From Cognaticolwellia mytili (GTDB taxonomy: Bacteria; Pseudomonadota; Gammaproteobacteria; Enterobacterales; Alteromonadaceae), in the NCBI RefSeq assembly GCF_002104475.1, contig NZ_NBOF01000007.1, forward strand, positions 1 through 64,000: a stretch of 64,000 nt of DNA. Reading direction: 5' to 3'. Made by a program: the position numbers and the translations under genes. This document shows positions 1 to 64,000 of the stretch, piece after piece (positions within the stretch are counted from its first letter, which is position 1; every line of letters begins with the position of its first letter). Under the pieces are notes generated by a model. That model was not told where the DNA came from and did not search any database. It saw only the letters and a list, made by a program, of their open reading frames with translations.

Positions 1-352
1 CACGTGTTTGTGGCATAGGACCATCTGTAGCAGCAACTACTAAGATAGCGCCATCCATTTGTGCAGCACCAGTGATCATGTTTTTGATGTAATCAGCATG
101 GCCAGGACAATCTACGTGTGCGTAGTGACGAGTTTCTGTATCGTATTCGATGTGAGAAGTATTAATAGTAATACCACGCTCACGCTCTTCTGGAGCATTA
201 TCGATTTGTGCGAAATCTTTTACTTCACCACCGTGTACTTTTGTAAGTACCGCAGAGATTGCAGCTGTTAATGTAGTTTTACCGTGATCTACGTGTCCGA
301 TAGTACCAACGTTTACATGTGGTTTCGAACGTTCAAATTTTTCTTTAGCCAT
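1..352 (-). CDS. tuf: Elongation factor Tu, N-terminal part (cut by window edge)
   Basis: The first 117 codons of EF-Tu, the GTPase that delivers aminoacyl-tRNA to the ribosomal A site in the cytoplasm. The protein begins [20 protein letters not shown]. The P-loop GHVDHGKTT lies at residues 19-27 and the G3 motif DCPGH near residue 81. The frame is open to base 1, so the rest of the gene lies outside the window. It is the last gene of the str operon order rpsL-rpsG-fusA-tuf and starts 68 bp downstream of fusA. Whether a second tuf copy exists cannot be seen here. Confidence 0.98.
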
Positions 353-420
353 TTTTCAATTACCTTAAAGTTTATTAAAAGCCCGGCCAAAAGACCGAGC
401 CAGACTTTCAAAAAGCCTTA

Positions 421-2517
421 CTAAGATTCAATTATTTTGTCGGCAACAGCTTTTGGAGCTTCGCTATATTGCTGAAACTCCATTGAGTATGATGCGCGAC
501 CTTGAGTTGCACTACGTAACGCCGTAGCGTAACCAAACATTTCCGATAGTGGTACAGTTGCATTCACTACCTTAGAACCAGCTGGACCTTCGTCCATGCC
601 ATCGATCATACCGCGACGACGATTTAAATCGCCAACGACATCACCCATGTTTGCTTCTGGCGTAATAACCTCTACTTTCATCATAGGTTCAAGAATAACA
701 GGAGATGCTGCTAGCACACCTTGTCTGAACCCCATCGATGCAGCGACTTTAAACGCCATTTCATTTGAGTCAACGTCATGAAAAGAACCGTCGTACAGAG
801 TGGCCTTGATGTCTAATAACGGGTAACCCGCTAAAACACCACTTTCCATCTGCTCTCTACAGCCCTTTTCAACTGCTGGGATATATTCCTTTGGAACTGC
901 ACCACCAACAATTTCATCGACAAACTCAAAACCTTCACCTTCTGGTAAAGGCTCTAATTTCAACCAAACATGGCCATACTGACCTTTGCCACCTGATTGA
1001 CGAACAAATTTACCTTCCACTTCTATCGTTGAGCGAATGGTTTCGCGATAAGCCACTTGTGGGTTACCAACGTTACATTCAACACTAAACTCGCGTTTCA
1101 TGCGCTCAACTAGAATATCGAGGTGTAATTCCCCCATACCTGAAATGATGGTTTGACCCGTTTCTTCATCAGAGAATACTCTAAATGATGGATCTTCTGC
1201 AGCCAACTTACCTAGTGCAATACCCATTTTTTCTTGGGCAGCAACGGTTCTTGGCTCAACTGCAACCGAAATAACTGGTTCAGGAAACTCCATACGTTCA
1301 AGTGTAATCACATGATTTGCATCACATAACGTATCACCTGTAGTAACATCTTTTAGGCCAATGGCCGCAGCGATATCACCAGCACGTACTTCTTTAATTT
1401 CCTGACGGTCATTCGCATGCATTTGCACAATACGACCGAGTCGTTCTTTTTTGCCTTTCACAGGATTGTATATACTGTCGCCAGTTTTTACTACACCTGA
1501 GTATACTCGAAAAAACGTCAATGTACCGACAAATGGGTCTGTCGCTATTTTAAATGCTAAAGCAGCAAATGGTGCTTTATCATCGGCTTCGCGACTTCCC
1601 TCAGTTTCGTCTTTGTCATTGTTAATACCTTTAATCGCTTCAACTTCTGTTGGCGAAGGTAAGAATTCAATGACAGCATCAAGTACTGCTTGTACCCCTT
1701 TGTTTTTGAAAGCAGATCCACAAGAACAAAGGACAATTTCATTGTTTAGTGTACGGATACGTAGCGCAGATTTTATTTCTGCTTCGGATAAATCACCTTC
1801 TTCAAGGTATTTGTCCATTAATTCTTCAGAGGCTTCAGCTGCTTCAGAAACAAGATTTTCATGCCATTCATCGGCTTCATCTTGCATATCTGCTGGAATA
1901 TCTTCATAAGTAAAAGTCATGCCCTGGTCACTTTCGTTCCAGTTAATAGCTTTCATTTTAATTAAGTCGATAACACCTGCAAAGTCATCTTCAGCACCAA
2001 TTGCTAAGTGAATTGGTACAGCGTTAGCTTCTAAACGAGAATTGAGTTGCTCAACAACAGATAAGAAATCAGCACCAGTACGGTCCATCTTATTAACAAA
2101 AACTAATCGCGGAACAGAGTATTTCTCCATTTGGCGCCAAACAGTTTCCGTTTGTGGTTGAACTCCTGAAGATGCACATAGCACTAATACCGCGCCATCT
2201 AATACACGTAATGAACGTTCTACTTCAATAGTAAAATCTACGTGACCAGGGGTGTCGATGATATTAATACGATGGTCTTCAAATTGTGCTTCCATCCCTT
2301 TCCAAAAACAAGTAGTAGCTGCAGAGGTGATAGTAATACCACGCTCTTGCTCTTGCTCCATCCAATCCATAGTGGCTGCGCCATCATGAACTTCGCCGAT
2401 CTTATGTGAAAGACCAGTGTAGAAAAGTACCCTTTCTGTTGTTGTCGTTTTACCGGCATCGACATGAGCACAAATACCGATATTTCGGTAACGCTCAATA
2501 GGGGTTATACGTGCCAC
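421..2517 (-). CDS. fusA: Elongation factor G
   Basis: EF-G, 698 aa, the GTPase that drives ribosomal translocation and, with RRF, ribosome recycling. G-domain motifs are complete: AHVDAGKTT at 17-25, RGITI at 59-63, DTPGH at 88-92 and NKMD at 142-145. Length and the start [20 protein letters not shown] match the housekeeping EF-G1 type rather than the shorter paralogues. It lies 141 bp downstream of rpsG. Just before its ribosome binding site the transcript can form a small 6-bp hairpin (2532-2550), and a longer inverted repeat lies further upstream (2564-2607); either could affect translation. Nothing unusual in the protein. Confidence 0.99.
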
Positions 2518-2531
2518 AATTTCATCCTCTT

Positions 2532-2607
2532 TCTGAGACTTTATCTCAGATTATAAAACAGTTGTGGTTATCACTTTACATCAATATTGACATTCAGCGA
2601 TAACCAC
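2532..2607 (-). promoter_or_regulatory. Inverted repeats in the rpsG-fusA spacer
   Basis: Two inverted repeats occupy the 141-bp rpsG-fusA spacer. One has 9-bp perfect arms (GTGGTTATC at 2564-2572 and GATAACCAC at 2599-2607). The other has 6-bp arms (TCTGAG/CTCAGA, 2532-2550) and ends about 14 nt before the fusA start. Neither is followed by a T-run on the minus strand, so they are more likely RNA structures for translation or processing than terminators. Function is inferred only. Confidence 0.4.
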
Positions 2608-2658
2608 GGCATTACACTTTTGACTATAAAACTAGCAATATTTGCTAATTTATAGTGC

Positions 2659-3144
<486 letters not shown>

Positions 3145-3206
3145 TTATATTCAGGATAAACCCAAAATGTAATATGTTATTTGGCCTTACTTAACGTTTC
3201 TATTCT

Positions 3207-3226
3207 TTAGCTTACTCATAAGCTAA
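3207..3226 (-). promoter_or_regulatory. Hairpin in rpsL-rpsG spacer, candidate S7 target
   Basis: A perfect 8-bp inverted repeat (TTAGCTTA, 4-nt loop, TAAGCTAA) lies 12 bases after the rpsL stop on the minus strand. The E. coli str operon carries its S7 translational operator in the same spacer. Position fits; sequence identity to the E. coli site was not tested. Confidence 0.35.
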
Positions 3227-3237
3227 GAAAGGGAAAC

Positions 3238-3630
<393 letters not shown>

Positions 3631-3638
3631 TTAAATTT

Positions 3639-3793
3639 GTGTAAATTCCAATCAATGGGGAAATTTACACCCTTATAAACGTGAAAATCCGCGACTCTAG
3701 ATTCTATACACAAGTGGTACGGAATATAGGGTCGCGGAATTCTATAGGTCAAGCTTTAACCTGTCAAGCTTTACTCGCATTAGACAGGTTAAA
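3639..3793 (-). promoter_or_regulatory. rpoC-rpsL spacer: hairpins and short direct repeats
   Basis: The 209-bp spacer holds three structured elements. An 11-bp inverted repeat (TTTAACCTGTC at 3755-3765, GACAGGTTAAA at 3783-3793) lies close to the rpoC stop. Two copies of GTCAAGCTTTA (3748-3758 and 3763-3773) sit 15 bp apart, one inside the hairpin loop. An imperfect inverted repeat (3639-3649 with 3659-3670) lies just upstream of rpsL. No minus-strand T-run follows the rpoC hairpin, so it is not a clear terminator. No convincing promoter hexamers were identified. Confidence 0.4.
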
Positions 3794-3821
3794 CATCAGC
3801 TTTTCAGCGATTTTCTATCTA

Positions 3822-6800
3822 CTATTCACCTGTAGAAGATAAATCTGCATTCAAGGCATCAGTTAATGCTTGCGCTGCGTCGTCAGCTGATACTGTTACT
3901 TCTTCTTCAGGAACAGCGTTTTTAGCACGCGCACGTTCTTGATGATAAGAATAACCAGTACCTGCTGGGATTAAGCGACCAACAATAACGTTCTCTTTCA
4001 AGCCACGAAGTTTGTCTTTCTTACCAGCTACTGCTGCTTCAGTAAGTACACGCGTCGTTTCTTGGAAAGATGCCGCCGAGATGAATGACTCAGTTGCTAA
4101 TGATGCTTTTGTAATACCCATCATTTGCATTTCGTATTCAGCTGGTTGCTTGCCTGCAGCTTCTAACTCACGGTTAGAAATATTTACGCGCGCAACTTCA
4201 ACGATTTCGCCTTTAAGGAAGTTACTATCACCAGCGTCTAAGATCTCACACTTGCGGATCATTTGACGAACAATAACTTCAATGTGCTTATCGTTAATTT
4301 TAACACCTTGTAAACGGTATACTTCTTGTACTTCGTTCACAATGTAGTTAGCAACTGGAGCAACACCACGTAGACGTAAGATATCATGTGGAGACTCTGG
4401 ACCATCGGCAATAACTTCACCTTTAAGTACAGATTCACCTTCAAACACGTTCAATTGACGCATTTTAGGAATCATCTCTTCGTATACTTCACCACTCGGC
4501 TGAGTGATTAGTAAACGCACTTTACCTTTCGTTTCTTTACCAAAACCGATAATACCTGTCTTCTCAGCTAAGATAGCTGGAAGTTTAGGCTTACGCGCTT
4601 CAAATAAATCAGCAACACGTGGAAGACCACCGGTAATATCACGCGTTTTCGAAGACTCTTGAGGAATACGTGCTAACGCATCACCGATGCTTACTTCTGC
4701 ACCATCTTCTAGGTTTACAATCGCATTACCTGGTAAGAAGTATTGTGCAGGAATTTCAGTACCCGCAATCATTACGTCATTACCTTTAGCGTCAATCAGT
4801 TTAACCATTGGGCGCATTTCTTTACCCGCAGTGTTACGTTGACCAGCTTCAGTTACTACGATGCTTGATAAACCAGTTAACTCATCAGTTTGACGAACCA
4901 TAGTTACGCCATCGATAAGTTCAACGAATTGAACCTTACCAGCAACCTCAGTGATGATTGGATGCGTATGTGGGTCCCAGTTAGCGATAATATCGCCAGA
5001 ACTAATTGCTTCACCATCTTTCTTAGAAAGAATAGTACCGTAAGGTACTTTGTAACGTTCTTTCTCACGACCAAGCTCATCGATTACTGTCAGCTCTGAT
5101 GAACGTGAAGTAATCACTAAGTGATCTTCTGAGTTAGTTACAAACTTAGCATTTTGTAATTTCAAGGTACCTGTATTCTTAACTTGTACACTGTTTTCTG
5201 CTGATGCACGAGATGCCGCACCACCGATATGGAACGTACGCATGGTAAGCTGTGTACCAGGTTCACCGATAGATTGTGCTGCCACAACACCAATCGCTTC
5301 ACCTTGGTTGATCATATGGCCACGAGCCAAATCACGACCGTAACAATGAGCACAAATACCAAAGTCGGTTTTACAAGTAATAATTGAACGTACTTTCATT
5401 TGATCAATTGAATTTTCTTCAATGAAATCACATAAAGCTTCGTCAATTAATGTGTTACGAGGTAACAACACTTCTGTTGTACCAGGCTTCACTACATCTT
5501 CAGCAACTACACGACCTAGAACACGTTCGCGTAATGGCTCAACAACATCACCACCTTCAATCAATGGTGTCATTTGTAAACCGTCGTATGTTCCACAATC
5601 ATGTTCAGTAACAACCAAATCTTGTGCAACATCAACTAAACGACGAGTTAAGTAACCCGAGTTAGCTGTTTTCAATGCCGTATCGGCCAAACCTTTACGC
5701 GCACCATGAGTAGAGATGAAGTACTGTAATACGTTCAAACCTTCACGGAAGTTAGCGGTGATTGGCGTTTCGATGATTGAACCATCTGGTTTAGCCATCA
5801 AACCACGCATACCCGCTAGCTGACGGATCTGAGCAGCACTACCACGAGCGCCTGAATCGGCCATCATGTAGATAGAGTTGAAAGAGTCTTGCTCTTCTGG
5901 CTCACCGTCACGGTTAATTACGGTTTCTTTTGATAAGTTGTCCATCATTGCTTTCGAGATTTTCTCGTTGGCAGATGACCAAATATCTATAACCTTATTG
6001 TATTTTTCACCCTGAGTTACAAGACCTTGCTCGAACTGAGTTTGAATTTCTTTAACTTCTTCTTCCGAATCTTCAATGATGGTGTATTTCGCATCTGGAA
6101 TAACCATATCGTCGATACCAACTGACGCACCTGCGATCATCGCATAGTGAAAACCTGTATACATAATATGATCCGCAAAGACTACAGTGTCTTTAAGACC
6201 TAAGTTACGATAAGCATGGTTAATCAGTTTAGAAATAGGCTTTTTACCTAACGGCTGATCGATTAGATCATAAGGCATGCCATCTGGACATACTTGCCAT
6301 AAAATTGCACGGCCTACAGTCGTGTCACGCAAGGTCGTTACTGGTTCAAATACACCTTCAGCATTACGAACATGTTCAGTAATACGAATTTTGACGCGTG
6401 CATGAAGTTCAGCAACACCTGTGCGATAAGCTTTTTCAGCTTCTTTGGTGTCGGTAAATACCATACCTTCACCTAAACCATTTACACGATCACGCGTCAG
6501 GTAATATAAACCTAATACAACATCCTGTGATGGTACGATGATTGGATCACCGTTTGCTGGAGAAAGAACGTTGTTCGTTGACATCATCAACGTACGTGCT
6601 TCCATTTGTGCTTCGATTGTCAACGGTACGTGTACCGCCATTTGGTCACCATCGAAATCGGCATTATATGCCGCACATACTAATGGGTGAAGGTGAATTG
6701 CTTTACCTTCAATTAGTACAGGTTCAAATGCTTGGATACCCAATCTATGAAGCGTTGGTGCACGGTTAAGCATTACTGGATGTTCGCGGATTACTTCATC

Positions 6801-8036
6801 AAGTACATCCCAAACTTCAGCGCCTTCACGTTCAACTAATTTCTTAGCCGCTTTAATTGTTGTCGCTAAACCACGTGCTTCTAATTTACCGTAAATAAAT
6901 GGCTTGAATAACTCAAGTGCCATCTTTTTAGGTAAACCACACTGATGTAGGCGCAATGTTGGACCAACAGTGATTACAGAACGACCAGAGTAATCAACAC
7001 GTTTACCCAATAAGTTCTGACGGAAACGACCTTGCTTACCTTTGATCATATCGGCAAGTGATTTAAGAGGACGTTTGTTAGAACCGGTAATTGCACGACC
7101 GCGACGACCATTATCTAGTAATGCATCAACAGATTCTTGCAACATACGTTTTTCGTTACGTACGATGATATCTGGTGCTACTAAATCTAGAAGACGTTTA
7201 AGGCGATTGTTACGGTTAATTACACGACGATATAAATCGTTCAAATCAGAGGTAGCAAAACGGCCACCATCCAATGGTACTAACGGACGTAAATCCGGTG
7301 GTAAAATTGGTAGTACGTTCATGATCATCCACTCAGGCTTATTACCTGATGCTGCGAATGCTTCCATTAATTTTAAACGCTTAGTGATTTTTTTGCGTTT
7401 AGTTTCACTACCGATTTCAGGAAGCTCTTCACGCATTTGCGCTACTTCACCGTCTAAATCGATTTGTTGTAGTAAAGCTAAAACGGCTTCAGCACCCATA
7501 AGTGCATCGAATTCATCACCGTGCTCTTCTAACGCGTCAAGATATTCTTCTTCGGTTAAAATGGCACTTTTTTCTAGCGTTGTCATACCTGGTTCAGTGA
7601 CCACGTATGATTCAAAATAAAGTACACGCTCAATGTCACGTAGTGTCATGTCTAATAATAGACCGATACGAGATGGCAATGACTTTAAGAACCAAATATG
7701 TGCAACTGGGCTTGCTAATTCGATATGACCCATACGGTCACGACGAACTTTCGTTAATGTAACTTCAACGCCACATTTTTCACAAATTACACCACGGTGC
7801 TTAAGGCGTTTGTATTTGCCACAAAGACATTCATAGTCTTTAACTGGACCAAAAATACGCGCACAGAACAAACCATCGCGTTCTGGCTTAAAAGTACGAT
7901 AGTTAATCGTCTCAGGTTTCTTTACCTCACCAAATGACCATGAACGAATCATGTCAGGTGAAGCTAGTCCGATACGAATACCATCGAACTCTTCTGTTTG
8001 ATTTTGTTGCTTAAGAAACTTAAGTAAATCTTTCAC
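3822..8036 (-). CDS. rpoC: DNA-directed RNA polymerase subunit beta'
   Basis: Beta', 1404 aa, carries the catalytic magnesium site of RNA polymerase. The N-terminal zinc ribbon cysteines are at 70, 72, 85 and 88, as in E. coli. The catalytic loop NADFDGDQM lies near residue 460, followed by the bridge helix and trigger loop regions. The second zinc site ([11 protein letters not shown]) is in the C-terminal third. The end is acidic and alanine-rich, as in relatives. It follows rpoB by 106 bp in the usual rpoBC order and is translated from its own ribosome binding site. Nothing is truncated. Confidence 0.99.
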
Positions 8037-8064
8037 ACTCTATCTCCTGTCGGAGTTAAATACC

Positions 8065-8123
8065 GGAGAGAGCAGTTAACTGCTCTCTCCCTGTACTAAC
8101 TTTTGGAATAAACGAAAAGTTAG
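8065..8123 (-). promoter_or_regulatory. Two strong hairpins in the rpoB-rpoC spacer
   Basis: Bases 8065-8090 form a perfect 26-bp palindrome (arms of 13: GGAGAGAGCAGTT and its complement, no loop). A second inverted repeat with 9-bp arms (CTAACTTTT / AAAAGTTAG) lies at 8096-8123. Together they fill most of the 106-bp spacer. No T-run follows the palindrome on the minus strand, so these look like mRNA processing or stabilising structures rather than terminators. Confidence 0.5.
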
Positions 8124-8142
8124 CAATGTAGCTTTAAGTAGC

Positions 8143-11100
8143 TTAGTCCTGATCTAACTCGATGTTGATACCTAACGAGCGAATTTCTTTCAACAATACG
8201 TTGAATGATTCAGGAATGCCCGGCTCCATTCTGTGATCACCGTCAACTAAGTTTTTATACATCTTAGTACGACCGTTAACATCATCAGATTTAACCGTTA
8301 GCATTTCTTGCAAGGTATAAGCGGCACCGTATGCTTCTAGTGCCCATACTTCCATCTCACCGAAACGCTGACCACCAAACTGTGCTTTACCACCTAATGG
8401 CTGTTGCGTTACAAGGCTGTAAGAACCTGTAGAACGCGCATGCATTTTGTCATCAACTAAATGGTTCAGTTTTAACATATACATGTAACCAACAGTTACC
8501 GGACGCTCAAATTCACGACCAGTACGGCCATCAGTAAGAGTGAACTGACCACTTTCAGGCATATCAGCAAGTTTGAACAAGTCTTTAATTTCTTTTTCAC
8601 TAGCACCATCAAATACTGGAGTAGCAATTGGAAGACCTGCACGTAAGTTGCCAGCTAGACGCATAATTTCATCATCAGAGAATGAATCAATATCTACGTT
8701 CTGACGAGATTCACCTAAGCTGTAAACTTCTTTCAAGAATCCACGTAATTTATGAATTTCTTGTTGAGCTTCCAACATGCGGTTAATTTTCTCACCGATA
8801 CCACGAGCAGCCATACCTAAATGCGTTTCTAGAATCTGACCGATATTCATACGTGATGGTACACCCAATGGGTTAAGTACTACATCAACTGGCACACCGT
8901 GCTCATCGTATGGCATATCTTCAACAGGTACTACGTTTGAAATAACACCTTTGTTACCGTGACGACCAGCCATTTTATCACCTGGTTGAATACGGCGTTT
9001 AACAGCTAGATAAACTTTAATGATTTTCAATACGCCCGGCGCTAAGTCATCACCTTGGGTGATCTTGCGACGTTTAACTTCGTATTTCTTATCAAAATCA
9101 GCTCTGATTGCTTCGTATTGCTCTGCGATTTGCTCAAGCTCAGATTGTTGACCTTCATCAGCCAAGTTTTGAACTAACCACTTGTCGCGAGACATACTGT
9201 TAAGATCAGACTCATTTAAGCCAGACGTTAACAATAATTTCTTAGCACGAGCATAAATACCATCTTCTAAAATGCTGAACTCATCACCCAAGTCTTTCTT
9301 AACTTGTTTAAGTTGCATTTCTTCGATTTCAACAGCACGAGCATCTTTTTCTACACCGTCACGGGTGAAGATTTGAACATCGATGATAGTACCTGAAACA
9401 GAGTTAGGAACACGTAAAGAGCTGTCTTTAACGTCAGCTGCTTTTTCACCGAAGATAGCTCGTAAAAGTTTTTCTTCTGGCGTAAGTTGTGTTTCACCTT
9501 TTGGTGTCACTTTACCTACTAAGATATCGCCGCCGTTAACTTCAGCACCAATGTAAACAACACCCGCTTCATCTAGTTTAGATAATGCAGATTCGCCAAC
9601 ATTTGGAATATCAGCAGTAATTTCTTCACTGCCAAGCTTAGTATCACGAGCGATACAGGTTAATTCTTGAATATGGATAGTAGTGAAACGATCTTCAGTA
9701 GCCACACGCTCAGATAACAACATTGAATCCTCAAAGTTGTAACCATTCCAAGGCATGAACGCAATACGCATGTTTTGGCCAAGTGCCAATTCACCCATAT
9801 CTGTAGAAGGACCATCTGCCAACACATCACCACGAACTACTGGTTCAGCCATACGACACAATGGACGTTGGTTGATACAAGTGTTTTGGTTAGAACGTGT
9901 GTATTTCGTTAAGTTGTAAATATCAATACCTGCTTCACCAGCATGCATTTCATTTTCGTTAACTTTTACAACAATACGAGAAGCATCTACGTAGTCAATA
10001 ACACCGCCACGTTTAGCAACAACTGTTACACCAGAGTCAACCGCAACAATTTTTTCCATACCAGTACCAACCAGTGGCTTATCCACGATTAGTGTTGGTA
10101 CAGCTTGACGTTGCATGTTCGAGCCCATCAAGGCACGGTTAGCATCATCGTGTTCTAGGAACGGAATCAATGAAGCCGCTACTGAAACGATTTGTTGTGG
10201 CGAAACATCCATATACTGAACTTGTTCAGCAGACATTAGTGTAAATTCGTTCTTATGACGACAAGCAACCAAGCCATCGACTAATTTACGGTCAGCGTCA
10301 ACTTCAGCAGTTGTCTGTGCGATAACGAAATTACCTTCTTCAATTGCAGAAAGGTAATCGATATCGTCAGTAATATAACCATCAACGATTTTACGATAAG
10401 GAGTTTCTAAGAAACCGTAATCGTTAGTACGTGCATAACATGAAAGCGAGTTGATCAAACCAATGTTTGGACCCTCTGGCGTTTCAATTGGACAAACACG
10501 ACCGTAATGCGTTGGATGTACATCACGTACTTCGAAACCAGCACGTTCACGTGTTAAACCACCCGGGCCTAAGGCAGAAATACGACGTTTATGCGTTACT
10601 TCTGATAACGGGTTGTTTTGGTCCATAAATTGTGACAATTGTGATGAACCAAAGAATTCTTTAACAGCAGCAGAAATCGGCTTAGCGTTAATCAAATCTT
10701 GCGGCATAATCGCGTCTAAATCACCAAGACTTAAACGTTCACGTACAGCACGTTCAACACGAACTAAACCAACACGGAATTGGTTTTCAGCCATTTCGCC
10801 AACACTACGAATACGACGGTTACCTAAGTGATCAATATCATCAACTTCACCTTTACCGTCACGAATGGCGATAAGAGTTTTCATTACAGAGATGATATCA
10901 TCGTTAGATAAAATGCCATTACCTACCGAGTCAGCATTGCCGACACGACGATTGAACTTCATACGACCTACTGTAGATAAGTCATAACGTTCAAGAGAGA
11001 AGAATAGGTTATTGAATAACGTATCTGCTGCATCTTTTGTTGGTGGCTCACCTGGACGCATCATACGGTAAATTTCAACTAACGCTTCTAAGCGGTTAGT

Positions 11101-12171
11101 TGAGTTATCTACACGTAAAGTGTCAGACATGTACGAACCAACATCAAATTCGTTCATATATAAAGTAGAAAGTACTTTATGACCGGCTTGACTTAATTCA
11201 GCTAGCATTTCTAGTGTAATTTCAGCATTCGCTTCAGCAATGACTTCGCCTGTAGACTCATCAATATAGGCTTTAGAAAGCACTTTACCGACAATGTATT
11301 CTGCAGGAACATCTAATGTAGCCATTTTCGCTTTTGAAAGAGAACGAATATGACGAGCAGTAATACGACGACCTTGTTCAACTAAAACATCACCATTAGG
11401 TAGTTTTAAATCAAACGTTGCTGTTTCACCACGTAAGCGTTCTGGAATTAAATCCATTACTAACTTATCGCCTTTAATTTCGAAATTAGTCGTATCGTAG
11501 AAAATATCTAGAATTTCTTCAGTAGAGTATTCCAAGGCACGTAAAATGATCGATGCAGGTAATTTACGACGTCTATCTATACGGACGAATAAATTATCTT
11601 TTGGATCAAATTCAAAATCCAACCAAGAACCACGGTAAGGAATAACACGTGCGTTATATAACACTTTACCTGATGAATGTGTTTTACCTTTATCGTGATC
11701 GAAAAACACACCAGGAGAACGATGTAATTGAGAAACAATAACACGCTCTGTACCATTGATGACAAATGTACCATTGTCAGTCATTAATGGTATTTCACCC
11801 ATGTATACTTCTTGTTCTTTGATATCTTTAACTGTGCCTGCAGCTGCTTCTTTATCATAAACAACTAAACGCAATTTAACGCGTAACGGCGCAGAATAGG
11901 TGACACCGCGAATTTGACATTCTTTAACATCAAATAACGGCTCGCCCAAACGGTAGCTAACATATTGTAATTCTGAGCTACCAGAATAAGCTTTAATTGG
12001 AAAAATAGAATGAAACGCAGCCTCTAGGCCTGTTTCACCTGTTGGATCAATATCAATAAACTTACGGAAAGATTCGAGTTGGATTGATAACAAGAACGGA
12101 TAATCCATTACTTGCACACTTTTACCAAAGTCCTTACGAATACGTTTCTTTTCAGAGTAAGAGTAAACCAT
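8143..12171 (-). CDS. rpoB: DNA-directed RNA polymerase subunit beta
   Basis: Beta, 1342 aa, the same length as the E. coli protein. It forms one jaw of the RNA polymerase cleft and part of the active centre. The rifampicin-pocket segment ([20 protein letters not shown]) lies around residues 510-530 and keeps the usual D, H, R and S positions, so no rifampicin resistance is predicted. The conserved [12 protein letters not shown] block is near residue 1065. It lies 270 bp downstream of rplL behind an attenuator-like hairpin, which fits the known partial termination between ribosomal and polymerase genes in enterobacteria. Confidence 0.99.
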
Positions 12172-12213
12172 GGGGTTCCTCAGCTTGCTGGTTATGGCCG
12201 AATCTGCCTTAAA

Positions 12214-12283
12214 ATACCAATTGGACTTAAATAATGGCTCAAATTACTACACGTAATTGGCAATTATCTAATCCAATTGGTAT
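12214..12283. repeat. 70-bp palindromic element in rplL-rpoB spacer
   Basis: Outer arms of 12 bp are exact complements (ATACCAATTGGA at 12214-12225, TCCAATTGGTAT at 12272-12283). The interior also pairs imperfectly down to AATTAC/GTAATT at 12242-12258, so the whole unit folds as one long hairpin. The architecture resembles a small dispersed palindromic element (REP or MITE-like). Only one copy is visible here. In the transcript it would be a likely RNase III substrate between L7/L12 and beta. Confidence 0.5.
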
Positions 12284-12373
12284 CAGACAGGATATTGCAG
12301 TGATACTTTTAAAAACACTAAGTATCAAATAATGCACTGTTTTGGTTTAAAAAAAAACCACTTTCTTTAGCGC

Positions 12374-12404
12374 AAAAAGGCCGGTGACGTTTAAATCACC
12401 AGCC
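12374..12404 (-). terminator. Attenuator between rplL and rpoB
   Basis: On the minus strand a 9-bp stem (GGCTGGTGA with TCACCGGCC, one G-T pair, 8-nt loop) is followed directly by five Ts. It lies 38-68 bases after the rplL stop. Placement matches the E. coli rplL-rpoB attenuator, which lets only part of the transcripts reach rpoBC. Partial rather than full termination is inferred from gene order. Confidence 0.75.
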
Positions 12405-12441
12405 ATTGCCTTTTCAGGCAAATAATCTATTTAAAAACAGA

Positions 12442-12810
12442 TTATTTGATCTCAACAGAAGCACCAGCTTCTTCAAGAACTTTCTTAAGCTCTTCAGCTT
12501 CAGCTTTTTCAACGCCTTCTTTAATCGCTTTCGGAGCTGATTCAACTAAATCTTTAGCTTCTTTTAAGCCAAGACCTGTTGCGCCACGAACTGCTTTAAT
12601 TACAGCAACTTTCTTCTCGCCGAAACCAGTCATGATTACGTCAAATTCAGTTTGCTCTTCAGCAGCACCACCAGCGTCACCGCCAGCAACAGCAACAGCA
12701 GCAGCAGCAGATACGCCAAACTTCTCTTCCATTGCTTCGATTAGTTCAACTACATCCATTACTGACATGTCAGCAATAGCGTTTAGGATATCGTCTTTAG
12801 AAATAGACAT
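12442..12810 (-). CDS. rplL: 50S ribosomal protein L7/L12
   Basis: L7/L12, 122 aa, the multi-copy stalk protein that recruits and activates translational GTPases. An N-terminal dimerisation helix (1-30) is followed by an Ala/Gly-rich hinge (about 36-53) and a compact C-terminal domain ([14 protein letters not shown] onward) ending in VEIK. Length and acidity are typical. It follows rplJ by 101 bp; L10 and L7/L12 form the pentameric stalk that controls this operon through the L10 leader. Confidence 0.98.
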
Positions 12811-12911
12811 TTTAAATTTCCTGTTTTAAGTAACAGTCTTTTGACTGTTATAAATAACTATAAATACAAAAAGTGCGAATTGTGCTCTTATTTTTAAGAG
12901 GTAAACAATTA

Positions 12912-13406
12912 TTAAGCAGCTTCTTGCTCTTTCTGATCGCGTACTGCAGCAATCGTGCGGCAAAGTTTGCCTGCAGATGCTTCTTTCATAGCGCTCATTA
13001 AACGTGCAATTGCTTCGTCGTAAGTTGGTAGCTTAGCTAACATATTTACGTCTACTGCATTACCTTCAAATGCTGCTGCTTTTAATTCAAAGTTTTCGTT
13101 AGTTTTAGCGAAATCTGTGAATAAACGCGCTGCGGCACCCGGATGCTCGTTTGAAAATGCAATTAAAGATGGACCAACTAATGTGTCAGTAACACATTCA
13201 AAGTCAGTACCTTGTAATGCACGACGTGCTAACGTGTTACGGATAACTTTCATCCATACACCGTTTTCACGTGCTTGCTTACGTAATACAGTAATTGCTT
13301 CAACTGAAACACCGCGTGAATCCGCGACTACAGCTGATTGAGCGCCACTAGCAGCTTCTTGAACTTCAGCAACAATTGCTTTTTTGTCATCAAGATTGAT
13401 AGCCAT
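12912..13406 (-). CDS. rplJ: 50S ribosomal protein L10
   Basis: L10, 164 aa, the stalk base that anchors L7/L12 dimers to 23S rRNA. It starts [20 protein letters not shown]. The N-terminal RNA-binding domain contains the conserved [10 protein letters not shown] segment, and the C-terminal helix binds L7/L12. A good AGGAG ribosome binding site precedes the start. The 300-bp region before it carries the L10 leader structure, so translation of rplJ-rplL is expected to be repressed by the L10-L7/L12 complex. Confidence 0.98.
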
Positions 13407-13424
13407 TGGCTTTACTCCTGGTTC

Positions 13425-13600
13425 ACCGGCAATAAAAAACCGGTATTTACTATCCCTAAGTCAATTAACATCAACTTAGGCCGTTACGGCGAGGACCAGA
13501 ATTAGGAAATACTGGGTAATCACCATCTACGTAGGAAAAATTAAGCTTTCTATGAAGAATCATATCGGCTCCTACGGTCTTTGACGGGGTTGTCTTAAGC
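13425..13600 (-). promoter_or_regulatory. Ribosomal L10 leader (autoregulatory mRNA element)
   Basis: The untranslated region before rplJ contains the hallmarks of the L10 leader. Complementary blocks lie around the conserved GACCGTAGGAGCC (about 13568-13580) and CTACGTAGATGGTGA (about 13519-13535), a CCGTAACGG hairpin lies near 13480, and a CCGG-closed hairpin abuts the rplJ ribosome binding site. In E. coli the L10-L7/L12 complex binds this structure and blocks translation. Exact ends are approximate; a covariance-model search would settle them. Confidence 0.8.
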
Positions 13601-13706
13601 AAATAAATGCTAATAAATAGACAACACCTACCAAAATTTAAGGGGCGAAATTATAGTCTACAATTACGCCCTTGTAAAGTATCGATGAACGACACTTTAC
13701 AGAAAA

Positions 13707-14402
13707 TTAAGCTGTTAAACTAGCTTGGTTAACGGTAACACCGGCACCCATAGTAGTTGAAACAGAAATTTTCTTAATAAACTGACCTTTCGCGTTAGCT
13801 GGTTTTGCTTTCTTAAGCGCTTCCAATAATGCTTCAAGGTTTTGTTGCAAATTAGCTTCTTCGAAATCAGCCTTACCAATAGTAGTATGGATGATACCGT
13901 TTTTGTCATTGCGGTAGCGAATTTGACCCGCTTTTGCATTGTTAACAGCTGTAGTAACATCTGGAGTTACTGTGCCAACTTTAGGGTTAGGCATTAAACC
14001 ACGAGGGCCTAAGATTTGACCTAGTTGACCAACAACACGCATTGCATCTGGAGTAGCAATTACAACGTCAAAGTCCATGTTACCAGCTTTAACTTGCTCT
14101 GCTAAATCTTCCATACCTACAACGTCAGCACCAGCTGCTTTTGCTTTTTCTGCGTTTGCACCTTGTGTAAATACAGCAACACGAACATCACGACCAGTAC
14201 CGTGAGGTAATACAGTCGCGCCACGTACGTTTTGATCTGATTTACGAGCATCAATGCCAAGGTTTACAGCAACATCTACACTTTCACGAAAGTTAGCAGT
14301 AGCAAGTTCTTTAAGTAAAGAAAGCGCTTCATTGATGTCATATTCTTTTAATACGTCTACTTTTTCACGGATAAGACGAGCGCGTTTTGATAATTTAGCC
14401 AT
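13707..14402 (-). CDS. rplA: 50S ribosomal protein L1
   Basis: L1, 231 aa, forms the mobile L1 stalk that helps release deacylated tRNA, and in E. coli represses the rplKA mRNA. It starts [20 protein letters not shown] and contains the conserved block [20 protein letters not shown] in the second domain. It begins 3 bp after the rplK stop, so the two genes are probably translationally coupled. Length and sequence are ordinary. Confidence 0.98.
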
Positions 14403-14405
14403 TGA

Positions 14406-14834
14406 TTAGTCCTCTACCACTAAACCCATTGAACGAGCTGAGCCCGCAATGGTACGCACTGCAGCTTCCATAGAGCCAGCAGTAAGATCTGATTCTTTTG
14501 TCTTAACAATTTCTTCAAGTTGTGCTGTCGTAACAGTACCAACTTTTTCAGTGTTAGGACGGCCAGAACCGCTCTTGATACCAGCAGCTTTCTTAAGTAA
14601 GTAAGAAGCAGGTGGTGTTTTTGTTTCAAACGTAAAAGAACGATCCGCATATACTGTAATTACTACAGGAACTGGAGCGCCTTTTTCGATAGAATCTGTT
14701 TTTGCGTTAAACGCTTTACAGAATTCCATGATGTTTACACCATGTTGACCTAGTGCAGGACCAACTGGTGGTGACGGATTTGCTGCACCAGCAGCAACTT
14801 GTAGCTTGATTAAAGCTGTGACTTTCTTAGCCAT
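14406..14834 (-). CDS. rplK: 50S ribosomal protein L11
   Basis: L11, 142 aa, part of the GTPase-associated centre; it is also needed for RelA activation and is the main methylation target of PrmA. The N-terminal proline-rich motif [20 protein letters not shown] and the C-terminal rRNA-binding domain ending [10 protein letters not shown] are present. It is the first gene of the rplKAJL-rpoBC unit, with a predicted promoter about 100 bp upstream and a leader hairpin between them. Confidence 0.98.
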
Positions 14835-14900
14835 GGTTTTAATACCTTTAGTATGGGTTCAAACGCTAATAATTAAATCAGCTCCCCGTTAACAAAAAAG

Positions 14901-14927
14901 CGATTTTACCTTAACAAGATAAAATCG
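14901..14927 (-). promoter_or_regulatory. Leader hairpin with T-run before rplK
   Basis: On the minus strand an 8-bp stem (CGATTTTA and its complement, 11-nt loop) is followed by CTTTTTTG. It lies at or next to the predicted transcription start, so it would form the very 5' end of the rplK mRNA. It could act as a weak attenuator, protect the 5' end, or belong to an L1 control region. The choice cannot be made from sequence. Confidence 0.4.
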
Positions 14928-14934
14928 GCAGCGG

Positions 14935-14964
14935 ATTATATATCATTCAAAGGTAAGATCACAA
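14935..14964 (-). promoter_or_regulatory. Predicted sigma-70 promoter of rplK operon
   Basis: On the minus strand TTGTGA (14959-14964) and a consensus TATAAT (14935-14940) are spaced by 18 bp. It lies downstream of the nusG terminator and about 100 bp before rplK, where the L11 operon promoter is expected. Confidence 0.65.
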
Positions 14965-15161
14965 GAAAATACGACTATTTTGTTTAAAAAAACAACGTAA
15001 AAGTATTTCAACGAAAAACATTTCGGAAATGAAATTATAATTGCATTTAGCTTCACAAAAATATTAGGCGTTTTCATCGCCTGAGAGTTGACCCAAAGCA
15101 AGAGTATACATTCTGTAATCTGTATTTATACCAATTAGTCTGCTGACTAAACTTCAGATAT

Positions 15162-15193
15162 AAAAAAACCAGAGTACTGACTCTGGTTTTTTT
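15162..15193. terminator. Bidirectional-looking terminator after nusG
   Basis: A 7-bp stem CCAGAGT/ACTCTGG with a 4-nt loop is flanked by seven As and seven Ts, giving a strong intrinsic terminator on either strand. It lies 25 bp after the nusG stop and separates secE-nusG from the rplK unit. Confidence 0.9.
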
Positions 15194-15218
15194 ATATCTT
15201 ATATTGCTACGTTTAGCG

Positions 15219-15815
15219 CTAGCCTTTTTCGACTTGACCAAATTCCAAATCAACAGGCGTTGAACGACCAAATATAAGCACCGATACTTTAATGCGGTTT
15301 TTCTCGTAATCTAGCTCTTCAACAACACCGTTAAAGTCAGCAAATGGACCGTCAATAACACGTACCACTTCGCCTGGTTCAAATAATGTTTTAGGCTTAG
15401 GCTTATCAGTATCTTCAAGACGTTGAAGAATACGATCGGCTTCTTTTTGGCTAATCGGTGCAGGACGTTCTTTTGTACCACCGATAAAACCAAGTACGCG
15501 AGGTACACTTTTAACTAAATGCCAAGACTCATCATCTAGTTCCATGTGAACTAACACATAACCGGGGAAAAATTTACGTGAGCTTTTACGTTTTTGTCCG
15601 GCACGCATTTCAATAACTTCTTCGGTAGGCACTAAGATTTCACCAAACTTTTCTTCTAAGCCGTGAATACCAATATGTTCTACTAATGTTTTCTGTACGC
15701 GGCCTTCATAACCAGAAAACGCTTGTACTACATACCAGCGTAATTTAGGATTTGTATTAACAACAGGTTCATTGCTTTCTTCGTTTTCTTCTGGAGAGAT
15801 GTTTTCTTCAGTCAT
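15219..15815 (-). CDS. nusG: Transcription termination/antitermination factor NusG
   Basis: NusG, 198 aa, binds the RNA polymerase clamp through its NGN domain and links it to Rho or ribosomal S10 through its KOW domain. An acidic 25-residue N-terminal tail precedes the NGN start ([20 protein letters not shown]); the KOW motif ([20 protein letters not shown]) is around residues 147-166. The tail makes it slightly longer than the 181-aa E. coli protein. It lies 10 bp after secE in a two-gene unit ended by a strong terminator. Confidence 0.98.
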
Positions 15816-15825
15816 GATATTACCT

Positions 15826-16209
15826 TTAACCTACTTTTAAACCAGTAATTAATCCAACTACCCAAAATAGAACTGAATCTAAGCCCCAAAGTAGTAAAGA
15901 CATAATCAATGTTGCCACCAATACGATACCAGTTGTTTGAACAGCTTCTTGACGTGTTGGCCAAACAACTTTACGTGCTTCTGTGCGTGACTCTTTTGCA
16001 AATGCTACTGCAGAACGACCTTTAACTGTTTGCATAGCAACAAGTCCCGCAATAATAATAACTGCTACTACAGCTAAAGCACGAACAAGAATTGATTGCT
16101 CAGCAAAAAAGTAGTTGCCCACAACTGCACCAGCTAAAAGAAGAACAATAACGCTCCACTTTAAAAAATCGAGCGAACCACTAGGTTCATGTTCAGTACT
16201 TGCGTTCAT
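15826..16209 (-). CDS. secE: Preprotein translocase subunit SecE
   Basis: SecE, 127 aa, the clamp subunit of the SecYEG channel in the inner membrane. Three hydrophobic segments are visible: about 18-35 ([17 protein letters not shown]), 41-60 and 96-120. The conserved amphipathic helix before the last segment ([20 protein letters not shown]) is intact. Length equals the E. coli protein, which also has three segments instead of the single one of many bacteria. It is the first gene of the secE-nusG pair, downstream of tRNA-Trp and a hairpin. Confidence 0.97.
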
Positions 16210-16249
16210 ATTTACTACCTGTAATTACACGTCTAATCTAAGACAAAAC

Positions 16250-16270
16250 AACCCCAACAAAGTCGGGGTT
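16250..16270 (-). terminator. Hairpin between tRNA-Trp and secE
   Basis: On the minus strand AACCCC pairs with GGGGTT across a 9-nt loop, followed by GTTTTG. It lies about 50 bases after the tRNA-Trp 3' end and could be a partial terminator or a tRNA processing structure. Confidence 0.5.
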
Positions 16271-16318
16271 AAATTCTAAAGCGCTAATAAACTAAACATT
16301 AGCACTTTACTCAAAAAA

Positions 16319-16395
16319 TGGCAGGGGTAGAGAGATTCGAACTCCCAACCGTCGGTTTTGGAGACCGCTGTTCTACCAATTGGAACTATACCCCT
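16319..16395 (-). tRNA. tRNA-Trp (CCA anticodon)
   Basis: A 77-nt cloverleaf on the minus strand. The acceptor stem AGGGGTA pairs with TACCCCT, the anticodon loop CTCCAAA gives CCA, the T-arm is GGGAGTTCGAATCTC, and the 3' GCCA end is encoded. It resembles the E. coli tryptophan tRNA. The location just upstream of secE-nusG is a familiar arrangement in gammaproteobacteria. Confidence 0.97.
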
Positions 16396-16469
16396 TCAAA
16401 TTGTACTTACACTTAACGAGTGATTCTTAGTTGCTTGGGAATTAAGAGTGACTCTAGAAGTGAGGCGCT

Positions 16470-16497
16470 ATTATACTAATCAAATTATTTTACTCAA
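16470..16497 (-). promoter_or_regulatory. Predicted promoter of tRNA-Trp / secE-nusG
   Basis: On the minus strand TTGAGT (16492-16497) and a consensus TATAAT (16470-16475) are spaced by 16 bp and followed by the GC-rich discriminator AGCGCCTC, typical of stringently controlled stable-RNA promoters. The remaining gene-free bases up to 16854 show no other recognisable element. Confidence 0.7.
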
Positions 16498-16854
16498 GGA
16501 CTATTTTCCTGACTTTAGAATAGCTTTACTTCGCAACCAGCTTAATTGATCAATAAAACGCAGTTTCACTGAAAATGAACGGCCCTTATTGAGTATTTCA
16601 TTACATTAAGCTCTTCTGCATTCACACAGAGAAAATATAGACAACATCACACCTTCTACCAATTAAATGCGCGGGCAATAATAAGAAAACTTACTTTCTC
16701 ATCATACTCTTTTACTTCAGAAAACAGATTATTTGTAGGGCCACTATATTTACAAATATAAATCAGCTGTCTGGTATTCATGCCGTGATCTTTTATTACA
16801 GAACAAGGTATGATTAACGCATATAAATAACGCCAAACACTTAAGAAATTAAAC

Positions 16855-18651
16855 ATGACTTTAAAATACACGGTTAACTTTGATGATGTTAATAAGCACT
16901 TATTTAATGTGAAAATCGAAATTCCAAAGCATCCACAAGCCATTTTAAATTTATCATTACCAGCATGGATACCCGGTTCTTATATGATCAGGGACTTTTC
17001 CAAAAACATTATTAATCTTAAAGCTAAAAAGGGAAATGAGCCGTTAAACATTGAGCCAATTGATAAACAAAACTGGTCAATAGCCTCTAATGGTGAAGAA
17101 TGTATCGTTGAATATCAGGTCTATGCTTTTGATAGTTCAGTTAGAACGGCATATTTAGATCAAAACCGCGCATTTTTTAACGGTACTAGCTTATTCTTAT
17201 CTGTTAATGAGTTTAAAAATGAAAAGCATGAAGTAAATTTAGTTAAACCGAGTTTTACAGAAGTATGGAAAGTAGCTACTGGTTTACAAAGAACGAACAA
17301 AACATCACTTTTTAGCTTCGGTATTTATGAAAGTGATAATTACGCTGAGTTAATTGATTGCCCCGTGGAAATCGGTAATTTTACGCATCTAGAGTTTATG
17401 GTTGCGGGAACACCGCATTACATAATTTTGAACGGGAAACATTATGCTGATACTGAAAGGTTAGTTCAAGATACAATTAAGCTATGTCAGCACCATATAG
17501 ATTTATTTGGCAAAAATACTGCTGGTAAACCGCCGTTTGACGAATATTGGTTTTTAACGAATATCTTACCGAGTGGTTTTGGTGGATTAGAACACAAAAA
17601 TTCTACGGCATTATTATGTTCAACGTTCGATTTTCCAAATATCAATAAGCCCGAAGAGTTATCTGACGGTTATAAAACTTTATTAAGCTTAATTTCCCAT
17701 GAGTACTTTCACAGTTGGAATGTTTGTAGAATTAAGCCAGAAGAATTTATTCCTTATACTTTAAATAATGAAAGTTACACCAAGCAGCTTTGGGCATACG
17801 AGGGTATTACTTCTTATTATGATGATTTTAGCTTATTCAGAACAGGTATCATTTCGTTTGAAGAGTATTTAAAGCTGAAAAGTAAAACTATTAGTCGTGT
17901 AAATCGCGGGAACGGTCAATTAAAGCAAAATTTAATTGAATCCAGTTATTATACCTGGACTAAGTTTTATCAACAGGGCGCTGATGCAGCCAATAACATT
18001 GTTAGTTACTACACTAAAGGCTCGTTAGTAGCTCTATGGCTTGATTTAACTATTCGAAAGTTAACAAATACTACTAAATCTTTAGACGATGTTATGCGCG
18101 TATTGTGGGGGGATTTTTTAAATAATGGTAATGATTATAAAGGTACTCAACTAGACACTATTATTAGTATTGTTAATGAATTAACTGAAACAGATTTAAC
18201 TCAAGAATTTAATAATTTATTAAATGGTAAATCGCCTGCTCCTCTTACTAGTTTATTAGCTGAATTTGGCGTAAAGCTTGAACAAGTCCCTTCAAAAACA
18301 GCATCATTATTAGAAGTTTCAACTGATTGTCATAACCCATTTATTGGTATTATATTCAAAGAAGCAAAATTAGGTGTTGAAGCGACTCAAATATTAGAAA
18401 ATTCACCTGCAGAGCAAGCAGGAATTAGTGTTCAAGATAATATAATTGCCATTGATAATATCGTTGTCAATAAAGCTAATTTTTCAGATGTAATCTGCAA
18501 CTTAGCATTAAGTAAAAACTATGATATCGCTTATATAAGAAATGGAGAATTGCTCAGTTCGACAATAGAAACTATTTTACCTATTAATGAGCTTAGCCAA
18601 CTGACTATTTTTGACAATGCGAAAGTTAAGAATTGGCAGAATCAAACATAA
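16855..18651 (+). CDS. M61 family metallopeptidase with PDZ domain
   Basis: 598 aa, resembles the M61 glycyl-aminopeptidase family: an N-terminal beta domain (1-180), then a thermolysin-like catalytic domain. The zinc motif HEYFH is at 282-286 inside SHEYFHSWNVCRIKPEEF, and E316 in AYEGITSYYDD is the likely third ligand. A PDZ domain follows near residues 490-570 (SPAEQAGISVQDNIIAIDN). No signal peptide is visible, so it is probably cytoplasmic. M61 enzymes release N-terminal glycine or alanine from peptides; the substrate here is unknown. It is monocistronic, divergent from tRNA-Trp, with no obvious promoter. Confidence 0.92.
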   Translation: MTLKYTVNFDDVNKHLFNVKIEIPKHPQAILNLSLPAWIPGSYMIRDFSKNIINLKAKKGNEPLNIEPIDKQNWSIASNGEECIVEYQVYAFDSSVRTAYLDQNRAFFNGTSLFLSVNEFKNEKHEVNLVKPSFTEVWKVATGLQRTNKTSLFSFGIYESDNYAELIDCPVEIGNFTHLEFMVAGTPHYIILNGKHYADTERLVQDTIKLCQHHIDLFGKNTAGKPPFDEYWFLTNILPSGFGGLEHKNSTALLCSTFDFPNINKPEELSDGYKTLLSLISHEYFHSWNVCRIKPEEFIPYTLNNESYTKQLWAYEGITSYYDDFSLFRTGIISFEEYLKLKSKTISRVNRGNGQLKQNLIESSYYTWTKFYQQGADAANNIVSYYTKGSLVALWLDLTIRKLTNTTKSLDDVMRVLWGDFLNNGNDYKGTQLDTIISIVNELTETDLTQEFNNLLNGKSPAPLTSLLAEFGVKLEQVPSKTASLLEVSTDCHNPFIGIIFKEAKLGVEATQILENSPAEQAGISVQDNIIAIDNIVVNKANFSDVICNLALSKNYDIAYIRNGELLSSTIETILPINELSQLTIFDNAKVKNWQNQT

Positions 18652-18788
18652 GTTATAAAGCCCTATGTAAACTAAAGCGTACGCATATGCTGACAACATA
18701 AATAGACTAAACTGCACATAAAATTAGGGTAGCTTATTGAGTTATGGTAAAAAATAGCTCATTCAAAGCTCGTATAAATAATAATACT

Positions 18789-19322
18789 ATGATTAATTTA
18801 AAACGCTTCCATCATGTCGCTTATCGCTGTAAAGACGCGAAAGAAACCGTCGATTGGTACCAAAAACATTTAAACATGGAACTTACCGTTGCCATAGCAG
18901 AAAATGAAGTACCATCAACCAAGGCGCCAGATCCTTACATGCATATATTTCTTGATGCTGGCATGGGTAACGTATTAGCTTTCTTTGAAATACCAAACTC
19001 TCCTAATATGGGGCGCGATGAGAACACGCCACAATGGGTACAACATATCGCGTTAGAGGTTGAAGATGTTGACGCTTTAGTCGCAGCAAAAAAAGATCTA
19101 CAAGCGCAAAATATTGAAGTATTAGGACCCGTTAATCATGGCGTATTTAAATCAATATACTTCTTTGATCCTAATGGGCATCGCTTAGAATTGGCAACTA
19201 ATACAGGTACAACAGAACAGTACGCAGAACTGAAACGTGTGGCGCCTTTGATGGTTGAAGAATGGGCAAAAACGAAAAAAGCCCCCACTCACGCAGCGTG
19301 GTTACACCAACAAGAAGATTAA
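18789..19322 (+). CDS. VOC (glyoxalase/dioxygenase fold) family protein
   Basis: 177 aa from the ATG at 18789. The upstream in-frame ATG at 18744 would add 15 polar residues with no family look, so the later start MINLKRFHHVAYRCKDAKET is preferred, although neither has a strong ribosome binding site. Two beta-alpha-beta-beta-beta units are visible. Candidate metal ligands are His in FHHVAYRC, His in WVQHIALEVEDVD, and Glu in HRLELATN. The fold covers glyoxalases, extradiol dioxygenases and resistance proteins; the substrate cannot be told. The short C-terminal helix ending THAAWLHQQED is conserved-looking. A perfect 9-bp hairpin follows the stop. Confidence 0.85.
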   Translation: MINLKRFHHVAYRCKDAKETVDWYQKHLNMELTVAIAENEVPSTKAPDPYMHIFLDAGMGNVLAFFEIPNSPNMGRDENTPQWVQHIALEVEDVDALVAAKKDLQAQNIEVLGPVNHGVFKSIYFFDPNGHRLELATNTGTTEQYAELKRVAPLMVEEWAKTKKAPTHAAWLHQQED

Positions 19323-19355
19323 CGCTAAAACTTCGACTACAGAACGCTTTTATAC

Positions 19356-19384
19356 GGCAGGTTACTTAATACTAATAACCTGCC
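19356..19384 (+). terminator. Probable terminator of the VOC gene
   Basis: A perfect 9-bp stem GGCAGGTTA/TAACCTGCC with an 11-nt loop lies 34 bases after the stop codon. The T-run after it is poor, so it may be a weak or Rho-assisted terminator. Confidence 0.5.
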
Positions 19385-19552
19385 ACTATTAAATCACTAT
19401 TCGTAGAATTAGCCCGTTCAATATTCCATCTCATCCACTCAACATTCAACCAATAAAAATAAAATATTTGCTACAGCCCTTATTAACGAAGAGTTTCATA
19501 ATTTGGGTCTCTTCTAAAAACATAGCTCTTTGCCACTATCCTTGTAAGACAT

Positions 19553-19570
19553 TACCCACTAATAAGAGAA
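19553..19570 (+). promoter_or_regulatory. Possible UvrY/GacA box upstream of the Csr-type RNA
   Basis: TGTAAG at 19553-19558 matches the left half of the known TGTAAG-N6-CTTACA activator site exactly; the right half matches at three of six positions. It lies about 95 bp before the predicted start of the RNA, a usual distance for such upstream activating sites. Tentative. Confidence 0.35.
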
Positions 19571-19610
19571 AATTAAATTTAATTCACACTTATTTACAAA
19601 AATATTACAT

Positions 19611-19641
19611 TTGAAAACAAATGGTTAGCAACCATTATACT
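19611..19641 (+). promoter_or_regulatory. Candidate promoter of the Csr-type RNA
   Basis: TTGAAA (19611-19616) and TATACT (19636-19641) are spaced by 19 bp, longer than ideal, which would suit an activator-dependent promoter. Predicted transcription start is near 19648-19650. Confidence 0.45.
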
Positions 19642-19648
19642 TTAGTCT

Positions 19649-20043
19649 AATAAATACACTAAAAATACTACTTGCTGCTTTAAAAAACTTCAGTAAAGTA
19701 TAGGTCAGCTGCTAAGGCAGCATAACAACAAAATGGATATAAATTGCACGGAAAGCAAGCGCGATAGCGCCGAAATTAATTAAAATAATATGGATTATTC
19801 ACTAAAACTCGGGAAGAGTATTGAATATTTTGTCCAAATGGACATTATGGATAGCCAAAGAAAGTGTCAGGATGACCGAGAAAAATAAAATTGAACATGG
19901 AAGATATAATAATAAGATTGGAAACTGTCAAATTCGCAGGGACTGTGACAAAAGGTTAGGATAACCACTTAAGAATCTGAATTACATTGGTGGATAATGC
20001 CACATTCTTCTACAAAAGCGACGTTATTAACGTCGCTTTTTTT
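19649..20043 (+). ncRNA. csrC: CsrB/CsrC-type CsrA-sequestering small RNA
   Basis: About 395 nt with no credible ORF. Twelve GGA triplets occur between 19735 and 19994 (starts at 19735, 19750, 19792, 19812, 19840, 19849, 19870, 19899, 19920, 19940, 19959, 19992), most in ANGGA context. Several are exposed in short hairpin loops: GTCA-GGA-TGAC (19867-19875), GGTTA-GGA-TAACC (19954-19966), CATT-GGTGGAT-AATG (19985-19999) and TTGC-ACGGAAA-GCAA. This is the CsrA decoy architecture. It ends in a strong intrinsic terminator and lies directly upstream of yihI, as csrC does in E. coli. The csrC symbol rests on synteny; the 5' end is approximate. Confidence 0.85.
20018..20043 (+). terminator. Intrinsic terminator of the Csr-type RNA
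   Basis: An 8-bp perfect stem GCGACGTT/AACGTCGC with a 3-nt loop is extended by flanking A and T runs and followed by seven Ts. It ends 72 bp before yihI, so the RNA and yihI are separate transcripts unless there is read-through. Confidence 0.92.
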
Positions 20044-20115
20044 CTTTCTATCGCTGTTTAGCGTGTAATGTCGTAAAATAGTCCTAATTGTTCATTATTA
20101 TTTAAAGTTAATACT

Positions 20116-20706
20116 ATGTCTCGTTCTAAAAAATCACGTAAACCAGGTACAGGATCAATTGGCGCCGTTAAGGATGATCGAAAAAAAGCAGTTCTAGAAC
20201 CCGTTCCACGTAGAACAAAGAAAAAAAATGGTAAAGAAGCGGGTAACCGTCAAAAAGAAGCAACAGCCAGTATCACGAATGCACAAAACTCCGCAGCAAA
20301 AAAAGATCCACGTATTGGTAATAAAACACCAATAGATCTAGGCAAAGCAGCTACAGCGCCAATCAATTCAAAGCCAGTTAAAACAAAACAGCCTAAAAAA
20401 GCACAAGAAAGCTCTCCTATTGCCGCTATTCGCGTAGTAGAAGTTGCAGAGACATTAGCTGAGCAACTAAATAGTATTGAGCAAGATGAAAGATTGCTGG
20501 CAATACTAGAAAAACAAGACGCTGAAGAAACATTAACTTCGGAAGAAGTCGACTACTATAATGAGCTAATGGAAAAGCATGAAAAGATTAGTGAAGAAAT
20601 AGGCGAAGACGAAGAAGATGAAGTCATCATTACTAGTACCAGAGCAGACTCAGAAGATGACCTTTGGGACAAAATCGATAATAGTGATTTATCACGATTT
20701 GAGTAA
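20116..20706 (+). CDS. yihI: Der GTPase-activating protein YihI
   Basis: 196 aa, starts MSRSKKSRKPGTGSIGAVKD. In E. coli YihI stimulates the GTPase of Der (EngA) and so tunes 50S ribosome assembly. The first 110 residues are strongly basic and low in complexity; a conserved helical core (about 112-160, containing LAEQLNSIEQDERLLAILEK) and an acidic tail follow, the normal YihI layout. The order Csr RNA, yihI, hemN matches the E. coli region. It is 9 bp upstream of the DUF2489 gene, so the two are likely co-transcribed. Confidence 0.9.
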   Translation: MSRSKKSRKPGTGSIGAVKDDRKKAVLEPVPRRTKKKNGKEAGNRQKEATASITNAQNSAAKKDPRIGNKTPIDLGKAATAPINSKPVKTKQPKKAQESSPIAAIRVVEVAETLAEQLNSIEQDERLLAILEKQDAEETLTSEEVDYYNELMEKHEKISEEIGEDEEDEVIITSTRADSEDDLWDKIDNSDLSRFE

Positions 20707-20715
20707 GGATAAATC

Positions 20716-21216
20716 ATGCTTTCGACCCCCTGGGTTTACCTGGCGTTATTAGGCATTGTTATTATTGGCGTGCTCGCAGCAGTAGCGACAAAATTGTTAC
20801 GACAATTGAATCAGCAAAAACTGGCGCAAGCACAGGCTCAAGCAGCGCAAAAACAAGCGCATAAGCAGCATGACAAAAAGATAATATCGAGTGTTATTAT
20901 CATAGTACGTGCAATGAAGGAAGAACAATGTGACCTTGCAGAAGGTTGTTGGCGTTTAAGTGTATTGCTTGATTCTTTAAAGCTCAGCCAAGATTTACAG
21001 CTACAATTTCCTGCGGTATTTCAACTCTATGAGGCAATTAAGCATATGCCTATTTTAGCAGCACGAAAGGAGTTAGATAAAAAGTCGCGTATGAAATTAG
21101 ACTACGATCGTATGAAGCTTGAAGCCTCTTTGGCCGAAGATATTCAACGTGACATTGAATTATTGCATCAATACGCAAATGAACAAGCAACTGTATTAAG
21201 TAATGAAGCCGTGTAA
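20716..21216 (+). CDS. DUF2489 domain-containing membrane-anchored protein
   Basis: 166 aa with one N-terminal hydrophobic segment (about 7-28), a Gln/Ala-rich coiled-coil linker (33-55) and a conserved helical domain (RAMKEEQCDLAEGCWRLSVL onward). This matches the DUF2489 family, commonly found between yihI and hemN in Vibrio and Alteromonadales. Function is unknown. It is predicted to be anchored in the inner membrane with its bulk in the cytoplasm. It follows yihI by 9 bp; hemN starts 191 bp later, probably from its own promoter. Confidence 0.82.
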   Translation: MLSTPWVYLALLGIVIIGVLAAVATKLLRQLNQQKLAQAQAQAAQKQAHKQHDKKIISSVIIIVRAMKEEQCDLAEGCWRLSVLLDSLKLSQDLQLQFPAVFQLYEAIKHMPILAARKELDKKSRMKLDYDRMKLEASLAEDIQRDIELLHQYANEQATVLSNEAV

Positions 21217-21407
21217 GCGGCTCCATTTCGTCATCAAGGCTCACAAAACAAAGCCCCTCACCAGAACCAACCTAACCCCATGTAATTATTGACAAAAACA
21301 AAACTAAAATGATATAAGTCACAATAACATCATCAGCATTGCGCTTGATCAATGTTTACCCAGCTAGTTAATCTATAATGACGGCAGATTGATAAACGGG
21401 AAGACTC

Positions 21408-22778
21408 ATGCAAGCAACTCAATTTTTCGATAACGCACTTTTAAAAAAATATAACACTAGTGGCCCAAGATATACCTCATACCCAACGGCACTAGAATTT
21501 CATGATCAATTCAAACATGACCATTTAGTGCAAGCCATAGAAGCATCACCTAATCGTGAGTTGTCTTTATATGTGCATATCCCGTTTTGTCATAGTCTTT
21601 GCTATTACTGTGGTTGTAATAAAGTTATCACACGTCATCGTGACAAAGCTGATACTTACCTTGAGTTTCTTGCTGAAGAAATTGCTTCAAGAGCACCGTT
21701 ATTCAAAGATTACACGGTAAAACAACTACACTGGGGTGGCGGTACGCCGAGCTTTTTACGACATGAACAAATTACGAAACTTGTTGAACTATTAAAAGCA
21801 AAGTTCACTTTTGCAAAGCAAGTAGAAATGAGTATTGAGATAGATCCTCGTGAAATAGAAATGGATCTAGCTGAGCATTTATATGATTTAGGCTTTAATC
21901 GTTTAAGTATTGGCGTACAAGACATTGATGAAAAAGTTCAGCAAACCATTAACCGGGTGCAATCAACCGAATTTATTGAAAACTTTATTGCGCATGCAAA
22001 AGACGTTGGTTTTAAGTCAATCAATATCGATTTAATTTACGGCTTACCCCATCAAACCATTGATACCTTTACTCGCACCTTGAATAAAGCTCATGAAATG
22101 GACGTTGACCGTATTTCATTGTTTAGCTACGCGCACATACCAGCACGCTTTGCTGCACAACGTAAGCTGCGAGATGAATGGCTACCCAGTGTTGATGAGA
22201 AGTTTGCTTTAATGAAATTAGCCATCGAAACACTTTGCAATTTTGGTTACGATTTTATTGGTATGGACCACTTTGCTAAACCTGAAGATGAACTATCAAT
22301 CGCACAAAAAGATGGCAGTTTACATAGAAACTTCCAAGGTTATACCACTAAGGGAGGCTGCGATTTGCTCGGTTTAGGGGTTTCATCAATTAGTGCCATT
22401 GGCAACAGTTTTAGTCAAAATACTAAAGAATTACAAGATTACTACAAGGCTATAGATACTCAAGCCCACGCTCAAATAAAAGGAGTTAGTCTCTCGACTA
22501 ATGATATTGTTCGTGGCGAAGTTATCCGCGAATTAATGTGCAATTTATACTTAGACAAAAATAAAATTAATGCCAAGTTTAACATTGATTTCGATGAGTA
22601 CTTTGCTGATGACCTACCTTTATTAGACACCTTTATTAATGATGGACTTGTATCTAATACCAGCGAAGCTATTAAAGTAGAACAAAAAGCTCGTTTGCTT
22701 ATTCGCAATATATGTATGAGCTTCGATGCCTATATGAAGCAGCATGTGAACAAGCAACGTTTCTCACGCGTAATATAA
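21408..22778 (+). CDS. hemN: Oxygen-independent coproporphyrinogen III oxidase
   Basis: 456 aa radical-SAM enzyme that decarboxylates two propionates of coproporphyrinogen III to form protoporphyrinogen IX without oxygen, a cytoplasmic step of haem synthesis. The iron-sulfur motif C61-x3-C65-x2-C68-x-C70 lies in HIPFCHSLCYYCGCNK and matches true HemN rather than HemW. The glycine-rich GGGTPSFL motif and the C-terminal HemN domain are present. The upstream region has TTGATCAA at 21345-21352, only a half-match to an FNR box. The stop is one base from the stop of the convergent DUF1285 gene. Confidence 0.96.
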   Translation: MQATQFFDNALLKKYNTSGPRYTSYPTALEFHDQFKHDHLVQAIEASPNRELSLYVHIPFCHSLCYYCGCNKVITRHRDKADTYLEFLAEEIASRAPLFKDYTVKQLHWGGGTPSFLRHEQITKLVELLKAKFTFAKQVEMSIEIDPREIEMDLAEHLYDLGFNRLSIGVQDIDEKVQQTINRVQSTEFIENFIAHAKDVGFKSINIDLIYGLPHQTIDTFTRTLNKAHEMDVDRISLFSYAHIPARFAAQRKLRDEWLPSVDEKFALMKLAIETLCNFGYDFIGMDHFAKPEDELSIAQKDGSLHRNFQGYTTKGGCDLLGLGVSSISAIGNSFSQNTKELQDYYKAIDTQAHAQIKGVSLSTNDIVRGEVIRELMCNLYLDKNKINAKFNIDFDEYFADDLPLLDTFINDGLVSNTSEAIKVEQKARLLIRNICMSFDAYMKQHVNKQRFSRVI

Positions 22779-22779
22779 A

Positions 22780-23328
22780 CTAGTTTTCTAGCACACCTAA
22801 AATAAATTTTTTTTCGGCACTGTAAAAGCACCATTCAGTGCCGTTTTTACCCCTTTCTTCCACGGCCAAATCAGCCCATTGATAATAAACGTTACGATGT
22901 ACTTTTGCTGTTAGATTACCCCTAACCGTAACATATAAGTTACCTGCATCGCTTAGGCTTAAAGGATGATTAGCATCCAAGATAAAATCATCGCCTAAAT
23001 TCGTTGTTACTTGCATACGAAGCTGTTCCGCATCTAACCATTGCCACTGCGTTATCAAAAATGGCGCATCTTCAACAACAATACCAATTTTTTCTACAGG
23101 CGTTACTAAAAAATAGCTGTCATCTTCTTTTTTTAATACCGAGGCAAATAATTTCACCAATGACAAACGTTTAAACACCGTGCCATTGTAAAACCAGCGA
23201 CCATCTGCTTTGATTTGCAAATCGATATTACCGCAAAAAGGCGGATCCCATAACTCAACGGGTGGTAGTTTATTAACATCCGAATTGTCAGAATGATTTA
23301 TTTGGCCAGAAATTTTCTCTAGAGACAT
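22780..23328 (-). CDS. DUF1285 domain-containing protein
   Basis: 182 aa, soluble, no signal peptide. The conserved segments PPVELWDPPFCGNIDLQIKA, DGRWFYNGTVFKRLSLVKLF and YFLVTPVEKIGIVVEDAPF identify the DUF1285 family of gammaproteobacteria. Structures of family members show two beta-rich domains; the role is unknown. It is convergent with hemN with a one-base gap and shares a 238-bp upstream region, with a perfect FNR box, with the chemoreceptor gene. Confidence 0.88.
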   Translation of the reverse strand: MSLEKISGQINHSDNSDVNKLPPVELWDPPFCGNIDLQIKADGRWFYNGTVFKRLSLVKLFASVLKKEDDSYFLVTPVEKIGIVVEDAPFLITQWQWLDAEQLRMQVTTNLGDDFILDANHPLSLSDAGNLYVTVRGNLTAKVHRNVYYQWADLAVEERGKNGTEWCFYSAEKKFILGVLEN

Positions 23329-23408
23329 AGCTTCAGCTTAAATGTGTACTTTATCTAATGTTAACAAGTTAGCTTAAAAACTAAAACTTCACGATTAAAT
23401 AAGTAATC

Positions 23409-23422
23409 TTGATCATAATCAA
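23409..23422. promoter_or_regulatory. Perfect FNR/Anr-type box
   Basis: TTGATCATAATCAA is an exact match to the TTGAT-N4-ATCAA consensus for FNR. Its centre is about 41 bp before a start site predicted from a TATTTT -10 element at 23444-23449 on the plus strand, the class II activator position. The chemoreceptor is therefore the likelier target, though the divergent DUF1285 gene is possible. Confidence 0.65.
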
Positions 23423-23566
23423 CAATATCTGTCGGCAAGTCGATATTTTGTAATTTTATGTTACGCTGATAATAAGGGATGTAACTCAAATTCAGGAGAA
23501 AGTGTAGAACTATGGTTATCACTCGCCATAAACACTAAAATATTCGAATATAAGGCAGCTAATTAT

Positions 23567-25591
23567 ATGCTCAAGTTTAAGAAAATTAATCACAAACTTA
23601 TTCTTTCTTTTTTATCTCTCTCTCTCCTTCCTCTCATTATTTTTGCATATATTAGTATCGATATGGCAAAAAATTCAATTCAAGCACAAGCGTTTAGTCA
23701 ATTAGAATCGATGAGGGCAACCAAAAAATCACAACTCGAACATTACATTTCGTCTTTAAAATCAAATTTGTTAGTCTTAAATAACGATCCGTCAGTAGTG
23801 ATTGCCTTAAAAGGGTTTACCGAAGCAACAATAAATGGTGGCGTTTCAGGAAGCCCCTGGAAAGCCCTCGAACAAAAATATGCCGCGCGCTTTAAGCACA
23901 TTAATAATACCAATGCTTGGTATGACCTATTCCTGATTGATATGACCGGCACCATTGTATTTAGTGCTGCCAAAGAATCTGACTTGGGCATGAACATTAA
24001 AAGCTCTGTTCTCGCTCAAGGCAGTATGGGAAAAGCATTTAACAAGGCCCAAGGTACGAATATCGGTGACATATCCGTTAGTGACTTTAAACCTTACCCA
24101 CCATCTAATAATGAACCTGCTGCATTTATGATAACCAAAATAGCAGATAAAGAAGGAGTTACTATTGGTTATATTGCACTACAATTTCCAATCAATAAGA
24201 TTAACGAAATAATGCAGCAACGTGAAGGTATGGGTAAGACAGGAGAAACTTATTTAGTAGGGCAAGATAAACGCATGCGTTCCGATTCATTTCTAGACCC
24301 TAAAGGGCATTCTGTTTTGGCTTCTTTTTCTGGCACAATAACCTCAAACGGAGTTGATACCGAAGCTGTTACTGACGCATTCAAGGGCTCCACTGCAAGT
24401 AAAATCATTATTGATTATAATGGAAACTCTGTTCTATCCTCTTTTAGCACCATCAATTTAGGAGATTTCAAGTGGGCACTAATCGCAGAAATTGATGAAG
24501 CAGAAGCTTTTGCAACGGCAAACTCGTTGATCCGCATTTCAACTATTATAGTAATAATTGCTTCCATTATTATCACTTTTGTAGGCCTATTAATTGCCAG
24601 AAATATTAGCATACCAATAGTACAAGCTGTTAATGCAGCACAAGCAGTATCATCTGGAGATTTAACACAAACTATCGTAATTAATCAAACTGATGAACTT
24701 GGGCTTCTACAACAAGCCATGCATGATATGACGCTCAAATTAAAGGAGATGATTGAACATATATCCGCGTCAGCAGAGCAACAAGCAGCGGCCTCCCAAG
24801 AGCTTTCAAGCATCACTGAGCATACCCACAATAATGTCAACAGACAGCATCAAGCCACTGACCAAGTTGCTACTGCTATCAATGAAATGAGTACATCAAT
24901 CGATGAGGTGACCAATAGAACAGCCGAAGCATCAAATGCAGCTGACAACTCCAAGCAGCTAGTTAACACTAGCTCAGCTGCAGTAAATCAAACTATAGAG
25001 CAGATTAAACAACTCTCCGATGGTATTTTAACCTCCAAAAGCCTAATAGATGAAGTACAAAAAGGCACCACTAACATTGTCAATATCCTTGTCGTTATAA
25101 AAGGCATAGCAGATCAAACCAATTTATTGGCACTGAACGCTGCAATTGAAGCGGCGCGAGCTGGCGAGCAAGGACGTGGTTTTGCTGTAGTTGCTGATGA
25201 AGTGAGAACTTTGGCGCAAAACACACAAAACTCAACGGTTGAAATTGAACACATGATCCAATCGTTAGAGAGTAAAGTAAGTAGTGCTACAGACTCCATG
25301 AATATGGGTAGTGAACAAGCGAAGAGCATCGTCGAAAAAACTCATGATGTAACCCGTTCACTTGTTGAAGTTGAGGCTTCTGTATCATTAATTTCTGATA
25401 TGAATATCCAAATTTCTACTGCTACTCAACAGCAAAGTGAAGTTGCAAGAGAGATTAATCAACAAGCAGTACAAATAAGTGATATATCGGTTGAAACAGG
25501 TGATGGTGCAAAAGAGATATCTGCTGCCAGTGACGAGTTAGCTACACTGGCTGTCGACCTATCAGATCAAGTAAAAACATTTAAAATTTAA
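23567..25591 (+). CDS. Methyl-accepting chemotaxis protein with periplasmic Cache-type sensor
   Basis: 674 aa transmembrane chemoreceptor. TM1 is at about 10-30 and TM2 at about 318-344. The 280-residue periplasmic domain between them looks like a double Cache ligand sensor ([34 protein letters not shown]). A HAMP domain (345-400) and a long signalling coiled coil follow, with the kinase-contact tip [20 protein letters not shown] near residue 521. No C-terminal CheR-docking pentapeptide is present. It signals through CheW/CheA to the flagella. Ligand unknown. The perfect FNR box upstream suggests oxygen-dependent expression. Confidence 0.95.
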
Positions 25592-25761
25592 GATGGGTAA
25601 CTCCAATATAAACTAAAGAGATTACTCACTTAATTTCACAGAAGGTCCCGACGATTGTGCCGTTAACACTAAGGCACGGTGGTTTTACCACCAACATAGA
25701 TTATGTTAGCCTAACTAACACAGAGAAAATAAGAAAATATTCCAAAAAAACGATTTTTTTC

Positions 25762-25791
25762 TTGTCAATCGTCGCAGAAATGCAATATACT
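25762..25791 (+). promoter_or_regulatory. Predicted promoter of tRNA-His
   Basis: TTGTCA (25762-25767) and TATACT (25786-25791), 18-bp spacer, followed by the GC-rich discriminator CTCCGCGCC. The start would lie about 30 bases before the mature tRNA. The rest of the 25592-25831 spacer holds two small hairpins (25657-25677 and 25678-25692) of unclear role. Confidence 0.7.
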
Positions 25792-25831
25792 CTCCGCGCC
25801 TTACCACAAGGCGTTCTAAGTAAGTTCAGTG

Positions 25832-25907
25832 GTGGCTATAGCTCAGTTGGTAGAGCCCCGGATTGTGATTCCGGTTGTCGAGGGTTCAAGTCCCTTTAGC
25901 CACCCCA
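25832..25907 (+). tRNA. tRNA-His (GTG anticodon)
   Basis: 76 nt including encoded CCA. The acceptor stem GTGGCTA/TAGCCAC is extended by the histidine-specific G at -1 (25831) opposite C73. The anticodon arm gives GTG (CGGATTGTGATTCCG), and the T-arm is GAGGGTTCAAGTCCCTT. A single isolated tRNA gene. No repeat of its 3' end was noticed downstream, so there is no sign of an attachment site. Confidence 0.96.
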
Positions 25908-26110
25908 TCTTTTATACTTTCTCGAAAAATTATTAAGCTGTCCATCAGTTCAATAACCATACGGTATTTAGCTACTTTTCCCTTTATTTTATACGAATTT
26001 TTATCACTAAACATTTCAAATAAAAGTATTGCGCTATAAACCGCTCCTGTGCATATTCTGTGAGTACGTGAAGCTAATTAGAACTAATTGCTTACAAGTA
26101 TATCCAACTG

Positions 26111-26215
26111 CTAGCTCATATCTTCAACATCAAAACCATTCATTGTTAAAAACTGGCTAATTAAAGATGTTAATTCCACATCATCATCAATCAGCAGAAT
26201 TTTTTCTATCGTCAA
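26111..26215 (-). pseudogene. Truncated CpxR-like response-regulator remnant
   Basis: Translating the minus strand from a TTG at 26215 gives 34 residues, LTIEKILLIDDDVELTSLIS followed by QFLTMNGFDVEDMS, then TAG. This matches the first beta strand, acidic pocket (DDD) and first helix of CpxR/OmpR-type receivers. The phospho-acceptor Asp, the rest of the receiver and the DNA-binding domain are absent downstream. It is most likely a decayed gene fragment. The rest of the 25908-26251 spacer shows nothing recognisable. Confidence 0.65.
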
Positions 26216-26251
26216 TGGGAATAAACCTCTAGTGTATTTTGAAGTTTCACG

Positions 26252-26638
26252 TTATTTTTCCAAACCAGTTAAGCATCGCTGGTAAACAGCTTGATTATAT
26301 TGTTTAGCATAGGCATATGCTGCCTTTTGCTTTTGGCGTTGTTCTGTCGTTTTCACAACATCACTGCTATTAAGCATAGGCTTTAAACCACATTGCGATT
26401 TCAGCAAAGAGATATCAAGCTGTTCCAATCCTGGCACGACAATACGGCGGCCTTTGCTATGTAATAAGCGAAAATCGTTTTTTTTTGCTGCTTGTTCAAC
26501 AGCAAAAGAAACGTCACTTTTTAGCGCTTTTATTGCACTTTCCATACCTGTTTTTTCATTTTTTGGCTGATAGGTACAGCCACTAATTTGCAACAAACCC
26601 GCAGCTAGCATCGTTGATAAATAATAATTTTTAAACAT
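26252..26638 (-). CDS. Hypothetical lipoprotein
   Basis: 128 aa. A type II signal peptide with lipobox LQISGC (Cys about residue 21) predicts a lipid-anchored envelope protein. The mature part is basic and mostly helical with two further cysteines (in LKSQCGLK and YQRCLTG) that may form a disulfide. No family is recognised. Its start overlaps the end of the upstream metalloprotease gene by 8 bp, which suggests translational coupling and a shared transcript; a role with the protease, for instance as chaperone or anchor, is only a guess. Confidence 0.75.
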   Translation of the reverse strand: MFKNYYLSTMLAAGLLQISGCTYQPKNEKTGMESAIKALKSDVSFAVEQAAKKNDFRLLHSKGRRIVVPGLEQLDISLLKSQCGLKPMLNSSDVVKTTEQRQKQKAAYAYAKQYNQAVYQRCLTGLEK

Positions 26639-29255
26639 TACGTGATCCTTTTGTTATGGTTTGGCGCAATGCAACCACTAAAAGCATCAATAAATAATAC
26701 ACACTACCACCGCCAGAAGAGCTTTTTGTTGGTTCAGTCGTTGGAGGTGCAACAGGTGTTGGTGTTACCGGTGTTGCAGTGACAGTTATTGACACTTCTG
26801 CATTAGCACTGCCACCTTCTGAGTCTTCAATAGTATAACGAATAGTTTCAGTACCACTAAAACCACTTGCAGGAGTATAATTAACCTTATCATTTACAAT
26901 AGTAGCTATACCATTACCAGAAGCGCTAACAACTTTTATGGTAATAGTTTGCCCATCTATATCACTATCGTTAACTAAAACATCTATCTCATTATTACTT
27001 GAGTCTTGAGCGACTGTTGCACTATCGGCAACCGCAGTCGGCAGGTCGTTGACAGCATTAATATCAATACTCACCTGAAAAGGGTCGCTCAATAGGTTAC
27101 TAGCCGTTGCTGTCATATTAACTTTAATATTGCCATTAAAGTTCAACATAGGCGTTACTGTTAAGCCATCAAAGCTATAGTTCTCACCAGCTGTAATTGC
27201 CAAGCTATCAATAGTCGGGTTATTTTCGAAGTTTAACGAGGCTGTACTTAATAGAATGCTAGCGTCTTCGTTTATGCTAATACTGTCCTGACCTGTAAAT
27301 ATAGGCTTTGTAGGTGCTACATCTGTTGAGCTTATTTCAAAATCAGCGTTGTTAATAGTAAAGAATATATTGTCACTACAAGCTATCTTTACTCGTGCTG
27401 TAGTCGTTATTAAATTAGGTAAGCTAATAGTATGGCTTCCATCATTATTTACATCGTTTGCTAATGTTTGATTAAAGCTAATGCCTGAATCAGTCGACAA
27501 CAAGATATCAACGGCAGCACAAGATACCGGCACCTTTTCAGAATCAGCGGTATGCCATGAAACGGTTTGGGTAGAACCATTCCAATTCGCAATATCACTA
27601 ATGCTAAATCCCTGTTCATTACCGATAACATTGATCGTCATTGCATCATCAACAAGATTATTTTGATTATCACGTACAACAAGGCGAAAGTTTAACTCTC
27701 GGGTCACACTGGGCAATGCTTCACCATAACTGGTCTTGTTAGCAAGAATGTCAGCTAATTTAGGTAAGGTACGTTCAGCACTATTTTTTGGGCTAAAGGT
27801 TCTAAACAATGGCCGTTTTCCATCATCGATTGCATCTTCGGTTGCGTTATTACTTTGCGCACCTAAATCATGCTGCTCCCAACTATAATTCAAACTATCA
27901 CCATCAGGATCAATCGCAGTTCCAATCAAGGTAAATGGTGTATTTGCCGGTATTGTACGATTAATGCCAGCATCCACGGTTGGTGCATCATTAGCCAAGT
28001 TCGACGTTGTGCCACAACTTGATAAACGTGACGCGAAATTTCTAATTTGATCAATTGAATGAATATGGAAGTAGGGTTCTGAATTTCCTTGTATATTTTG
28101 ACCCTCACAAATACCCGCATAGCCCATAATGGTAGAAGCACTGCCAGGCTCATAAGCACTTGTTGAAACACGGTTTCCATCACAAGCTCCCTGCCCACCA
28201 TTAAAAGTATGATCTGCACCAAATTGATGGCCTATTTCATGGGCCACATAGTCGATATAAAAGGAGTCAGATGTCGGACGAGCACTACCAGTTACACCTT
28301 CAGCCTTGATACTGGTACATATCACTTCAAATCCTGCTAAACCACCGCCACCAGTGCCGACAAGGTGCCCAATATCATAATTCTCGGCACCTATAGCAGC
28401 ATTTATAACATCCGAGTTTACATCAATATCGTCATCGGTATTATCAAAAGGGTCAGTATTACTATCAGTAAAAATAATGCTGTCGTTACTTGCGACTAAT
28501 TCAAATTTAATTGATAAATCACGCTGGTAAACATCATTCAATCGATTAACTAGCGTTACCAGAGCCGCCAATGTGCTTTCTTTGGTGCCACCATGAAAAG
28601 CGGCGTATTCACCGGTCGTCGCAATGGCAAGCTTATAAGTTGTCAAGGTGGTCGTTTTTGCACTACTTGTTGAAACTTGTTTCGACTGATAGTTTTTCGT
28701 AGCTTGCTTACGTGGTGGTAAGCGTTTTGAAAGTTCAGTTGCTACAATAGGCTCAGCATCTTTACGATAGTAATTATGATATTTGCTATTACTACTTCTG
28801 GAACTTGGGTCAATAAAAACTAGTTCAATACCTTGGCCAAATACACCATGAAAACCCTGTGGCGTGATATCAAATTGGCCGATATTGTTAGCATTTCCTA
28901 CTTGTCGACCAGAAAAAGTTCTAATGCTCGGGTATTTTTCGGCAAGTTCAGGGTGCATGACTTGTGATGCAGTTAATTCAAATTTAACATAGCTTCCATC
29001 AGGCAATGGTAGATCAAGCTGTATCGTATCGTTATTCAAAAGCTGTTGTTCGAGCAAGGTAATATTCACATCAAAATATAAACCTGATGTTGCTTTGCTA
29101 TTAATTTGTGAAGAAAAATTCTGCGCTAATTCCATCGCATGTGATGTTTGCCAAAACTGTTTATCAATAGCAACTTTCGAATACCCATTTGCTTGAGCAA
29201 TATTTAATGCTCCGATAAAAAAACAGAAACCGATAAATAATTTTGATTTAATCAT
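26631..29255 (-). CDS. Secreted reprolysin-like zinc metalloprotease with GlyGly-CTERM tail
   Basis: 874 aa. Signal peptide at 1-22, then a propeptide-like region, then a metzincin catalytic domain with H339-E-x-x-H343-x-x-G-x-x-H349 (HEIGHQFGADH) and a downstream Met-turn (SASTIMGYAG). A PKD-like domain follows (about 425-530), then another beta domain and a bacterial cadherin-like repeat (about 736-825). The C-terminus has Ser/Gly-Gly-Gly (about 845-850), a hydrophobic helix and a basic tail: a GlyGly-CTERM signal, processed by rhombosortase in Vibrio and Shewanella for type II-secreted proteins. Likely an extracellular protease. Overlaps the lipoprotein gene by 8 bp. Confidence 0.92.
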   Translation of the reverse strand: MIKSKLFIGFCFFIGALNIAQANGYSKVAIDKQFWQTSHAMELAQNFSSQINSKATSGLYFDVNITLLEQQLLNNDTIQLDLPLPDGSYVKFELTASQVMHPELAEKYPSIRTFSGRQVGNANNIGQFDITPQGFHGVFGQGIELVFIDPSSRSSNSKYHNYYRKDAEPIVATELSKRLPPRKQATKNYQSKQVSTSSAKTTTLTTYKLAIATTGEYAAFHGGTKESTLAALVTLVNRLNDVYQRDLSIKFELVASNDSIIFTDSNTDPFDNTDDDIDVNSDVINAAIGAENYDIGHLVGTGGGGLAGFEVICTSIKAEGVTGSARPTSDSFYIDYVAHEIGHQFGADHTFNGGQGACDGNRVSTSAYEPGSASTIMGYAGICEGQNIQGNSEPYFHIHSIDQIRNFASRLSSCGTTSNLANDAPTVDAGINRTIPANTPFTLIGTAIDPDGDSLNYSWEQHDLGAQSNNATEDAIDDGKRPLFRTFSPKNSAERTLPKLADILANKTSYGEALPSVTRELNFRLVVRDNQNNLVDDAMTINVIGNEQGFSISDIANWNGSTQTVSWHTADSEKVPVSCAAVDILLSTDSGISFNQTLANDVNNDGSHTISLPNLITTTARVKIACSDNIFFTINNADFEISSTDVAPTKPIFTGQDSISINEDASILLSTASLNFENNPTIDSLAITAGENYSFDGLTVTPMLNFNGNIKVNMTATASNLLSDPFQVSIDINAVNDLPTAVADSATVAQDSSNNEIDVLVNDSDIDGQTITIKVVSASGNGIATIVNDKVNYTPASGFSGTETIRYTIEDSEGGSANAEVSITVTATPVTPTPVAPPTTEPTKSSSGGGSVYYLLMLLVVALRQTITKGSRNV

Positions 29256-29527
29256 TTTTCACACCTAATCGTACAACATTGAATTTACATCATAACGTTT
29301 AAAAAATAGATATTGGTAGCGAATTGTCTGCCTTTTGTATCAGCTTTGATACATTAGAACCTTCAACACAGCTTACTATGAATTAATGTGGTGTTAACAA
29401 ACCGAGTTTAAAGTTAAAGGCACGTAGTTAAGTGACTACATGATCGATGAGAGCAATTATAGCCAAGTACCTAGTTAACTTATAGTATTTAAGACAACTA
29501 TTGTTTTTTATACCCTATTTTTAAGCG

Positions 29528-30763
29528 CTAAAAGAAGTATCTGCCAGCAAGTTGCCATTGTCGCTCTACTAAATTGTATGGTTGATTGATATACATGCGG
29601 GCAGCACGAACACTATTAATCCAGTTATATTCCAAAGATAATAGCCAAGGTTTACTATACCGATAAGTATAATTTAGCGTTGCAGACTTACCATATTCAT
29701 TATTATTATCACCAAAGGTATTGTCATTATCAGTAATAGAAAACTCCTCTAACCTTAGAGTTACTCTATGTTTATTTATTCTCTTAGACAATGCCACGTA
29801 GCCACTCGTGTAGTCGTTATTAACCACATCCATTTTTACAGGGCTTTGCATTAGAGTATCCCCCGTTAGATATTGAGCAGTAAATTCAAAAGCATTGGGG
29901 AAACGCCAGATAAAACTGGCATGACCAAAGCGGGTGCGCCAACCATATTGACCATTTTCTACCAAATAAGGGGTAGCTTTATTATCATAGTAACCTAAAG
30001 CGATTTGACCTTTACGATGAAACTTAATTTTACCTCTTAAATGAAAACCCCAATTATCATCAAGCTCTATAAAGGGATCAGATTTTTCTGCTTGGGCATT
30101 GAGGTCATAACCTGGTAGACGAGCAGGTAAATTAGGGATAGCTCTTGATTCCGTCCATAACGTTTGTCGGTTACCAATATTCCAGCCATGCCAAGACAAC
30201 AAAGAGCCAGCAGGATCGTTATTTATAAAACCTGTAACAGCAAAGGTCAGGTCAAAGTTATTATCGTTAAATTTACCTAATCGAGTTAACGCTAGCTCGC
30301 TACCTAACACTCGAATCTCTTCACCAATCCAAGTATTAATAGCCGATGAATTCAAAGTATTCCGGCTAGCCCACCCATAAGCATTATTTTCTATGGAAAT
30401 TTCAGGATAAAAAATCCCAGTTTTGGTTTGCCAACGGTAGCCATTGCTATTCGGTAGGCTACGATATTTTAGAAAGGCTTCAGTAACACCAACGATTGTT
30501 TCATTTTCATCGCTATATCCATTTGCCACTACATGAGCACTTATTCCAGTGTCCCAATCAACAGTAAAATCTATGCCTGCTTGGGCTAAAGAGATATTAT
30601 TACCATCATGGCTAGTAAATTTTCCATAACCGCTATCAATATAACTATCAAGGGTGTTTGCACTAGTTGCTCGAATATCTAAAACACCATGCAACTTATA
30701 TTCTGCAGACTGTGTAATCGCAATATTGAGTAATAAAAGAAGCAACACTAGTGTTTTTAACAA
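29528..30763 (-). CDS. Outer-membrane beta-barrel protein (porin-like)
   Basis: 411 aa. Signal peptide MLKTLVLLLLLLNIAITQSA, then alternating amphipathic strands rich in Tyr, Trp and Asn, ending in a C-terminal aromatic strand (WQLAGRYFF) as recognised by the BAM complex. No closer family is recognised. Its features fit a 14- to 18-strand barrel that passes or binds a small ligand. It is third in a tight unit with the GGDEF/EAL protein (9 bp upstream) and a periplasmic cupredoxin, so its cargo may relate to copper or to the ligand of the sensor. The 272-bp spacer before the protease gene shows no further element. Confidence 0.8.
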   Translation of the reverse strand: MLKTLVLLLLLLNIAITQSAEYKLHGVLDIRATSANTLDSYIDSGYGKFTSHDGNNISLAQAGIDFTVDWDTGISAHVVANGYSDENETIVGVTEAFLKYRSLPNSNGYRWQTKTGIFYPEISIENNAYGWASRNTLNSSAINTWIGEEIRVLGSELALTRLGKFNDNNFDLTFAVTGFINNDPAGSLLSWHGWNIGNRQTLWTESRAIPNLPARLPGYDLNAQAEKSDPFIELDDNWGFHLRGKIKFHRKGQIALGYYDNKATPYLVENGQYGWRTRFGHASFIWRFPNAFEFTAQYLTGDTLMQSPVKMDVVNNDYTSGYVALSKRINKHRVTLRLEEFSITDNDNTFGDNNNEYGKSATLNYTYRYSKPWLLSLEYNWINSVRAARMYINQPYNLVERQWQLAGRYFF

Positions 30764-30772
30764 AATAAAATC

Positions 30773-33079
30773 CTATTCAAAAGCAACAACTTCTTGCTCT
30801 AATAACCATGGCGTTAACTCATTAGCATGCTTAGGGCGACTAATAAAATACCCCTGCCCTAGCTCGCAATTATTTTTCGCCAACCAATTTAAGGCAAACT
30901 CATCTTCAATACCTTCAGCAACAACGCTTAGTCCCATACTATGGGCAAGTTCAATAGTAGAGCGAACAATTATTCTATCATCTTCATCGTCACATAATCG
31001 CTGCACAAAAGATCTATCAATTTTCAATTCATGCACGGGAAGCTGCTTTAATTGCGCTAATGATGAATAACCAGTACCGTAATCGTCAATTGATATTCGC
31101 ATGCCTCTGGTTTTAAATTGTTGTAACAATGCAATGGCTGACTCTGGATCATCAACAACGGCACTTTCTGTAACTTCTAAAGTAATTTTTTCTGTCGGCA
31201 CGTCAAACTCCTCGACAGCCTGGCAAATAAACTGATAAAAATGACTATCTTTAAGGTTTTCTGCTGAAATATTTATAGCAACACTAATGTTTAATCCCTT
31301 GTCTCGCCATAATTGATATTGTTTTAATGTTGTTATAAACACCCATTGTGTGAGTGCATTAATTTGTCCTGTTTGTTCGGCAATGTGTATAAAGTTATCA
31401 GGCGGTATCATACCTAAACTTGGGTGTTTCCAACGCACTAAAGCCTCCACATGCGTGACAATTCCTGAAGCTAAATCAAGCTTAGGCTGATAATGTAATT
31501 CAAGTTGGTTATCAGCAATTGCATGTTTAAGGTCGTTGATGAGGTTAAGACGTTCAACACTATTAACATCGAGTTCAGGATGATAAATTTGAACTTGATG
31601 ACTATTTTTCTTACTATGGTGTAGAGCAGTGTCGGCCATTTGTAAAACTGATTTACCATCAGAGCAATGTTCGGGAAACGCAGCAATGCCAATTCGCATT
31701 TGCAACTGTAGGTTAATGCCTTTGTATTCGCAGTTCTCTTCTAAAGCGAGATGGATTTTATCAATAAGGCTTTTTTTAGTTTCGAGCGGGTTAACTTCAG
31801 CCATTAATACAAATTCGTCAGCCCCCATATGGCAAAGAAGTTGAAACTCTTTTAGACTTGCTAGTCGTGTACCTGCCGACTTAATTAACCAGTCGCCAAC
31901 ATCATGTCCGAGAGTTTCATTAACATCTTTTAACCGACTTAAATTTAATAAAAAAATAGTAAAAGCTTGCTTGTTATTAGCTAATGTTTGTAGTGTTGCT
32001 TTTAAATAATTACGATTAGGTAAATTAGTTAATGGATCATGGTTTGCACGATGAGTAATTTCCTTTTCACGTGAAAGTACTGCTGATTGCATTTCATTAA
32101 ATTCATGAGCCAACTGACCTAATTCATTACTTTCGGTTATTTCAACAGTTTGATGATAATCACCGCTTGCAACTATTTTGGCTTGCTTAACTAAGCGTTT
32201 GATTGGACTGGTTATTGAAGCTGCAATAATATAAGCCGCACTTAATGATGCTATAAAGGTGATAAACGCTAAGATGAAGAATTGAAGCCACTGCTCTTGC
32301 AACACTTTGACAATATCAGCTCGTAAGCCATACATAGCAAAACCTAAACTGACCTGTTCACTTTCATCAACCACATCACCCACAGCAATATATTTGACAG
32401 GTGTCTGACCAGAAATAATTTGTCGGCTAAAGCTTAGATTTGCATCCTCATTAGAAGATGCAAGTAGCATCCATTCATCGCCAGATTTCAACACGAAGTC
32501 CGTATGTAGCTGTGTGATGTCTAAAAAATGCTGCGCAAGCTGTTGATTAATCTCAAAGCCAAATACAAGCCAACCTATTGTTTTAGCTCCGACATTCATA
32601 GGAGATAAACTAACTTGATAAACCACTCCATCAAGCACATAAATATGCGCTTTTTCTTGATTTTCAAGCCATTGTAAAAAACGAAAATTTTGATTTCTCT
32701 CAGAACCTTGTCGCACTTTTTTATTCTGATCAAGAATCAATTGTGCCGTAATATTACCTGTAGCTGAAATAGCCATCGCTATATCAGCATCAATACGTTT
32801 ACGATGATTATTCATTGCTACCAACAAACTACGAAGATCATCTTCAAATACTTGCTTAATGCCATAATCTTTTGCCGCTGTTTCAGCAAATGCAGCCAGA
32901 TAATCTCGGCGACTATTGAATTGCGTCGTAAAAATGGTTTTTGCAGTATTTAGACGATTATCAATTTCTTGCTTTTCCTGGCTTTTATTAACCATTGCAA
33001 TAGTCAAAAATGCAATAGCTTGTACAAGCAGTAATAGTAAAACAAAAAATATAAATATTTTAGTTTGTAAGCTCTTCAT
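30773..33079 (-). CDS. Membrane GGDEF/EAL protein, probable c-di-GMP phosphodiesterase
   Basis: 768 aa. TM1 (about 7-28) and TM2 (about 263-288) flank a 230-residue periplasmic sensor, then HAMP (290-340), GGDEF (350-505) and EAL (515-760) domains. The cyclase motif reads MGADEF, with the second Gly replaced by Ala, so diguanylate cyclase activity is doubtful. The EAL domain keeps EALVRW, the INISAENL and EVTESAVVDD metal and acid residues, DDYGTGYSSL and the ELKIDRSF lysine, so phosphodiesterase activity is expected. It starts 16 bp after the cupredoxin stop; the periplasmic domain may read a signal that the cupredoxin provides. Confidence 0.92.
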   Translation of the reverse strand: MKSLQTKIFIFFVLLLLLVQAIAFLTIAMVNKSQEKQEIDNRLNTAKTIFTTQFNSRRDYLAAFAETAAKDYGIKQVFEDDLRSLLVAMNNHRKRIDADIAMAISATGNITAQLILDQNKKVRQGSERNQNFRFLQWLENQEKAHIYVLDGVVYQVSLSPMNVGAKTIGWLVFGFEINQQLAQHFLDITQLHTDFVLKSGDEWMLLASSNEDANLSFSRQIISGQTPVKYIAVGDVVDESEQVSLGFAMYGLRADIVKVLQEQWLQFFILAFITFIASLSAAYIIAASITSPIKRLVKQAKIVASGDYHQTVEITESNELGQLAHEFNEMQSAVLSREKEITHRANHDPLTNLPNRNYLKATLQTLANNKQAFTIFLLNLSRLKDVNETLGHDVGDWLIKSAGTRLASLKEFQLLCHMGADEFVLMAEVNPLETKKSLIDKIHLALEENCEYKGINLQLQMRIGIAAFPEHCSDGKSVLQMADTALHHSKKNSHQVQIYHPELDVNSVERLNLINDLKHAIADNQLELHYQPKLDLASGIVTHVEALVRWKHPSLGMIPPDNFIHIAEQTGQINALTQWVFITTLKQYQLWRDKGLNISVAINISAENLKDSHFYQFICQAVEEFDVPTEKITLEVTESAVVDDPESAIALLQQFKTRGMRISIDDYGTGYSSLAQLKQLPVHELKIDRSFVQRLCDDEDDRIIVRSTIELAHSMGLSVVAEGIEDEFALNWLAKNNCELGQGYFISRPKHANELTPWLLEQEVVAFE

Positions 33080-33095
33080 GAAAGAGAGTTATCCT

Positions 33096-33773
33096 TTAAT
33101 AGTCGGATAGAAAATCGAAATCTTCTTCGTTCTTCTGTTCAGATATCATAAGTATTTTATTAGTAATAGTCATTGTTACTTTATTATCCTTCGGAAAACT
33201 TATTTCTCGACTTACGCGATTATTCTCTGCATCAAGTTGAGGATGCCAAATAATTAATTTATATTTTCCAGTTTGTTGTACATCAAGACTAATTTGACCT
33301 AGAGGATCTGACTTTGCAAACAGTGGTGTATCTACTACAAGTAGATAACCACTCATCCAATCATGAATATTGCAACCCATTGCAACTTCACCTAATTCTT
33401 CGAAGTCATCTTTGGACTGCGATTGACCCGCTTTTATTTTAAATGAAAACTTATTTTCTCCAACAGGGGAATATATATGGTGAGTAATATCATCCCTATT
33501 ACGAAAGTCTACGCTATTACCTCTTTGCATAACACTAATATAAGGAGTGAATGCACGACCGAGTTGTCCAACCTCAATTATTTTTGTTACTTTTTCTAAT
33601 TTAATATCATCAATAGGCTCAAGATATGCAACCATATCTTGCATAGGACGGTTATCAGCATCAAAAAGACTCAAGCTGAATTTATCCGCTATAGCACTAA
33701 AAGAAAAACAGCAGATGATGATTATTTTCAAATAAGATGAGAGCAATTTTTTATCCATAAAATTAAATAGCAT
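33096..33773 (-). CDS. Periplasmic cupredoxin-like (methylamine-utilisation type) protein
   Basis: 225 aa. The N-terminal hydrophobic segment (about 10-28) with an AIA-D cut site predicts export. The following domain has the type I copper pattern: His98/99 (DDITHHIYS), then Cys134, His137 and Met140 in MGCNIHDWMSGY. This resembles plastocyanin-like proteins annotated near methylamine utilisation genes. A C-terminal carboxypeptidase-regulatory-like beta segment (QTGKYKLIIWHPQLD) follows. No methylamine genes are nearby, so that name is not evidence of function. An AAGG element 11 bp upstream supports the first ATG over the internal one. It is first in the cupredoxin-PDE-barrel unit. Confidence 0.85.
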   Translation of the reverse strand: MLFNFMDKKLLSSYLKIIIICCFSFSAIADKFSLSLFDADNRPMQDMVAYLEPIDDIKLEKVTKIIEVGQLGRAFTPYISVMQRGNSVDFRNRDDITHHIYSPVGENKFSFKIKAGQSQSKDDFEELGEVAMGCNIHDWMSGYLLVVDTPLFAKSDPLGQISLDVQQTGKYKLIIWHPQLDAENNRVSREISFPKDNKVTMTITNKILMISEQKNEEDFDFLSDY

Positions 33774-33950
33774 GAGACCAAAGACCTTAACAGTTAATAA
33801 AATGTTTCATCGCACAGCTATTTTTTAATTTAGCAACATTGTTCATATTACTCCATGTTAAATAATAGCCAAGCCTGTTGTACTTCTATTTTTTATATAT
33901 AGTTCGTCAATCTAAACCGCAAAGTACTCAGTGTGTAAATACACCTATAT

Positions 33951-34442
33951 CTATAACAGCAAGCGCCCATCTATTGGGAAAAAGTCACTTGCAGCATTAA
34001 TTAATGATTGAGCAGTAAGTGCCGCTACGCCGTATACGCGAGCTTGAACGTTTTGAGATGTAATAATTTTATTTAATAATAGATCAAAATCACCATCACC
34101 AGAAAGTAGTACAATAATATCAGCATCAACGGCGGCTTCCATCACATCAATGGTAATGCCGACATCCCAGTCACCTTTTGCTGAGCCATCACGACGTTGA
34201 ATAAATGGTTTTAACTTAACGTTAAAGCCAATATGCTTTAGCGCTTTTTGAAATTTATGCTGTTGATCATCACTACGCTGTATAGCATACGCATTGGCTA
34301 GAATGATATCGCCTTCTTGACTAATTTGATGCCAGAATTCACGGTAATTAAATTGTCGCTCAAAAGTATCACGAGTGGTGTAATAAATATTTTGTACATC
34401 AACAAAAACAGCAATTTTCTTAGCGGGTAAGTGGTCTGGCAT
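33951..34442 (-). CDS. NYN domain (LabA/DUF88-type) protein
   Basis: 163 aa, PIN-like fold of the NYN/LabA family. Conserved acidic residues appear in VFVDVQNIYY (D15), GDWDVGITIDV and LLSGDGDFDLLLNK, the usual metal-binding set of NYN ribonucleases. No extra domain is present. Family members are thought to cut or process RNA; the target here is unknown. It is monocistronic, between the cupredoxin unit and plsB, transcribed away from plsB. Confidence 0.9.
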   Translation of the reverse strand: MPDHLPAKKIAVFVDVQNIYYTTRDTFERQFNYREFWHQISQEGDIILANAYAIQRSDDQQHKFQKALKHIGFNVKLKPFIQRRDGSAKGDWDVGITIDVMEAAVDADIIVLLSGDGDFDLLLNKIITSQNVQARVYGVAALTAQSLINAASDFFPIDGRLLL

Positions 34443-34654
34443 AAAGTGTCCAAAATGGGTTGAATTTGTAGATGATATTCTATAGATATTACTTTATTCC
34501 CAACTATAGCACTTTGATTTAAATACTTTAATAGCTAAATATTCAGCTAATAAATCCTGCCTACAACTAAAGGCTGTGCGGTACTTAGCGAAAAAGAGAC
34601 AATATTGCTGCTAAGTGTTACAATCAAGGCTTAAATAAAGTTGAGAAAAACAAG

Positions 34655-37096
34655 ATGTTAGCCATCCATAAATTATTCTATTTGTTGCTGCGTTTACCAA
34701 TGAGGTTATTGGTGAATTGCAAAGTTGTTGCCGATAATATTATCAATTCCGGTCAACTATCTCCTGAGCAACCCGTTTTTTATATCTTACGTCACCAGTC
34801 TGCTAGTGATGTTTTATCATTACGCACAGCATGTAAAAAAGCTAATTTGCCTGACCCACTAGAAAAAGTGCAGGTAAACGGTCAAGCATTATCGCGCCTC
34901 TTATTTTTAGAAAAACCAACGGCGCTATTTCATTGGCGTAAACCGAATAAAACTACAGCTATTGCACAAGGTTTTGAGCTATTAAACGCTCATGCGAAAG
35001 ACGAAAACCTTGACGCACAATTAATACCAGCCAATGTTATTTGGGGTCGAACACCAACAAAAGAGAAAAACACCACTAATGTTGGTAACTTATTGGCAGA
35101 TCAAGAATCACCAACCTGGCTACGTAAGTTTTTTATCGTGTTATTTCTAGGTCGTCATACTATGGTGCGCTTTAGTGAAGCTATTTCATTTCGCCATATG
35201 GCTGATAAACACGGTAGTGATGAGTCAAGTGCGCGTAAATTAATGCGTATTGCTCGTTTTCATTTTCATCGACAAATCATTGCAGCAACTGGCCCAAGAT
35301 TAATGCATCGTCAACAAATGTTTGAAACCCTATTGGTCAATCCGTCGATTAAACGATTGATCACTGACGAAGCAAAAAACAAATCAGTTAGCGAAGCAGA
35401 AATTAAGAAACAAGCCTTAGCAATAATGGATGAAATTGCCGGTGACTATCGCGATGTTACCGTACGTTTTGGCGAACGAATTCTTGGCTGGTTATGGAAT
35501 CGTTTATACAATGGTATTGAAGTCAGTAAAGCTGAGCGTTTACGTAACTTAGCACAAGAAGGTCACGAAATTATTTATGTACCTTGTCATCGTAGCCACA
35601 TGGATTATTTACTGCTTACCTATGTAATTTTCCAACAAGGCCTAGTAACACCTCGAATCGCTGCTGGTATTAATTTAAATTTCTGGCCTGCTGGACCTAT
35701 TTTTAGAAAAGCAGGGGCTTTTTTCATTCGCCGCAGCTTTAAAGGTAATCGCTTATACTCAACTATATTCCGTGAATATTTAGGGCTACTTTTTGAGCGT
35801 GGTTACTCGGTAAAATATTATTCTGAAGGTGGTCGTAGCCGCACCGGTCGTTTACTATCACCAAAAACAGGCATGCTCGCCATGACCATTCAAAGTCTAT
35901 TGCGTGGCATCGATAGACCATTAACCTTAGTACCTGTTTATTTAGGGTACGAACATGTTATGGAAGTTGGTACCTACCATAAAGAATTAAGCGGTAGTCA
36001 AAAGAAAGGTGAATCAATCTTTGGTGTTTTCAAAGCCATTCGTAATTTAAGAAACTACGGCAAAGGTTATGTGAACTTTGGTGAGCCAATTAATATTAAC
36101 CAGTTTTTAAATAAAGAAGTGCCTGATTGGAAGCAAGCAATAGATCCAATTGATCCGCAAAAGCCTAAGTGGTTAACGCCAAGTGTTAACACGCTAGCAC
36201 ATCAAGTGATGACATCAATCAATCAGTGTGCGGCATTAAACGGCGTGGCATTAATCTCATTAATTTTGCATGCCACCGACAACAAAGCCCTTACTAAATC
36301 TGAGCTGATCACACAATTAGATTTTTTCTTAGCCTTGCAACGCGCTGCACCTTATCATGCAGAGTTAACCATACCCCAAGAAACCGGCGCAGAATTACTT
36401 GCCCATGTTATCACCTTGAACAAAGTCACCATTAATCAGGATAGTTTTGGCGAAATTGTTTCGTTAACTGACAGTGCTATTCTAGAGCTACGATATTATC
36501 GCAATAATATATTGCACACTTTTATCGTGCCGTCGTTGGTTTGTCGATTATTAGAGCGCAATGCCAAAATTAGCCAAGATGATTTAGTGACGCAAATACA
36601 ACGTTTTGTCGAACTATTGAAAACTGATTTGTTTTTATGGCAAAGCCCGGATGATGTTAGTTCTCAGGTTGAAGATATTTGCCAATTCTTAACAAGCCAA
36701 GAGATTGCCAAACAAACCAAAGCAGGCTTCTGGTCGTTAAGTAACGATAGCGAAACTCATGCTAAAGTTCGCTTAATCGCGGAATGTGTTAGTGAAACCA
36801 TGCAAAGGTTCGCCATTATCACAACACTGCTAGGTCGTTTATCGCCGGTAGCCAAGTCAGAGTTAGACGACAAGGTTGTCGCTATCGCTCAGCGTTTGTC
36901 TGTACTTAATAACATCAACGCGCCTGAATTTATCGACAAAAAAGCGCAATCAACCTTGATTCTAGCGATGAAAGAAAAAGGTTATATTGTTACTGATGAA
37001 GACGATAAATTAATTGACAGCAGTACGCTAGGCTTGTTGAAAGGTTCGGTGAGTAACTTAGTCGATATAGAAGTTTTACAAAGTATTATGCGATAA
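34655..37096 (+). CDS. plsB: Glycerol-3-phosphate 1-O-acyltransferase PlsB
   Basis: 813 aa, close to E. coli PlsB (807). It acylates glycerol-3-phosphate at position 1 with acyl-ACP or acyl-CoA, the first step of phospholipid synthesis, at the inner membrane. Catalytic motif I is H312-R-S-H-M-D317, followed by the conserved FIRRSF, YSEGGRSRTGRLL and PVYLGYEHVME blocks. The N-terminal hydrophobic stretch and long C-terminal helical domain are normal. It is convergent with ubiA, with a shared inverted repeat between them. Confidence 0.97.
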   Translation: MLAIHKLFYLLLRLPMRLLVNCKVVADNIINSGQLSPEQPVFYILRHQSASDVLSLRTACKKANLPDPLEKVQVNGQALSRLLFLEKPTALFHWRKPNKTTAIAQGFELLNAHAKDENLDAQLIPANVIWGRTPTKEKNTTNVGNLLADQESPTWLRKFFIVLFLGRHTMVRFSEAISFRHMADKHGSDESSARKLMRIARFHFHRQIIAATGPRLMHRQQMFETLLVNPSIKRLITDEAKNKSVSEAEIKKQALAIMDEIAGDYRDVTVRFGERILGWLWNRLYNGIEVSKAERLRNLAQEGHEIIYVPCHRSHMDYLLLTYVIFQQGLVTPRIAAGINLNFWPAGPIFRKAGAFFIRRSFKGNRLYSTIFREYLGLLFERGYSVKYYSEGGRSRTGRLLSPKTGMLAMTIQSLLRGIDRPLTLVPVYLGYEHVMEVGTYHKELSGSQKKGESIFGVFKAIRNLRNYGKGYVNFGEPININQFLNKEVPDWKQAIDPIDPQKPKWLTPSVNTLAHQVMTSINQCAALNGVALISLILHATDNKALTKSELITQLDFFLALQRAAPYHAELTIPQETGAELLAHVITLNKVTINQDSFGEIVSLTDSAILELRYYRNNILHTFIVPSLVCRLLERNAKISQDDLVTQIQRFVELLKTDLFLWQSPDDVSSQVEDICQFLTSQEIAKQTKAGFWSLSNDSETHAKVRLIAECVSETMQRFAIITTLLGRLSPVAKSELDDKVVAIAQRLSVLNNINAPEFIDKKAQSTLILAMKEKGYIVTDEDDKLIDSSTLGLLKGSVSNLVDIEVLQSIMR

Positions 37097-37110
37097 CGAA
37101 GAAATTACAC

Positions 37111-37150
37111 TAAGCATTTACTTATGCTAACCAATGCGAGTAAATGCTTA
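37111..37150. terminator. Shared inverted repeat between plsB and ubiA
   Basis: A perfect 12-bp stem (TAAGCATTTACT / AGTAAATGCTTA) with a 16-nt loop lies between two convergent genes. T-runs are broken on both sides, so it is an imperfect bidirectional terminator by position rather than by textbook form. Confidence 0.6.
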
Positions 37151-37178
37151 TTAATTTATCTGAATGGTTACTTAAGCA

Positions 37179-38039
37179 CTATAAGTATTCAACAGTAACG
37201 CCAATAAAAACCACTAAACCAACATAGTGATTGTTTAAAAACGCTTGAAAGCAACGCTCGCGTTCACGCCCTGCGATTAATATTTGCTGATAAGAGAAGA
37301 AGCCTGCCGCAACAACTAAAGACAATTGATAAGGCCAACCAAACGCTAATATATCGCCAACAGTAAACAATAAGGCTAAAGTCATTAACTGCAAAAATAA
37401 GATAATACGCTTATCGTTGTTACCAAATATTATTGCCGTCGACTTAACACCTATTCGCAAGTCATCATCACGGTCAACCATGGCATACATAGTATCGTAA
37501 GCAACCGTCCATAAAACATTCGCGGTAAATAATAGCCAAGCAACATCAGGTATCTGTCCTTGTTCTTGGGCAAAAACCATAATCATTCCCCAACTAAAGG
37601 CAGCACCAAGCACCACTTGCGGAAAGTGCGTTACGCGTTTCATAAATGGATAACTTGCTGCTAAAAGAACCGCCACGAACGATAGTATAATGGTGTAATT
37701 GCTCAAGGTCAGTACTAAGCCAAACGAAAATAAAACAAAAGTTGCGAATAATTGTAAGGCTTCACTACTGGACAATGCTCCAGTAACTAAAGGCCGGTTT
37801 TGCGTACGCTTTACTGCACCGTCTATTTTACGATCGGCAAAGTCGTTAATCACACAACCTGCACTGCGCATCAAAAATACACCTAAAGTAAATACCAACA
37901 GCATATGCAAGGTTGGCCAGCCATCAGAGGCAATCCATAATGCCCAATACGTTGGCCACAATAACAGATAGGTACCAATAGGTTTGTCCATGCGGGTAAT
38001 TTGCTTAATTGCGGTTAATTTTTCCGTTAACTCACTCAA
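37179..38039 (-). CDS. ubiA: 4-hydroxybenzoate octaprenyltransferase
   Basis: 286 aa polytopic inner-membrane prenyltransferase that joins the polyprenyl chain to 4-hydroxybenzoate in ubiquinone synthesis. Both aspartate motifs are present: NDFADRKIDGAVKRTQNRP (about 65-83) and YDTMYAMVDRDDDLRIGVKS (about 180-199). Seven to nine hydrophobic helices are visible. It follows ubiC by 12 bp, so the product of UbiC is the substrate of the next enzyme in the same operon, as in E. coli. Confidence 0.97.
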   Translation of the reverse strand: MSELTEKLTAIKQITRMDKPIGTYLLLWPTYWALWIASDGWPTLHMLLVFTLGVFLMRSAGCVINDFADRKIDGAVKRTQNRPLVTGALSSSEALQLFATFVLFSFGLVLTLSNYTIILSFVAVLLAASYPFMKRVTHFPQVVLGAAFSWGMIMVFAQEQGQIPDVAWLLFTANVLWTVAYDTMYAMVDRDDDLRIGVKSTAIIFGNNDKRIILFLQLMTLALLFTVGDILAFGWPYQLSLVVAAGFFSYQQILIAGRERERCFQAFLNNHYVGLVVFIGVTVEYL

Positions 38040-38051
38040 TGTTATACCTTT

Positions 38052-38615
38052 CTATTCTTGATATGCAAAAGCACCCGGCAGAAAAACTTCCGCCACCATT
38101 AATGGTTTAGCGTCGAGTACAAATACTGAACGACGGCCCCACATTGGCTGTAACACTTTTAATGATAAGTGCTCAGCAATTTTCGCTACCGTTGATTGCT
38201 GATCGAAAGCGGCAACTTCTATCTTTTTACGCACTAACTCGGGATGATTAAAAAGCACTTGCCCTAAAGATTGTGTACCCAAATCTGCAAGCTGTTGCTG
38301 CTCACCTGTTAGCGATTTAAGCGGTAGTAAACTGCGAGCAAAAACCTGTGCAATGCCGTCACAATATAACAGTACTTCCCGCACTAATACTTTTTCACCC
38401 GCTAAAATATCAGTGTTAGCTTCGAGATCACTACAAGGCTCAATAGCTTGCCCTAGCACTTCGATACGAAATTTTTTACTATGATGTTTTAATCTTGCCG
38501 TTAAAGATGCCGGATCAAGCAACCAATCCCTTAAGGTATTACTAATAACTACATTATTTGGTGTTTGCCAAATTGTCGGTAGTTGAACGGGAAATAAAGA
38601 ATGCTGTGTTGCCAT
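38052..38615 (-). CDS. ubiC: Chorismate--pyruvate lyase
   Basis: 187 aa, converts chorismate to 4-hydroxybenzoate and pyruvate, the entry step of ubiquinone synthesis. Conserved features include the substrate-pocket arginine region (VLVREVLLYCDG) and the C-terminal WGRRSVFVLDAKPLMVAEVF with its glutamate. Slightly longer than E. coli UbiC (165 aa). First gene of ubiC-ubiA, divergent from the FliL-like gene across a 272-bp spacer in which no clear promoter was recognised. Confidence 0.93.
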   Translation of the reverse strand: MATQHSLFPVQLPTIWQTPNNVVISNTLRDWLLDPASLTARLKHHSKKFRIEVLGQAIEPCSDLEANTDILAGEKVLVREVLLYCDGIAQVFARSLLPLKSLTGEQQQLADLGTQSLGQVLFNHPELVRKKIEVAAFDQQSTVAKIAEHLSLKVLQPMWGRRSVFVLDAKPLMVAEVFLPGAFAYQE

Positions 38616-38887
38616 ACTAAGAAAATACGCCTATAACTAAAATTGCAAAAAACGACGTATAATAGCGCTTAGGCTGGAAAAAATATAGCTTATTGACGGC
38701 CTCCTTCAACAATGAGCTTACTTTGCCGTTACATTTTAGCTTTAAGCACTACACACTAAAAAAATCAGTAAATAGTGCAGCACTAGAATAAGATTCACGT
38801 TATTATTGAAAGAAATTACAATATTATCAATTTCTCTTAAGCCATTAGCTTAAGTTATTAACTAATTCAAATTTGAGCTTTTGTTTC

Positions 38888-39268
38888 ATGAAAATACCTT
38901 TTATTTTATTGTTCGCATTGCTAAGTGCAACATCAGTTAAAGCCGCTGACTATGCATACTTTGGTTTTGAACCTTCTATTGTGACTAATTATGTCGCCGT
39001 AAAAAAGAAGCTTGGTTATGTCCGTTTAACGGTAGAGTTGATGATCGAAGATGCTTCTGATTATGATGTTGTAGAGCACCATTCGCCGTTACTGCGCGAT
39101 GCAATTATTACGATTATTGGTCAGCAAGTGCAATCAAAAGTTAAATCAATTAATGGTCGCCATGAAATTCAACGCTTATGTGAAGAAAAAGTAAAACAGT
39201 TGCTGACTAAAGAAACAGGTAAGCCATTAATCAAAAAATTGTTATTTACTCAATGGTTAGATAATTAA
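38888..39268 (+). CDS. FliL-like periplasmic protein
   Basis: 126 aa from the ATG at 38888; an upstream in-frame TTG (38873) would spoil the signal peptide. MKIPFILLFALLSATSVKA is a typical signal sequence. The mature part (FEPSIVTNYVAVKKKLGYVR, LRDAIITIIGQQVQSKVKSI, and the C-terminal LLTKETGKP) resembles the periplasmic domain of FliL, the flagellar stator-associated protein, but it lacks the transmembrane anchor and lies outside any flagellar cluster. Such FliL-family genes beside ubiC are common in Vibrio and Alteromonadales. A flagellar role is not shown. The 220 bp after it hold nothing recognised. Confidence 0.75.
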   Translation: MKIPFILLFALLSATSVKAADYAYFGFEPSIVTNYVAVKKKLGYVRLTVELMIEDASDYDVVEHHSPLLRDAIITIIGQQVQSKVKSINGRHEIQRLCEEKVKQLLTKETGKPLIKKLLFTQWLDN

Positions 39269-39488
39269 TTTAAGAGGATGAGATGAAAGCTTAGTGACTA
39301 AACTGAATCTATAAAAGCACATTTTAGCCTTATACCTGTTTGCTTAAATTTGTGATATTACTGTGCATAAGAAAAATATTTCACGGCAATATACTCGATT
39401 GAGTAGCAGCTAGCTATTAAGATTGGGTGCAACGCTGACATGGACTATTGTAACAAGTACAGGGAGCAATAGTTTACTCAAGTTGGCA

Positions 39489-40355
39489 TTAGCTAGCGTG
39501 CTTTTTTTCTTTTAGTACTTTGATATAAGCCAAACAACAACCACTAACTAAGCCCAATAGGTGAGCAGTATTGGCAATATTGAATGGTAGTATGCTGGTA
39601 TAACCTAACAGCAACCAAAACAGCATAAAACCAATGATAGGTTTTGATAACGATAAACCTTTTTCAGGCATTAGCCAGCCAAGCCACCAAACATAACCAA
39701 CTAAACCGTAAACAACACCAGATAAACCGCCAAAGCTAGGTCCGTCAACCATAAACTGACCAACATTAGAAGCCAGTGCTGTCGCTAGAAATAGCTTTAA
39801 TAAGCTCGCTTTACCAAAGATTTTTTCAATTGAGCCACCCAGCTGCCACCACCACATGGTATTAAAAACAATATGTAGCCATGAGAAATGAAACAGTGCA
39901 GGGCCTAATAAACGATGCGGCGCTCGCATTATTTGCTCAAGCGTAAGCTGCGGATAAAATTGTAATTGATTAAATATAGCTCTAGCCCAACCTAATTCAC
40001 TGGCAATAAACACCAACCAACATAAGCCAAATATGATTAACGTAATCAAACCTGCGTGGGCAAAGAATTGTTCTTTAAAACTACTGAATAGCGCTGGTGA
40101 ACCTGAATTAACATCAGTAACGTTGCCATTTTTCCAAGCAGCTTGTTGATATTTAGCATGATGAGGTTGTTCAATAAATTGTTTGAATTCAGTGCGGGCT
40201 AAATCATATTTATCCTGCGAACAATAAATAACAAAATCATCACCTTCGGTAATTATCTGCGCCTTTATTTCAAGTGTACGAATATAATCACAAAACAATA
40301 ACACTATATTGTGATGTTGAACACTAACCAGTGGGCGCAGATCTTCAGTCATCAT
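39489..40355 (-). CDS. glpG: Rhomboid intramembrane serine protease GlpG
   Basis: 288 aa from the ATG at 40355, which overlaps the glpE stop in a TAATG junction; a longer frame reading into glpE is rejected. An N-terminal cytoplasmic domain (1-85) is followed by six membrane helices. The catalytic Ser212 is in GGLSGVVYG, His265 in ANTAHLLGL, and the oxyanion residues H161 and N165 are in HIVFN. GlpG cleaves membrane proteins in the lipid bilayer. It is the last gene of kbl-tdh-glpE-glpG; no glpR follows. It is GlpG rather than the shorter rhombosortase that processes GlyGly-CTERM proteins. Confidence 0.94.
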   Translation of the reverse strand: MMTEDLRPLVSVQHHNIVLLFCDYIRTLEIKAQIITEGDDFVIYCSQDKYDLARTEFKQFIEQPHHAKYQQAAWKNGNVTDVNSGSPALFSSFKEQFFAHAGLITLIIFGLCWLVFIASELGWARAIFNQLQFYPQLTLEQIMRAPHRLLGPALFHFSWLHIVFNTMWWWQLGGSIEKIFGKASLLKLFLATALASNVGQFMVDGPSFGGLSGVVYGLVGYVWWLGWLMPEKGLSLSKPIIGFMLFWLLLGYTSILPFNIANTAHLLGLVSGCCLAYIKVLKEKKHAS

Positions 40356-40687
40356 TAACGTGCAACAGTATCCGGGTGCTGTAATTGCCAATCAGTAAAG
40401 CCACCATCAAGTGAATACACTTCGGTGAAATCTTGACTGATCAGAAACTGTGCCGCTTGCTGACTTGAAATACCGTGATAACAACAAACCACCACAGGGG
40501 CATCAAAATCAGCATCACGTAAAAAGTCAGCTAAACTTTCATTACTTAAATGCAAAGCGTTAGGAATATGGCCAGCTTGGTATGACGCTGGATCGCGAAT
40601 ATCAACTACCACATGTGATTCATCAGCTAACACTTTATGCAGTTCACTGATTTGCATATGTTTAAAATTTTCTTCGCTACTTGCCAT
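40355..40687 (-). CDS. glpE: Thiosulfate sulfurtransferase GlpE
   Basis: 110 aa single-domain rhodanese. The active-site loop C69-YHGIS follows VVVC and matches the six-residue GlpE loop; the [20 protein letters not shown] start and [10 protein letters not shown] block are typical. It moves sulfane sulfur from thiosulfate to cyanide or thioredoxin; the physiological role is not settled. It starts 6 bp after tdh and overlaps the glpG start by one base, so the genes are probably translated together. Confidence 0.94.
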
Positions 40688-40693
40688 TATTCA

Positions 40694-41719
40694 TTATTCC
40701 CAGTTTAAGATAACTTTACCTGATTGTCCTGAACGCATGATATCAAAACCTTGCTGAAAATCATCAATATTAAAGTGATGAGTGATAATTGGCGTTAAAT
40801 CTAGGCCAGATTGGATCAAACTTGCCATTTTATACCAAGTTTCAAACATTTCTCGCCCGTAAATGCCTTTAATAGTTAAACCTTTAAAGATCACTTGGCT
40901 CCAATCTATCGCCATATCTTGTCCAGGAATACCTAGCATGGCAATTTTTCCGCCATTATTCATGTTGGCTAACATATCAGTAAATGCCGATGGTACACCC
41001 GACATTTCCATACCAACATCAAAACCTTCAGTCATGCCTAATTCAGCCATCACATCTGTTAACTTTTCTTTGCTAACATCAACTGCGCGCGTTGCGCCCA
41101 TTTGGCGAGCAAGGTCTAAACGGTATTCATTAACATCAGTAATAACCACATGACGAGCACCAACATGCTTGGCTACAGCTGCCGCCATAATACCAATAGG
41201 GCCAGCACCGGTAATTAATACGTCTTCACCGACTAAATCAAATGATAATGCCGTATGCACAGCGTTACCAAATGGGTCAAAAATAGCGGCTAAGTCATCA
41301 GAAATTTCATCGGGTAATTTAAAGGCGTTAAATGCAGGAATAACTAAGTATTCAGCAAATGAACCTTCGCGGTTAACACCAACACCAACAGTATTACGAC
41401 ATAAATGCGTACGACCACCACGACAGTTACGACAATGGCCACAAGTAATGTGCCCTTCGCCTGAAACGCGATCGCCTAAAGAAAAGCCACGGACTTCTTG
41501 GCCAATGCCCACTACTTCGCCGGCATATTCATGACCTACAACCATAGGGACTGGAATGGTTTTTTGTGACCATTCATCCCAATTATAGATATGAATATCA
41601 GTGCCACAGATGGCTGTTTTTTTAATTTTAATTAACAGATCATTATGACCCAACTCAGGCTTAGGTGAGTCGGTCATCCAAATGCCAGGTTCTGCCTTTA
41701 ATTTTGCTAAAGCTTTCAT
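40694..41719 (-). CDS. tdh: L-threonine 3-dehydrogenase
   Basis: 341 aa zinc medium-chain dehydrogenase, the same length as E. coli Tdh. It oxidises L-threonine to 2-amino-3-ketobutyrate with NAD+. Catalytic zinc ligands are Cys38 ([15 protein letters not shown]) and His63-Glu64 ([11 protein letters not shown]); the structural zinc cysteines lie in [15 protein letters not shown], and the NAD fold has [10 protein letters not shown]. It starts 2 bp after kbl, whose product uses its unstable ketobutyrate directly. Confidence 0.97.
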
Positions 41720-41721
41720 TA

Positions 41722-42936
41722 TTAACCCTCAATCACTTTCATTTCTTTGCCGATGCGGATAAAGGCTTCAATTGCTTTATCTAATTCAGCTTTAGTATGC
41801 GCTGCAGAGATTTGTGTACGAATACGTGCCTGACCTTTTGGTACTACTGGAAATGAGAAACCAATAACATAAATGCCTTCTGCTAATAAACGATCGGCCA
41901 TAGCACTTGCCACTTTCGCATCGCCTAACATCACTGGCACAATGGCGTGGTCAGCACCGGCACAAGTAAAGCCAGCCGCTTCCATTTGTGTTCTAAAGTA
42001 TGAAGCATTGTCTTTCAAGGTTTTACGTAACTCACCGCCATCGGCTAATAAATCAATCACTTTAATTGACGCATTAACGATAGCTGGTGCTAAAGAGTTA
42101 GAAAATAAATAAGGACGTGAACGTTGACGTAACCATTCAACCACTTCTTTTTTAGCGGCAGTGTAACCACCTGACGCGCCACCCATTGCTTTACCTAACG
42201 TACCGGTAATAATGTCTACACGACCCATTACTTCACAGTACTCATGGCTGCCACGGCCTTGTTCTCCAACAAAACCAACCGCGTGTGAATCATCAACCAT
42301 TACCATAGCATTGTACTTGTCAGCTAAATCACAAACCGCTTTCAAGTTGGCAATTACACCGTCCATTGAAAATACGCCATCAGTAGCAATTAACTTAAAA
42401 CGAGCGCCAGCTTCATCAGCTTCTATTAAGCGTGCTTCCAGCTCTGCTGCGTCATTGTTTGCGTAACGGAAACGTTTTGCTTTACATAAACGCACGCCAT
42501 CAATGATTGAAGCATGGTTTAAAGAATCAGAAATAATCGCGTCTTCAGGGCCTAACAATGTTTCAAATAAACCAGCATTAGCATCAAAACAAGAAGAATA
42601 TAAAATGGTATCTTCCATGCCCAAGAAATTACTTAATTTTTGTTCTAGGGTTTTATGAATGTCTTGCGTACCACAAATAAAGCGCACTGACGCCATACCA
42701 AAGCCATGCTCGTCTAAACCTTCTTTAGCGGCAGCAATTAACGACGGGTGATTGGCTAATCCTAAATAGTTGTTAGCACAAAAGTTAACAACATCTTCAC
42801 CAGTATTCACAGCGATTTGCGGCTGCTGTGCGGTAGTAATAACACGCTCAGCTTTGTATAAACCATCTTCTTTAACCTGCTCTATTTGCACAGTGAGGTG
42901 CGAGTAAAAGCCTTTCGTTGATGCAGAATCAGTCAC
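41722..42936 (-). CDS. kbl: Glycine C-acetyltransferase (2-amino-3-ketobutyrate CoA ligase)
   Basis: 404 aa PLP enzyme that splits 2-amino-3-ketobutyrate with CoA into glycine and acetyl-CoA, the second step of threonine degradation. The PLP lysine is K249 in [14 protein letters not shown], and the conserved [13 protein letters not shown] and VDDSHAVGF blocks are present. The start is GTG with an AAGGA ribosome binding site 7 bp upstream. It is the first gene of kbl-tdh-glpE-glpG. A divergent Lrp-type regulator and a palindrome in the shared spacer suggest amino-acid-dependent control. Confidence 0.97.
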
Positions 42937-43053
42937 GTTAATTCCTTAAATAATGTTGAGGTAATGTTTGTCTTTCAATGGCGTTATTATCAGCCTTTAA
43001 AGTGATATAAAAAAGTGACATTACTTGGTAATATGACCTTTTTTATAGTTAAA

Positions 43054-43073
43054 TTGACACATATATATGTCAA
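43054..43073. promoter_or_regulatory. Near-perfect palindrome, candidate Lrp-type operator
   Basis: TTGACACATATATATGTCAA has 6-bp perfect arms around an alternating AT core, with one mismatched pair. It lies about 50 bp before the Lrp-type gene start and 118 bp before kbl. A site for the divergently encoded regulator is the simplest reading. Confidence 0.5.
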
Positions 43074-43123
43074 AGCGTAAGTTAAACGCTACTTTATGAA
43101 TTTATCGACTAATGGAGTGTAGT

Positions 43124-43552
43124 GTGCTAACTGAAAAAGATGAAGAATTATTGGCAATATTGCGAGTAAATGCCAGAGCAAGTATTTCGGATATTGCCAG
43201 AGCAACTGGTGTTTCCAGAACCGCGATACAAAACCGTCTTAATAAACTTGAAAATAACAAAGTAATTGAAGCTTACAGTGTAATATTAGGCAGCGAATAT
43301 ACCAGTGGATTGATTTCGTCGAATGTGTCATTAAAGGTGAATCCAAACCTGAGAAAAACTATCTGTGTGGCCTTAAGAAAAGTACACCAAATTAGTCATA
43401 TATACTCTATTAGTGGTGAATATGACCTGTTAGTCACCATACAAGCCAGCACTTTAGAAAAGCTTAGTGAGGTACTCAATATGGTCTGTTCAACTGAAGG
43501 AGTAGAAAGAACCAACTCTTCCATTATTCTAGATACTATCTTTGAACGATAA
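43124..43552 (+). CDS. Lrp/AsnC family transcriptional regulator
   Basis: 142 aa from the GTG at 43124, preferred over the ATG at 43112 because a GGAG lies 6 bp before the GTG and the family starts at LTEKDEELLAILRVNARASI. A winged helix-turn-helix (SISDIARATGVSRTAIQNRL) occupies the N-terminus and the ligand-binding RAM domain (ISHIYSISGEYDLLVTIQAS) the C-terminus. It is divergent from kbl-tdh and so a likely regulator of threonine degradation, though not orthologous by evidence to E. coli Lrp, which is longer. It could also control waaA downstream, but that is less likely. Confidence 0.9.
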   Translation: MLTEKDEELLAILRVNARASISDIARATGVSRTAIQNRLNKLENNKVIEAYSVILGSEYTSGLISSNVSLKVNPNLRKTICVALRKVHQISHIYSISGEYDLLVTIQASTLEKLSEVLNMVCSTEGVERTNSSIILDTIFER

Positions 43553-43666
43553 ACCTTAGCGCTAAGCAAGTAAATAAATTCAATTATTAAAATATAAGAA
43601 TTAATCCGTTTGCTATCATCTTTAGGTATACTAGTGAGCATCGACCGTTGTTTTGAGTCCGTTTGA

Positions 43667-44956
43667 GTGCGAAATTTTTTAGCTTTATTCCTTTACCGCT
43701 TATTGTTTTTATTATTAACACCAATACTTTTAACCGTATTGCTTATCCGCTCAATTAATCACTCAGAATATCGCCAACGACTTACCGAACGTTTAGGCTT
43801 ACTATCAAAAAAACTAAAAACTGGTGGTATTGTTGTTCATGCCGCGAGTGTTGGCGAAGTAATAGCTCTTAAACCTTTTATTACTCAGTTAATTACCCAA
43901 TATCCAAATACTGCAATTACAGTGACTACCTTCACTCCTACGGGGTCAGCACAAGTCATCAAACTTTTTGGTAAGCAAGTACAGCACAATTACTTGCCAC
44001 TCGATAATATAATTTCAACGCAGTTATTTTTACAACGCTTAAAGCCTCAAGCTATTGTTTTTATGGAAACAGAATTGTGGCCTAACTTGATCGCGCAATG
44101 CCAAGCTAAAAACATCAAGCTGATGCTGGTCAACGGGCGTTTATCAGATAAATCGATGCGCAGTTATCAAAAGCTTAATTGGTTGATCACGCCAGCCATT
44201 CAGCGTTTTGACAGCATATTAACCCAAAGCCAAGTTAATCAAGGTAATTACTTAGCGATGGGAGCAAACACAGAGCGATGTCAGTTATCAGGTAATTTAA
44301 AGTTTGATATTTCTTTGAATGCTGATGTTGCAGCCAAACAAACAGAGCTAGCAAACCTAATAACAGAAAAGCGTAATATTTGGTTGATTGCCAGTACTCA
44401 CCCCGGTGACGAAGCATTAGCGCTAAAAGCTTTTGAGCTAGTAAAACAACAAGATAACTCAGCATTGTTGATTATTGTGCCGCGCCACCCTGAACGATTT
44501 GAGCAAGTGGCTAAATTAGCAGAAGAGGCTGATAACCAAGTGCTTAAACGTAGCAAAAAACAAGCAGTAACACTCAGTACCAATGTGTGGATTATTGATA
44601 CCTTAGGTGAATTGTTAGCGGTTTGCGCATTAGCTGATGTGGTAACTATGGGTGGAAGTTTTAACGAAATTGGTGGTCACAACCCATTAGAACCAGCATT
44701 GTTTCACAAACCCGTTATCGTTGGCCCAAATATGAGTAACTTTAAGGAGATATTACTCCAACTCATCTCAGCTCAAGCTATAGTACAAATTTCCGAAAAT
44801 GACGCTATGCCACAAACGGTAGCAACTGAAGTGCTACGATTATTATCAGATAGCACTGCAGCACAATTGCTAGGAGAAAATGCTTATCAAGTGGTACAGG
44901 AAAACCAAGGAGCAACTCAGCGCTCACTAACTGCCTTACAAAAACTCATTAACTAA
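43667..44956 (+). CDS. waaA: 3-deoxy-D-manno-octulosonic acid (Kdo) transferase
   Basis: 429 aa GT30 glycosyltransferase that adds Kdo to lipid IVA at the inner membrane. GTG start. The N-terminal anchor (FLALFLYRLLFLLLTPILLT) is followed by VVHAASVGEVIALKPF with the catalytic glutamate, METELWPNLI, the IASTHPGDE block and GGSFNEIGGHNPLEPA, all typical. Whether it adds one or two Kdo units is not decided by sequence, but kdkA at 48747 encodes a Kdo kinase, which in Haemophilus and Vibrio goes with a single phosphorylated Kdo. It is convergent with the hydrolase gene. Confidence 0.95.
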   Translation: MRNFLALFLYRLLFLLLTPILLTVLLIRSINHSEYRQRLTERLGLLSKKLKTGGIVVHAASVGEVIALKPFITQLITQYPNTAITVTTFTPTGSAQVIKLFGKQVQHNYLPLDNIISTQLFLQRLKPQAIVFMETELWPNLIAQCQAKNIKLMLVNGRLSDKSMRSYQKLNWLITPAIQRFDSILTQSQVNQGNYLAMGANTERCQLSGNLKFDISLNADVAAKQTELANLITEKRNIWLIASTHPGDEALALKAFELVKQQDNSALLIIVPRHPERFEQVAKLAEEADNQVLKRSKKQAVTLSTNVWIIDTLGELLAVCALADVVTMGGSFNEIGGHNPLEPALFHKPVIVGPNMSNFKEILLQLISAQAIVQISENDAMPQTVATEVLRLLSDSTAAQLLGENAYQVVQENQGATQRSLTALQKLIN

Positions 44957-44971
44957 CCCTACGACGACTGG

Positions 44972-45982
44972 TTATAGGTACTTTTTAAACCAGGCCACTA
45001 TTTCTTGTGTGGCTTGTTCTTTATTGCGAACAAGGCCATGATTGTCTTCAGGGTAAAGCACTAATTTATTCGGCATCTTAGCTTTATTTAAAGCGGCGGC
45101 CAAAGTTATCGATTGTTCAACAGCAACGCGCTTATCCGCGGTCCCATGCAATAATAAAATAGGAACATCCTGAGGTATTTGATCGAGCCATTTCAGCACT
45201 GAGCGCTTTTCAAGCTCTGTTTGTTTGTTATCGTTATAATTAGGAATACGTTTTTTATAAACCTTTTCCATTGCTGGCCGCTCCGCTAAACCAATGCTTA
45301 GATCAGAAACACCAGAAATAACCGCTACTGCTTTAGCTTGATTGGTTTGCTTTAGGCTTAAGTACGTTTGCATGCCACCACGGCTGATACCAAACATACC
45401 TATTCTGTTTTTATTCGCGCTAGCAATACTCGGGATCAGCTTAAACAAGGCTGTGACGTCATTAACATCTTTACCACCAAACTCATCATCGCCCCCTTTA
45501 TCTTTGCTAAATGTGCCGCGATACTGGCTACCAATAATGACAAAGCCTTGTTCAGCAATCGGAAACAAATTACGCACCATTGAAGCAAATACAACACCAC
45601 CATAATTACCATTACCACCACGGTTATAAATTACTACCGGTAATTTTTCAGTAATATTTTTTGGCTGGATAATAAAACCTTTAACTTTATTACCGTCAAC
45701 CATATATTGAAAATTTCGACAGGAAAGTCCTTCTTTAAAACGATTAAAGTCAGCAGCTGTGAATTTACGATCAAAGGCTGCTAACCTCTTAGCACGCATA
45801 TCAACATTTTTTATTTTCTTCTCGAGCTTATTTCTAATAAACAATCGCCAGGTGTCATAACTAGCAAAGTTACCTCCAAAGCAGTTCCTTTCTGCGAGAA
45901 CGCTTTCGTCTGCAATAAGTCCAGCGGTATTACCGAATAGCGGCAGCATTAATAAAATGCCTGCAATGAGAAGTTTATTCAC
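44972..45982 (-). CDS. Secreted alpha/beta hydrolase (prolyl-oligopeptidase-like, S9 type)
   Basis: 336 aa. Signal peptide of about 19 residues (MNKLLIAGILLMLPLFGNTA). The catalytic triad is visible: nucleophile Ser in GMFGISRGGMQ, Asp in LLHGTADKRVAV, His in DNHGLVRN. The oxyanion region is VVIYNRGGNGNYGG. It lacks the beta-propeller of full-length S9 peptidases, so it may be an esterase or a small dipeptidyl-type peptidase in the periplasm. Substrate unknown. It is 86 bp downstream of a PepSY gene on the same strand, with only a weak case for co-transcription. Confidence 0.85.
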   Translation of the reverse strand: MNKLLIAGILLMLPLFGNTAGLIADESVLAERNCFGGNFASYDTWRLFIRNKLEKKIKNVDMRAKRLAAFDRKFTAADFNRFKEGLSCRNFQYMVDGNKVKGFIIQPKNITEKLPVVIYNRGGNGNYGGVVFASMVRNLFPIAEQGFVIIGSQYRGTFSKDKGGDDEFGGKDVNDVTALFKLIPSIASANKNRIGMFGISRGGMQTYLSLKQTNQAKAVAVISGVSDLSIGLAERPAMEKVYKKRIPNYNDNKQTELEKRSVLKWLDQIPQDVPILLLHGTADKRVAVEQSITLAAALNKAKMPNKLVLYPEDNHGLVRNKEQATQEIVAWFKKYL

Positions 45983-46068
45983 ATTAAATCCTTATAAATG
46001 AGTGAAAATAATAAGCATTAGATATTGACTCATTCATTGAGCCATAAAGTTGGCTTTACACTACAGGT

Positions 46069-46665
46069 TTATTTTTTAAGGTAAAGCCTTACACCTAAAA
46101 TAGTAATTAAAATCAATAAGATTAAACCAAAAATTCCTAACACTTGATCTAAGCTTTTATGTGAAGTCCACTGTAAATAATGCACCTTGTACAACCAGTT
46201 AATTAACTGAGTATCTTTCCCCTTTTGGATTAAGCGTAAGTTATTCCAATCTAGCTTTATCTCAACGCCGGTATTGGTTTGAGCTGATAAGCCATCTAGT
46301 TTAATCACTTTGCCATAACGTTCACTATTACCAGTAAAGGCATCAAGCAATAAGGCTTTAAATTCTGCTTCAGAAGGTGTCGGTTTGAGCAACAACGAGT
46401 CAGGGTCTAAATGCTCGGTTTGATTATTGGATTTTACTAATAAATGATCACCCAAAATAGTGCTGACTAATTTCACTTCTTGCCAATCGCGCTTTGGTTG
46501 AAGCGCTATAGACTCATTAAGCGGATAGGTTTTAACTGAAAGTTGCTCATAAGCACCTTGATACCCCGGCTTGATAAAAAATATGATGCCGGTAATTGTC
46601 CAGCCCAACATGGGTAAAACCAAAATTAGGCCAATAATTTTATGCAGTTTTCTACTTTTTATCAC
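46069..46665 (-). CDS. PepSY-associated membrane protein
   Basis: 198 aa. TM helices at about 10-32 (IIGLILVLPMLGWTITGIIFF) and 174-194 (LGIFGLILLILITILGVRLY) flank a periplasmic region with PepSY-like character (LSAQTNTGVEIKLDWNNLRL, and WLYKVHYLQW with conserved His). Similar short proteins are often linked to iron or flavin reduction at the membrane, but no haem ligand set is certain here. Function unknown. It lies alone between the hydrolase and Nudix genes. Confidence 0.75.
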   Translation of the reverse strand: MIKSRKLHKIIGLILVLPMLGWTITGIIFFIKPGYQGAYEQLSVKTYPLNESIALQPKRDWQEVKLVSTILGDHLLVKSNNQTEHLDPDSLLLKPTPSEAEFKALLLDAFTGNSERYGKVIKLDGLSAQTNTGVEIKLDWNNLRLIQKGKDTQLINWLYKVHYLQWTSHKSLDQVLGIFGLILLILITILGVRLYLKK

Positions 46666-46728
46666 GTTATATTTTCTTCTATTGATGTAATTTAGCGTGG
46701 AGCTTTAGGTTTTTATACCGCGGAACAA

Positions 46729-47184
46729 CTAGGCGTTAACACGTTCTTCTGCAACTTCTTTTATTCGCACTGGTGTTGAAAAATCTGCTTGAGTATCCAA
46801 TGCTAATGGAATTAGCCATCGTAAATTGGGGATAATATTTTTTGGTAGTTCAGCGACCTTTAAAATATGAATTTCTTCCGCTTCAATGGTTTTAGCACTA
46901 AAGGCGAGCTCAGATTGAGCAAAGTACATATCAACATCATAACAACTAGCGCGAAATACATTTGCAAAGTAGGTCCAATCTTCATCTCGAGTGACTACAC
47001 CCGTTTCTTCAAAAAACTCCCTTACCATAGCAGCAACGGATAATTCATTGACTTCAACTTTTCCACCAACACCATTAAACAAACCTCGCTGCCATGCTGG
47101 GTTTATTTTCTTAATTAGCACCACGTGGCTTGAGTCTTGGGAAAACAAAAATCCGGTAACATATTTTTTCACTACAACTTTCAT
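46729..47184 (-). CDS. NUDIX hydrolase
   Basis: 151 aa. A complete Nudix box runs from G41 to G62 (GKVEVNELSVAAMVREFFEE followed by TG), giving G-x5-E-x7-RE-x2-EE-x-G, the magnesium-binding catalytic loop that cleaves nucleoside diphosphates linked to another moiety. Substrate unknown; the length fits MutT-like or NTP pyrophosphohydrolase types. Its ATG overlaps the stop of the GNAT gene in a TAATG junction, so the two are translationally coupled. Confidence 0.92.
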   Translation of the reverse strand: MKVVVKKYVTGFLFSQDSSHVVLIKKINPAWQRGLFNGVGGKVEVNELSVAAMVREFFEETGVVTRDEDWTYFANVFRASCYDVDMYFAQSELAFSAKTIEAEEIHILKVAELPKNIIPNLRWLIPLALDTQADFSTPVRIKEVAEERVNA

Positions 47185-47591
47185 TAGCTATTTACACACC
47201 GCATCAAGCTTATACCGTCTATATCTGTTGAGAAGCCAAAGCTTTCGTAAAACGCTACCATTTCAGGCAAACAATATAATTCAAAGTGTTTAACGCTATG
47301 TAAATCTTTATGCTGCTTAACTAAACTCATTAGTCGTTGACCTAACCCGGCTCCTTGATGTGATTTATCAACAATTACATCAAATATAATGGCCTTAAAA
47401 ATGAAATCGGTGATCACGCGAGTAAATGCTATTAGATTTTCATCTTCATCCAATATACCAATACAAACTTGCGAGCCTTCAAGGCAACGTTTAGTTTCCT
47501 CAACTGTACGGCCACTGCTCCACCAAGCTTGTTTATGAAGCCAATAGACTTGTTCAATATATTTATCCGTAAAGCTATAAATGACTTTCAT
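47184..47591 (-). CDS. GNAT family N-acetyltransferase
   Basis: 135 aa, single GNAT domain. The acetyl-CoA-binding motif A is VDKSHQGAGLGQRLMSLVKQ (about 74-93), followed by HFELYCLPEMVAFYESFGF, the usual last strands. Transfers an acetyl group from acetyl-CoA to an amine; the substrate is unknown. It is upstream of the Nudix gene with a one-base overlap and 18 bp downstream of the heptosyltransferase gene on the same strand, so it may be transcribed with it. Confidence 0.9.
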   Translation of the reverse strand: MKVIYSFTDKYIEQVYWLHKQAWWSSGRTVEETKRCLEGSQVCIGILDEDENLIAFTRVITDFIFKAIIFDVIVDKSHQGAGLGQRLMSLVKQHKDLHSVKHFELYCLPEMVAFYESFGFSTDIDGISLMRCVNS

Positions 47592-47609
47592 CTGCTTCCC
47601 TGTACTTAT

Positions 47610-48698
47610 CTAAAGCAATTCTGCATAGTTATCAGCTATCAATCGGTCGATAGTTTGATTCACTTGTGCGATGCTAATTTGCATCATTAGATCTTTGCCT
47701 TTAGCGCGAACTCCCCAAGGCAGTTGCTTAACACTTTTACCATACTGTAATTGTATTGCCGCTTCATAGGCACTTACCACATATTGTGGATATAAATACG
47801 GCCCAGTACGCTTTGGATTACTGTGTGCGTATAAACCGACCACAGGAGTACCAACGGTCACTGCCATATGAGCAGGGCCAGTATCAGGTGCTATGACCAA
47901 GTGCGCCGCTTTTAATACCGCGAGAAGTTGCTTTAAACTAGTTTGGCCAACTAAGTTAAGGATCTCATTTTCACCTGTGCTAAATTCACTGCGGCTAATA
48001 ATCGCTTCAGCAAGCAGTTTTTCCATGGTTGTTGGGCCACCACAAATAACCACCTTAAAACCGCGAGCATTTAAGTGCTTTGCGGCTTGAGAATAACCTT
48101 CTGCGTGCCAATTGCGTTCAGCCTTGCTAGCTGCTGGGCAAATAATAGCAATAGGCTTATCTGCTTTATTATTATCATTGAGCTTTTCATTCGCCCACAG
48201 TTGCTCTTCATCTGTAATCGGCATACGCCATATCGGCGCGCTAGCTTCTACACCCAACGCCTCTGCAAAGCCCATAAAACCATCTAATACATGCGGTTCA
48301 GCTTGTGCTGCGATTTTTTCGTTAGTAAATAGCCACTGTGCTTCTTTTGCCCGTTGGTTATCAAAGCCTATTTTAACTTTCGCCGGAATACATAAACTAG
48401 CAAGGCTTGCGCGCAATGCCACTTGCATATGCAGCAAAACATCAAATTTCCTGCCTTTTAATTTTGCTCGTAAATCACGATAACCTTGCAAGCCAGCTCG
48501 CTTGTCGAAAATAACAAATTCAACACCTTCCATACCTTGCAGCAAACTTGCTTCAATTTTACCAATCACCCAAGTGATTTTGGACTCTGGCCACTGGCGC
48601 TGAATATTTTGCACCATTGCAACAGCATGACAAACGTCACCGATAGCTGATAAACGTAATAAACATAAATTTTTTGGCACAGATAATTGACCCAGCAT
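47610..48698 (-). CDS. LPS heptosyltransferase-type glycosyltransferase (GT9)
   Basis: 362 aa from the ATG at 48698. A longer frame would run through the divergent kdkA start and has no family look, so it is rejected. The N-terminus LCLLRLSAIGDVCHAVAMVQ is the classic GT9 start. The ADP-heptose-binding C-terminal half has AIICPAASKAERNWHAEGY, VICGGPTTMEK and LVIAPDTGPAHMAVTVGTPV. It probably adds L-glycero-D-manno-heptose to the Kdo of lipid A, consistent with divergent kdkA and nearby waaA. Whether it is heptosyltransferase I or II is open. Confidence 0.9.
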   Translation of the reverse strand: MLGQLSVPKNLCLLRLSAIGDVCHAVAMVQNIQRQWPESKITWVIGKIEASLLQGMEGVEFVIFDKRAGLQGYRDLRAKLKGRKFDVLLHMQVALRASLASLCIPAKVKIGFDNQRAKEAQWLFTNEKIAAQAEPHVLDGFMGFAEALGVEASAPIWRMPITDEEQLWANEKLNDNNKADKPIAIICPAASKAERNWHAEGYSQAAKHLNARGFKVVICGGPTTMEKLLAEAIISRSEFSTGENEILNLVGQTSLKQLLAVLKAAHLVIAPDTGPAHMAVTVGTPVVGLYAHSNPKRTGPYLYPQYVVSAYEAAIQLQYGKSVKQLPWGVRAKGKDLMMQISIAQVNQTIDRLIADNYAELL

Positions 48699-48746
48699 AA
48701 AGGAATCACCACAATAGGAGCAGAAATATAATATAGGCCTATTATC

Positions 48747-49502
48747 TTGAACCAGCCCGCAATTGTAAAACCCTGTCAGGAAAAATTTTTTCAACAAGGC
48801 AATGTTTACTGCCGTTACGACAATGTTGAAATTGAAGCTTTTGCCCCCGAAATGCTCGACAGTGAATATTGGCAAGCAAAGAATTCTATTGTTGGTAGTG
48901 CTCAAGGCCGTGGTACGACTTGGTTTATTGCCACTAAAAACTCTGCACACATTATGCAAAATTGGGTGTTGCGCCATTATTATCGTGGCGGGCTAATTGG
49001 AAAAATCATTAACGATCAATATTTATACGGCGGTTTAGAAAAAACACGCGCTGCCCGTGAGTTTGCATTATTAAAAACCATGCGTTCAAAAGGTTTACCC
49101 GCACCAAAACCTGTTGCTTTTCGCGTTATAAAACACGGACTTTTCTATCGCGCTGACTTGCTGTCATCACGCATTGAAAATGCCAGCGATTTAGTCGGCG
49201 TATTGAGTCATAAAAAAATTGATCATGCGCTGTGGTTTACAATTGGCAAAGTGATCAAAGCATTCCATCAACAGGGTATTTATCATCATGATTTAAATGC
49301 TCACAACATTTTAGTTGATGATAAAAATCAGGTTTTTCTGATAGATTTTGATCGTGGCGAGCAGCGAAAAACGTTAGAAAAATGGCCTGAAGATAATATG
49401 GCTAGGTTATTACGCTCATTTAGAAAAGAATGTCATCGAGTGGTTAACTTTCAATGGCAAGAAGAGAACTGGCAAGCCTTGATGAAAGGTTACCAGTCTT
49501 AA
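48747..49502 (+). CDS. kdkA: 3-deoxy-D-manno-octulosonic acid kinase
   Basis: 251 aa, phosphorylates the single Kdo of the LPS inner core at the 4-position, as in Haemophilus and Vibrio. Kinase-like features: AAREFALLKTMRSKGLPAPK in the N-lobe, catalytic HHDLNAHNILVDD (Asp182), and metal-binding IDFDRGEQRK. It is divergent from the GT9 gene with 48 bp between starts, so the two share a regulatory region. Together with waaA it indicates a phosphorylated mono-Kdo core. Confidence 0.94.
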   Translation: MNQPAIVKPCQEKFFQQGNVYCRYDNVEIEAFAPEMLDSEYWQAKNSIVGSAQGRGTTWFIATKNSAHIMQNWVLRHYYRGGLIGKIINDQYLYGGLEKTRAAREFALLKTMRSKGLPAPKPVAFRVIKHGLFYRADLLSSRIENASDLVGVLSHKKIDHALWFTIGKVIKAFHQQGIYHHDLNAHNILVDDKNQVFLIDFDRGEQRKTLEKWPEDNMARLLRSFRKECHRVVNFQWQEENWQALMKGYQS

Positions 49503-49517
49503 CTTAAATATCGCAGT

Positions 49518-50174
49518 TTAGGCAGCGTCTAAACTGTCTTGGCAGCGTTGGCGGTACATAGCACGAGCTTTCAAAAACTCGTCTTGTGCTGATTCACTAA
49601 TGTACGGTTGAATGATAACTAAAATTTTCAAAACGCCTTGATAAAATACCGCATCGTTAATTTCAGTGTCATTATTTTGGGTTTGATAAAAGCTTAACCA
49701 AAAGGTATTCACTAAACGTAAAATACTAACAATATCAGGTAAATCTTCATCTAAAAATTCCATCATTTTCGCATCACGCAATGAAATCAATAACTCACTA
49801 ACTCGTTGTGAAATAAAACTTTGTACCTCAACATATTTATCATGAAGTAGTGGGTTTTTAGCAAGCAGTACAGGTAAATTACTATAGAAAAAACGAAATT
49901 TCATCATTGCTTGAAACACCACATCCATATACAAAATAATGGCATCTAGCGGCTCTACGTCAGGACTAACTTCAGGCATAGTTTCTATCAACAAGCTACG
50001 CGCGTACTCTTCGTAAATTGAGAGAATAATGTCCTCTTTATTACGGAAGTGGTAATAGAGATTACCAGGGCTAATACCAAGATCGGCAGCAATATGATTT
50101 GTGGTAACGTTACGTTCACCTTGTTCATTAAATAATACAATGCTGGCTTGAATTATTTTATCCCGAGTTTTCAT
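49518..50174 (-). CDS. TetR/AcrR family transcriptional regulator
   Basis: 218 aa. The N-terminal helix-turn-helix (NVTTNHIAADLGISPGNLYY, then HFRNKEDIILSIYEEY) is typical of TetR. The C-terminal ligand domain is all helical with no close known effector. It is divergent from an NTF2-like gene, and a perfect 11-bp-arm palindrome lies between them, likely the operator for both. The ligand and the regulated process are unknown. Confidence 0.9.
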   Translation of the reverse strand: MKTRDKIIQASIVLFNEQGERNVTTNHIAADLGISPGNLYYHFRNKEDIILSIYEEYARSLLIETMPEVSPDVEPLDAIILYMDVVFQAMMKFRFFYSNLPVLLAKNPLLHDKYVEVQSFISQRVSELLISLRDAKMMEFLDEDLPDIVSILRLVNTFWLSFYQTQNNDTEINDAVFYQGVLKILVIIQPYISESAQDEFLKARAMYRQRCQDSLDAA

Positions 50175-50237
50175 GAATACTACTTCTTGTATTTGGTGAC
50201 ATAGATTTTTCTATCATACTATCAAAATTAGCCAAAA

Positions 50238-50264
50238 TTAAAGTATTTCGAGTAAATACTTTAA
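50238..50264. promoter_or_regulatory. Perfect palindrome, probable TetR operator
   Basis: TTAAAGTATTT and AAATACTTTAA, exact complements of 11 bp, are separated by 5 bp. The site lies 63 bp before the TetR start and 71 bp before the NTF2-like start. Position and symmetry suit a TetR-dimer operator controlling both genes. Confidence 0.65.
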
Positions 50265-50335
50265 GCTAACCCTATGTTGACACCTGTTAGATTTGAGTGC
50301 ATGGTAGTTTTTTTAATCAACAATAAGGAAATAAA

Positions 50336-50728
50336 ATGATAAGTAATTGGCATGAAACTATTAATCAAAGAGATATTTCAAAATTAGGCTCAATGCTAAG
50401 TGAAAATGCAGTATTACATTCACCTGTTATTCATACACCGATTCAAGGTAAAAAAATGGTTTCGATGTATCTACAAGCGGCTTTTCATACCTTTCTCACT
50501 GATGATTTTCGCTACGTTAAAGAGTTCATTAACGGTCAAACCGCTGTTCTTGAATTTCAACTAACGCTTAATGGCATAGAAGTGAATGGCATTGATATGA
50601 TCACCTGGAATGATGACCAACAAATTACTGAGTTCAAAGTGATGATCAGGCCATTCAAAGCACTAAATATGATTAATGACCAGATGACGGCCATGCTAGC
50701 CAAACTACAGCAACAAGCAGCGCAATAA
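50336..50728 (+). CDS. NTF2-like / SnoaL-fold protein
   Basis: 130 aa, small cone-shaped NTF2 fold (WHETINQRDISKLGSMLSEN, AVLHSPVIHTPIQGKKMVSM). Homologues include polyketide cyclases, isomerases and carrier-like proteins; no catalytic set is certain. A good AAGGA ribosome binding site precedes the ATG. It is divergent from the TetR gene and behind its putative operator, so it may be induced by the TetR ligand. coaD follows 81 bp later on the same strand, probably from its own promoter. Confidence 0.8.
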   Translation: MISNWHETINQRDISKLGSMLSENAVLHSPVIHTPIQGKKMVSMYLQAAFHTFLTDDFRYVKEFINGQTAVLEFQLTLNGIEVNGIDMITWNDDQQITEFKVMIRPFKALNMINDQMTAMLAKLQQQAAQ

Positions 50729-50779
50729 AATCAGTAATAAAGATAGCTTTGAAATTCGGCAGTTTGCCATTTACAATAA

Positions 50780-51304
<525 letters not shown>

Positions 51305-51332
51305 AAAACTCACTCCAGTTTTTAGCAATAAA

Positions 51333-51355
51333 AAAGCAGCTCCAAGAGCTGCTTT
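51333..51355. terminator. Terminator between coaD and cytochrome gene
   Basis: A perfect 10-bp stem AAAGCAGCTC/GAGCTGCTTT with a 3-nt loop. The T-run is better on the minus strand, so it primarily ends the cytochrome-side transcript, but it can serve both convergent genes. Confidence 0.75.
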
Positions 51356-51410
51356 ATAATATCAATCGGCTTTTAATTTATCTTGCTCAGTACGTTTGAA
51401 AACACTGAAA

Positions 51411-52265
51411 CTAATGCTTCAATAGCTCAGCCAAGCTTTGCTCTTTTAATAATAAATTCTTAGCGCCAGAAATTAGTCTGTGAGTACCATGACATCGGGC
51501 ACATGCTTGCACGGCTAGCGTACCTAAATCCATCCCTTGATCTTTAAGCGTTCCTGTTTTCAAACTATTCTCTAAACTTAACAAGGTATTATTCATTTCT
51601 TCACTTGGATAGCTTTGTTTGTCTTGTTTATGGCAATCGCTACATACCTCACCTAATTTATGCATGCCCTTTTTAAGATCAGTTAGCGAGGATAAAGCAA
51701 GCTCCGTCATACCATCTTCTGAGGCTATCTTGATCTGATTAACTTGCGTAATTAAGCTTTGCATATGGGTGTTAAATGGCAGTAAAGGTTCAACTTCAAC
51801 TGCTGAAAAGTCAGGCGCTCGATACGTCAAGGCAGTAATTTCTCGATAATCACTATGACAAGAGTCACAGTTTTTTTGCAAATTATCCACTGCAATTAAT
51901 ACGCCGGTATAATTTTGCTGAGCAACGTGGTTTTTTAAGTTTTCAAGTGTTGATGTTGCAAGTTTTTTATCCCAACTAGGCACCATTTCGCTAATTTTAA
52001 AGTAATGCTCATTTAATGCTGCCGCCCACTTATTAAGATGTTTTTGGTCTTTCTCTTGGGCGTAAAACTCTACAGCCTGAATTTCACGGCGCAGTTTAAA
52101 CATATTATGCAACCAAACCTGACGCTTGTTCTCAGGCTTATACCATTGCGCTAATGCTGTTGGTGGTGTTTTAATAATAACGGCTTTGTCGCTATGTTTA
52201 TAGACAATCCCTGCTATCACTAAAGCAAGGATTGCTTGCAGTACAATAAAATAAATCCATCTCAT
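51411..52265 (-). CDS. Membrane-anchored triheme c-type cytochrome
   Basis: 284 aa from the ATG at 52265; a longer in-frame start at 52379 would place 38 unrelated residues before the anchor MRWIYFIVLQAILALVIAGI. Three haem-binding CXXCH motifs are at 133-137 (CDSCH), 208-212 (CSDCH) and 255-259 (CARCH). Helices between the motifs look like cytochrome c'-type bundles, with possible His/Met distal ligands. A periplasmic electron carrier anchored to the inner membrane is predicted; partners are unknown. It is 158 bp after mutM on the same strand. Confidence 0.87.
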   Translation of the reverse strand: MRWIYFIVLQAILALVIAGIVYKHSDKAVIIKTPPTALAQWYKPENKRQVWLHNMFKLRREIQAVEFYAQEKDQKHLNKWAAALNEHYFKISEMVPSWDKKLATSTLENLKNHVAQQNYTGVLIAVDNLQKNCDSCHSDYREITALTYRAPDFSAVEVEPLLPFNTHMQSLITQVNQIKIASEDGMTELALSSLTDLKKGMHKLGEVCSDCHKQDKQSYPSEEMNNTLLSLENSLKTGTLKDQGMDLGTLAVQACARCHGTHRLISGAKNLLLKEQSLAELLKH

Positions 52266-52423
52266 AGCGTGTGTAATTCCCAAAGCCAAGTATATATGTG
52301 CAGTATACGAATAATTGTATACCAGTGATGTAAATAAGTAGTTGATCAGGCGCAAAAAAATTATTCTAAGCCATAGCAACCAACACTTTGCTTTGTTATT
52401 TAGTAATTTAGCTCTTTAGTGAT

Positions 52424-53326
52424 TTAATTTTTTGGCTTCTTCGCTGCTTTTTTCTTACTAGGCACTTTCCGCTTAGCTTTAGATTTTGTTGCTTGTTTTA
52501 CGGTTTGTTTGGGTAAAACTTGGCATTGTGGGCAAAAAACAGAGCTGCGATTTGATTGACGAATCTCTTCTAACACACTTTGACAACCATCGCATTTTTC
52601 ACCCGCGCGGCCATACACAAAAAGCTTTTGCGCGAAATAACCCGGTTTACCGTCGGCTTGAGTAAAATCTTTTAAAGTAGTGCCACCTTGTTCAATAGCG
52701 GCCGCTAAAACTTGTTTAATAATATCCGTTAGCTCATTAAACTTTTCTTCACTAACGCTATTCACTAACGTCGCAGGGTGAATACTGGCAATAAACAATG
52801 CTTCATTGGCATAAATGTTACCGACGCCAACCACGACATGGTTATCCATCAAAAAGGTTTTAATCGGCACTTTACGATTACCCGCTTTGGCAAATAAATG
52901 CCCATAGCTAAAATCATCGGTTAGCGGCTCAGGTCCGAGCTTTGTTAATAACCCTTGTTGATCTAAGTGTTCTGGAAACCACAATACTGCGCCAAAACGG
53001 CGCGGATCATTTAAGCGCAATATTTTTTCATTATCAAACAGCATTTCAAAATGGTCGTGCTTAACGGCTGGTGTGTCTTGCTCTAAAATTCGCACTGAGC
53101 CTGACATACCTAAATGCAGTAACAAAGTACCATTAGAGAACCGCAGTAATAAATACTTAGAACGACGCTCTATTTTTTCTAAGGTTTTACCGACAACACT
53201 ATGCACTTCTTCTGGAATAGGCCAACGAAGTTTGGCATTGCGCACCACAACATCTTCAACTTGTTTGCCGGCAATGTGTGGGGTAATGCCTAAACGGCAT
53301 ACTTCAACTTCTGGTAACTCTGGCAT
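52424..53326 (-). CDS. mutM: Formamidopyrimidine-DNA glycosylase
   Basis: 300 aa. Removes 8-oxoguanine and formamidopyrimidines and cuts the strand by beta/delta elimination. The catalytic Pro2-Glu3 begins MPELPEVEVC, the conserved lysine lies in KIERRSKYLL, the helix-two-turn-helix in VGVGNIYANEALF, and the zinc finger in CDGCQ plus FCPQC. About 30 residues beyond the zinc finger form a Lys/Ala-rich tail (KATKSKAKRKVPSKKKAAKK) not found in the 269-aa E. coli protein. It follows the ATP-grasp gene by 18 bp. Confidence 0.96.
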   Translation of the reverse strand: MPELPEVEVCRLGITPHIAGKQVEDVVVRNAKLRWPIPEEVHSVVGKTLEKIERRSKYLLLRFSNGTLLLHLGMSGSVRILEQDTPAVKHDHFEMLFDNEKILRLNDPRRFGAVLWFPEHLDQQGLLTKLGPEPLTDDFSYGHLFAKAGNRKVPIKTFLMDNHVVVGVGNIYANEALFIASIHPATLVNSVSEEKFNELTDIIKQVLAAAIEQGGTTLKDFTQADGKPGYFAQKLFVYGRAGEKCDGCQSVLEEIRQSNRSSVFCPQCQVLPKQTVKQATKSKAKRKVPSKKKAAKKPKN

Positions 53327-53344
53327 CTACAATCAGTCCTAGTT

Positions 53345-54232
53345 TTATTTAGTTTCTGCAGTCGCCATGCGGGCAACTAGCGCATCAGCAAAACGTTGTG
53401 GAGAAGCAGCATCCATATTGAAATATAGTGACGGCTCAATTAATTCAGCTTCCATCAAAGCAAAGGTATCTTGATGACGAACAAAATCAATACGGGCGTA
53501 AAGTAACTCACCGTGCAACTTGCTAATGGCTTGCATAGTTTTATTGGCTGCAGCTTCAAGTGCAGGCTCAGGAGTTACTGATAATAGTCCGCCACCATGC
53601 TCTTCTTGTACACGAAAATCACCTTTAGCTGGCGTTTTTAATATCGCGTGACTAAATTCACCGTTGAAATAGAACAAAGAGAACTCACCTTCTTGGCAAA
53701 TATCAGCCATAAAAGGTTGTACCATCATTTCTCGACTAGCAAACGCTGCGCTTAATTCGACAATTTTACTTTGGTAGTTATCTTGCGTTAACCAGAAAGT
53801 ATTATCAGCGTTAGCACTAACTCTTGGCTTTAAAACTATTTGCGCCGTGGAAAAATGCGTAAAATATCCAGCAAGATCATCAGCATTAAAAGCATCTGGC
53901 CATAGTGTTGGTACAATAGTGACATCGTCAGCTTCTAAGTGAGTTAGGTAAATTTTATTAATATTCCACTGCACTACGTTTAAACTATTTTCTAAACGAG
54001 CACTTGATTGCTCAATGTTGGTCAGCACTTTCACGAAGCTTTCCATATCATCTTGATAATCCCAAGGACTGCGAATAACCACCACTTCATAATCTGACCA
54101 GTTCACTGAACTATTGCGCCATGAAACTACTTCCGTTTGCCAACCTAATGCCAACATTGGCTGATCAATTAAGTCATCATACGCTTCAAAGTCAACCAAA
54201 CTGTCCATTGATAAAATTGCACATTTTCTCAT
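53345..54232 (-). CDS. ATP-grasp superfamily protein
   Basis: 295 aa. The N-terminal pre-ATP-grasp domain has VVVIRSPWDYQDDMESFVKV. The ATP-grasp fold follows with VLKPRVSANADNTFWL, MMVQPFMADICQEGEFSLFY and LMEAELIEPSLYF holding the likely nucleotide and magnesium residues. It resembles glutathione-synthetase or RimK-type ligases but the substrate is not known. It lies in a tight unit upstream of mutM and 53 bp downstream of a small membrane protein gene. Ligation of an amino acid or peptide is inferred only. Confidence 0.85.
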   Translation of the reverse strand: MRKCAILSMDSLVDFEAYDDLIDQPMLALGWQTEVVSWRNSSVNWSDYEVVVIRSPWDYQDDMESFVKVLTNIEQSSARLENSLNVVQWNINKIYLTHLEADDVTIVPTLWPDAFNADDLAGYFTHFSTAQIVLKPRVSANADNTFWLTQDNYQSKIVELSAAFASREMMVQPFMADICQEGEFSLFYFNGEFSHAILKTPAKGDFRVQEEHGGGLLSVTPEPALEAAANKTMQAISKLHGELLYARIDFVRHQDTFALMEAELIEPSLYFNMDAASPQRFADALVARMATAETK

Positions 54233-54285
54233 AATATTTCATTTTCTCTGCGATGTAGCTGTGAACGAACACAAACAAGGGTGAG

Positions 54286-54786
54286 TTAATTAGCAAAAAT
54301 TTCTTGTGGAAATAACTGCCCGTAAATTTCTATTGGCAACGCTAGCCATTGTTGTTGCTGTGGGTTAAAAACCAGTAATTGTTGCTCGGTTGCATAAACA
54401 TTTAATTGTAATGGCTCTGCAAGACCTGCAATATCAAGCTTAACGTCGAGGGAAAATTGTCGATCAATTTCTGGTGCTTGTGCCATCACTTCACCAGTGC
54501 TTTGCTGCCATGACATCATCATTTGCTCTAACGCTTGGCCCGAAATATTCGCTGGATTTGCACGCCAAGTACGACCTATTCGCTCGACTAAAACCACATT
54601 TTCTATCGTCAACGTCAATATCACTTGCTGTGGGTCAATAATAGCAAGTGCTTGGCTAGCACTGCTATCAGAGCTTTCCCCTTCAGGTGAATAAACTTTT
54701 TTATTAACAACATTAATAAGCAGAATAAAGCCCATTACCGCAAAGATAATGACATTATTCCAACCGGTTTTTGATAATTTAATCAT
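54286..54786 (-). CDS. Hypothetical membrane-anchored protein
   Basis: 166 aa, one N-terminal TM helix (about 10-26, VIIFAVMGFILLINVV), then a soluble periplasmic domain with a conserved-looking beta-sandwich pattern (VILTLTIENVVLVERIGRTW, LDVKLDIAGLAEPLQLNVYA). No family recognised. It is the first gene of the unit that continues with ATP-grasp and mutM. Divergent from the DUF885 gene across a 134-bp spacer. Confidence 0.75.
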   Translation of the reverse strand: MIKLSKTGWNNVIIFAVMGFILLINVVNKKVYSPEGESSDSSASQALAIIDPQQVILTLTIENVVLVERIGRTWRANPANISGQALEQMMMSWQQSTGEVMAQAPEIDRQFSLDVKLDIAGLAEPLQLNVYATEQQLLVFNPQQQQWLALPIEIYGQLFPQEIFAN

Positions 54787-54920
54787 GACACAACGCTAAG
54801 CTTTTAAACTGATGATCATCATACGAAATAATTGAGCTTAATTGTACTTAGCTTTACACTAGTAAGCACGCATATTGTATCCAATTATAAAAATATCAAA
54901 CTTAAAGCAAGGCTTTTCAT

Positions 54921-56663
54921 ATGAAACTAAAACAATTAAGTGCTGGCATGTTAATGCTCAGTGGCTTGTTCTGCGCATCAAATGCTGTTGCCAATCAAGC
55001 AGGTGAGCAATTTACGCAACTGCTAAACGAACATTGGCAAACAGCGAATAAAGAGCAAATATTCTTCCGTAAAGACCCTGATGCATTCCGTATGAATGGT
55101 AAGTTGCCCGAAATGTCGGCAAATGGTCGTGAACGACGGTTAAAATACAATAGTGAATTATTAACACGTATTGACAACATTGATGTAAATAAATTATCTG
55201 CCGCTAATCAGGTAACGTATCGATTATTTAAATACGAACGTGAAGCAGAAGCTAAAAGTTATCAGTTTCAAGACCACTTATACCCACTAACTTATTATTC
55301 AGGATTTCACAGTTATTTTGCTGGCGCACCAGCGAATATGTCGTTTTTAACGGAGAAAGACTACAGTAATTATTTAGTTAGCTTGGCTGACTACCCACGA
55401 TATAACCAAGAACATATTGTTGATATGAAGCAAGCAATTGCTTTAGGTCACACCCACTACTGCGAAAGTTTTAAAGGTTACGAAAAGTCAATTAGTAAGC
55501 ACTTAGTTGATAATGTTGAAGACAGTGTTTTCTATGCACCTTTGTTGAATATGCCAAAAGCCATTTCAGTTGCCAAGCAATCAAAATATCGCCAACAGGT
55601 AAAAACACTCATTCAAGATACCGTTTTACCTGAATACCAAGCCTTCTACGACTTCTTTACTAAAGAATATATGGCTAACTGCCGCACAACCGCAGGTATT
55701 AGCAGTGTTAAAGGTGGTGATGACTACTACCAGTACCTAATTGAGTATTACACCACCACCAACTTGTCAGCTGACGAAATACATCAAACTGGTTTAGATG
55801 AAGTAGCCCGTATTCGTAAAGAAATGCAGCAAATAATCAAAGAAGTTGGTTTTAAAGGTGAATTTAAGGACTTTATTCAATTTTTGCGTACCGATGAACA
55901 ATTTTATACCGATAGTGCGTTAGATATGCTTGAAAAAGCCAGCTACATCACGCGTAAAATGGCAGCACAACTGCCTAAATGGTTTTCAGTATTACCTCGC
56001 CAAACCTTTGATATTAAATCAAGCCCTAATGGCGGCGCTTACTACGTAGCTTCAGACGGCAGCGGTACGACACCAGGCACTTACTTTTTAGATACTAAGG
56101 ACTTAACAAGTCAGCCATTATATACGCTTGAAGCGCTTACTTTCCATGAGGCAGAACCTGGTCATCATTTTCAAAGTGCAATTGCCCAAGAAGTTGATAT
56201 GGCTGAATTTCGTAAAACCTTATATCACGCCGCTTACGGTGAAGGCTGGGGTTTATATTCAGAACGCTTAGGTAAGGAAATTGGCTTTTACCAAAACCCT
56301 TACAGTGATTTTGGTCGTTTAACCTATGAAGCATGGCGTGCCTGTCGCTTAGTAGTTGATACAGGTATTCATGCAAAAGGCTGGACTCGACAGCAAGCGA
56401 TTGGTTATTTAGCAGAAAACACCGCTTTAAGCATGGCAGATGTTATCGGCCAAATCGACCGTTATATCAGCTGGCCAGCACAAGCGTTATCATACAAAAT
56501 TGGAGAAATTAAAATTCGTCAATTACGCGCTCAGGCTGAAAAAGCATTAGGTAACAAGTTCGACATTAGAGCCTTTCATGACCAAATGCTGAAAAACGGC
56601 AGCTTACCGATGGCATTGCTTGAAGAGTTAACGATGGATTGGATAAAACAACAACAATCATAA
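54921..56663 (+). CDS. DUF885 family secreted metallopeptidase-like protein
   Basis: 580 aa. A signal peptide of about 24 residues ends at VAN-QAGEQF. The DUF885 signature is present: the zinc-binding-like motif FHEAEPGHHFQ (about residue 410), followed by YGEGWGLYSERLGKE with a likely third ligand and RLVVDTGIHAKGWTR. This family is thought to be gluzincin-like carboxypeptidases or dipeptidases exported to the periplasm; activity is not proven for this member. Monocistronic, ended by a strong terminator. Confidence 0.9.
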   Translation: MKLKQLSAGMLMLSGLFCASNAVANQAGEQFTQLLNEHWQTANKEQIFFRKDPDAFRMNGKLPEMSANGRERRLKYNSELLTRIDNIDVNKLSAANQVTYRLFKYEREAEAKSYQFQDHLYPLTYYSGFHSYFAGAPANMSFLTEKDYSNYLVSLADYPRYNQEHIVDMKQAIALGHTHYCESFKGYEKSISKHLVDNVEDSVFYAPLLNMPKAISVAKQSKYRQQVKTLIQDTVLPEYQAFYDFFTKEYMANCRTTAGISSVKGGDDYYQYLIEYYTTTNLSADEIHQTGLDEVARIRKEMQQIIKEVGFKGEFKDFIQFLRTDEQFYTDSALDMLEKASYITRKMAAQLPKWFSVLPRQTFDIKSSPNGGAYYVASDGSGTTPGTYFLDTKDLTSQPLYTLEALTFHEAEPGHHFQSAIAQEVDMAEFRKTLYHAAYGEGWGLYSERLGKEIGFYQNPYSDFGRLTYEAWRACRLVVDTGIHAKGWTRQQAIGYLAENTALSMADVIGQIDRYISWPAQALSYKIGEIKIRQLRAQAEKALGNKFDIRAFHDQMLKNGSLPMALLEELTMDWIKQQQS

Positions 56664-56691
56664 TTTCAAAGTATTATTAAACAGTAAAAAT

Positions 56692-56724
56692 AAAGGAGAA
56701 CGCACGTTAAGTGCTTTCTCCTTT
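56692..56724. terminator. Bidirectional terminator after the DUF885 gene
   Basis: A two-part hairpin: GCAC/GTGC on a 5-nt loop, extended by AAAGGAGAA/TTCTCCTTT across a single-base mismatch, then a T-run on the plus strand and an A-run on the other side. It separates the DUF885 gene from the convergent PhoD-like gene. Confidence 0.88.
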
Positions 56725-56754
56725 TTTATTTTTTACCTTACTTGAAAATAACTA

Positions 56755-58566
56755 TTACTTATCCTGCTCATTAATTTTCAGTGGATGAAATAACACTTTC
56801 TCATTGTTTGCCGTCAGTAATTCTGCTTTTACCACTTGTTCATCAGCTGTTAGCGTAATTAAGCCAATGCCACTTTGGTTGACTAAGGTATTTCGCTGTT
56901 CAGGGTCTGGCTTACGCACTTTTACTTTCATGCGGCGGCGCTTAGTAAACCAATTCAGTGGCGAGTAGCTGGCATATAAATAGCGATTTAGGCGCTCTAG
57001 CAGTCTTAACAGTCCACTAGGAAATTGGTTTTTAATGCCACTTGCGGTTATTTGGAAAATACGCGAACTATTGCGTCTAAATCGATGAGTCACTTCATAA
57101 AAAAAGGAGTAATGAACATCACCCGAGAGAATAATAAAGTGTGGTGGCGTTTTATAATGTCGGAAAATATTTAACATGACATTAGCAGTACCTGAATGTG
57201 CCATCCAGTTTTCTGCATCAACAACTAATGGAAAACCAAAAAAAGTAAATATTCGCTGAATAGTTTCGATTACTTTTACGCCATAAATCGGCGCAGGTGA
57301 AACTAATATCACTTCAGGCTGATTAATTAGCTCTTGTTGTAACTCCGACAACGCTTCCCAATCCATCAGCCCTGACGGTTTACCTGCATTACTTTCTGAA
57401 CGCCAACGCTGGGTACGGGTATCTAGCACGATAATTTTAGGCGTGGTTGCTAAACTGTAATGCCATTGGTCCCAAACTAAAATTTTATCAATCAACTCGT
57501 CTTGCCGCTGATAGCCATCAGTAGTAAAGTATTGTTCAACGTCGTTATTAAGGTCGGTAAATTTTTCAGGCGCATTGCCCCAGCCCTGACAAAGCCAATA
57601 GCCAATTAGCGTATTGCCAATAATACGTTTAGAAAATGGATGGCCATATGCTGCTTCTTCCCAACCTCGGGTTAAATTCCAATCATCAGTTATATCATGA
57701 TCATCGAATATCATATAGCTAGGTATATGTGCTAATGCTCTTGAAACGGGCTGTAAACCGTTAATAAATCGTTCAATGATTTTTACTTCGGTTTGAAATG
57801 TTGCTAAATATTCCGCTGCAACTTTATCAGCTTTCAAATCAACAAAGCGCCACATGATAGGGGACCACGTTAATAAATACATCGCAAAAACTTCAGCTAA
57901 AGTAACTAGATGGTTTTTTGAATTAACCGAAGTAAATATTGGTTTTTTACTGGCAGCAAATATTTTGTCATAAACCGCTTTATTGGCTGAATCATGTGGT
58001 AACAGCTGGTCTCGTTGGTAATAACAAAATGGGCTAGAAAACAGTTCTTCACTTGAATTAACTATTGTTCCTTGCCATTGCTCATCATACAAGCCGAGTA
58101 ATTCAATAACCTGATGTATTGCCACTAACATTGGGCCAGCAACATCATCAGCGTATATTTGGTCACCCGACATCATCAACATTGCCGGACGTGCAGTTAC
58201 ATCATTAACCGATTCTGCAATCACATGGTCAACCTGTACCAAGCCATCACCACTATCAAAATGAGGTTTTCGACACGAACCATGCAACATTTGCTTAATG
58301 TCTGATTTTATCGAAAAATTTGGATACTTTTGCTCTGGATATAAAATCTCGGGCATACATTCGACTAGCGAATGTTGCTGTTCATCAGCCATCAAAACAA
58401 AATTATAAGCGAGTAGCGTATCAAGAGGTAATGCGTCAGGGAAGTTTATCGATACTAAATTTACGAAAGCTTGCTTGCCAATGCGCACTTGTTGATTTTG
58501 CTTACAATTTAGCGCTATTTCAGTTATTAACGTACTTTCTTCTCCAGCATATAACTGAAACTGCAA
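56755..58566 (-). CDS. PhoD-like alkaline phosphatase family protein
   Basis: 603 aa from the first usual start (TTG at 58566). Metallophosphatase motifs of the PhoD family are complete: LMMSGDQIYADDV, MIFDDHDITDDWNLT, and IILSGDVHYSFFY. An N-terminal beta domain precedes them. No signal peptide is visible, unlike secreted PhoD, so it may be cytoplasmic. The reading frame continues another 35 codons upstream with clear family-like sequence (see 58567-58671), so the TTG start probably removes real N-terminal residues. It is convergent with the DUF885 gene. Substrate unknown. Confidence 0.88.
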   Translation of the reverse strand: MQFQLYAGEESTLITEIALNCKQNQQVRIGKQAFVNLVSINFPDALPLDTLLAYNFVLMADEQQHSLVECMPEILYPEQKYPNFSIKSDIKQMLHGSCRKPHFDSGDGLVQVDHVIAESVNDVTARPAMLMMSGDQIYADDVAGPMLVAIHQVIELLGLYDEQWQGTIVNSSEELFSSPFCYYQRDQLLPHDSANKAVYDKIFAASKKPIFTSVNSKNHLVTLAEVFAMYLLTWSPIMWRFVDLKADKVAAEYLATFQTEVKIIERFINGLQPVSRALAHIPSYMIFDDHDITDDWNLTRGWEEAAYGHPFSKRIIGNTLIGYWLCQGWGNAPEKFTDLNNDVEQYFTTDGYQRQDELIDKILVWDQWHYSLATTPKIIVLDTRTQRWRSESNAGKPSGLMDWEALSELQQELINQPEVILVSPAPIYGVKVIETIQRIFTFFGFPLVVDAENWMAHSGTANVMLNIFRHYKTPPHFIILSGDVHYSFFYEVTHRFRRNSSRIFQITASGIKNQFPSGLLRLLERLNRYLYASYSPLNWFTKRRRMKVKVRKPDPEQRNTLVNQSGIGLITLTADEQVVKAELLTANNEKVLFHPLKINEQDK

Positions 58567-58671
58567 ATCATAAACTTGACTGGTGACTAACCAAAAGGTC
58601 AGTTGATGTTGACTAACGTGCCTAACAAGAGGCCCCGCTATAATCGCTGGAATAGAATGGCAAGTACTGAT
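58567..58671 (-). other. Upstream coding extension of the PhoD-like gene, apparent ATC start
   Basis: In frame with the gene and without stops, these 35 codons read (ATC) STCHSIPAIIAGPLVRHVSQ then HQLTFWLVTSQVYD. IPAIIAGPLVRHV and LTFWLVTS are the typical opening of the N-terminal domain in this family. A GGAG lies exactly 5 bp before the ATC at 58671, where an ATG would be expected. There is no ATG, GTG or TTG in between. Either a rare ATC start is used, or ATG was lost by mutation or sequencing error. Confidence 0.65.
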
Positions 58672-58830
58672 AATAACTCCAAAATAAACTTATATTGACT
58701 TTAACGCACGATTTCAAGTTGTGTGAAAGCTTTTTGCTATTAGTTTATACCTGTACTACTTCAAAATGCAATTTAAGAGCTAAGCTAGCAAGATGAAGGA
58801 GATGAGCTAAATCATTTTATTTAGGCAATA

Positions 58831-58856
58831 AAAAACCCGGTATAAACCGGGTTTTT
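58831..58856 (-). terminator. Terminator of rpmB-rpmG
   Basis: An 11-bp stem AAAAACCCGGT/ACCGGGTTTTT with a 4-nt loop, with a T-run after the hairpin on the minus strand. It lies 16 bp after the rpmG stop. Confidence 0.9.
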
Positions 58857-58872
58857 AACAAAGAAAAATCAA

Positions 58873-59028
58873 TTACTTGATTTTAGCTTCTTTATACATA
58901 ACATGCTGACGAATGCGAGGATCAAACTTTTTGATCTCCATTTTTTCAGGCATTGTTTTTTTGTTTTTGTCAGTAGTGTAAAAATGGCCAGTGCCAGCAC
59001 TAGAAACTAAACGGATTTTATCGCGCAT
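58873..59028 (-). CDS. rpmG: 50S ribosomal protein L33
   Basis: 51 aa, reading [20 protein letters not shown], then a Lys-rich middle, and ending [11 protein letters not shown]. It matches the cysteine-free L33 type that does not bind zinc. It is slightly shorter at the N-terminus than E. coli L33 (55 aa). It follows rpmB by 9 bp and is ended by a strong terminator, the standard rpmB-rpmG operon. Confidence 0.96.
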
Positions 59029-59037
59029 TGTAATTCC

Positions 59038-59274
59038 TTAAACTTTTTCGCCACGGGCACGGATATCAGTTAAAACTGCATCAATACCTTTTTTATCGAT
59101 AATACGCATTCCTTTCGGAGTTAAACGTAATTTAACGAAACTATTTTCACTCTCAACCCAAAAACGGTGAGTTTGAAGGTTAGGTAAAAAACGACGACGA
59201 GTCGCGTTTCTTGCGTGCGAACGGTTGTTACCAACCATTGGCTTTTTGCCTGTTACTTGGCAGACTTTTGACAT
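59038..59274 (-). CDS. rpmB: 50S ribosomal protein L28
   Basis: 78 aa, the same length as E. coli L28, starting [20 protein letters not shown] with the usual [20 protein letters not shown] block. It is needed for 70S assembly. It starts the rpmB-rpmG operon, with radC upstream on the same strand as in E. coli. A 464-bp leader and promoter region precedes it. Confidence 0.97.
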
Positions 59275-59738
59275 ATTGAGTACTCCAAAATTAATTTCAG
59301 GTCGTGCTATATTTCCCCAAGACCGTCGCCTCGGGATCCTGAAAAAGGTGGCATATTATAGTGAAAGTGAAAAACGAATGCTAGCATTAATAGCACTTTA
59401 AGCGCATAGTTTTTAAAACAATTAAATTTCAAAGACTTAAGTTGCAAATCAAAGCAAAAACAAGCGCTTTTATGCTATATTATCATCCGAGTAGCACGAT
59501 AATTGAGCACTATCCGTATATTTTAGAGTCCAATAATTTAGATAATTTTTTATTTTGATCTTACTTGCACGGTGCATCAAACAAAAATAGGGGAATACCT
59601 GTTTTGAATGATTGCAATTCAATATCAAATTATTGCGGTAGTTAATTCGCTCAACATGTAGTTTTTCGACTAATTATTACAAACACTATTATGCCGAAAA
59701 AATATCAATAATCCATTGTCACATTAAGTTGCAAGTTA
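59275..59738 (-). promoter_or_regulatory. radC-rpmB spacer: rpmB promoter and leader hairpin
   Basis: A consensus TATAAT on the minus strand at 59355-59360 (with a poor -35) predicts a start near 59348 and a leader of about 75 nt. That leader contains a stem CCCGAG/CTTGGG with an 8-nt loop (59316-59335), a possible control structure. The remaining AT-rich 370 bp toward radC show no gene or terminator that I recognise. Confidence 0.5.
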
Positions 59739-60425
59739 TCATCCATTCACTTTGCCATGCTCGGCATACGAGTAGCAATGACAACCTGCGACGATAATAT
59801 GATCAAGAACTTTCACATCGATTAAAGCAAGAGCTTGCTCTAAACGCTCTGTAATTTGATTATCAGCAATACTGGGCTCTGCTATACCTGAAGGATGATT
59901 ATGAGCTAAAATAATAGCGCCAGCCTGATATTTTAACGCCGCTTCTACTACAATGCGTGGGTAAACTGCTGCAGCATTAATAGTACCGTGAAATAACCGT
60001 TCAAATTTTATGACTTGATGCTGGGTATTTAAAAAAAGTACTGCAAATACTTCTCGAGTTTCATAACGAAGTTCAGCTGTTAAAAATTTTTGTGTAGCCA
60101 TTGATGACGTTAACGTATGCCCTTCTTGCATCTCTTCAGCTAAATAACGTTTAGACATTTCTAAACATGCTTGTAACTGCACGTATTTTGCAACGCCTAA
60201 GCCATGGTACTGACAAAACTCATTCTGCTCAGCTTGATATATTTTCGAAATACTACCAAAGCTTTTCAATAATCTTCTTGCGAGATCAACAACATGACAA
60301 CCTTTAACACCAGTACGTAAAAATATAGCCAACAATTCAGCATCACTTAAGCTCTTGGCACCAAATCGTAATAATTTTTCTCGAGGTTTTTCATCAGCAG
60401 GCCAGTCTTTTAACATAGGTTGCAT
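59739..60425 (-). CDS. radC: RadC family JAB-domain protein
   Basis: 228 aa. An N-terminal helix-hairpin-helix-like region (1-100) is followed by a JAB/MPN domain with the JAMM zinc motif H175-N-H177-x10-D188 in AHNHPSGIAEPSIADNQIT. Despite the name a DNA-repair role is no longer supported; the biochemical function is unknown. The neighbours coaBC (divergent) and rpmB-rpmG (same strand) are the classic arrangement. Confidence 0.94.
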   Translation of the reverse strand: MQPMLKDWPADEKPREKLLRFGAKSLSDAELLAIFLRTGVKGCHVVDLARRLLKSFGSISKIYQAEQNEFCQYHGLGVAKYVQLQACLEMSKRYLAEEMQEGHTLTSSMATQKFLTAELRYETREVFAVLFLNTQHQVIKFERLFHGTINAAAVYPRIVVEAALKYQAGAIILAHNHPSGIAEPSIADNQITERLEQALALIDVKVLDHIIVAGCHCYSYAEHGKVNG

Positions 60426-60501
60426 CCTTGCAAAGTGATTTTAAAAAATCCGAGAATAATGCTATCTTATCGGCAATTGTCGTTATTAAGATTAGCAGTT
60501 T

Positions 60502-61743
60502 ATGCAGATTCTTCAGGGTAAAAAAATTCTCTTGGGTATTAGTGGTGGTATTGCTGCCTATAAAACACCAGAGTTGGTTCGTCGTTTGAAAGATAAAGGT
60601 GCCGATGTTCGTGTAGTCATGACTGAAGGCGCAAAAGCTTTTATTACACCTTTAACCTTACAAGCGGTTTCAGCTAATGCTGTTTCAGATAGTTTACTCG
60701 ATACCCAAGCAGAACTAGCTATGGGCCATATTGAGCTTGCCAAATGGGCGGACTTTATTTTAATTGCTCCGGCAACGGCCGACATTATGGCTAAAATTGC
60801 TGCGGGTTTGGCCAACGATCTATTAACCACTCTATGTTTAGCGACAGCAGCACCTATCGCCATTGCACCGGCGATGAATCAGCAAATGTGGCATAACTCT
60901 GCAACTCAAAATAATTTCAACACGTTATCAACATGGGGCTATACATTTTTTGGCCCCGGCACCGGTGAACAAGCCTGTGGCGATGTTGGTTTAGGTCGTA
61001 TGCTTGATGTGGATGAATTGGTAGATTTAACTTGTCAGAAAATATCAACATTTGACAATAACGAACCTAATACACTTACAGAACAACCTTTGAAAGGCCA
61101 GAAATGGCTAATTACCGCTGGCCCTACGCGCGAAGCTATTGATCCTGTTCGTTATATATCTAATCACAGTTCTGGTAAGATGGGCTTTGCTATTGCTAGT
61201 GCAGCACAACAATTGGGCGCAGATGTCACCATTATCTCTGGGCCAGTCAGCATAACAACGCCAAGCCATTGTCGTAAAGTTTCCATAATCAGCGCTACTG
61301 ATATGCATCAGCAAGCTATGGATTTAGCCCCTGAAGCCAATATTTTTGTTGCTTGTGCCGCTGTGGCTGACTACCGTATTGATAATATTGCCAGTGAAAA
61401 GATAAAGAAATCTCACAACACTATGCAATTAAATCTGATCAAGAACCCTGATATTGTTGCTGATATTGCGGCCCTGTCAAATAAGCCATTTACTGTTGGT
61501 TTTGCTGCGGAAACACAAGATGTCGAGCACTATGCACGTGGTAAATTAGCGCGTAAGAATCTTGATATGATTGCTGCCAATAATGTCGCATCCGCTGGGC
61601 AAGGTTTCAATAGTGATAACAATGCCTTAACGGTATTCACTACTGATGACGAAAAGGTTTTACCTCTAGCTAGTAAAAGTGAACTTGCTAAACAGTTAGT
61701 ACTACATATCCAACAAAAATTTGAAAATTCATTAAAAAGTTAA
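60502..61743 (+). CDS. coaBC: Bifunctional phosphopantothenoylcysteine decarboxylase / phosphopantothenate--cysteine ligase
   Basis: 413 aa fused flavoprotein for two steps of CoA synthesis. The CoaC half (1-190) has [20 protein letters not shown], the substrate-binding PAMNQQMW motif and the catalytic cysteine in [12 protein letters not shown]. The CoaB half (about 200-413) has [20 protein letters not shown] and the [11 protein letters not shown] lysine loop. Divergent from radC with 76 bp between starts. In E. coli dut lies next; here slmA follows instead. Together with coaD at 50810 two CoA-pathway genes are in the window. Confidence 0.97.
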
Positions 61744-61859
61744 TCTAGCGTACAAAAAGCAACATTCGATATTGAATACCAACTAAATAACGCTATACAA
61801 TCATGTTAACTTTTCAGTAGCAAACACTGAAAAAAAATAAAAATAAGAGAATTAGTTTT

Positions 61860-62444
61860 ATGCCGGCGACTCAAAAACCCAATCGCAAACAACAAATTTT
61901 AGAATGTCTTGCACATATGTTGCAAACTAGTGCCGGACAACGGATAACAACAGCAAAGCTTGCCGCTGAGGTGGGTGTTTCCGAAGCGGCACTCTATCGC
62001 CACTTTCCTTCTAAAGCACGTATGTTTGAAGGGTTAATCGAATTTATCGAAGAATCCATTTTCTCTCGAGTGAATCTAATTTTAACTGATCATAAAGAAG
62101 CCTTAGTTCGTTGCCACCATATTCTGCATGTCTTATTAATTTTTGCTGAGCGCAATCCAGGTATGTGTCGAATTCTTGCTGGGGATGCTTTAATGGGTGA
62201 AAACGAGCGTTTACGTACTCGTGTAAACCAGTTCTTTGAAAAACTAGAATCACAATTTAAGCAAGTATTACGTGAACGAAAGTTACGTGAAGGCAAAGGT
62301 TTCACAGTTTCCGAACAAGCGTTAGCAAATATTTTAATGGCCTTCGCTGAAGGTAAAATAAACCAATATGTTCGCTCTGATTTTACCAAGAAGCCGAGTA
62401 ATGATTTTAATGAACAATGGCAATTTTTAATGGCTGATAAATAG
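61860..62444 (+). CDS. slmA: Nucleoid occlusion factor SlmA
   Basis: 194 aa TetR-fold protein that, when bound to its chromosomal sites, disrupts FtsZ polymers and blocks division over the nucleoid. The N-terminal helix-turn-helix ([20 protein letters not shown]) and the conserved [20 protein letters not shown] are typical of SlmA and not of ligand-binding TetR proteins. It is downstream of coaBC by 116 bp; the dut gene that separates them in E. coli is absent here. Confidence 0.95.
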
Positions 62445-62515
62445 CCTTATTTGAAAAGAACATTGTCGACTATACGCCAAGCTACATTGGCAATTGAGAT
62501 ATTTAAGGAAAAACT

Positions 62516-63988
62516 TTGAGCAAGTTAGCACAGCTAAAACCAAGTAAATTATGGCAAATTTTTGAAACAATTTGTAGTATTCCGCATCCTTCTAAACATG
62601 AACAGAAGATATCGCTTTGGATCCAGTCTTGGGCTACTGAGTTAGGATTAATTGTTAAGGAAGATGCTGTTGGCAACTTAATCATTAAAAAGCCAGCCAC
62701 TGCGGGCATGGAAAAAAGAAAGGGCGTTATTTTACAAGCTCATATGGATATGGTGCCGCAGAAAAACTCTGATACCGATCATGACTTTCTTGTTGATCCG
62801 ATTAAACCATACATTATTACTGAGGCTGACGGTGATTGGGTCACGGCAGAAGGCACAACTTTAGGGGCTGATAATGGCGTTGGTTTATCGTCAGCATTAG
62901 CCGTTTTAGCAAGTGATGACATTCCTCATGGTCCACTAGAAGTTTTAGTAACTATTGATGAAGAAGCTGGCATGACAGGCGCTTTTGGTCTTGAAGCAGG
63001 TTGGTTAGAAGGTGATTTACTGATCAATACTGACTCTGAGCAAGAAGGTGAAGTGTACATGGGTTGTGCGGGTGGTATCGACGGTGAAGCAACATTCGCG
63101 ATTACCAACGAAGACGCACCTGCTGATGTTGAATCATTCAACCTCTCAATTTCAGGTTTAAAAGGCGGCCATTCTGGTGTTGATATTCACACCGGTCGTG
63201 CCAATGCTAACAAACTTTTAGTTAGATTCTTACTTGATGCCAGCAATGAATTTGATTTACGTTTAACAGAATTAAATGGCGGTAGCTTACGTAACGCTAT
63301 TCCACGCGAGGCTGATGCAAGTTTTGTTATTGCTGCTACGCAAGTTGAAGCGTTCAAGGCTAAGTTGGCAGAATCTTTAGCCACAATGCGTCAATCTTTA
63401 GGTTCAATCGAAACTGATATCGAAATGTTGCTAATTTCACCAGAAACTTTTGATGAATGTTGGACTATCGAAACTCAAAGCACAATTTTACGTGCCCTTA
63501 ACGCCTGCCCTAACGGCGTGTTGCGTATGAGTGATGATATTGAAGGTATCGTAGAAACCTCGTTAAACTTAGGTGTTATGCGTAGTAAAGGTAACAAATT
63601 TGTTGCCATGACATTAATTCGCAGCTTACATGACGATGGTCGCTTAGATGCACAAACCATGGTGCAATCTGTATTTGATTTATCAGGCGCTAACATTGCC
63701 TTTTCAGGTGCATACCCAGGCTGGAAACCAGATACTAGTTCAGCGCTAATGAAAACGGTACGTGATACCTATCAATCGCTATTTGATAAAGTACCGGAAA
63801 TTATGGTTATCCATGCAGGTCTTGAATGTGGCTTGTTTAAAACCGCATATCCACACTGGGATATGGTGTCATTTGGTCCAACAATCAAATTCCCACATTC
63901 TCCAAATGAAAAAATTCAAATTGCCACTGTTGAGCAGTATTGGCAGTTATTGGTCGCAGTACTAGCCAACATTCCAGAAAAAGTATAA
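62516..63988 (+). CDS. pepD: Aminoacyl-histidine dipeptidase (cytosol nonspecific dipeptidase)
   Basis: 490 aa M20 metallopeptidase that cleaves Xaa-His and other dipeptides in the cytoplasm. TTG start with AAGGA 8 bp upstream. Metal ligands are visible in LQAHMDMVPQ (His, Asp), GADNGVG (bridging Asp), TIDEEAGMTGAFGL (catalytic Glu and ligand), LINTDSE and the C-terminal FPHSPNEK. The lid domain contains GLKGGHSGVDIHTGRANANK. Length is as in E. coli PepD (485). The gene is complete, with its stop 12 bases before the window ends. Confidence 0.96.
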   Translation: MSKLAQLKPSKLWQIFETICSIPHPSKHEQKISLWIQSWATELGLIVKEDAVGNLIIKKPATAGMEKRKGVILQAHMDMVPQKNSDTDHDFLVDPIKPYIITEADGDWVTAEGTTLGADNGVGLSSALAVLASDDIPHGPLEVLVTIDEEAGMTGAFGLEAGWLEGDLLINTDSEQEGEVYMGCAGGIDGEATFAITNEDAPADVESFNLSISGLKGGHSGVDIHTGRANANKLLVRFLLDASNEFDLRLTELNGGSLRNAIPREADASFVIAATQVEAFKAKLAESLATMRQSLGSIETDIEMLLISPETFDECWTIETQSTILRALNACPNGVLRMSDDIEGIVETSLNLGVMRSKGNKFVAMTLIRSLHDDGRLDAQTMVQSVFDLSGANIAFSGAYPGWKPDTSSALMKTVRDTYQSLFDKVPEIMVIHAGLECGLFKTAYPHWDMVSFGPTIKFPHSPNEKIQIATVEQYWQLLVAVLANIPEKV

Positions 63989-64000
63989 CTACTGTTTCAT

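Follow-up and report, generated by a model that had tools for sequence, protein, structure and literature searches.

A predicted csrC-type regulatory RNA upstream of yihI in Cognaticolwellia mytili

The window analyzed here, i.e., the whole 64,000-nucleotide stretch of Cognaticolwellia mytili DNA, contains an interval between 19323 and 20115 that lacks any open reading frame of at least 60 amino acids (among ORFs of at least 20 amino acids overlapping 19560-20100, the longest has 48), in agreement with the earlier note, which had called the stretch 19649-20043 gene-free. The gene upstream, VOC-like by reading of its ORF, ends at 19322. Downstream, on the plus strand, lie yihI (20116-20706; tblastn with E. 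coli YihI, 37%, E 1.5e-12, locus L132), an extra ORF (20716-21216) and hemN (21408-22778, plus strand), the last of which was named by our own reading of the ORF, with support from relatives; HemN of this locus is 95% identical to that of an uncultured Colwellia and 92% identical to that of Cognaticolwellia aestuarii, which puts the window close to these two genera. The gene order of E. coli K-12 is spf, yihA (engB), csrC, yihI, hemN. If the RNA described below is named csrC, the order in the window reads csrC, yihI, extra ORF, hemN, which corresponds to the csrC locus on its yihI-hemN side, with the RNA on the same strand as yihI. Within the window engB is not the upstream neighbour; engB-like and cytochrome-c-like ORFs, again named by reading, are found upstream in the relatives L188 and L194. 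In the loci with a clear match, the RNA stands upstream of yihI.

The interval carries a putative promoter at 19672-19700 on the plus strand (-35 TTGCTG, 16-nt spacer, -10 TAAAGT), with GTAAAGTA at 19693-19700, and the E. coli csrC promoter has the same form (TTGTTTGTTTAAAGCAAAGGCGTAAAGTA). As GTAAAGTA is followed in E. coli by six bases and then by the annotated first base of the RNA, the start is placed by analogy at about 19707, uncertain by a few bases, and the end is placed in the T run of an intrinsic terminator (20014-20044, plus strand, stem 20014-20040), a strong terminator already recognized in the earlier note. The csrC-type RNA predicted from start to T run (19707-20044, plus strand) thus measures about 338 nt and has conserved promoter and terminator sequences. 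A start at 19649 and a length of about 395 nt, as initially proposed, had to be abandoned, since the conserved promoter (19672-19699) lies inside that interval. Farther upstream, a UvrY/GacA-binding-like element, TGTAAGACATTACCCACT, is located at 19543-19560 (plus strand), its center being at about -155 from the predicted start. Its motif TGTRAGACATT occurs exactly in 23 of the 29 promoter-bearing sequences described below, 127-140 bases upstream of the -10 region, and is missing from six. The right half of the window copy departs from published sites, and only its left half matches the symmetric TGTAAGN6CTTACA box. The available passages of the work of Zere and colleagues (PMC4682653) report TGTGAGACATTGCCGATA for E. 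coli csrC and TGTGAGACATTGACCATT for Salmonella csrC as UvrY sites; TGTAAGACATTGACCATT, found in 8 of the 29 relatives, is one base off the latter. The symmetric box itself, with up to three mismatches, occurs 37 times in the window (41.9 expected by chance) and is not enriched, and the csrC-type element was therefore used in its place.

Between 19735 and 19994 on the plus strand, exactly 260 bases, there are 12 GGA triplets, seven of them in ANGGA context, which bears out both the count and the majority of ANGGA previously claimed; the minus strand of 19649-20043 has a single GGA. This run is the GGA density maximum on either strand of the 64-kb window, the best scanned frame holding 11 GGA against a plus-strand mean of 1.4, with a runner-up of 9 on the minus strand near 2121. 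That second densest run, at approximately 2121-2380 on the minus strand with 9 GGA per 260-base frame, is recorded here as a separate observation. Dinucleotide shuffling (2000 shuffles each) of the 395-base region gives at least 12 GGA in 0.35% and at least 7 ANGGA in 0.55% of cases and reaches the AGGA-or-ANGGA count in 4.9%; for the 260-base core the corresponding frequencies are 0.7% (GGA), 4.5% (ANGGA) and 12.5% (AGGA-or-ANGGA). The number of GGA by itself, moderately unlikely by shuffling, is suggestive, a pointer and not a proof, and the case for an RNA therefore rests on conservation.

To describe conservation, 30 loci and the window were aligned, and the 29 of 31 sequences in which the promoter regular expression matches constitute alignment A1; the two failures, L078 and L083, were excluded, although both are GGA-rich. 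Rows L035, L037, L039 and L040, seemingly misplaced in the 5′ hairpin, were counted unchanged. Nine helices (as grouped by the tool) with 44 pairs named by hand were counted on A1. Paired cells amount to 88.2% of 1244, compared with 79.6% in shuffled alignments; two-sided changes are seen in 24 of the 44 pairs (shuffled mean 15.5) and in 115 cells (shuffled 38.7). Slid versions of the helices reach at most 42.3%, 16 pairs and 40 cells, respectively, a comparison tilted towards the named helices, since the window and L082 had served to choose them. For further pair types, the excess over shuffles is slight (56 vs. 51.1, a count attained in 25 of 500). Two-sided changes are found in the hairpins starting at 19708, 19807, 19832, 19937, 19954 and 19990 and in the terminator (five of eight counted pairs, 97.8% of cells paired), while hairpins 19744 and 19866 barely vary or merely break and thus carry little information. 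Folding of 19665-20046 is more favourable than that of shuffles (z = -2.47), with 4 of 100 shuffles equalling it. RNAalifold yielded little when applied to the full alignment, and model R1, built from its structure, was replaced by model R2, built from the hand-named hairpins.

The hairpins, all on the plus strand, differ in how they hold GGA. The 5′ hairpin GCTGC-TAAG-GCAGC (19708-19721) has none and shows two-sided changes in two of five pairs, with 86.2% of cells paired. In TTGC-ACGGAAA-GCAA (19744-19758), GGA 19750 is in the loop and recurs at most four columns away in 29/29 sequences; 86.4% of cells are paired and there are no two-sided changes. ACTC-GGGAA-GAGT (19807-19819) presents GGA 19812 in its loop, kept in the same column in 27/29, and all four of its pairs have two-sided changes. 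The same is true of all four pairs of GTCC-AAAT-GGAC (19832-19843), where GGA 19840 belongs to the stem and occupies the same column in only 7/29. The hairpin described earlier as GTCA-GGA-TGAC does exist, at 19866-19876 instead of 19867-19875; it is better written GTC-AGGAT-GAC, as the outer three pairs form in 29/29 and are nearly invariant and the innermost A-T forms in 14/29, with GGA 19870 in the loop (27/29). CAG-GGA-CTG (19937-19945; loop GGA 19940, in 26/29) has two-sided changes in two of three pairs and 79.1% of cells paired. GGTTA-GGA-TAACC was correctly located at 19954-19966; GGA 19959 in its loop is kept in 27/29 and two of its five pairs change on both sides, the third pair being CG in 12, UA in 9 and GC in 3 sequences. 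Finally, GTGG-ATAATG-CCAC (19990-20003), upstream of the terminator, changes on both sides in five of seven pairs (columns set from the relative L082) and has GGA 19992 in its stem, in the same column in 2/29. The earlier view of GGA as hairpin loops is thus correct for five of the 12 GGA of this run, which lie in loops of named hairpins, and incorrect for two, which lie in stems, five others being outside named helices; these calls refer to the named hairpins, from which the single-sequence minimum-energy fold differs in places. With a tolerance of four columns, 22 or more of the 29 sequences retain each of nine GGA, 21 retain GGA 19920, 10 retain 19840 and 3 retain 19992, so that the poorly kept ones are the two within named stems. 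Mean column identity in A1 is 0.885 at the GGA columns and 0.734 at the remaining columns occupied by the window sequence.

The search with Rfam covariance models that had been proposed as a check did not find the RNA: no Csr family reaches the gathering level in the window, CsrC (RF00084, cut-off 61 bits) scoring 9.9 bits on the terminator alone, and the RsmY and RsmZ models have no match in the window at E up to 5. With a permissive threshold, the better-scoring matches in the window RNA also fall on the terminator. The Rfam CsrC model gives E. coli csrC 278.7 bits and misses three Pantoea loci bearing 14-15 GGA upstream of yihI. Elsewhere in the window, Rfam P26 (RF00630) matches the minus strand at 12378-12433 with 40.5 bits (gathering 36).

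Searching 60 genomes with 19640-20046 as query gave matches in 19, namely in 17/17 of the genus (own genome included), 2/19 of other genera of the family and 0/24 of other families; G016 matched only across query positions 207-405. Among 118 genomes sampled from the family, 82 have a match to model R2 at E ≤ 0.01 (the E-values being rough) and 36 have no such match. Twenty of 83 R2 matches, chiefly weak ones, were inspected, and yihI was found downstream by tblastn in 16 of these; L194 has a yihI-like ORF, and in L188, with 11 GGA, yihI is found neither by tblastn nor among the ORFs, yet the engB-side neighbours are present. The match in L204 (approximately 1240-1690, 13 GGA) is preceded by a UvrY-like TTTGTAAGACATCGTCCATT and adjoins a lyase-like ORF away from yihI; it may be a relocated csrC or a second Csr RNA. 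The match in L203 resembles the terminator alone, and some R2 matches have fewer GGA, as in L185 with four in the stretch counted.

A signature limited to the promoter and the operator (TACTTTAC-N125-155-AATGTCTYAC) was searched in 295 genomes of the order and matched 12, vs. 2 matches for a control read backwards. In all 12 loci the 420 bases that follow contain 11-17 GGA, and tblastn finds yihI within the 3.1-kb locus; in the third family (three loci), yihI does not adjoin the RNA and starts about 750 bases beyond it. Recall is low: the signature misses 283 of the 295 genomes, and within the own family it misses 20 of 24. Three families are represented among the 12 genomes (four of the own family, five and three), and Rfam CsrC reaches gathering in 3/5, 0/3 (third family) and 0/4 (own family) of these loci. 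R2 recognizes 3 of 12 csrC loci of other families, all from the third family (E 7.9e-7, 0.001 and 0.0047), and has no match to E. coli, to Pantoea or to the five signature loci of the Rfam-like family. Thus, similarity in the RNA body fades and the control region is retained, and csrC can be identified by its locus, operator and promoter in cases that Rfam misses. Note also that L138 and L140 combine the csrC signature with a Spot 42 match, yihI and 11 GGA, with Rfam CsrC below gathering.

Other readings of this interval have been weighed. A conserved structured small RNA of another kind, for instance an Hfq-dependent base-pairing RNA in which GGA would be incidental to purine-rich stretches, could explain why the 3′ end resembles STnc240 (sub-threshold, 31.7 bits; gathering 55) and why the terminator carries a T run, since Hfq-bound RNAs also have a terminator with such a run. 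However, five GGA lie in loops of conserved hairpins, several of which covary, the GGA columns are better kept than others, and the promoter, the operator-like element and the genomic position all match those of csrC, so this explanation is very improbable. We consider even less probable that the sequence acts in cis as a 5′ leader of yihI and gives no free RNA: it does precede yihI in the same orientation, in the window as in its aligned relatives, but the conserved intrinsic terminator, with its 97.8% of paired cells, stands before yihI, and GGA-rich matches exist without yihI (L188) or beside other genes (L204). Least credible is GGA-rich intergenic DNA arising by chance, which the 4.5 and 12.5% of core shuffles reaching the ANGGA and AGGA-or-ANGGA counts would allow, whereas sequence, GGA positions and base pairing are conserved across 29 sequences, and covariation contradicts it.

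The window thus very probably encodes a small RNA of csrC type, about 338 nt long, that would act as a sponge of CsrA under the control of BarA-UvrY. Membership in the CsrB/CsrC family, as put forward in the earlier note, draws support from the covarying GGA-loop hairpins (five of the 12 GGA in conserved loops), the UvrY-type element, the promoter, the position at yihI-hemN and the presence of csrA, uvrY and barA, and narrowing this assignment to csrC, the likely counterpart of enterobacterial csrC, is well supported. The CsrA gene was found in 40/40 genomes searched, the own genome included, and the latter also has UvrY (400 bits, cut-off 280) and BarA (1160 bits, cut-off 890). From these sequence features and from established knowledge of Csr systems, we infer transcription, UvrY binding and the binding and titration of CsrA as follows. 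The sensor BarA would drive the phosphorylation of UvrY (GacA), and phosphorylated UvrY would bind the element near -155 and activate the promoter at 19672-19699; the transcript would end near 20044, at the terminator. Several CsrA dimers would bind to its GGA sites (five in the named loops and five outside named helices), which would withdraw CsrA from mRNAs, so that CsrA-controlled genes would change state. A putative sponge RNA of the global regulator CsrA is thereby placed in this marine bacterial group. The RNA is new as an annotated member within the reach of our searches, and its kind is ordinary. Csr RNAs were reportedly predicted widely by Kulkarni and others in 2006; the literature on this group that we searched names no csrC at yihI, and an earlier prediction in Colwellia may exist. 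Colwellia psychrerythraea 34H was included in a comparison of small RNAs, the available passages of which contain no csr result for this strain (PMC5471319).

The RNA is not found throughout the Colwellia-like bacteria. Of 64 yihI loci, 63 are valid (L041 has no sequence upstream of yihI), and in 26 of these the 560 bases before yihI contain 7 or more GGA, with 5 or more ANGGA; these 26 comprise 23 Colwellia-like or Thalassotalea-like loci and three from Pantoea. The remaining 37 (with only 367 bases upstream in L059 and a short match farther upstream in L019) are mostly records titled Colwellia, including C. psychrerythraea, and we refer to this Colwellia-titled group without the RNA at yihI as strict Colwellia. 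An 85-amino-acid ORF fills the csrC space beside yihI in L055 (2351-2608). R2 at E 0.01 matched 0/16 strict Colwellia genomes and 2/2 control genomes; three of the 16 have matches at E 0.06-0.7, in sites with at most 6 GGA per 300 bases. Loss of csrC in strict Colwellia is therefore likely, and a diverged or moved RNA may exist instead. Loss of the GGA-loop hairpins in close relatives, previously singled out as telling against the RNA, is not seen among the 29 aligned sequences, whereas farther out, in strict Colwellia, the RNA as a whole is missing from the locus, which offers a natural test of its replacement. No convincing candidate for a second Csr RNA was found in the own genome, where the next best R2 matches have E 0.5 (the terminator read backwards) and 1.35, GGA counts do not exceed 9 per 300 bases around 11 of 30 further UvrY-element-like sites, and the surroundings of syd, the neighbour of csrB in E. 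coli, have at most 5; a diverged copy could escape these searches. Tentatively, an ancestral csrC locus, defined by operator, promoter and place and not by the sequence of the RNA, might predate the divergence of the Colwellia-like, Enterobacteriaceae-like and third families; csrC might then be the sole Csr RNA in the genus, and strict Colwellia might have dropped it and restrain CsrA by another RNA or by other means, a scenario that we regard as possible and rather doubtful.

Among known systems, RsmY and RsmZ of Pseudomonas are sponges of RsmA that carry GGA in hairpin loops and are controlled by GacA; they differ from the window RNA in that their Rfam models do not match it, as stated above. 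The csrB, csrC and csrD RNAs of Vibrio resemble it as GGA-type, CsrA-sequestering RNAs present in several copies and traced by synteny, but yihI and hemN are not named in the available passages on their loci (PMC6262261). According to the passages available on Shewanella oneidensis, CsrB1 and CsrB2 are likewise BarA/UvrY-dependent and GGA-rich with a UvrY box upstream, but are located between SO_1615 and SO_1617, measure 420-421 bp and have the box TGTAAGN6CTTACA (PMC3171408). A further case is the marine relative Pseudoalteromonas fuliginea, with the GGA-rich intergenic RNAs Pf1, Pf2 and Pf3, which have promoters and terminators and are likened to the window RNA by description only; Pf2 and Pf3 shift with CsrA and are reported to increase glycogen, Pf3 is reported to have a partial match (>60% identity, 20-30% coverage) in Thalassotalea sp. 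LPB0316, and the passages available report no significant matches of Pf1 and Pf2 outside Pseudoalteromonas (PMC11882849, PMC9927453). One of these, Pf3 above all, may correspond to the csrC of the window. E. coli CsrC (RF00084) differs from the window RNA in length (246 nt vs. about 338), in an Rfam model that is blind to the latter and in its upstream neighbour, engB there and another gene in the window. Both RNAs immediately precede yihI-hemN and share its strand (the gap is 65 bases in E. coli and 71 here), and both are rich in GGA (14 and 12). They also share a UvrY-type element (from -168 in E. coli), the GTAAAGTA promoter and an intrinsic terminator, and the CTCAGGATGAG hairpin of E. coli CsrC recurs in relatives of the window such as L031.
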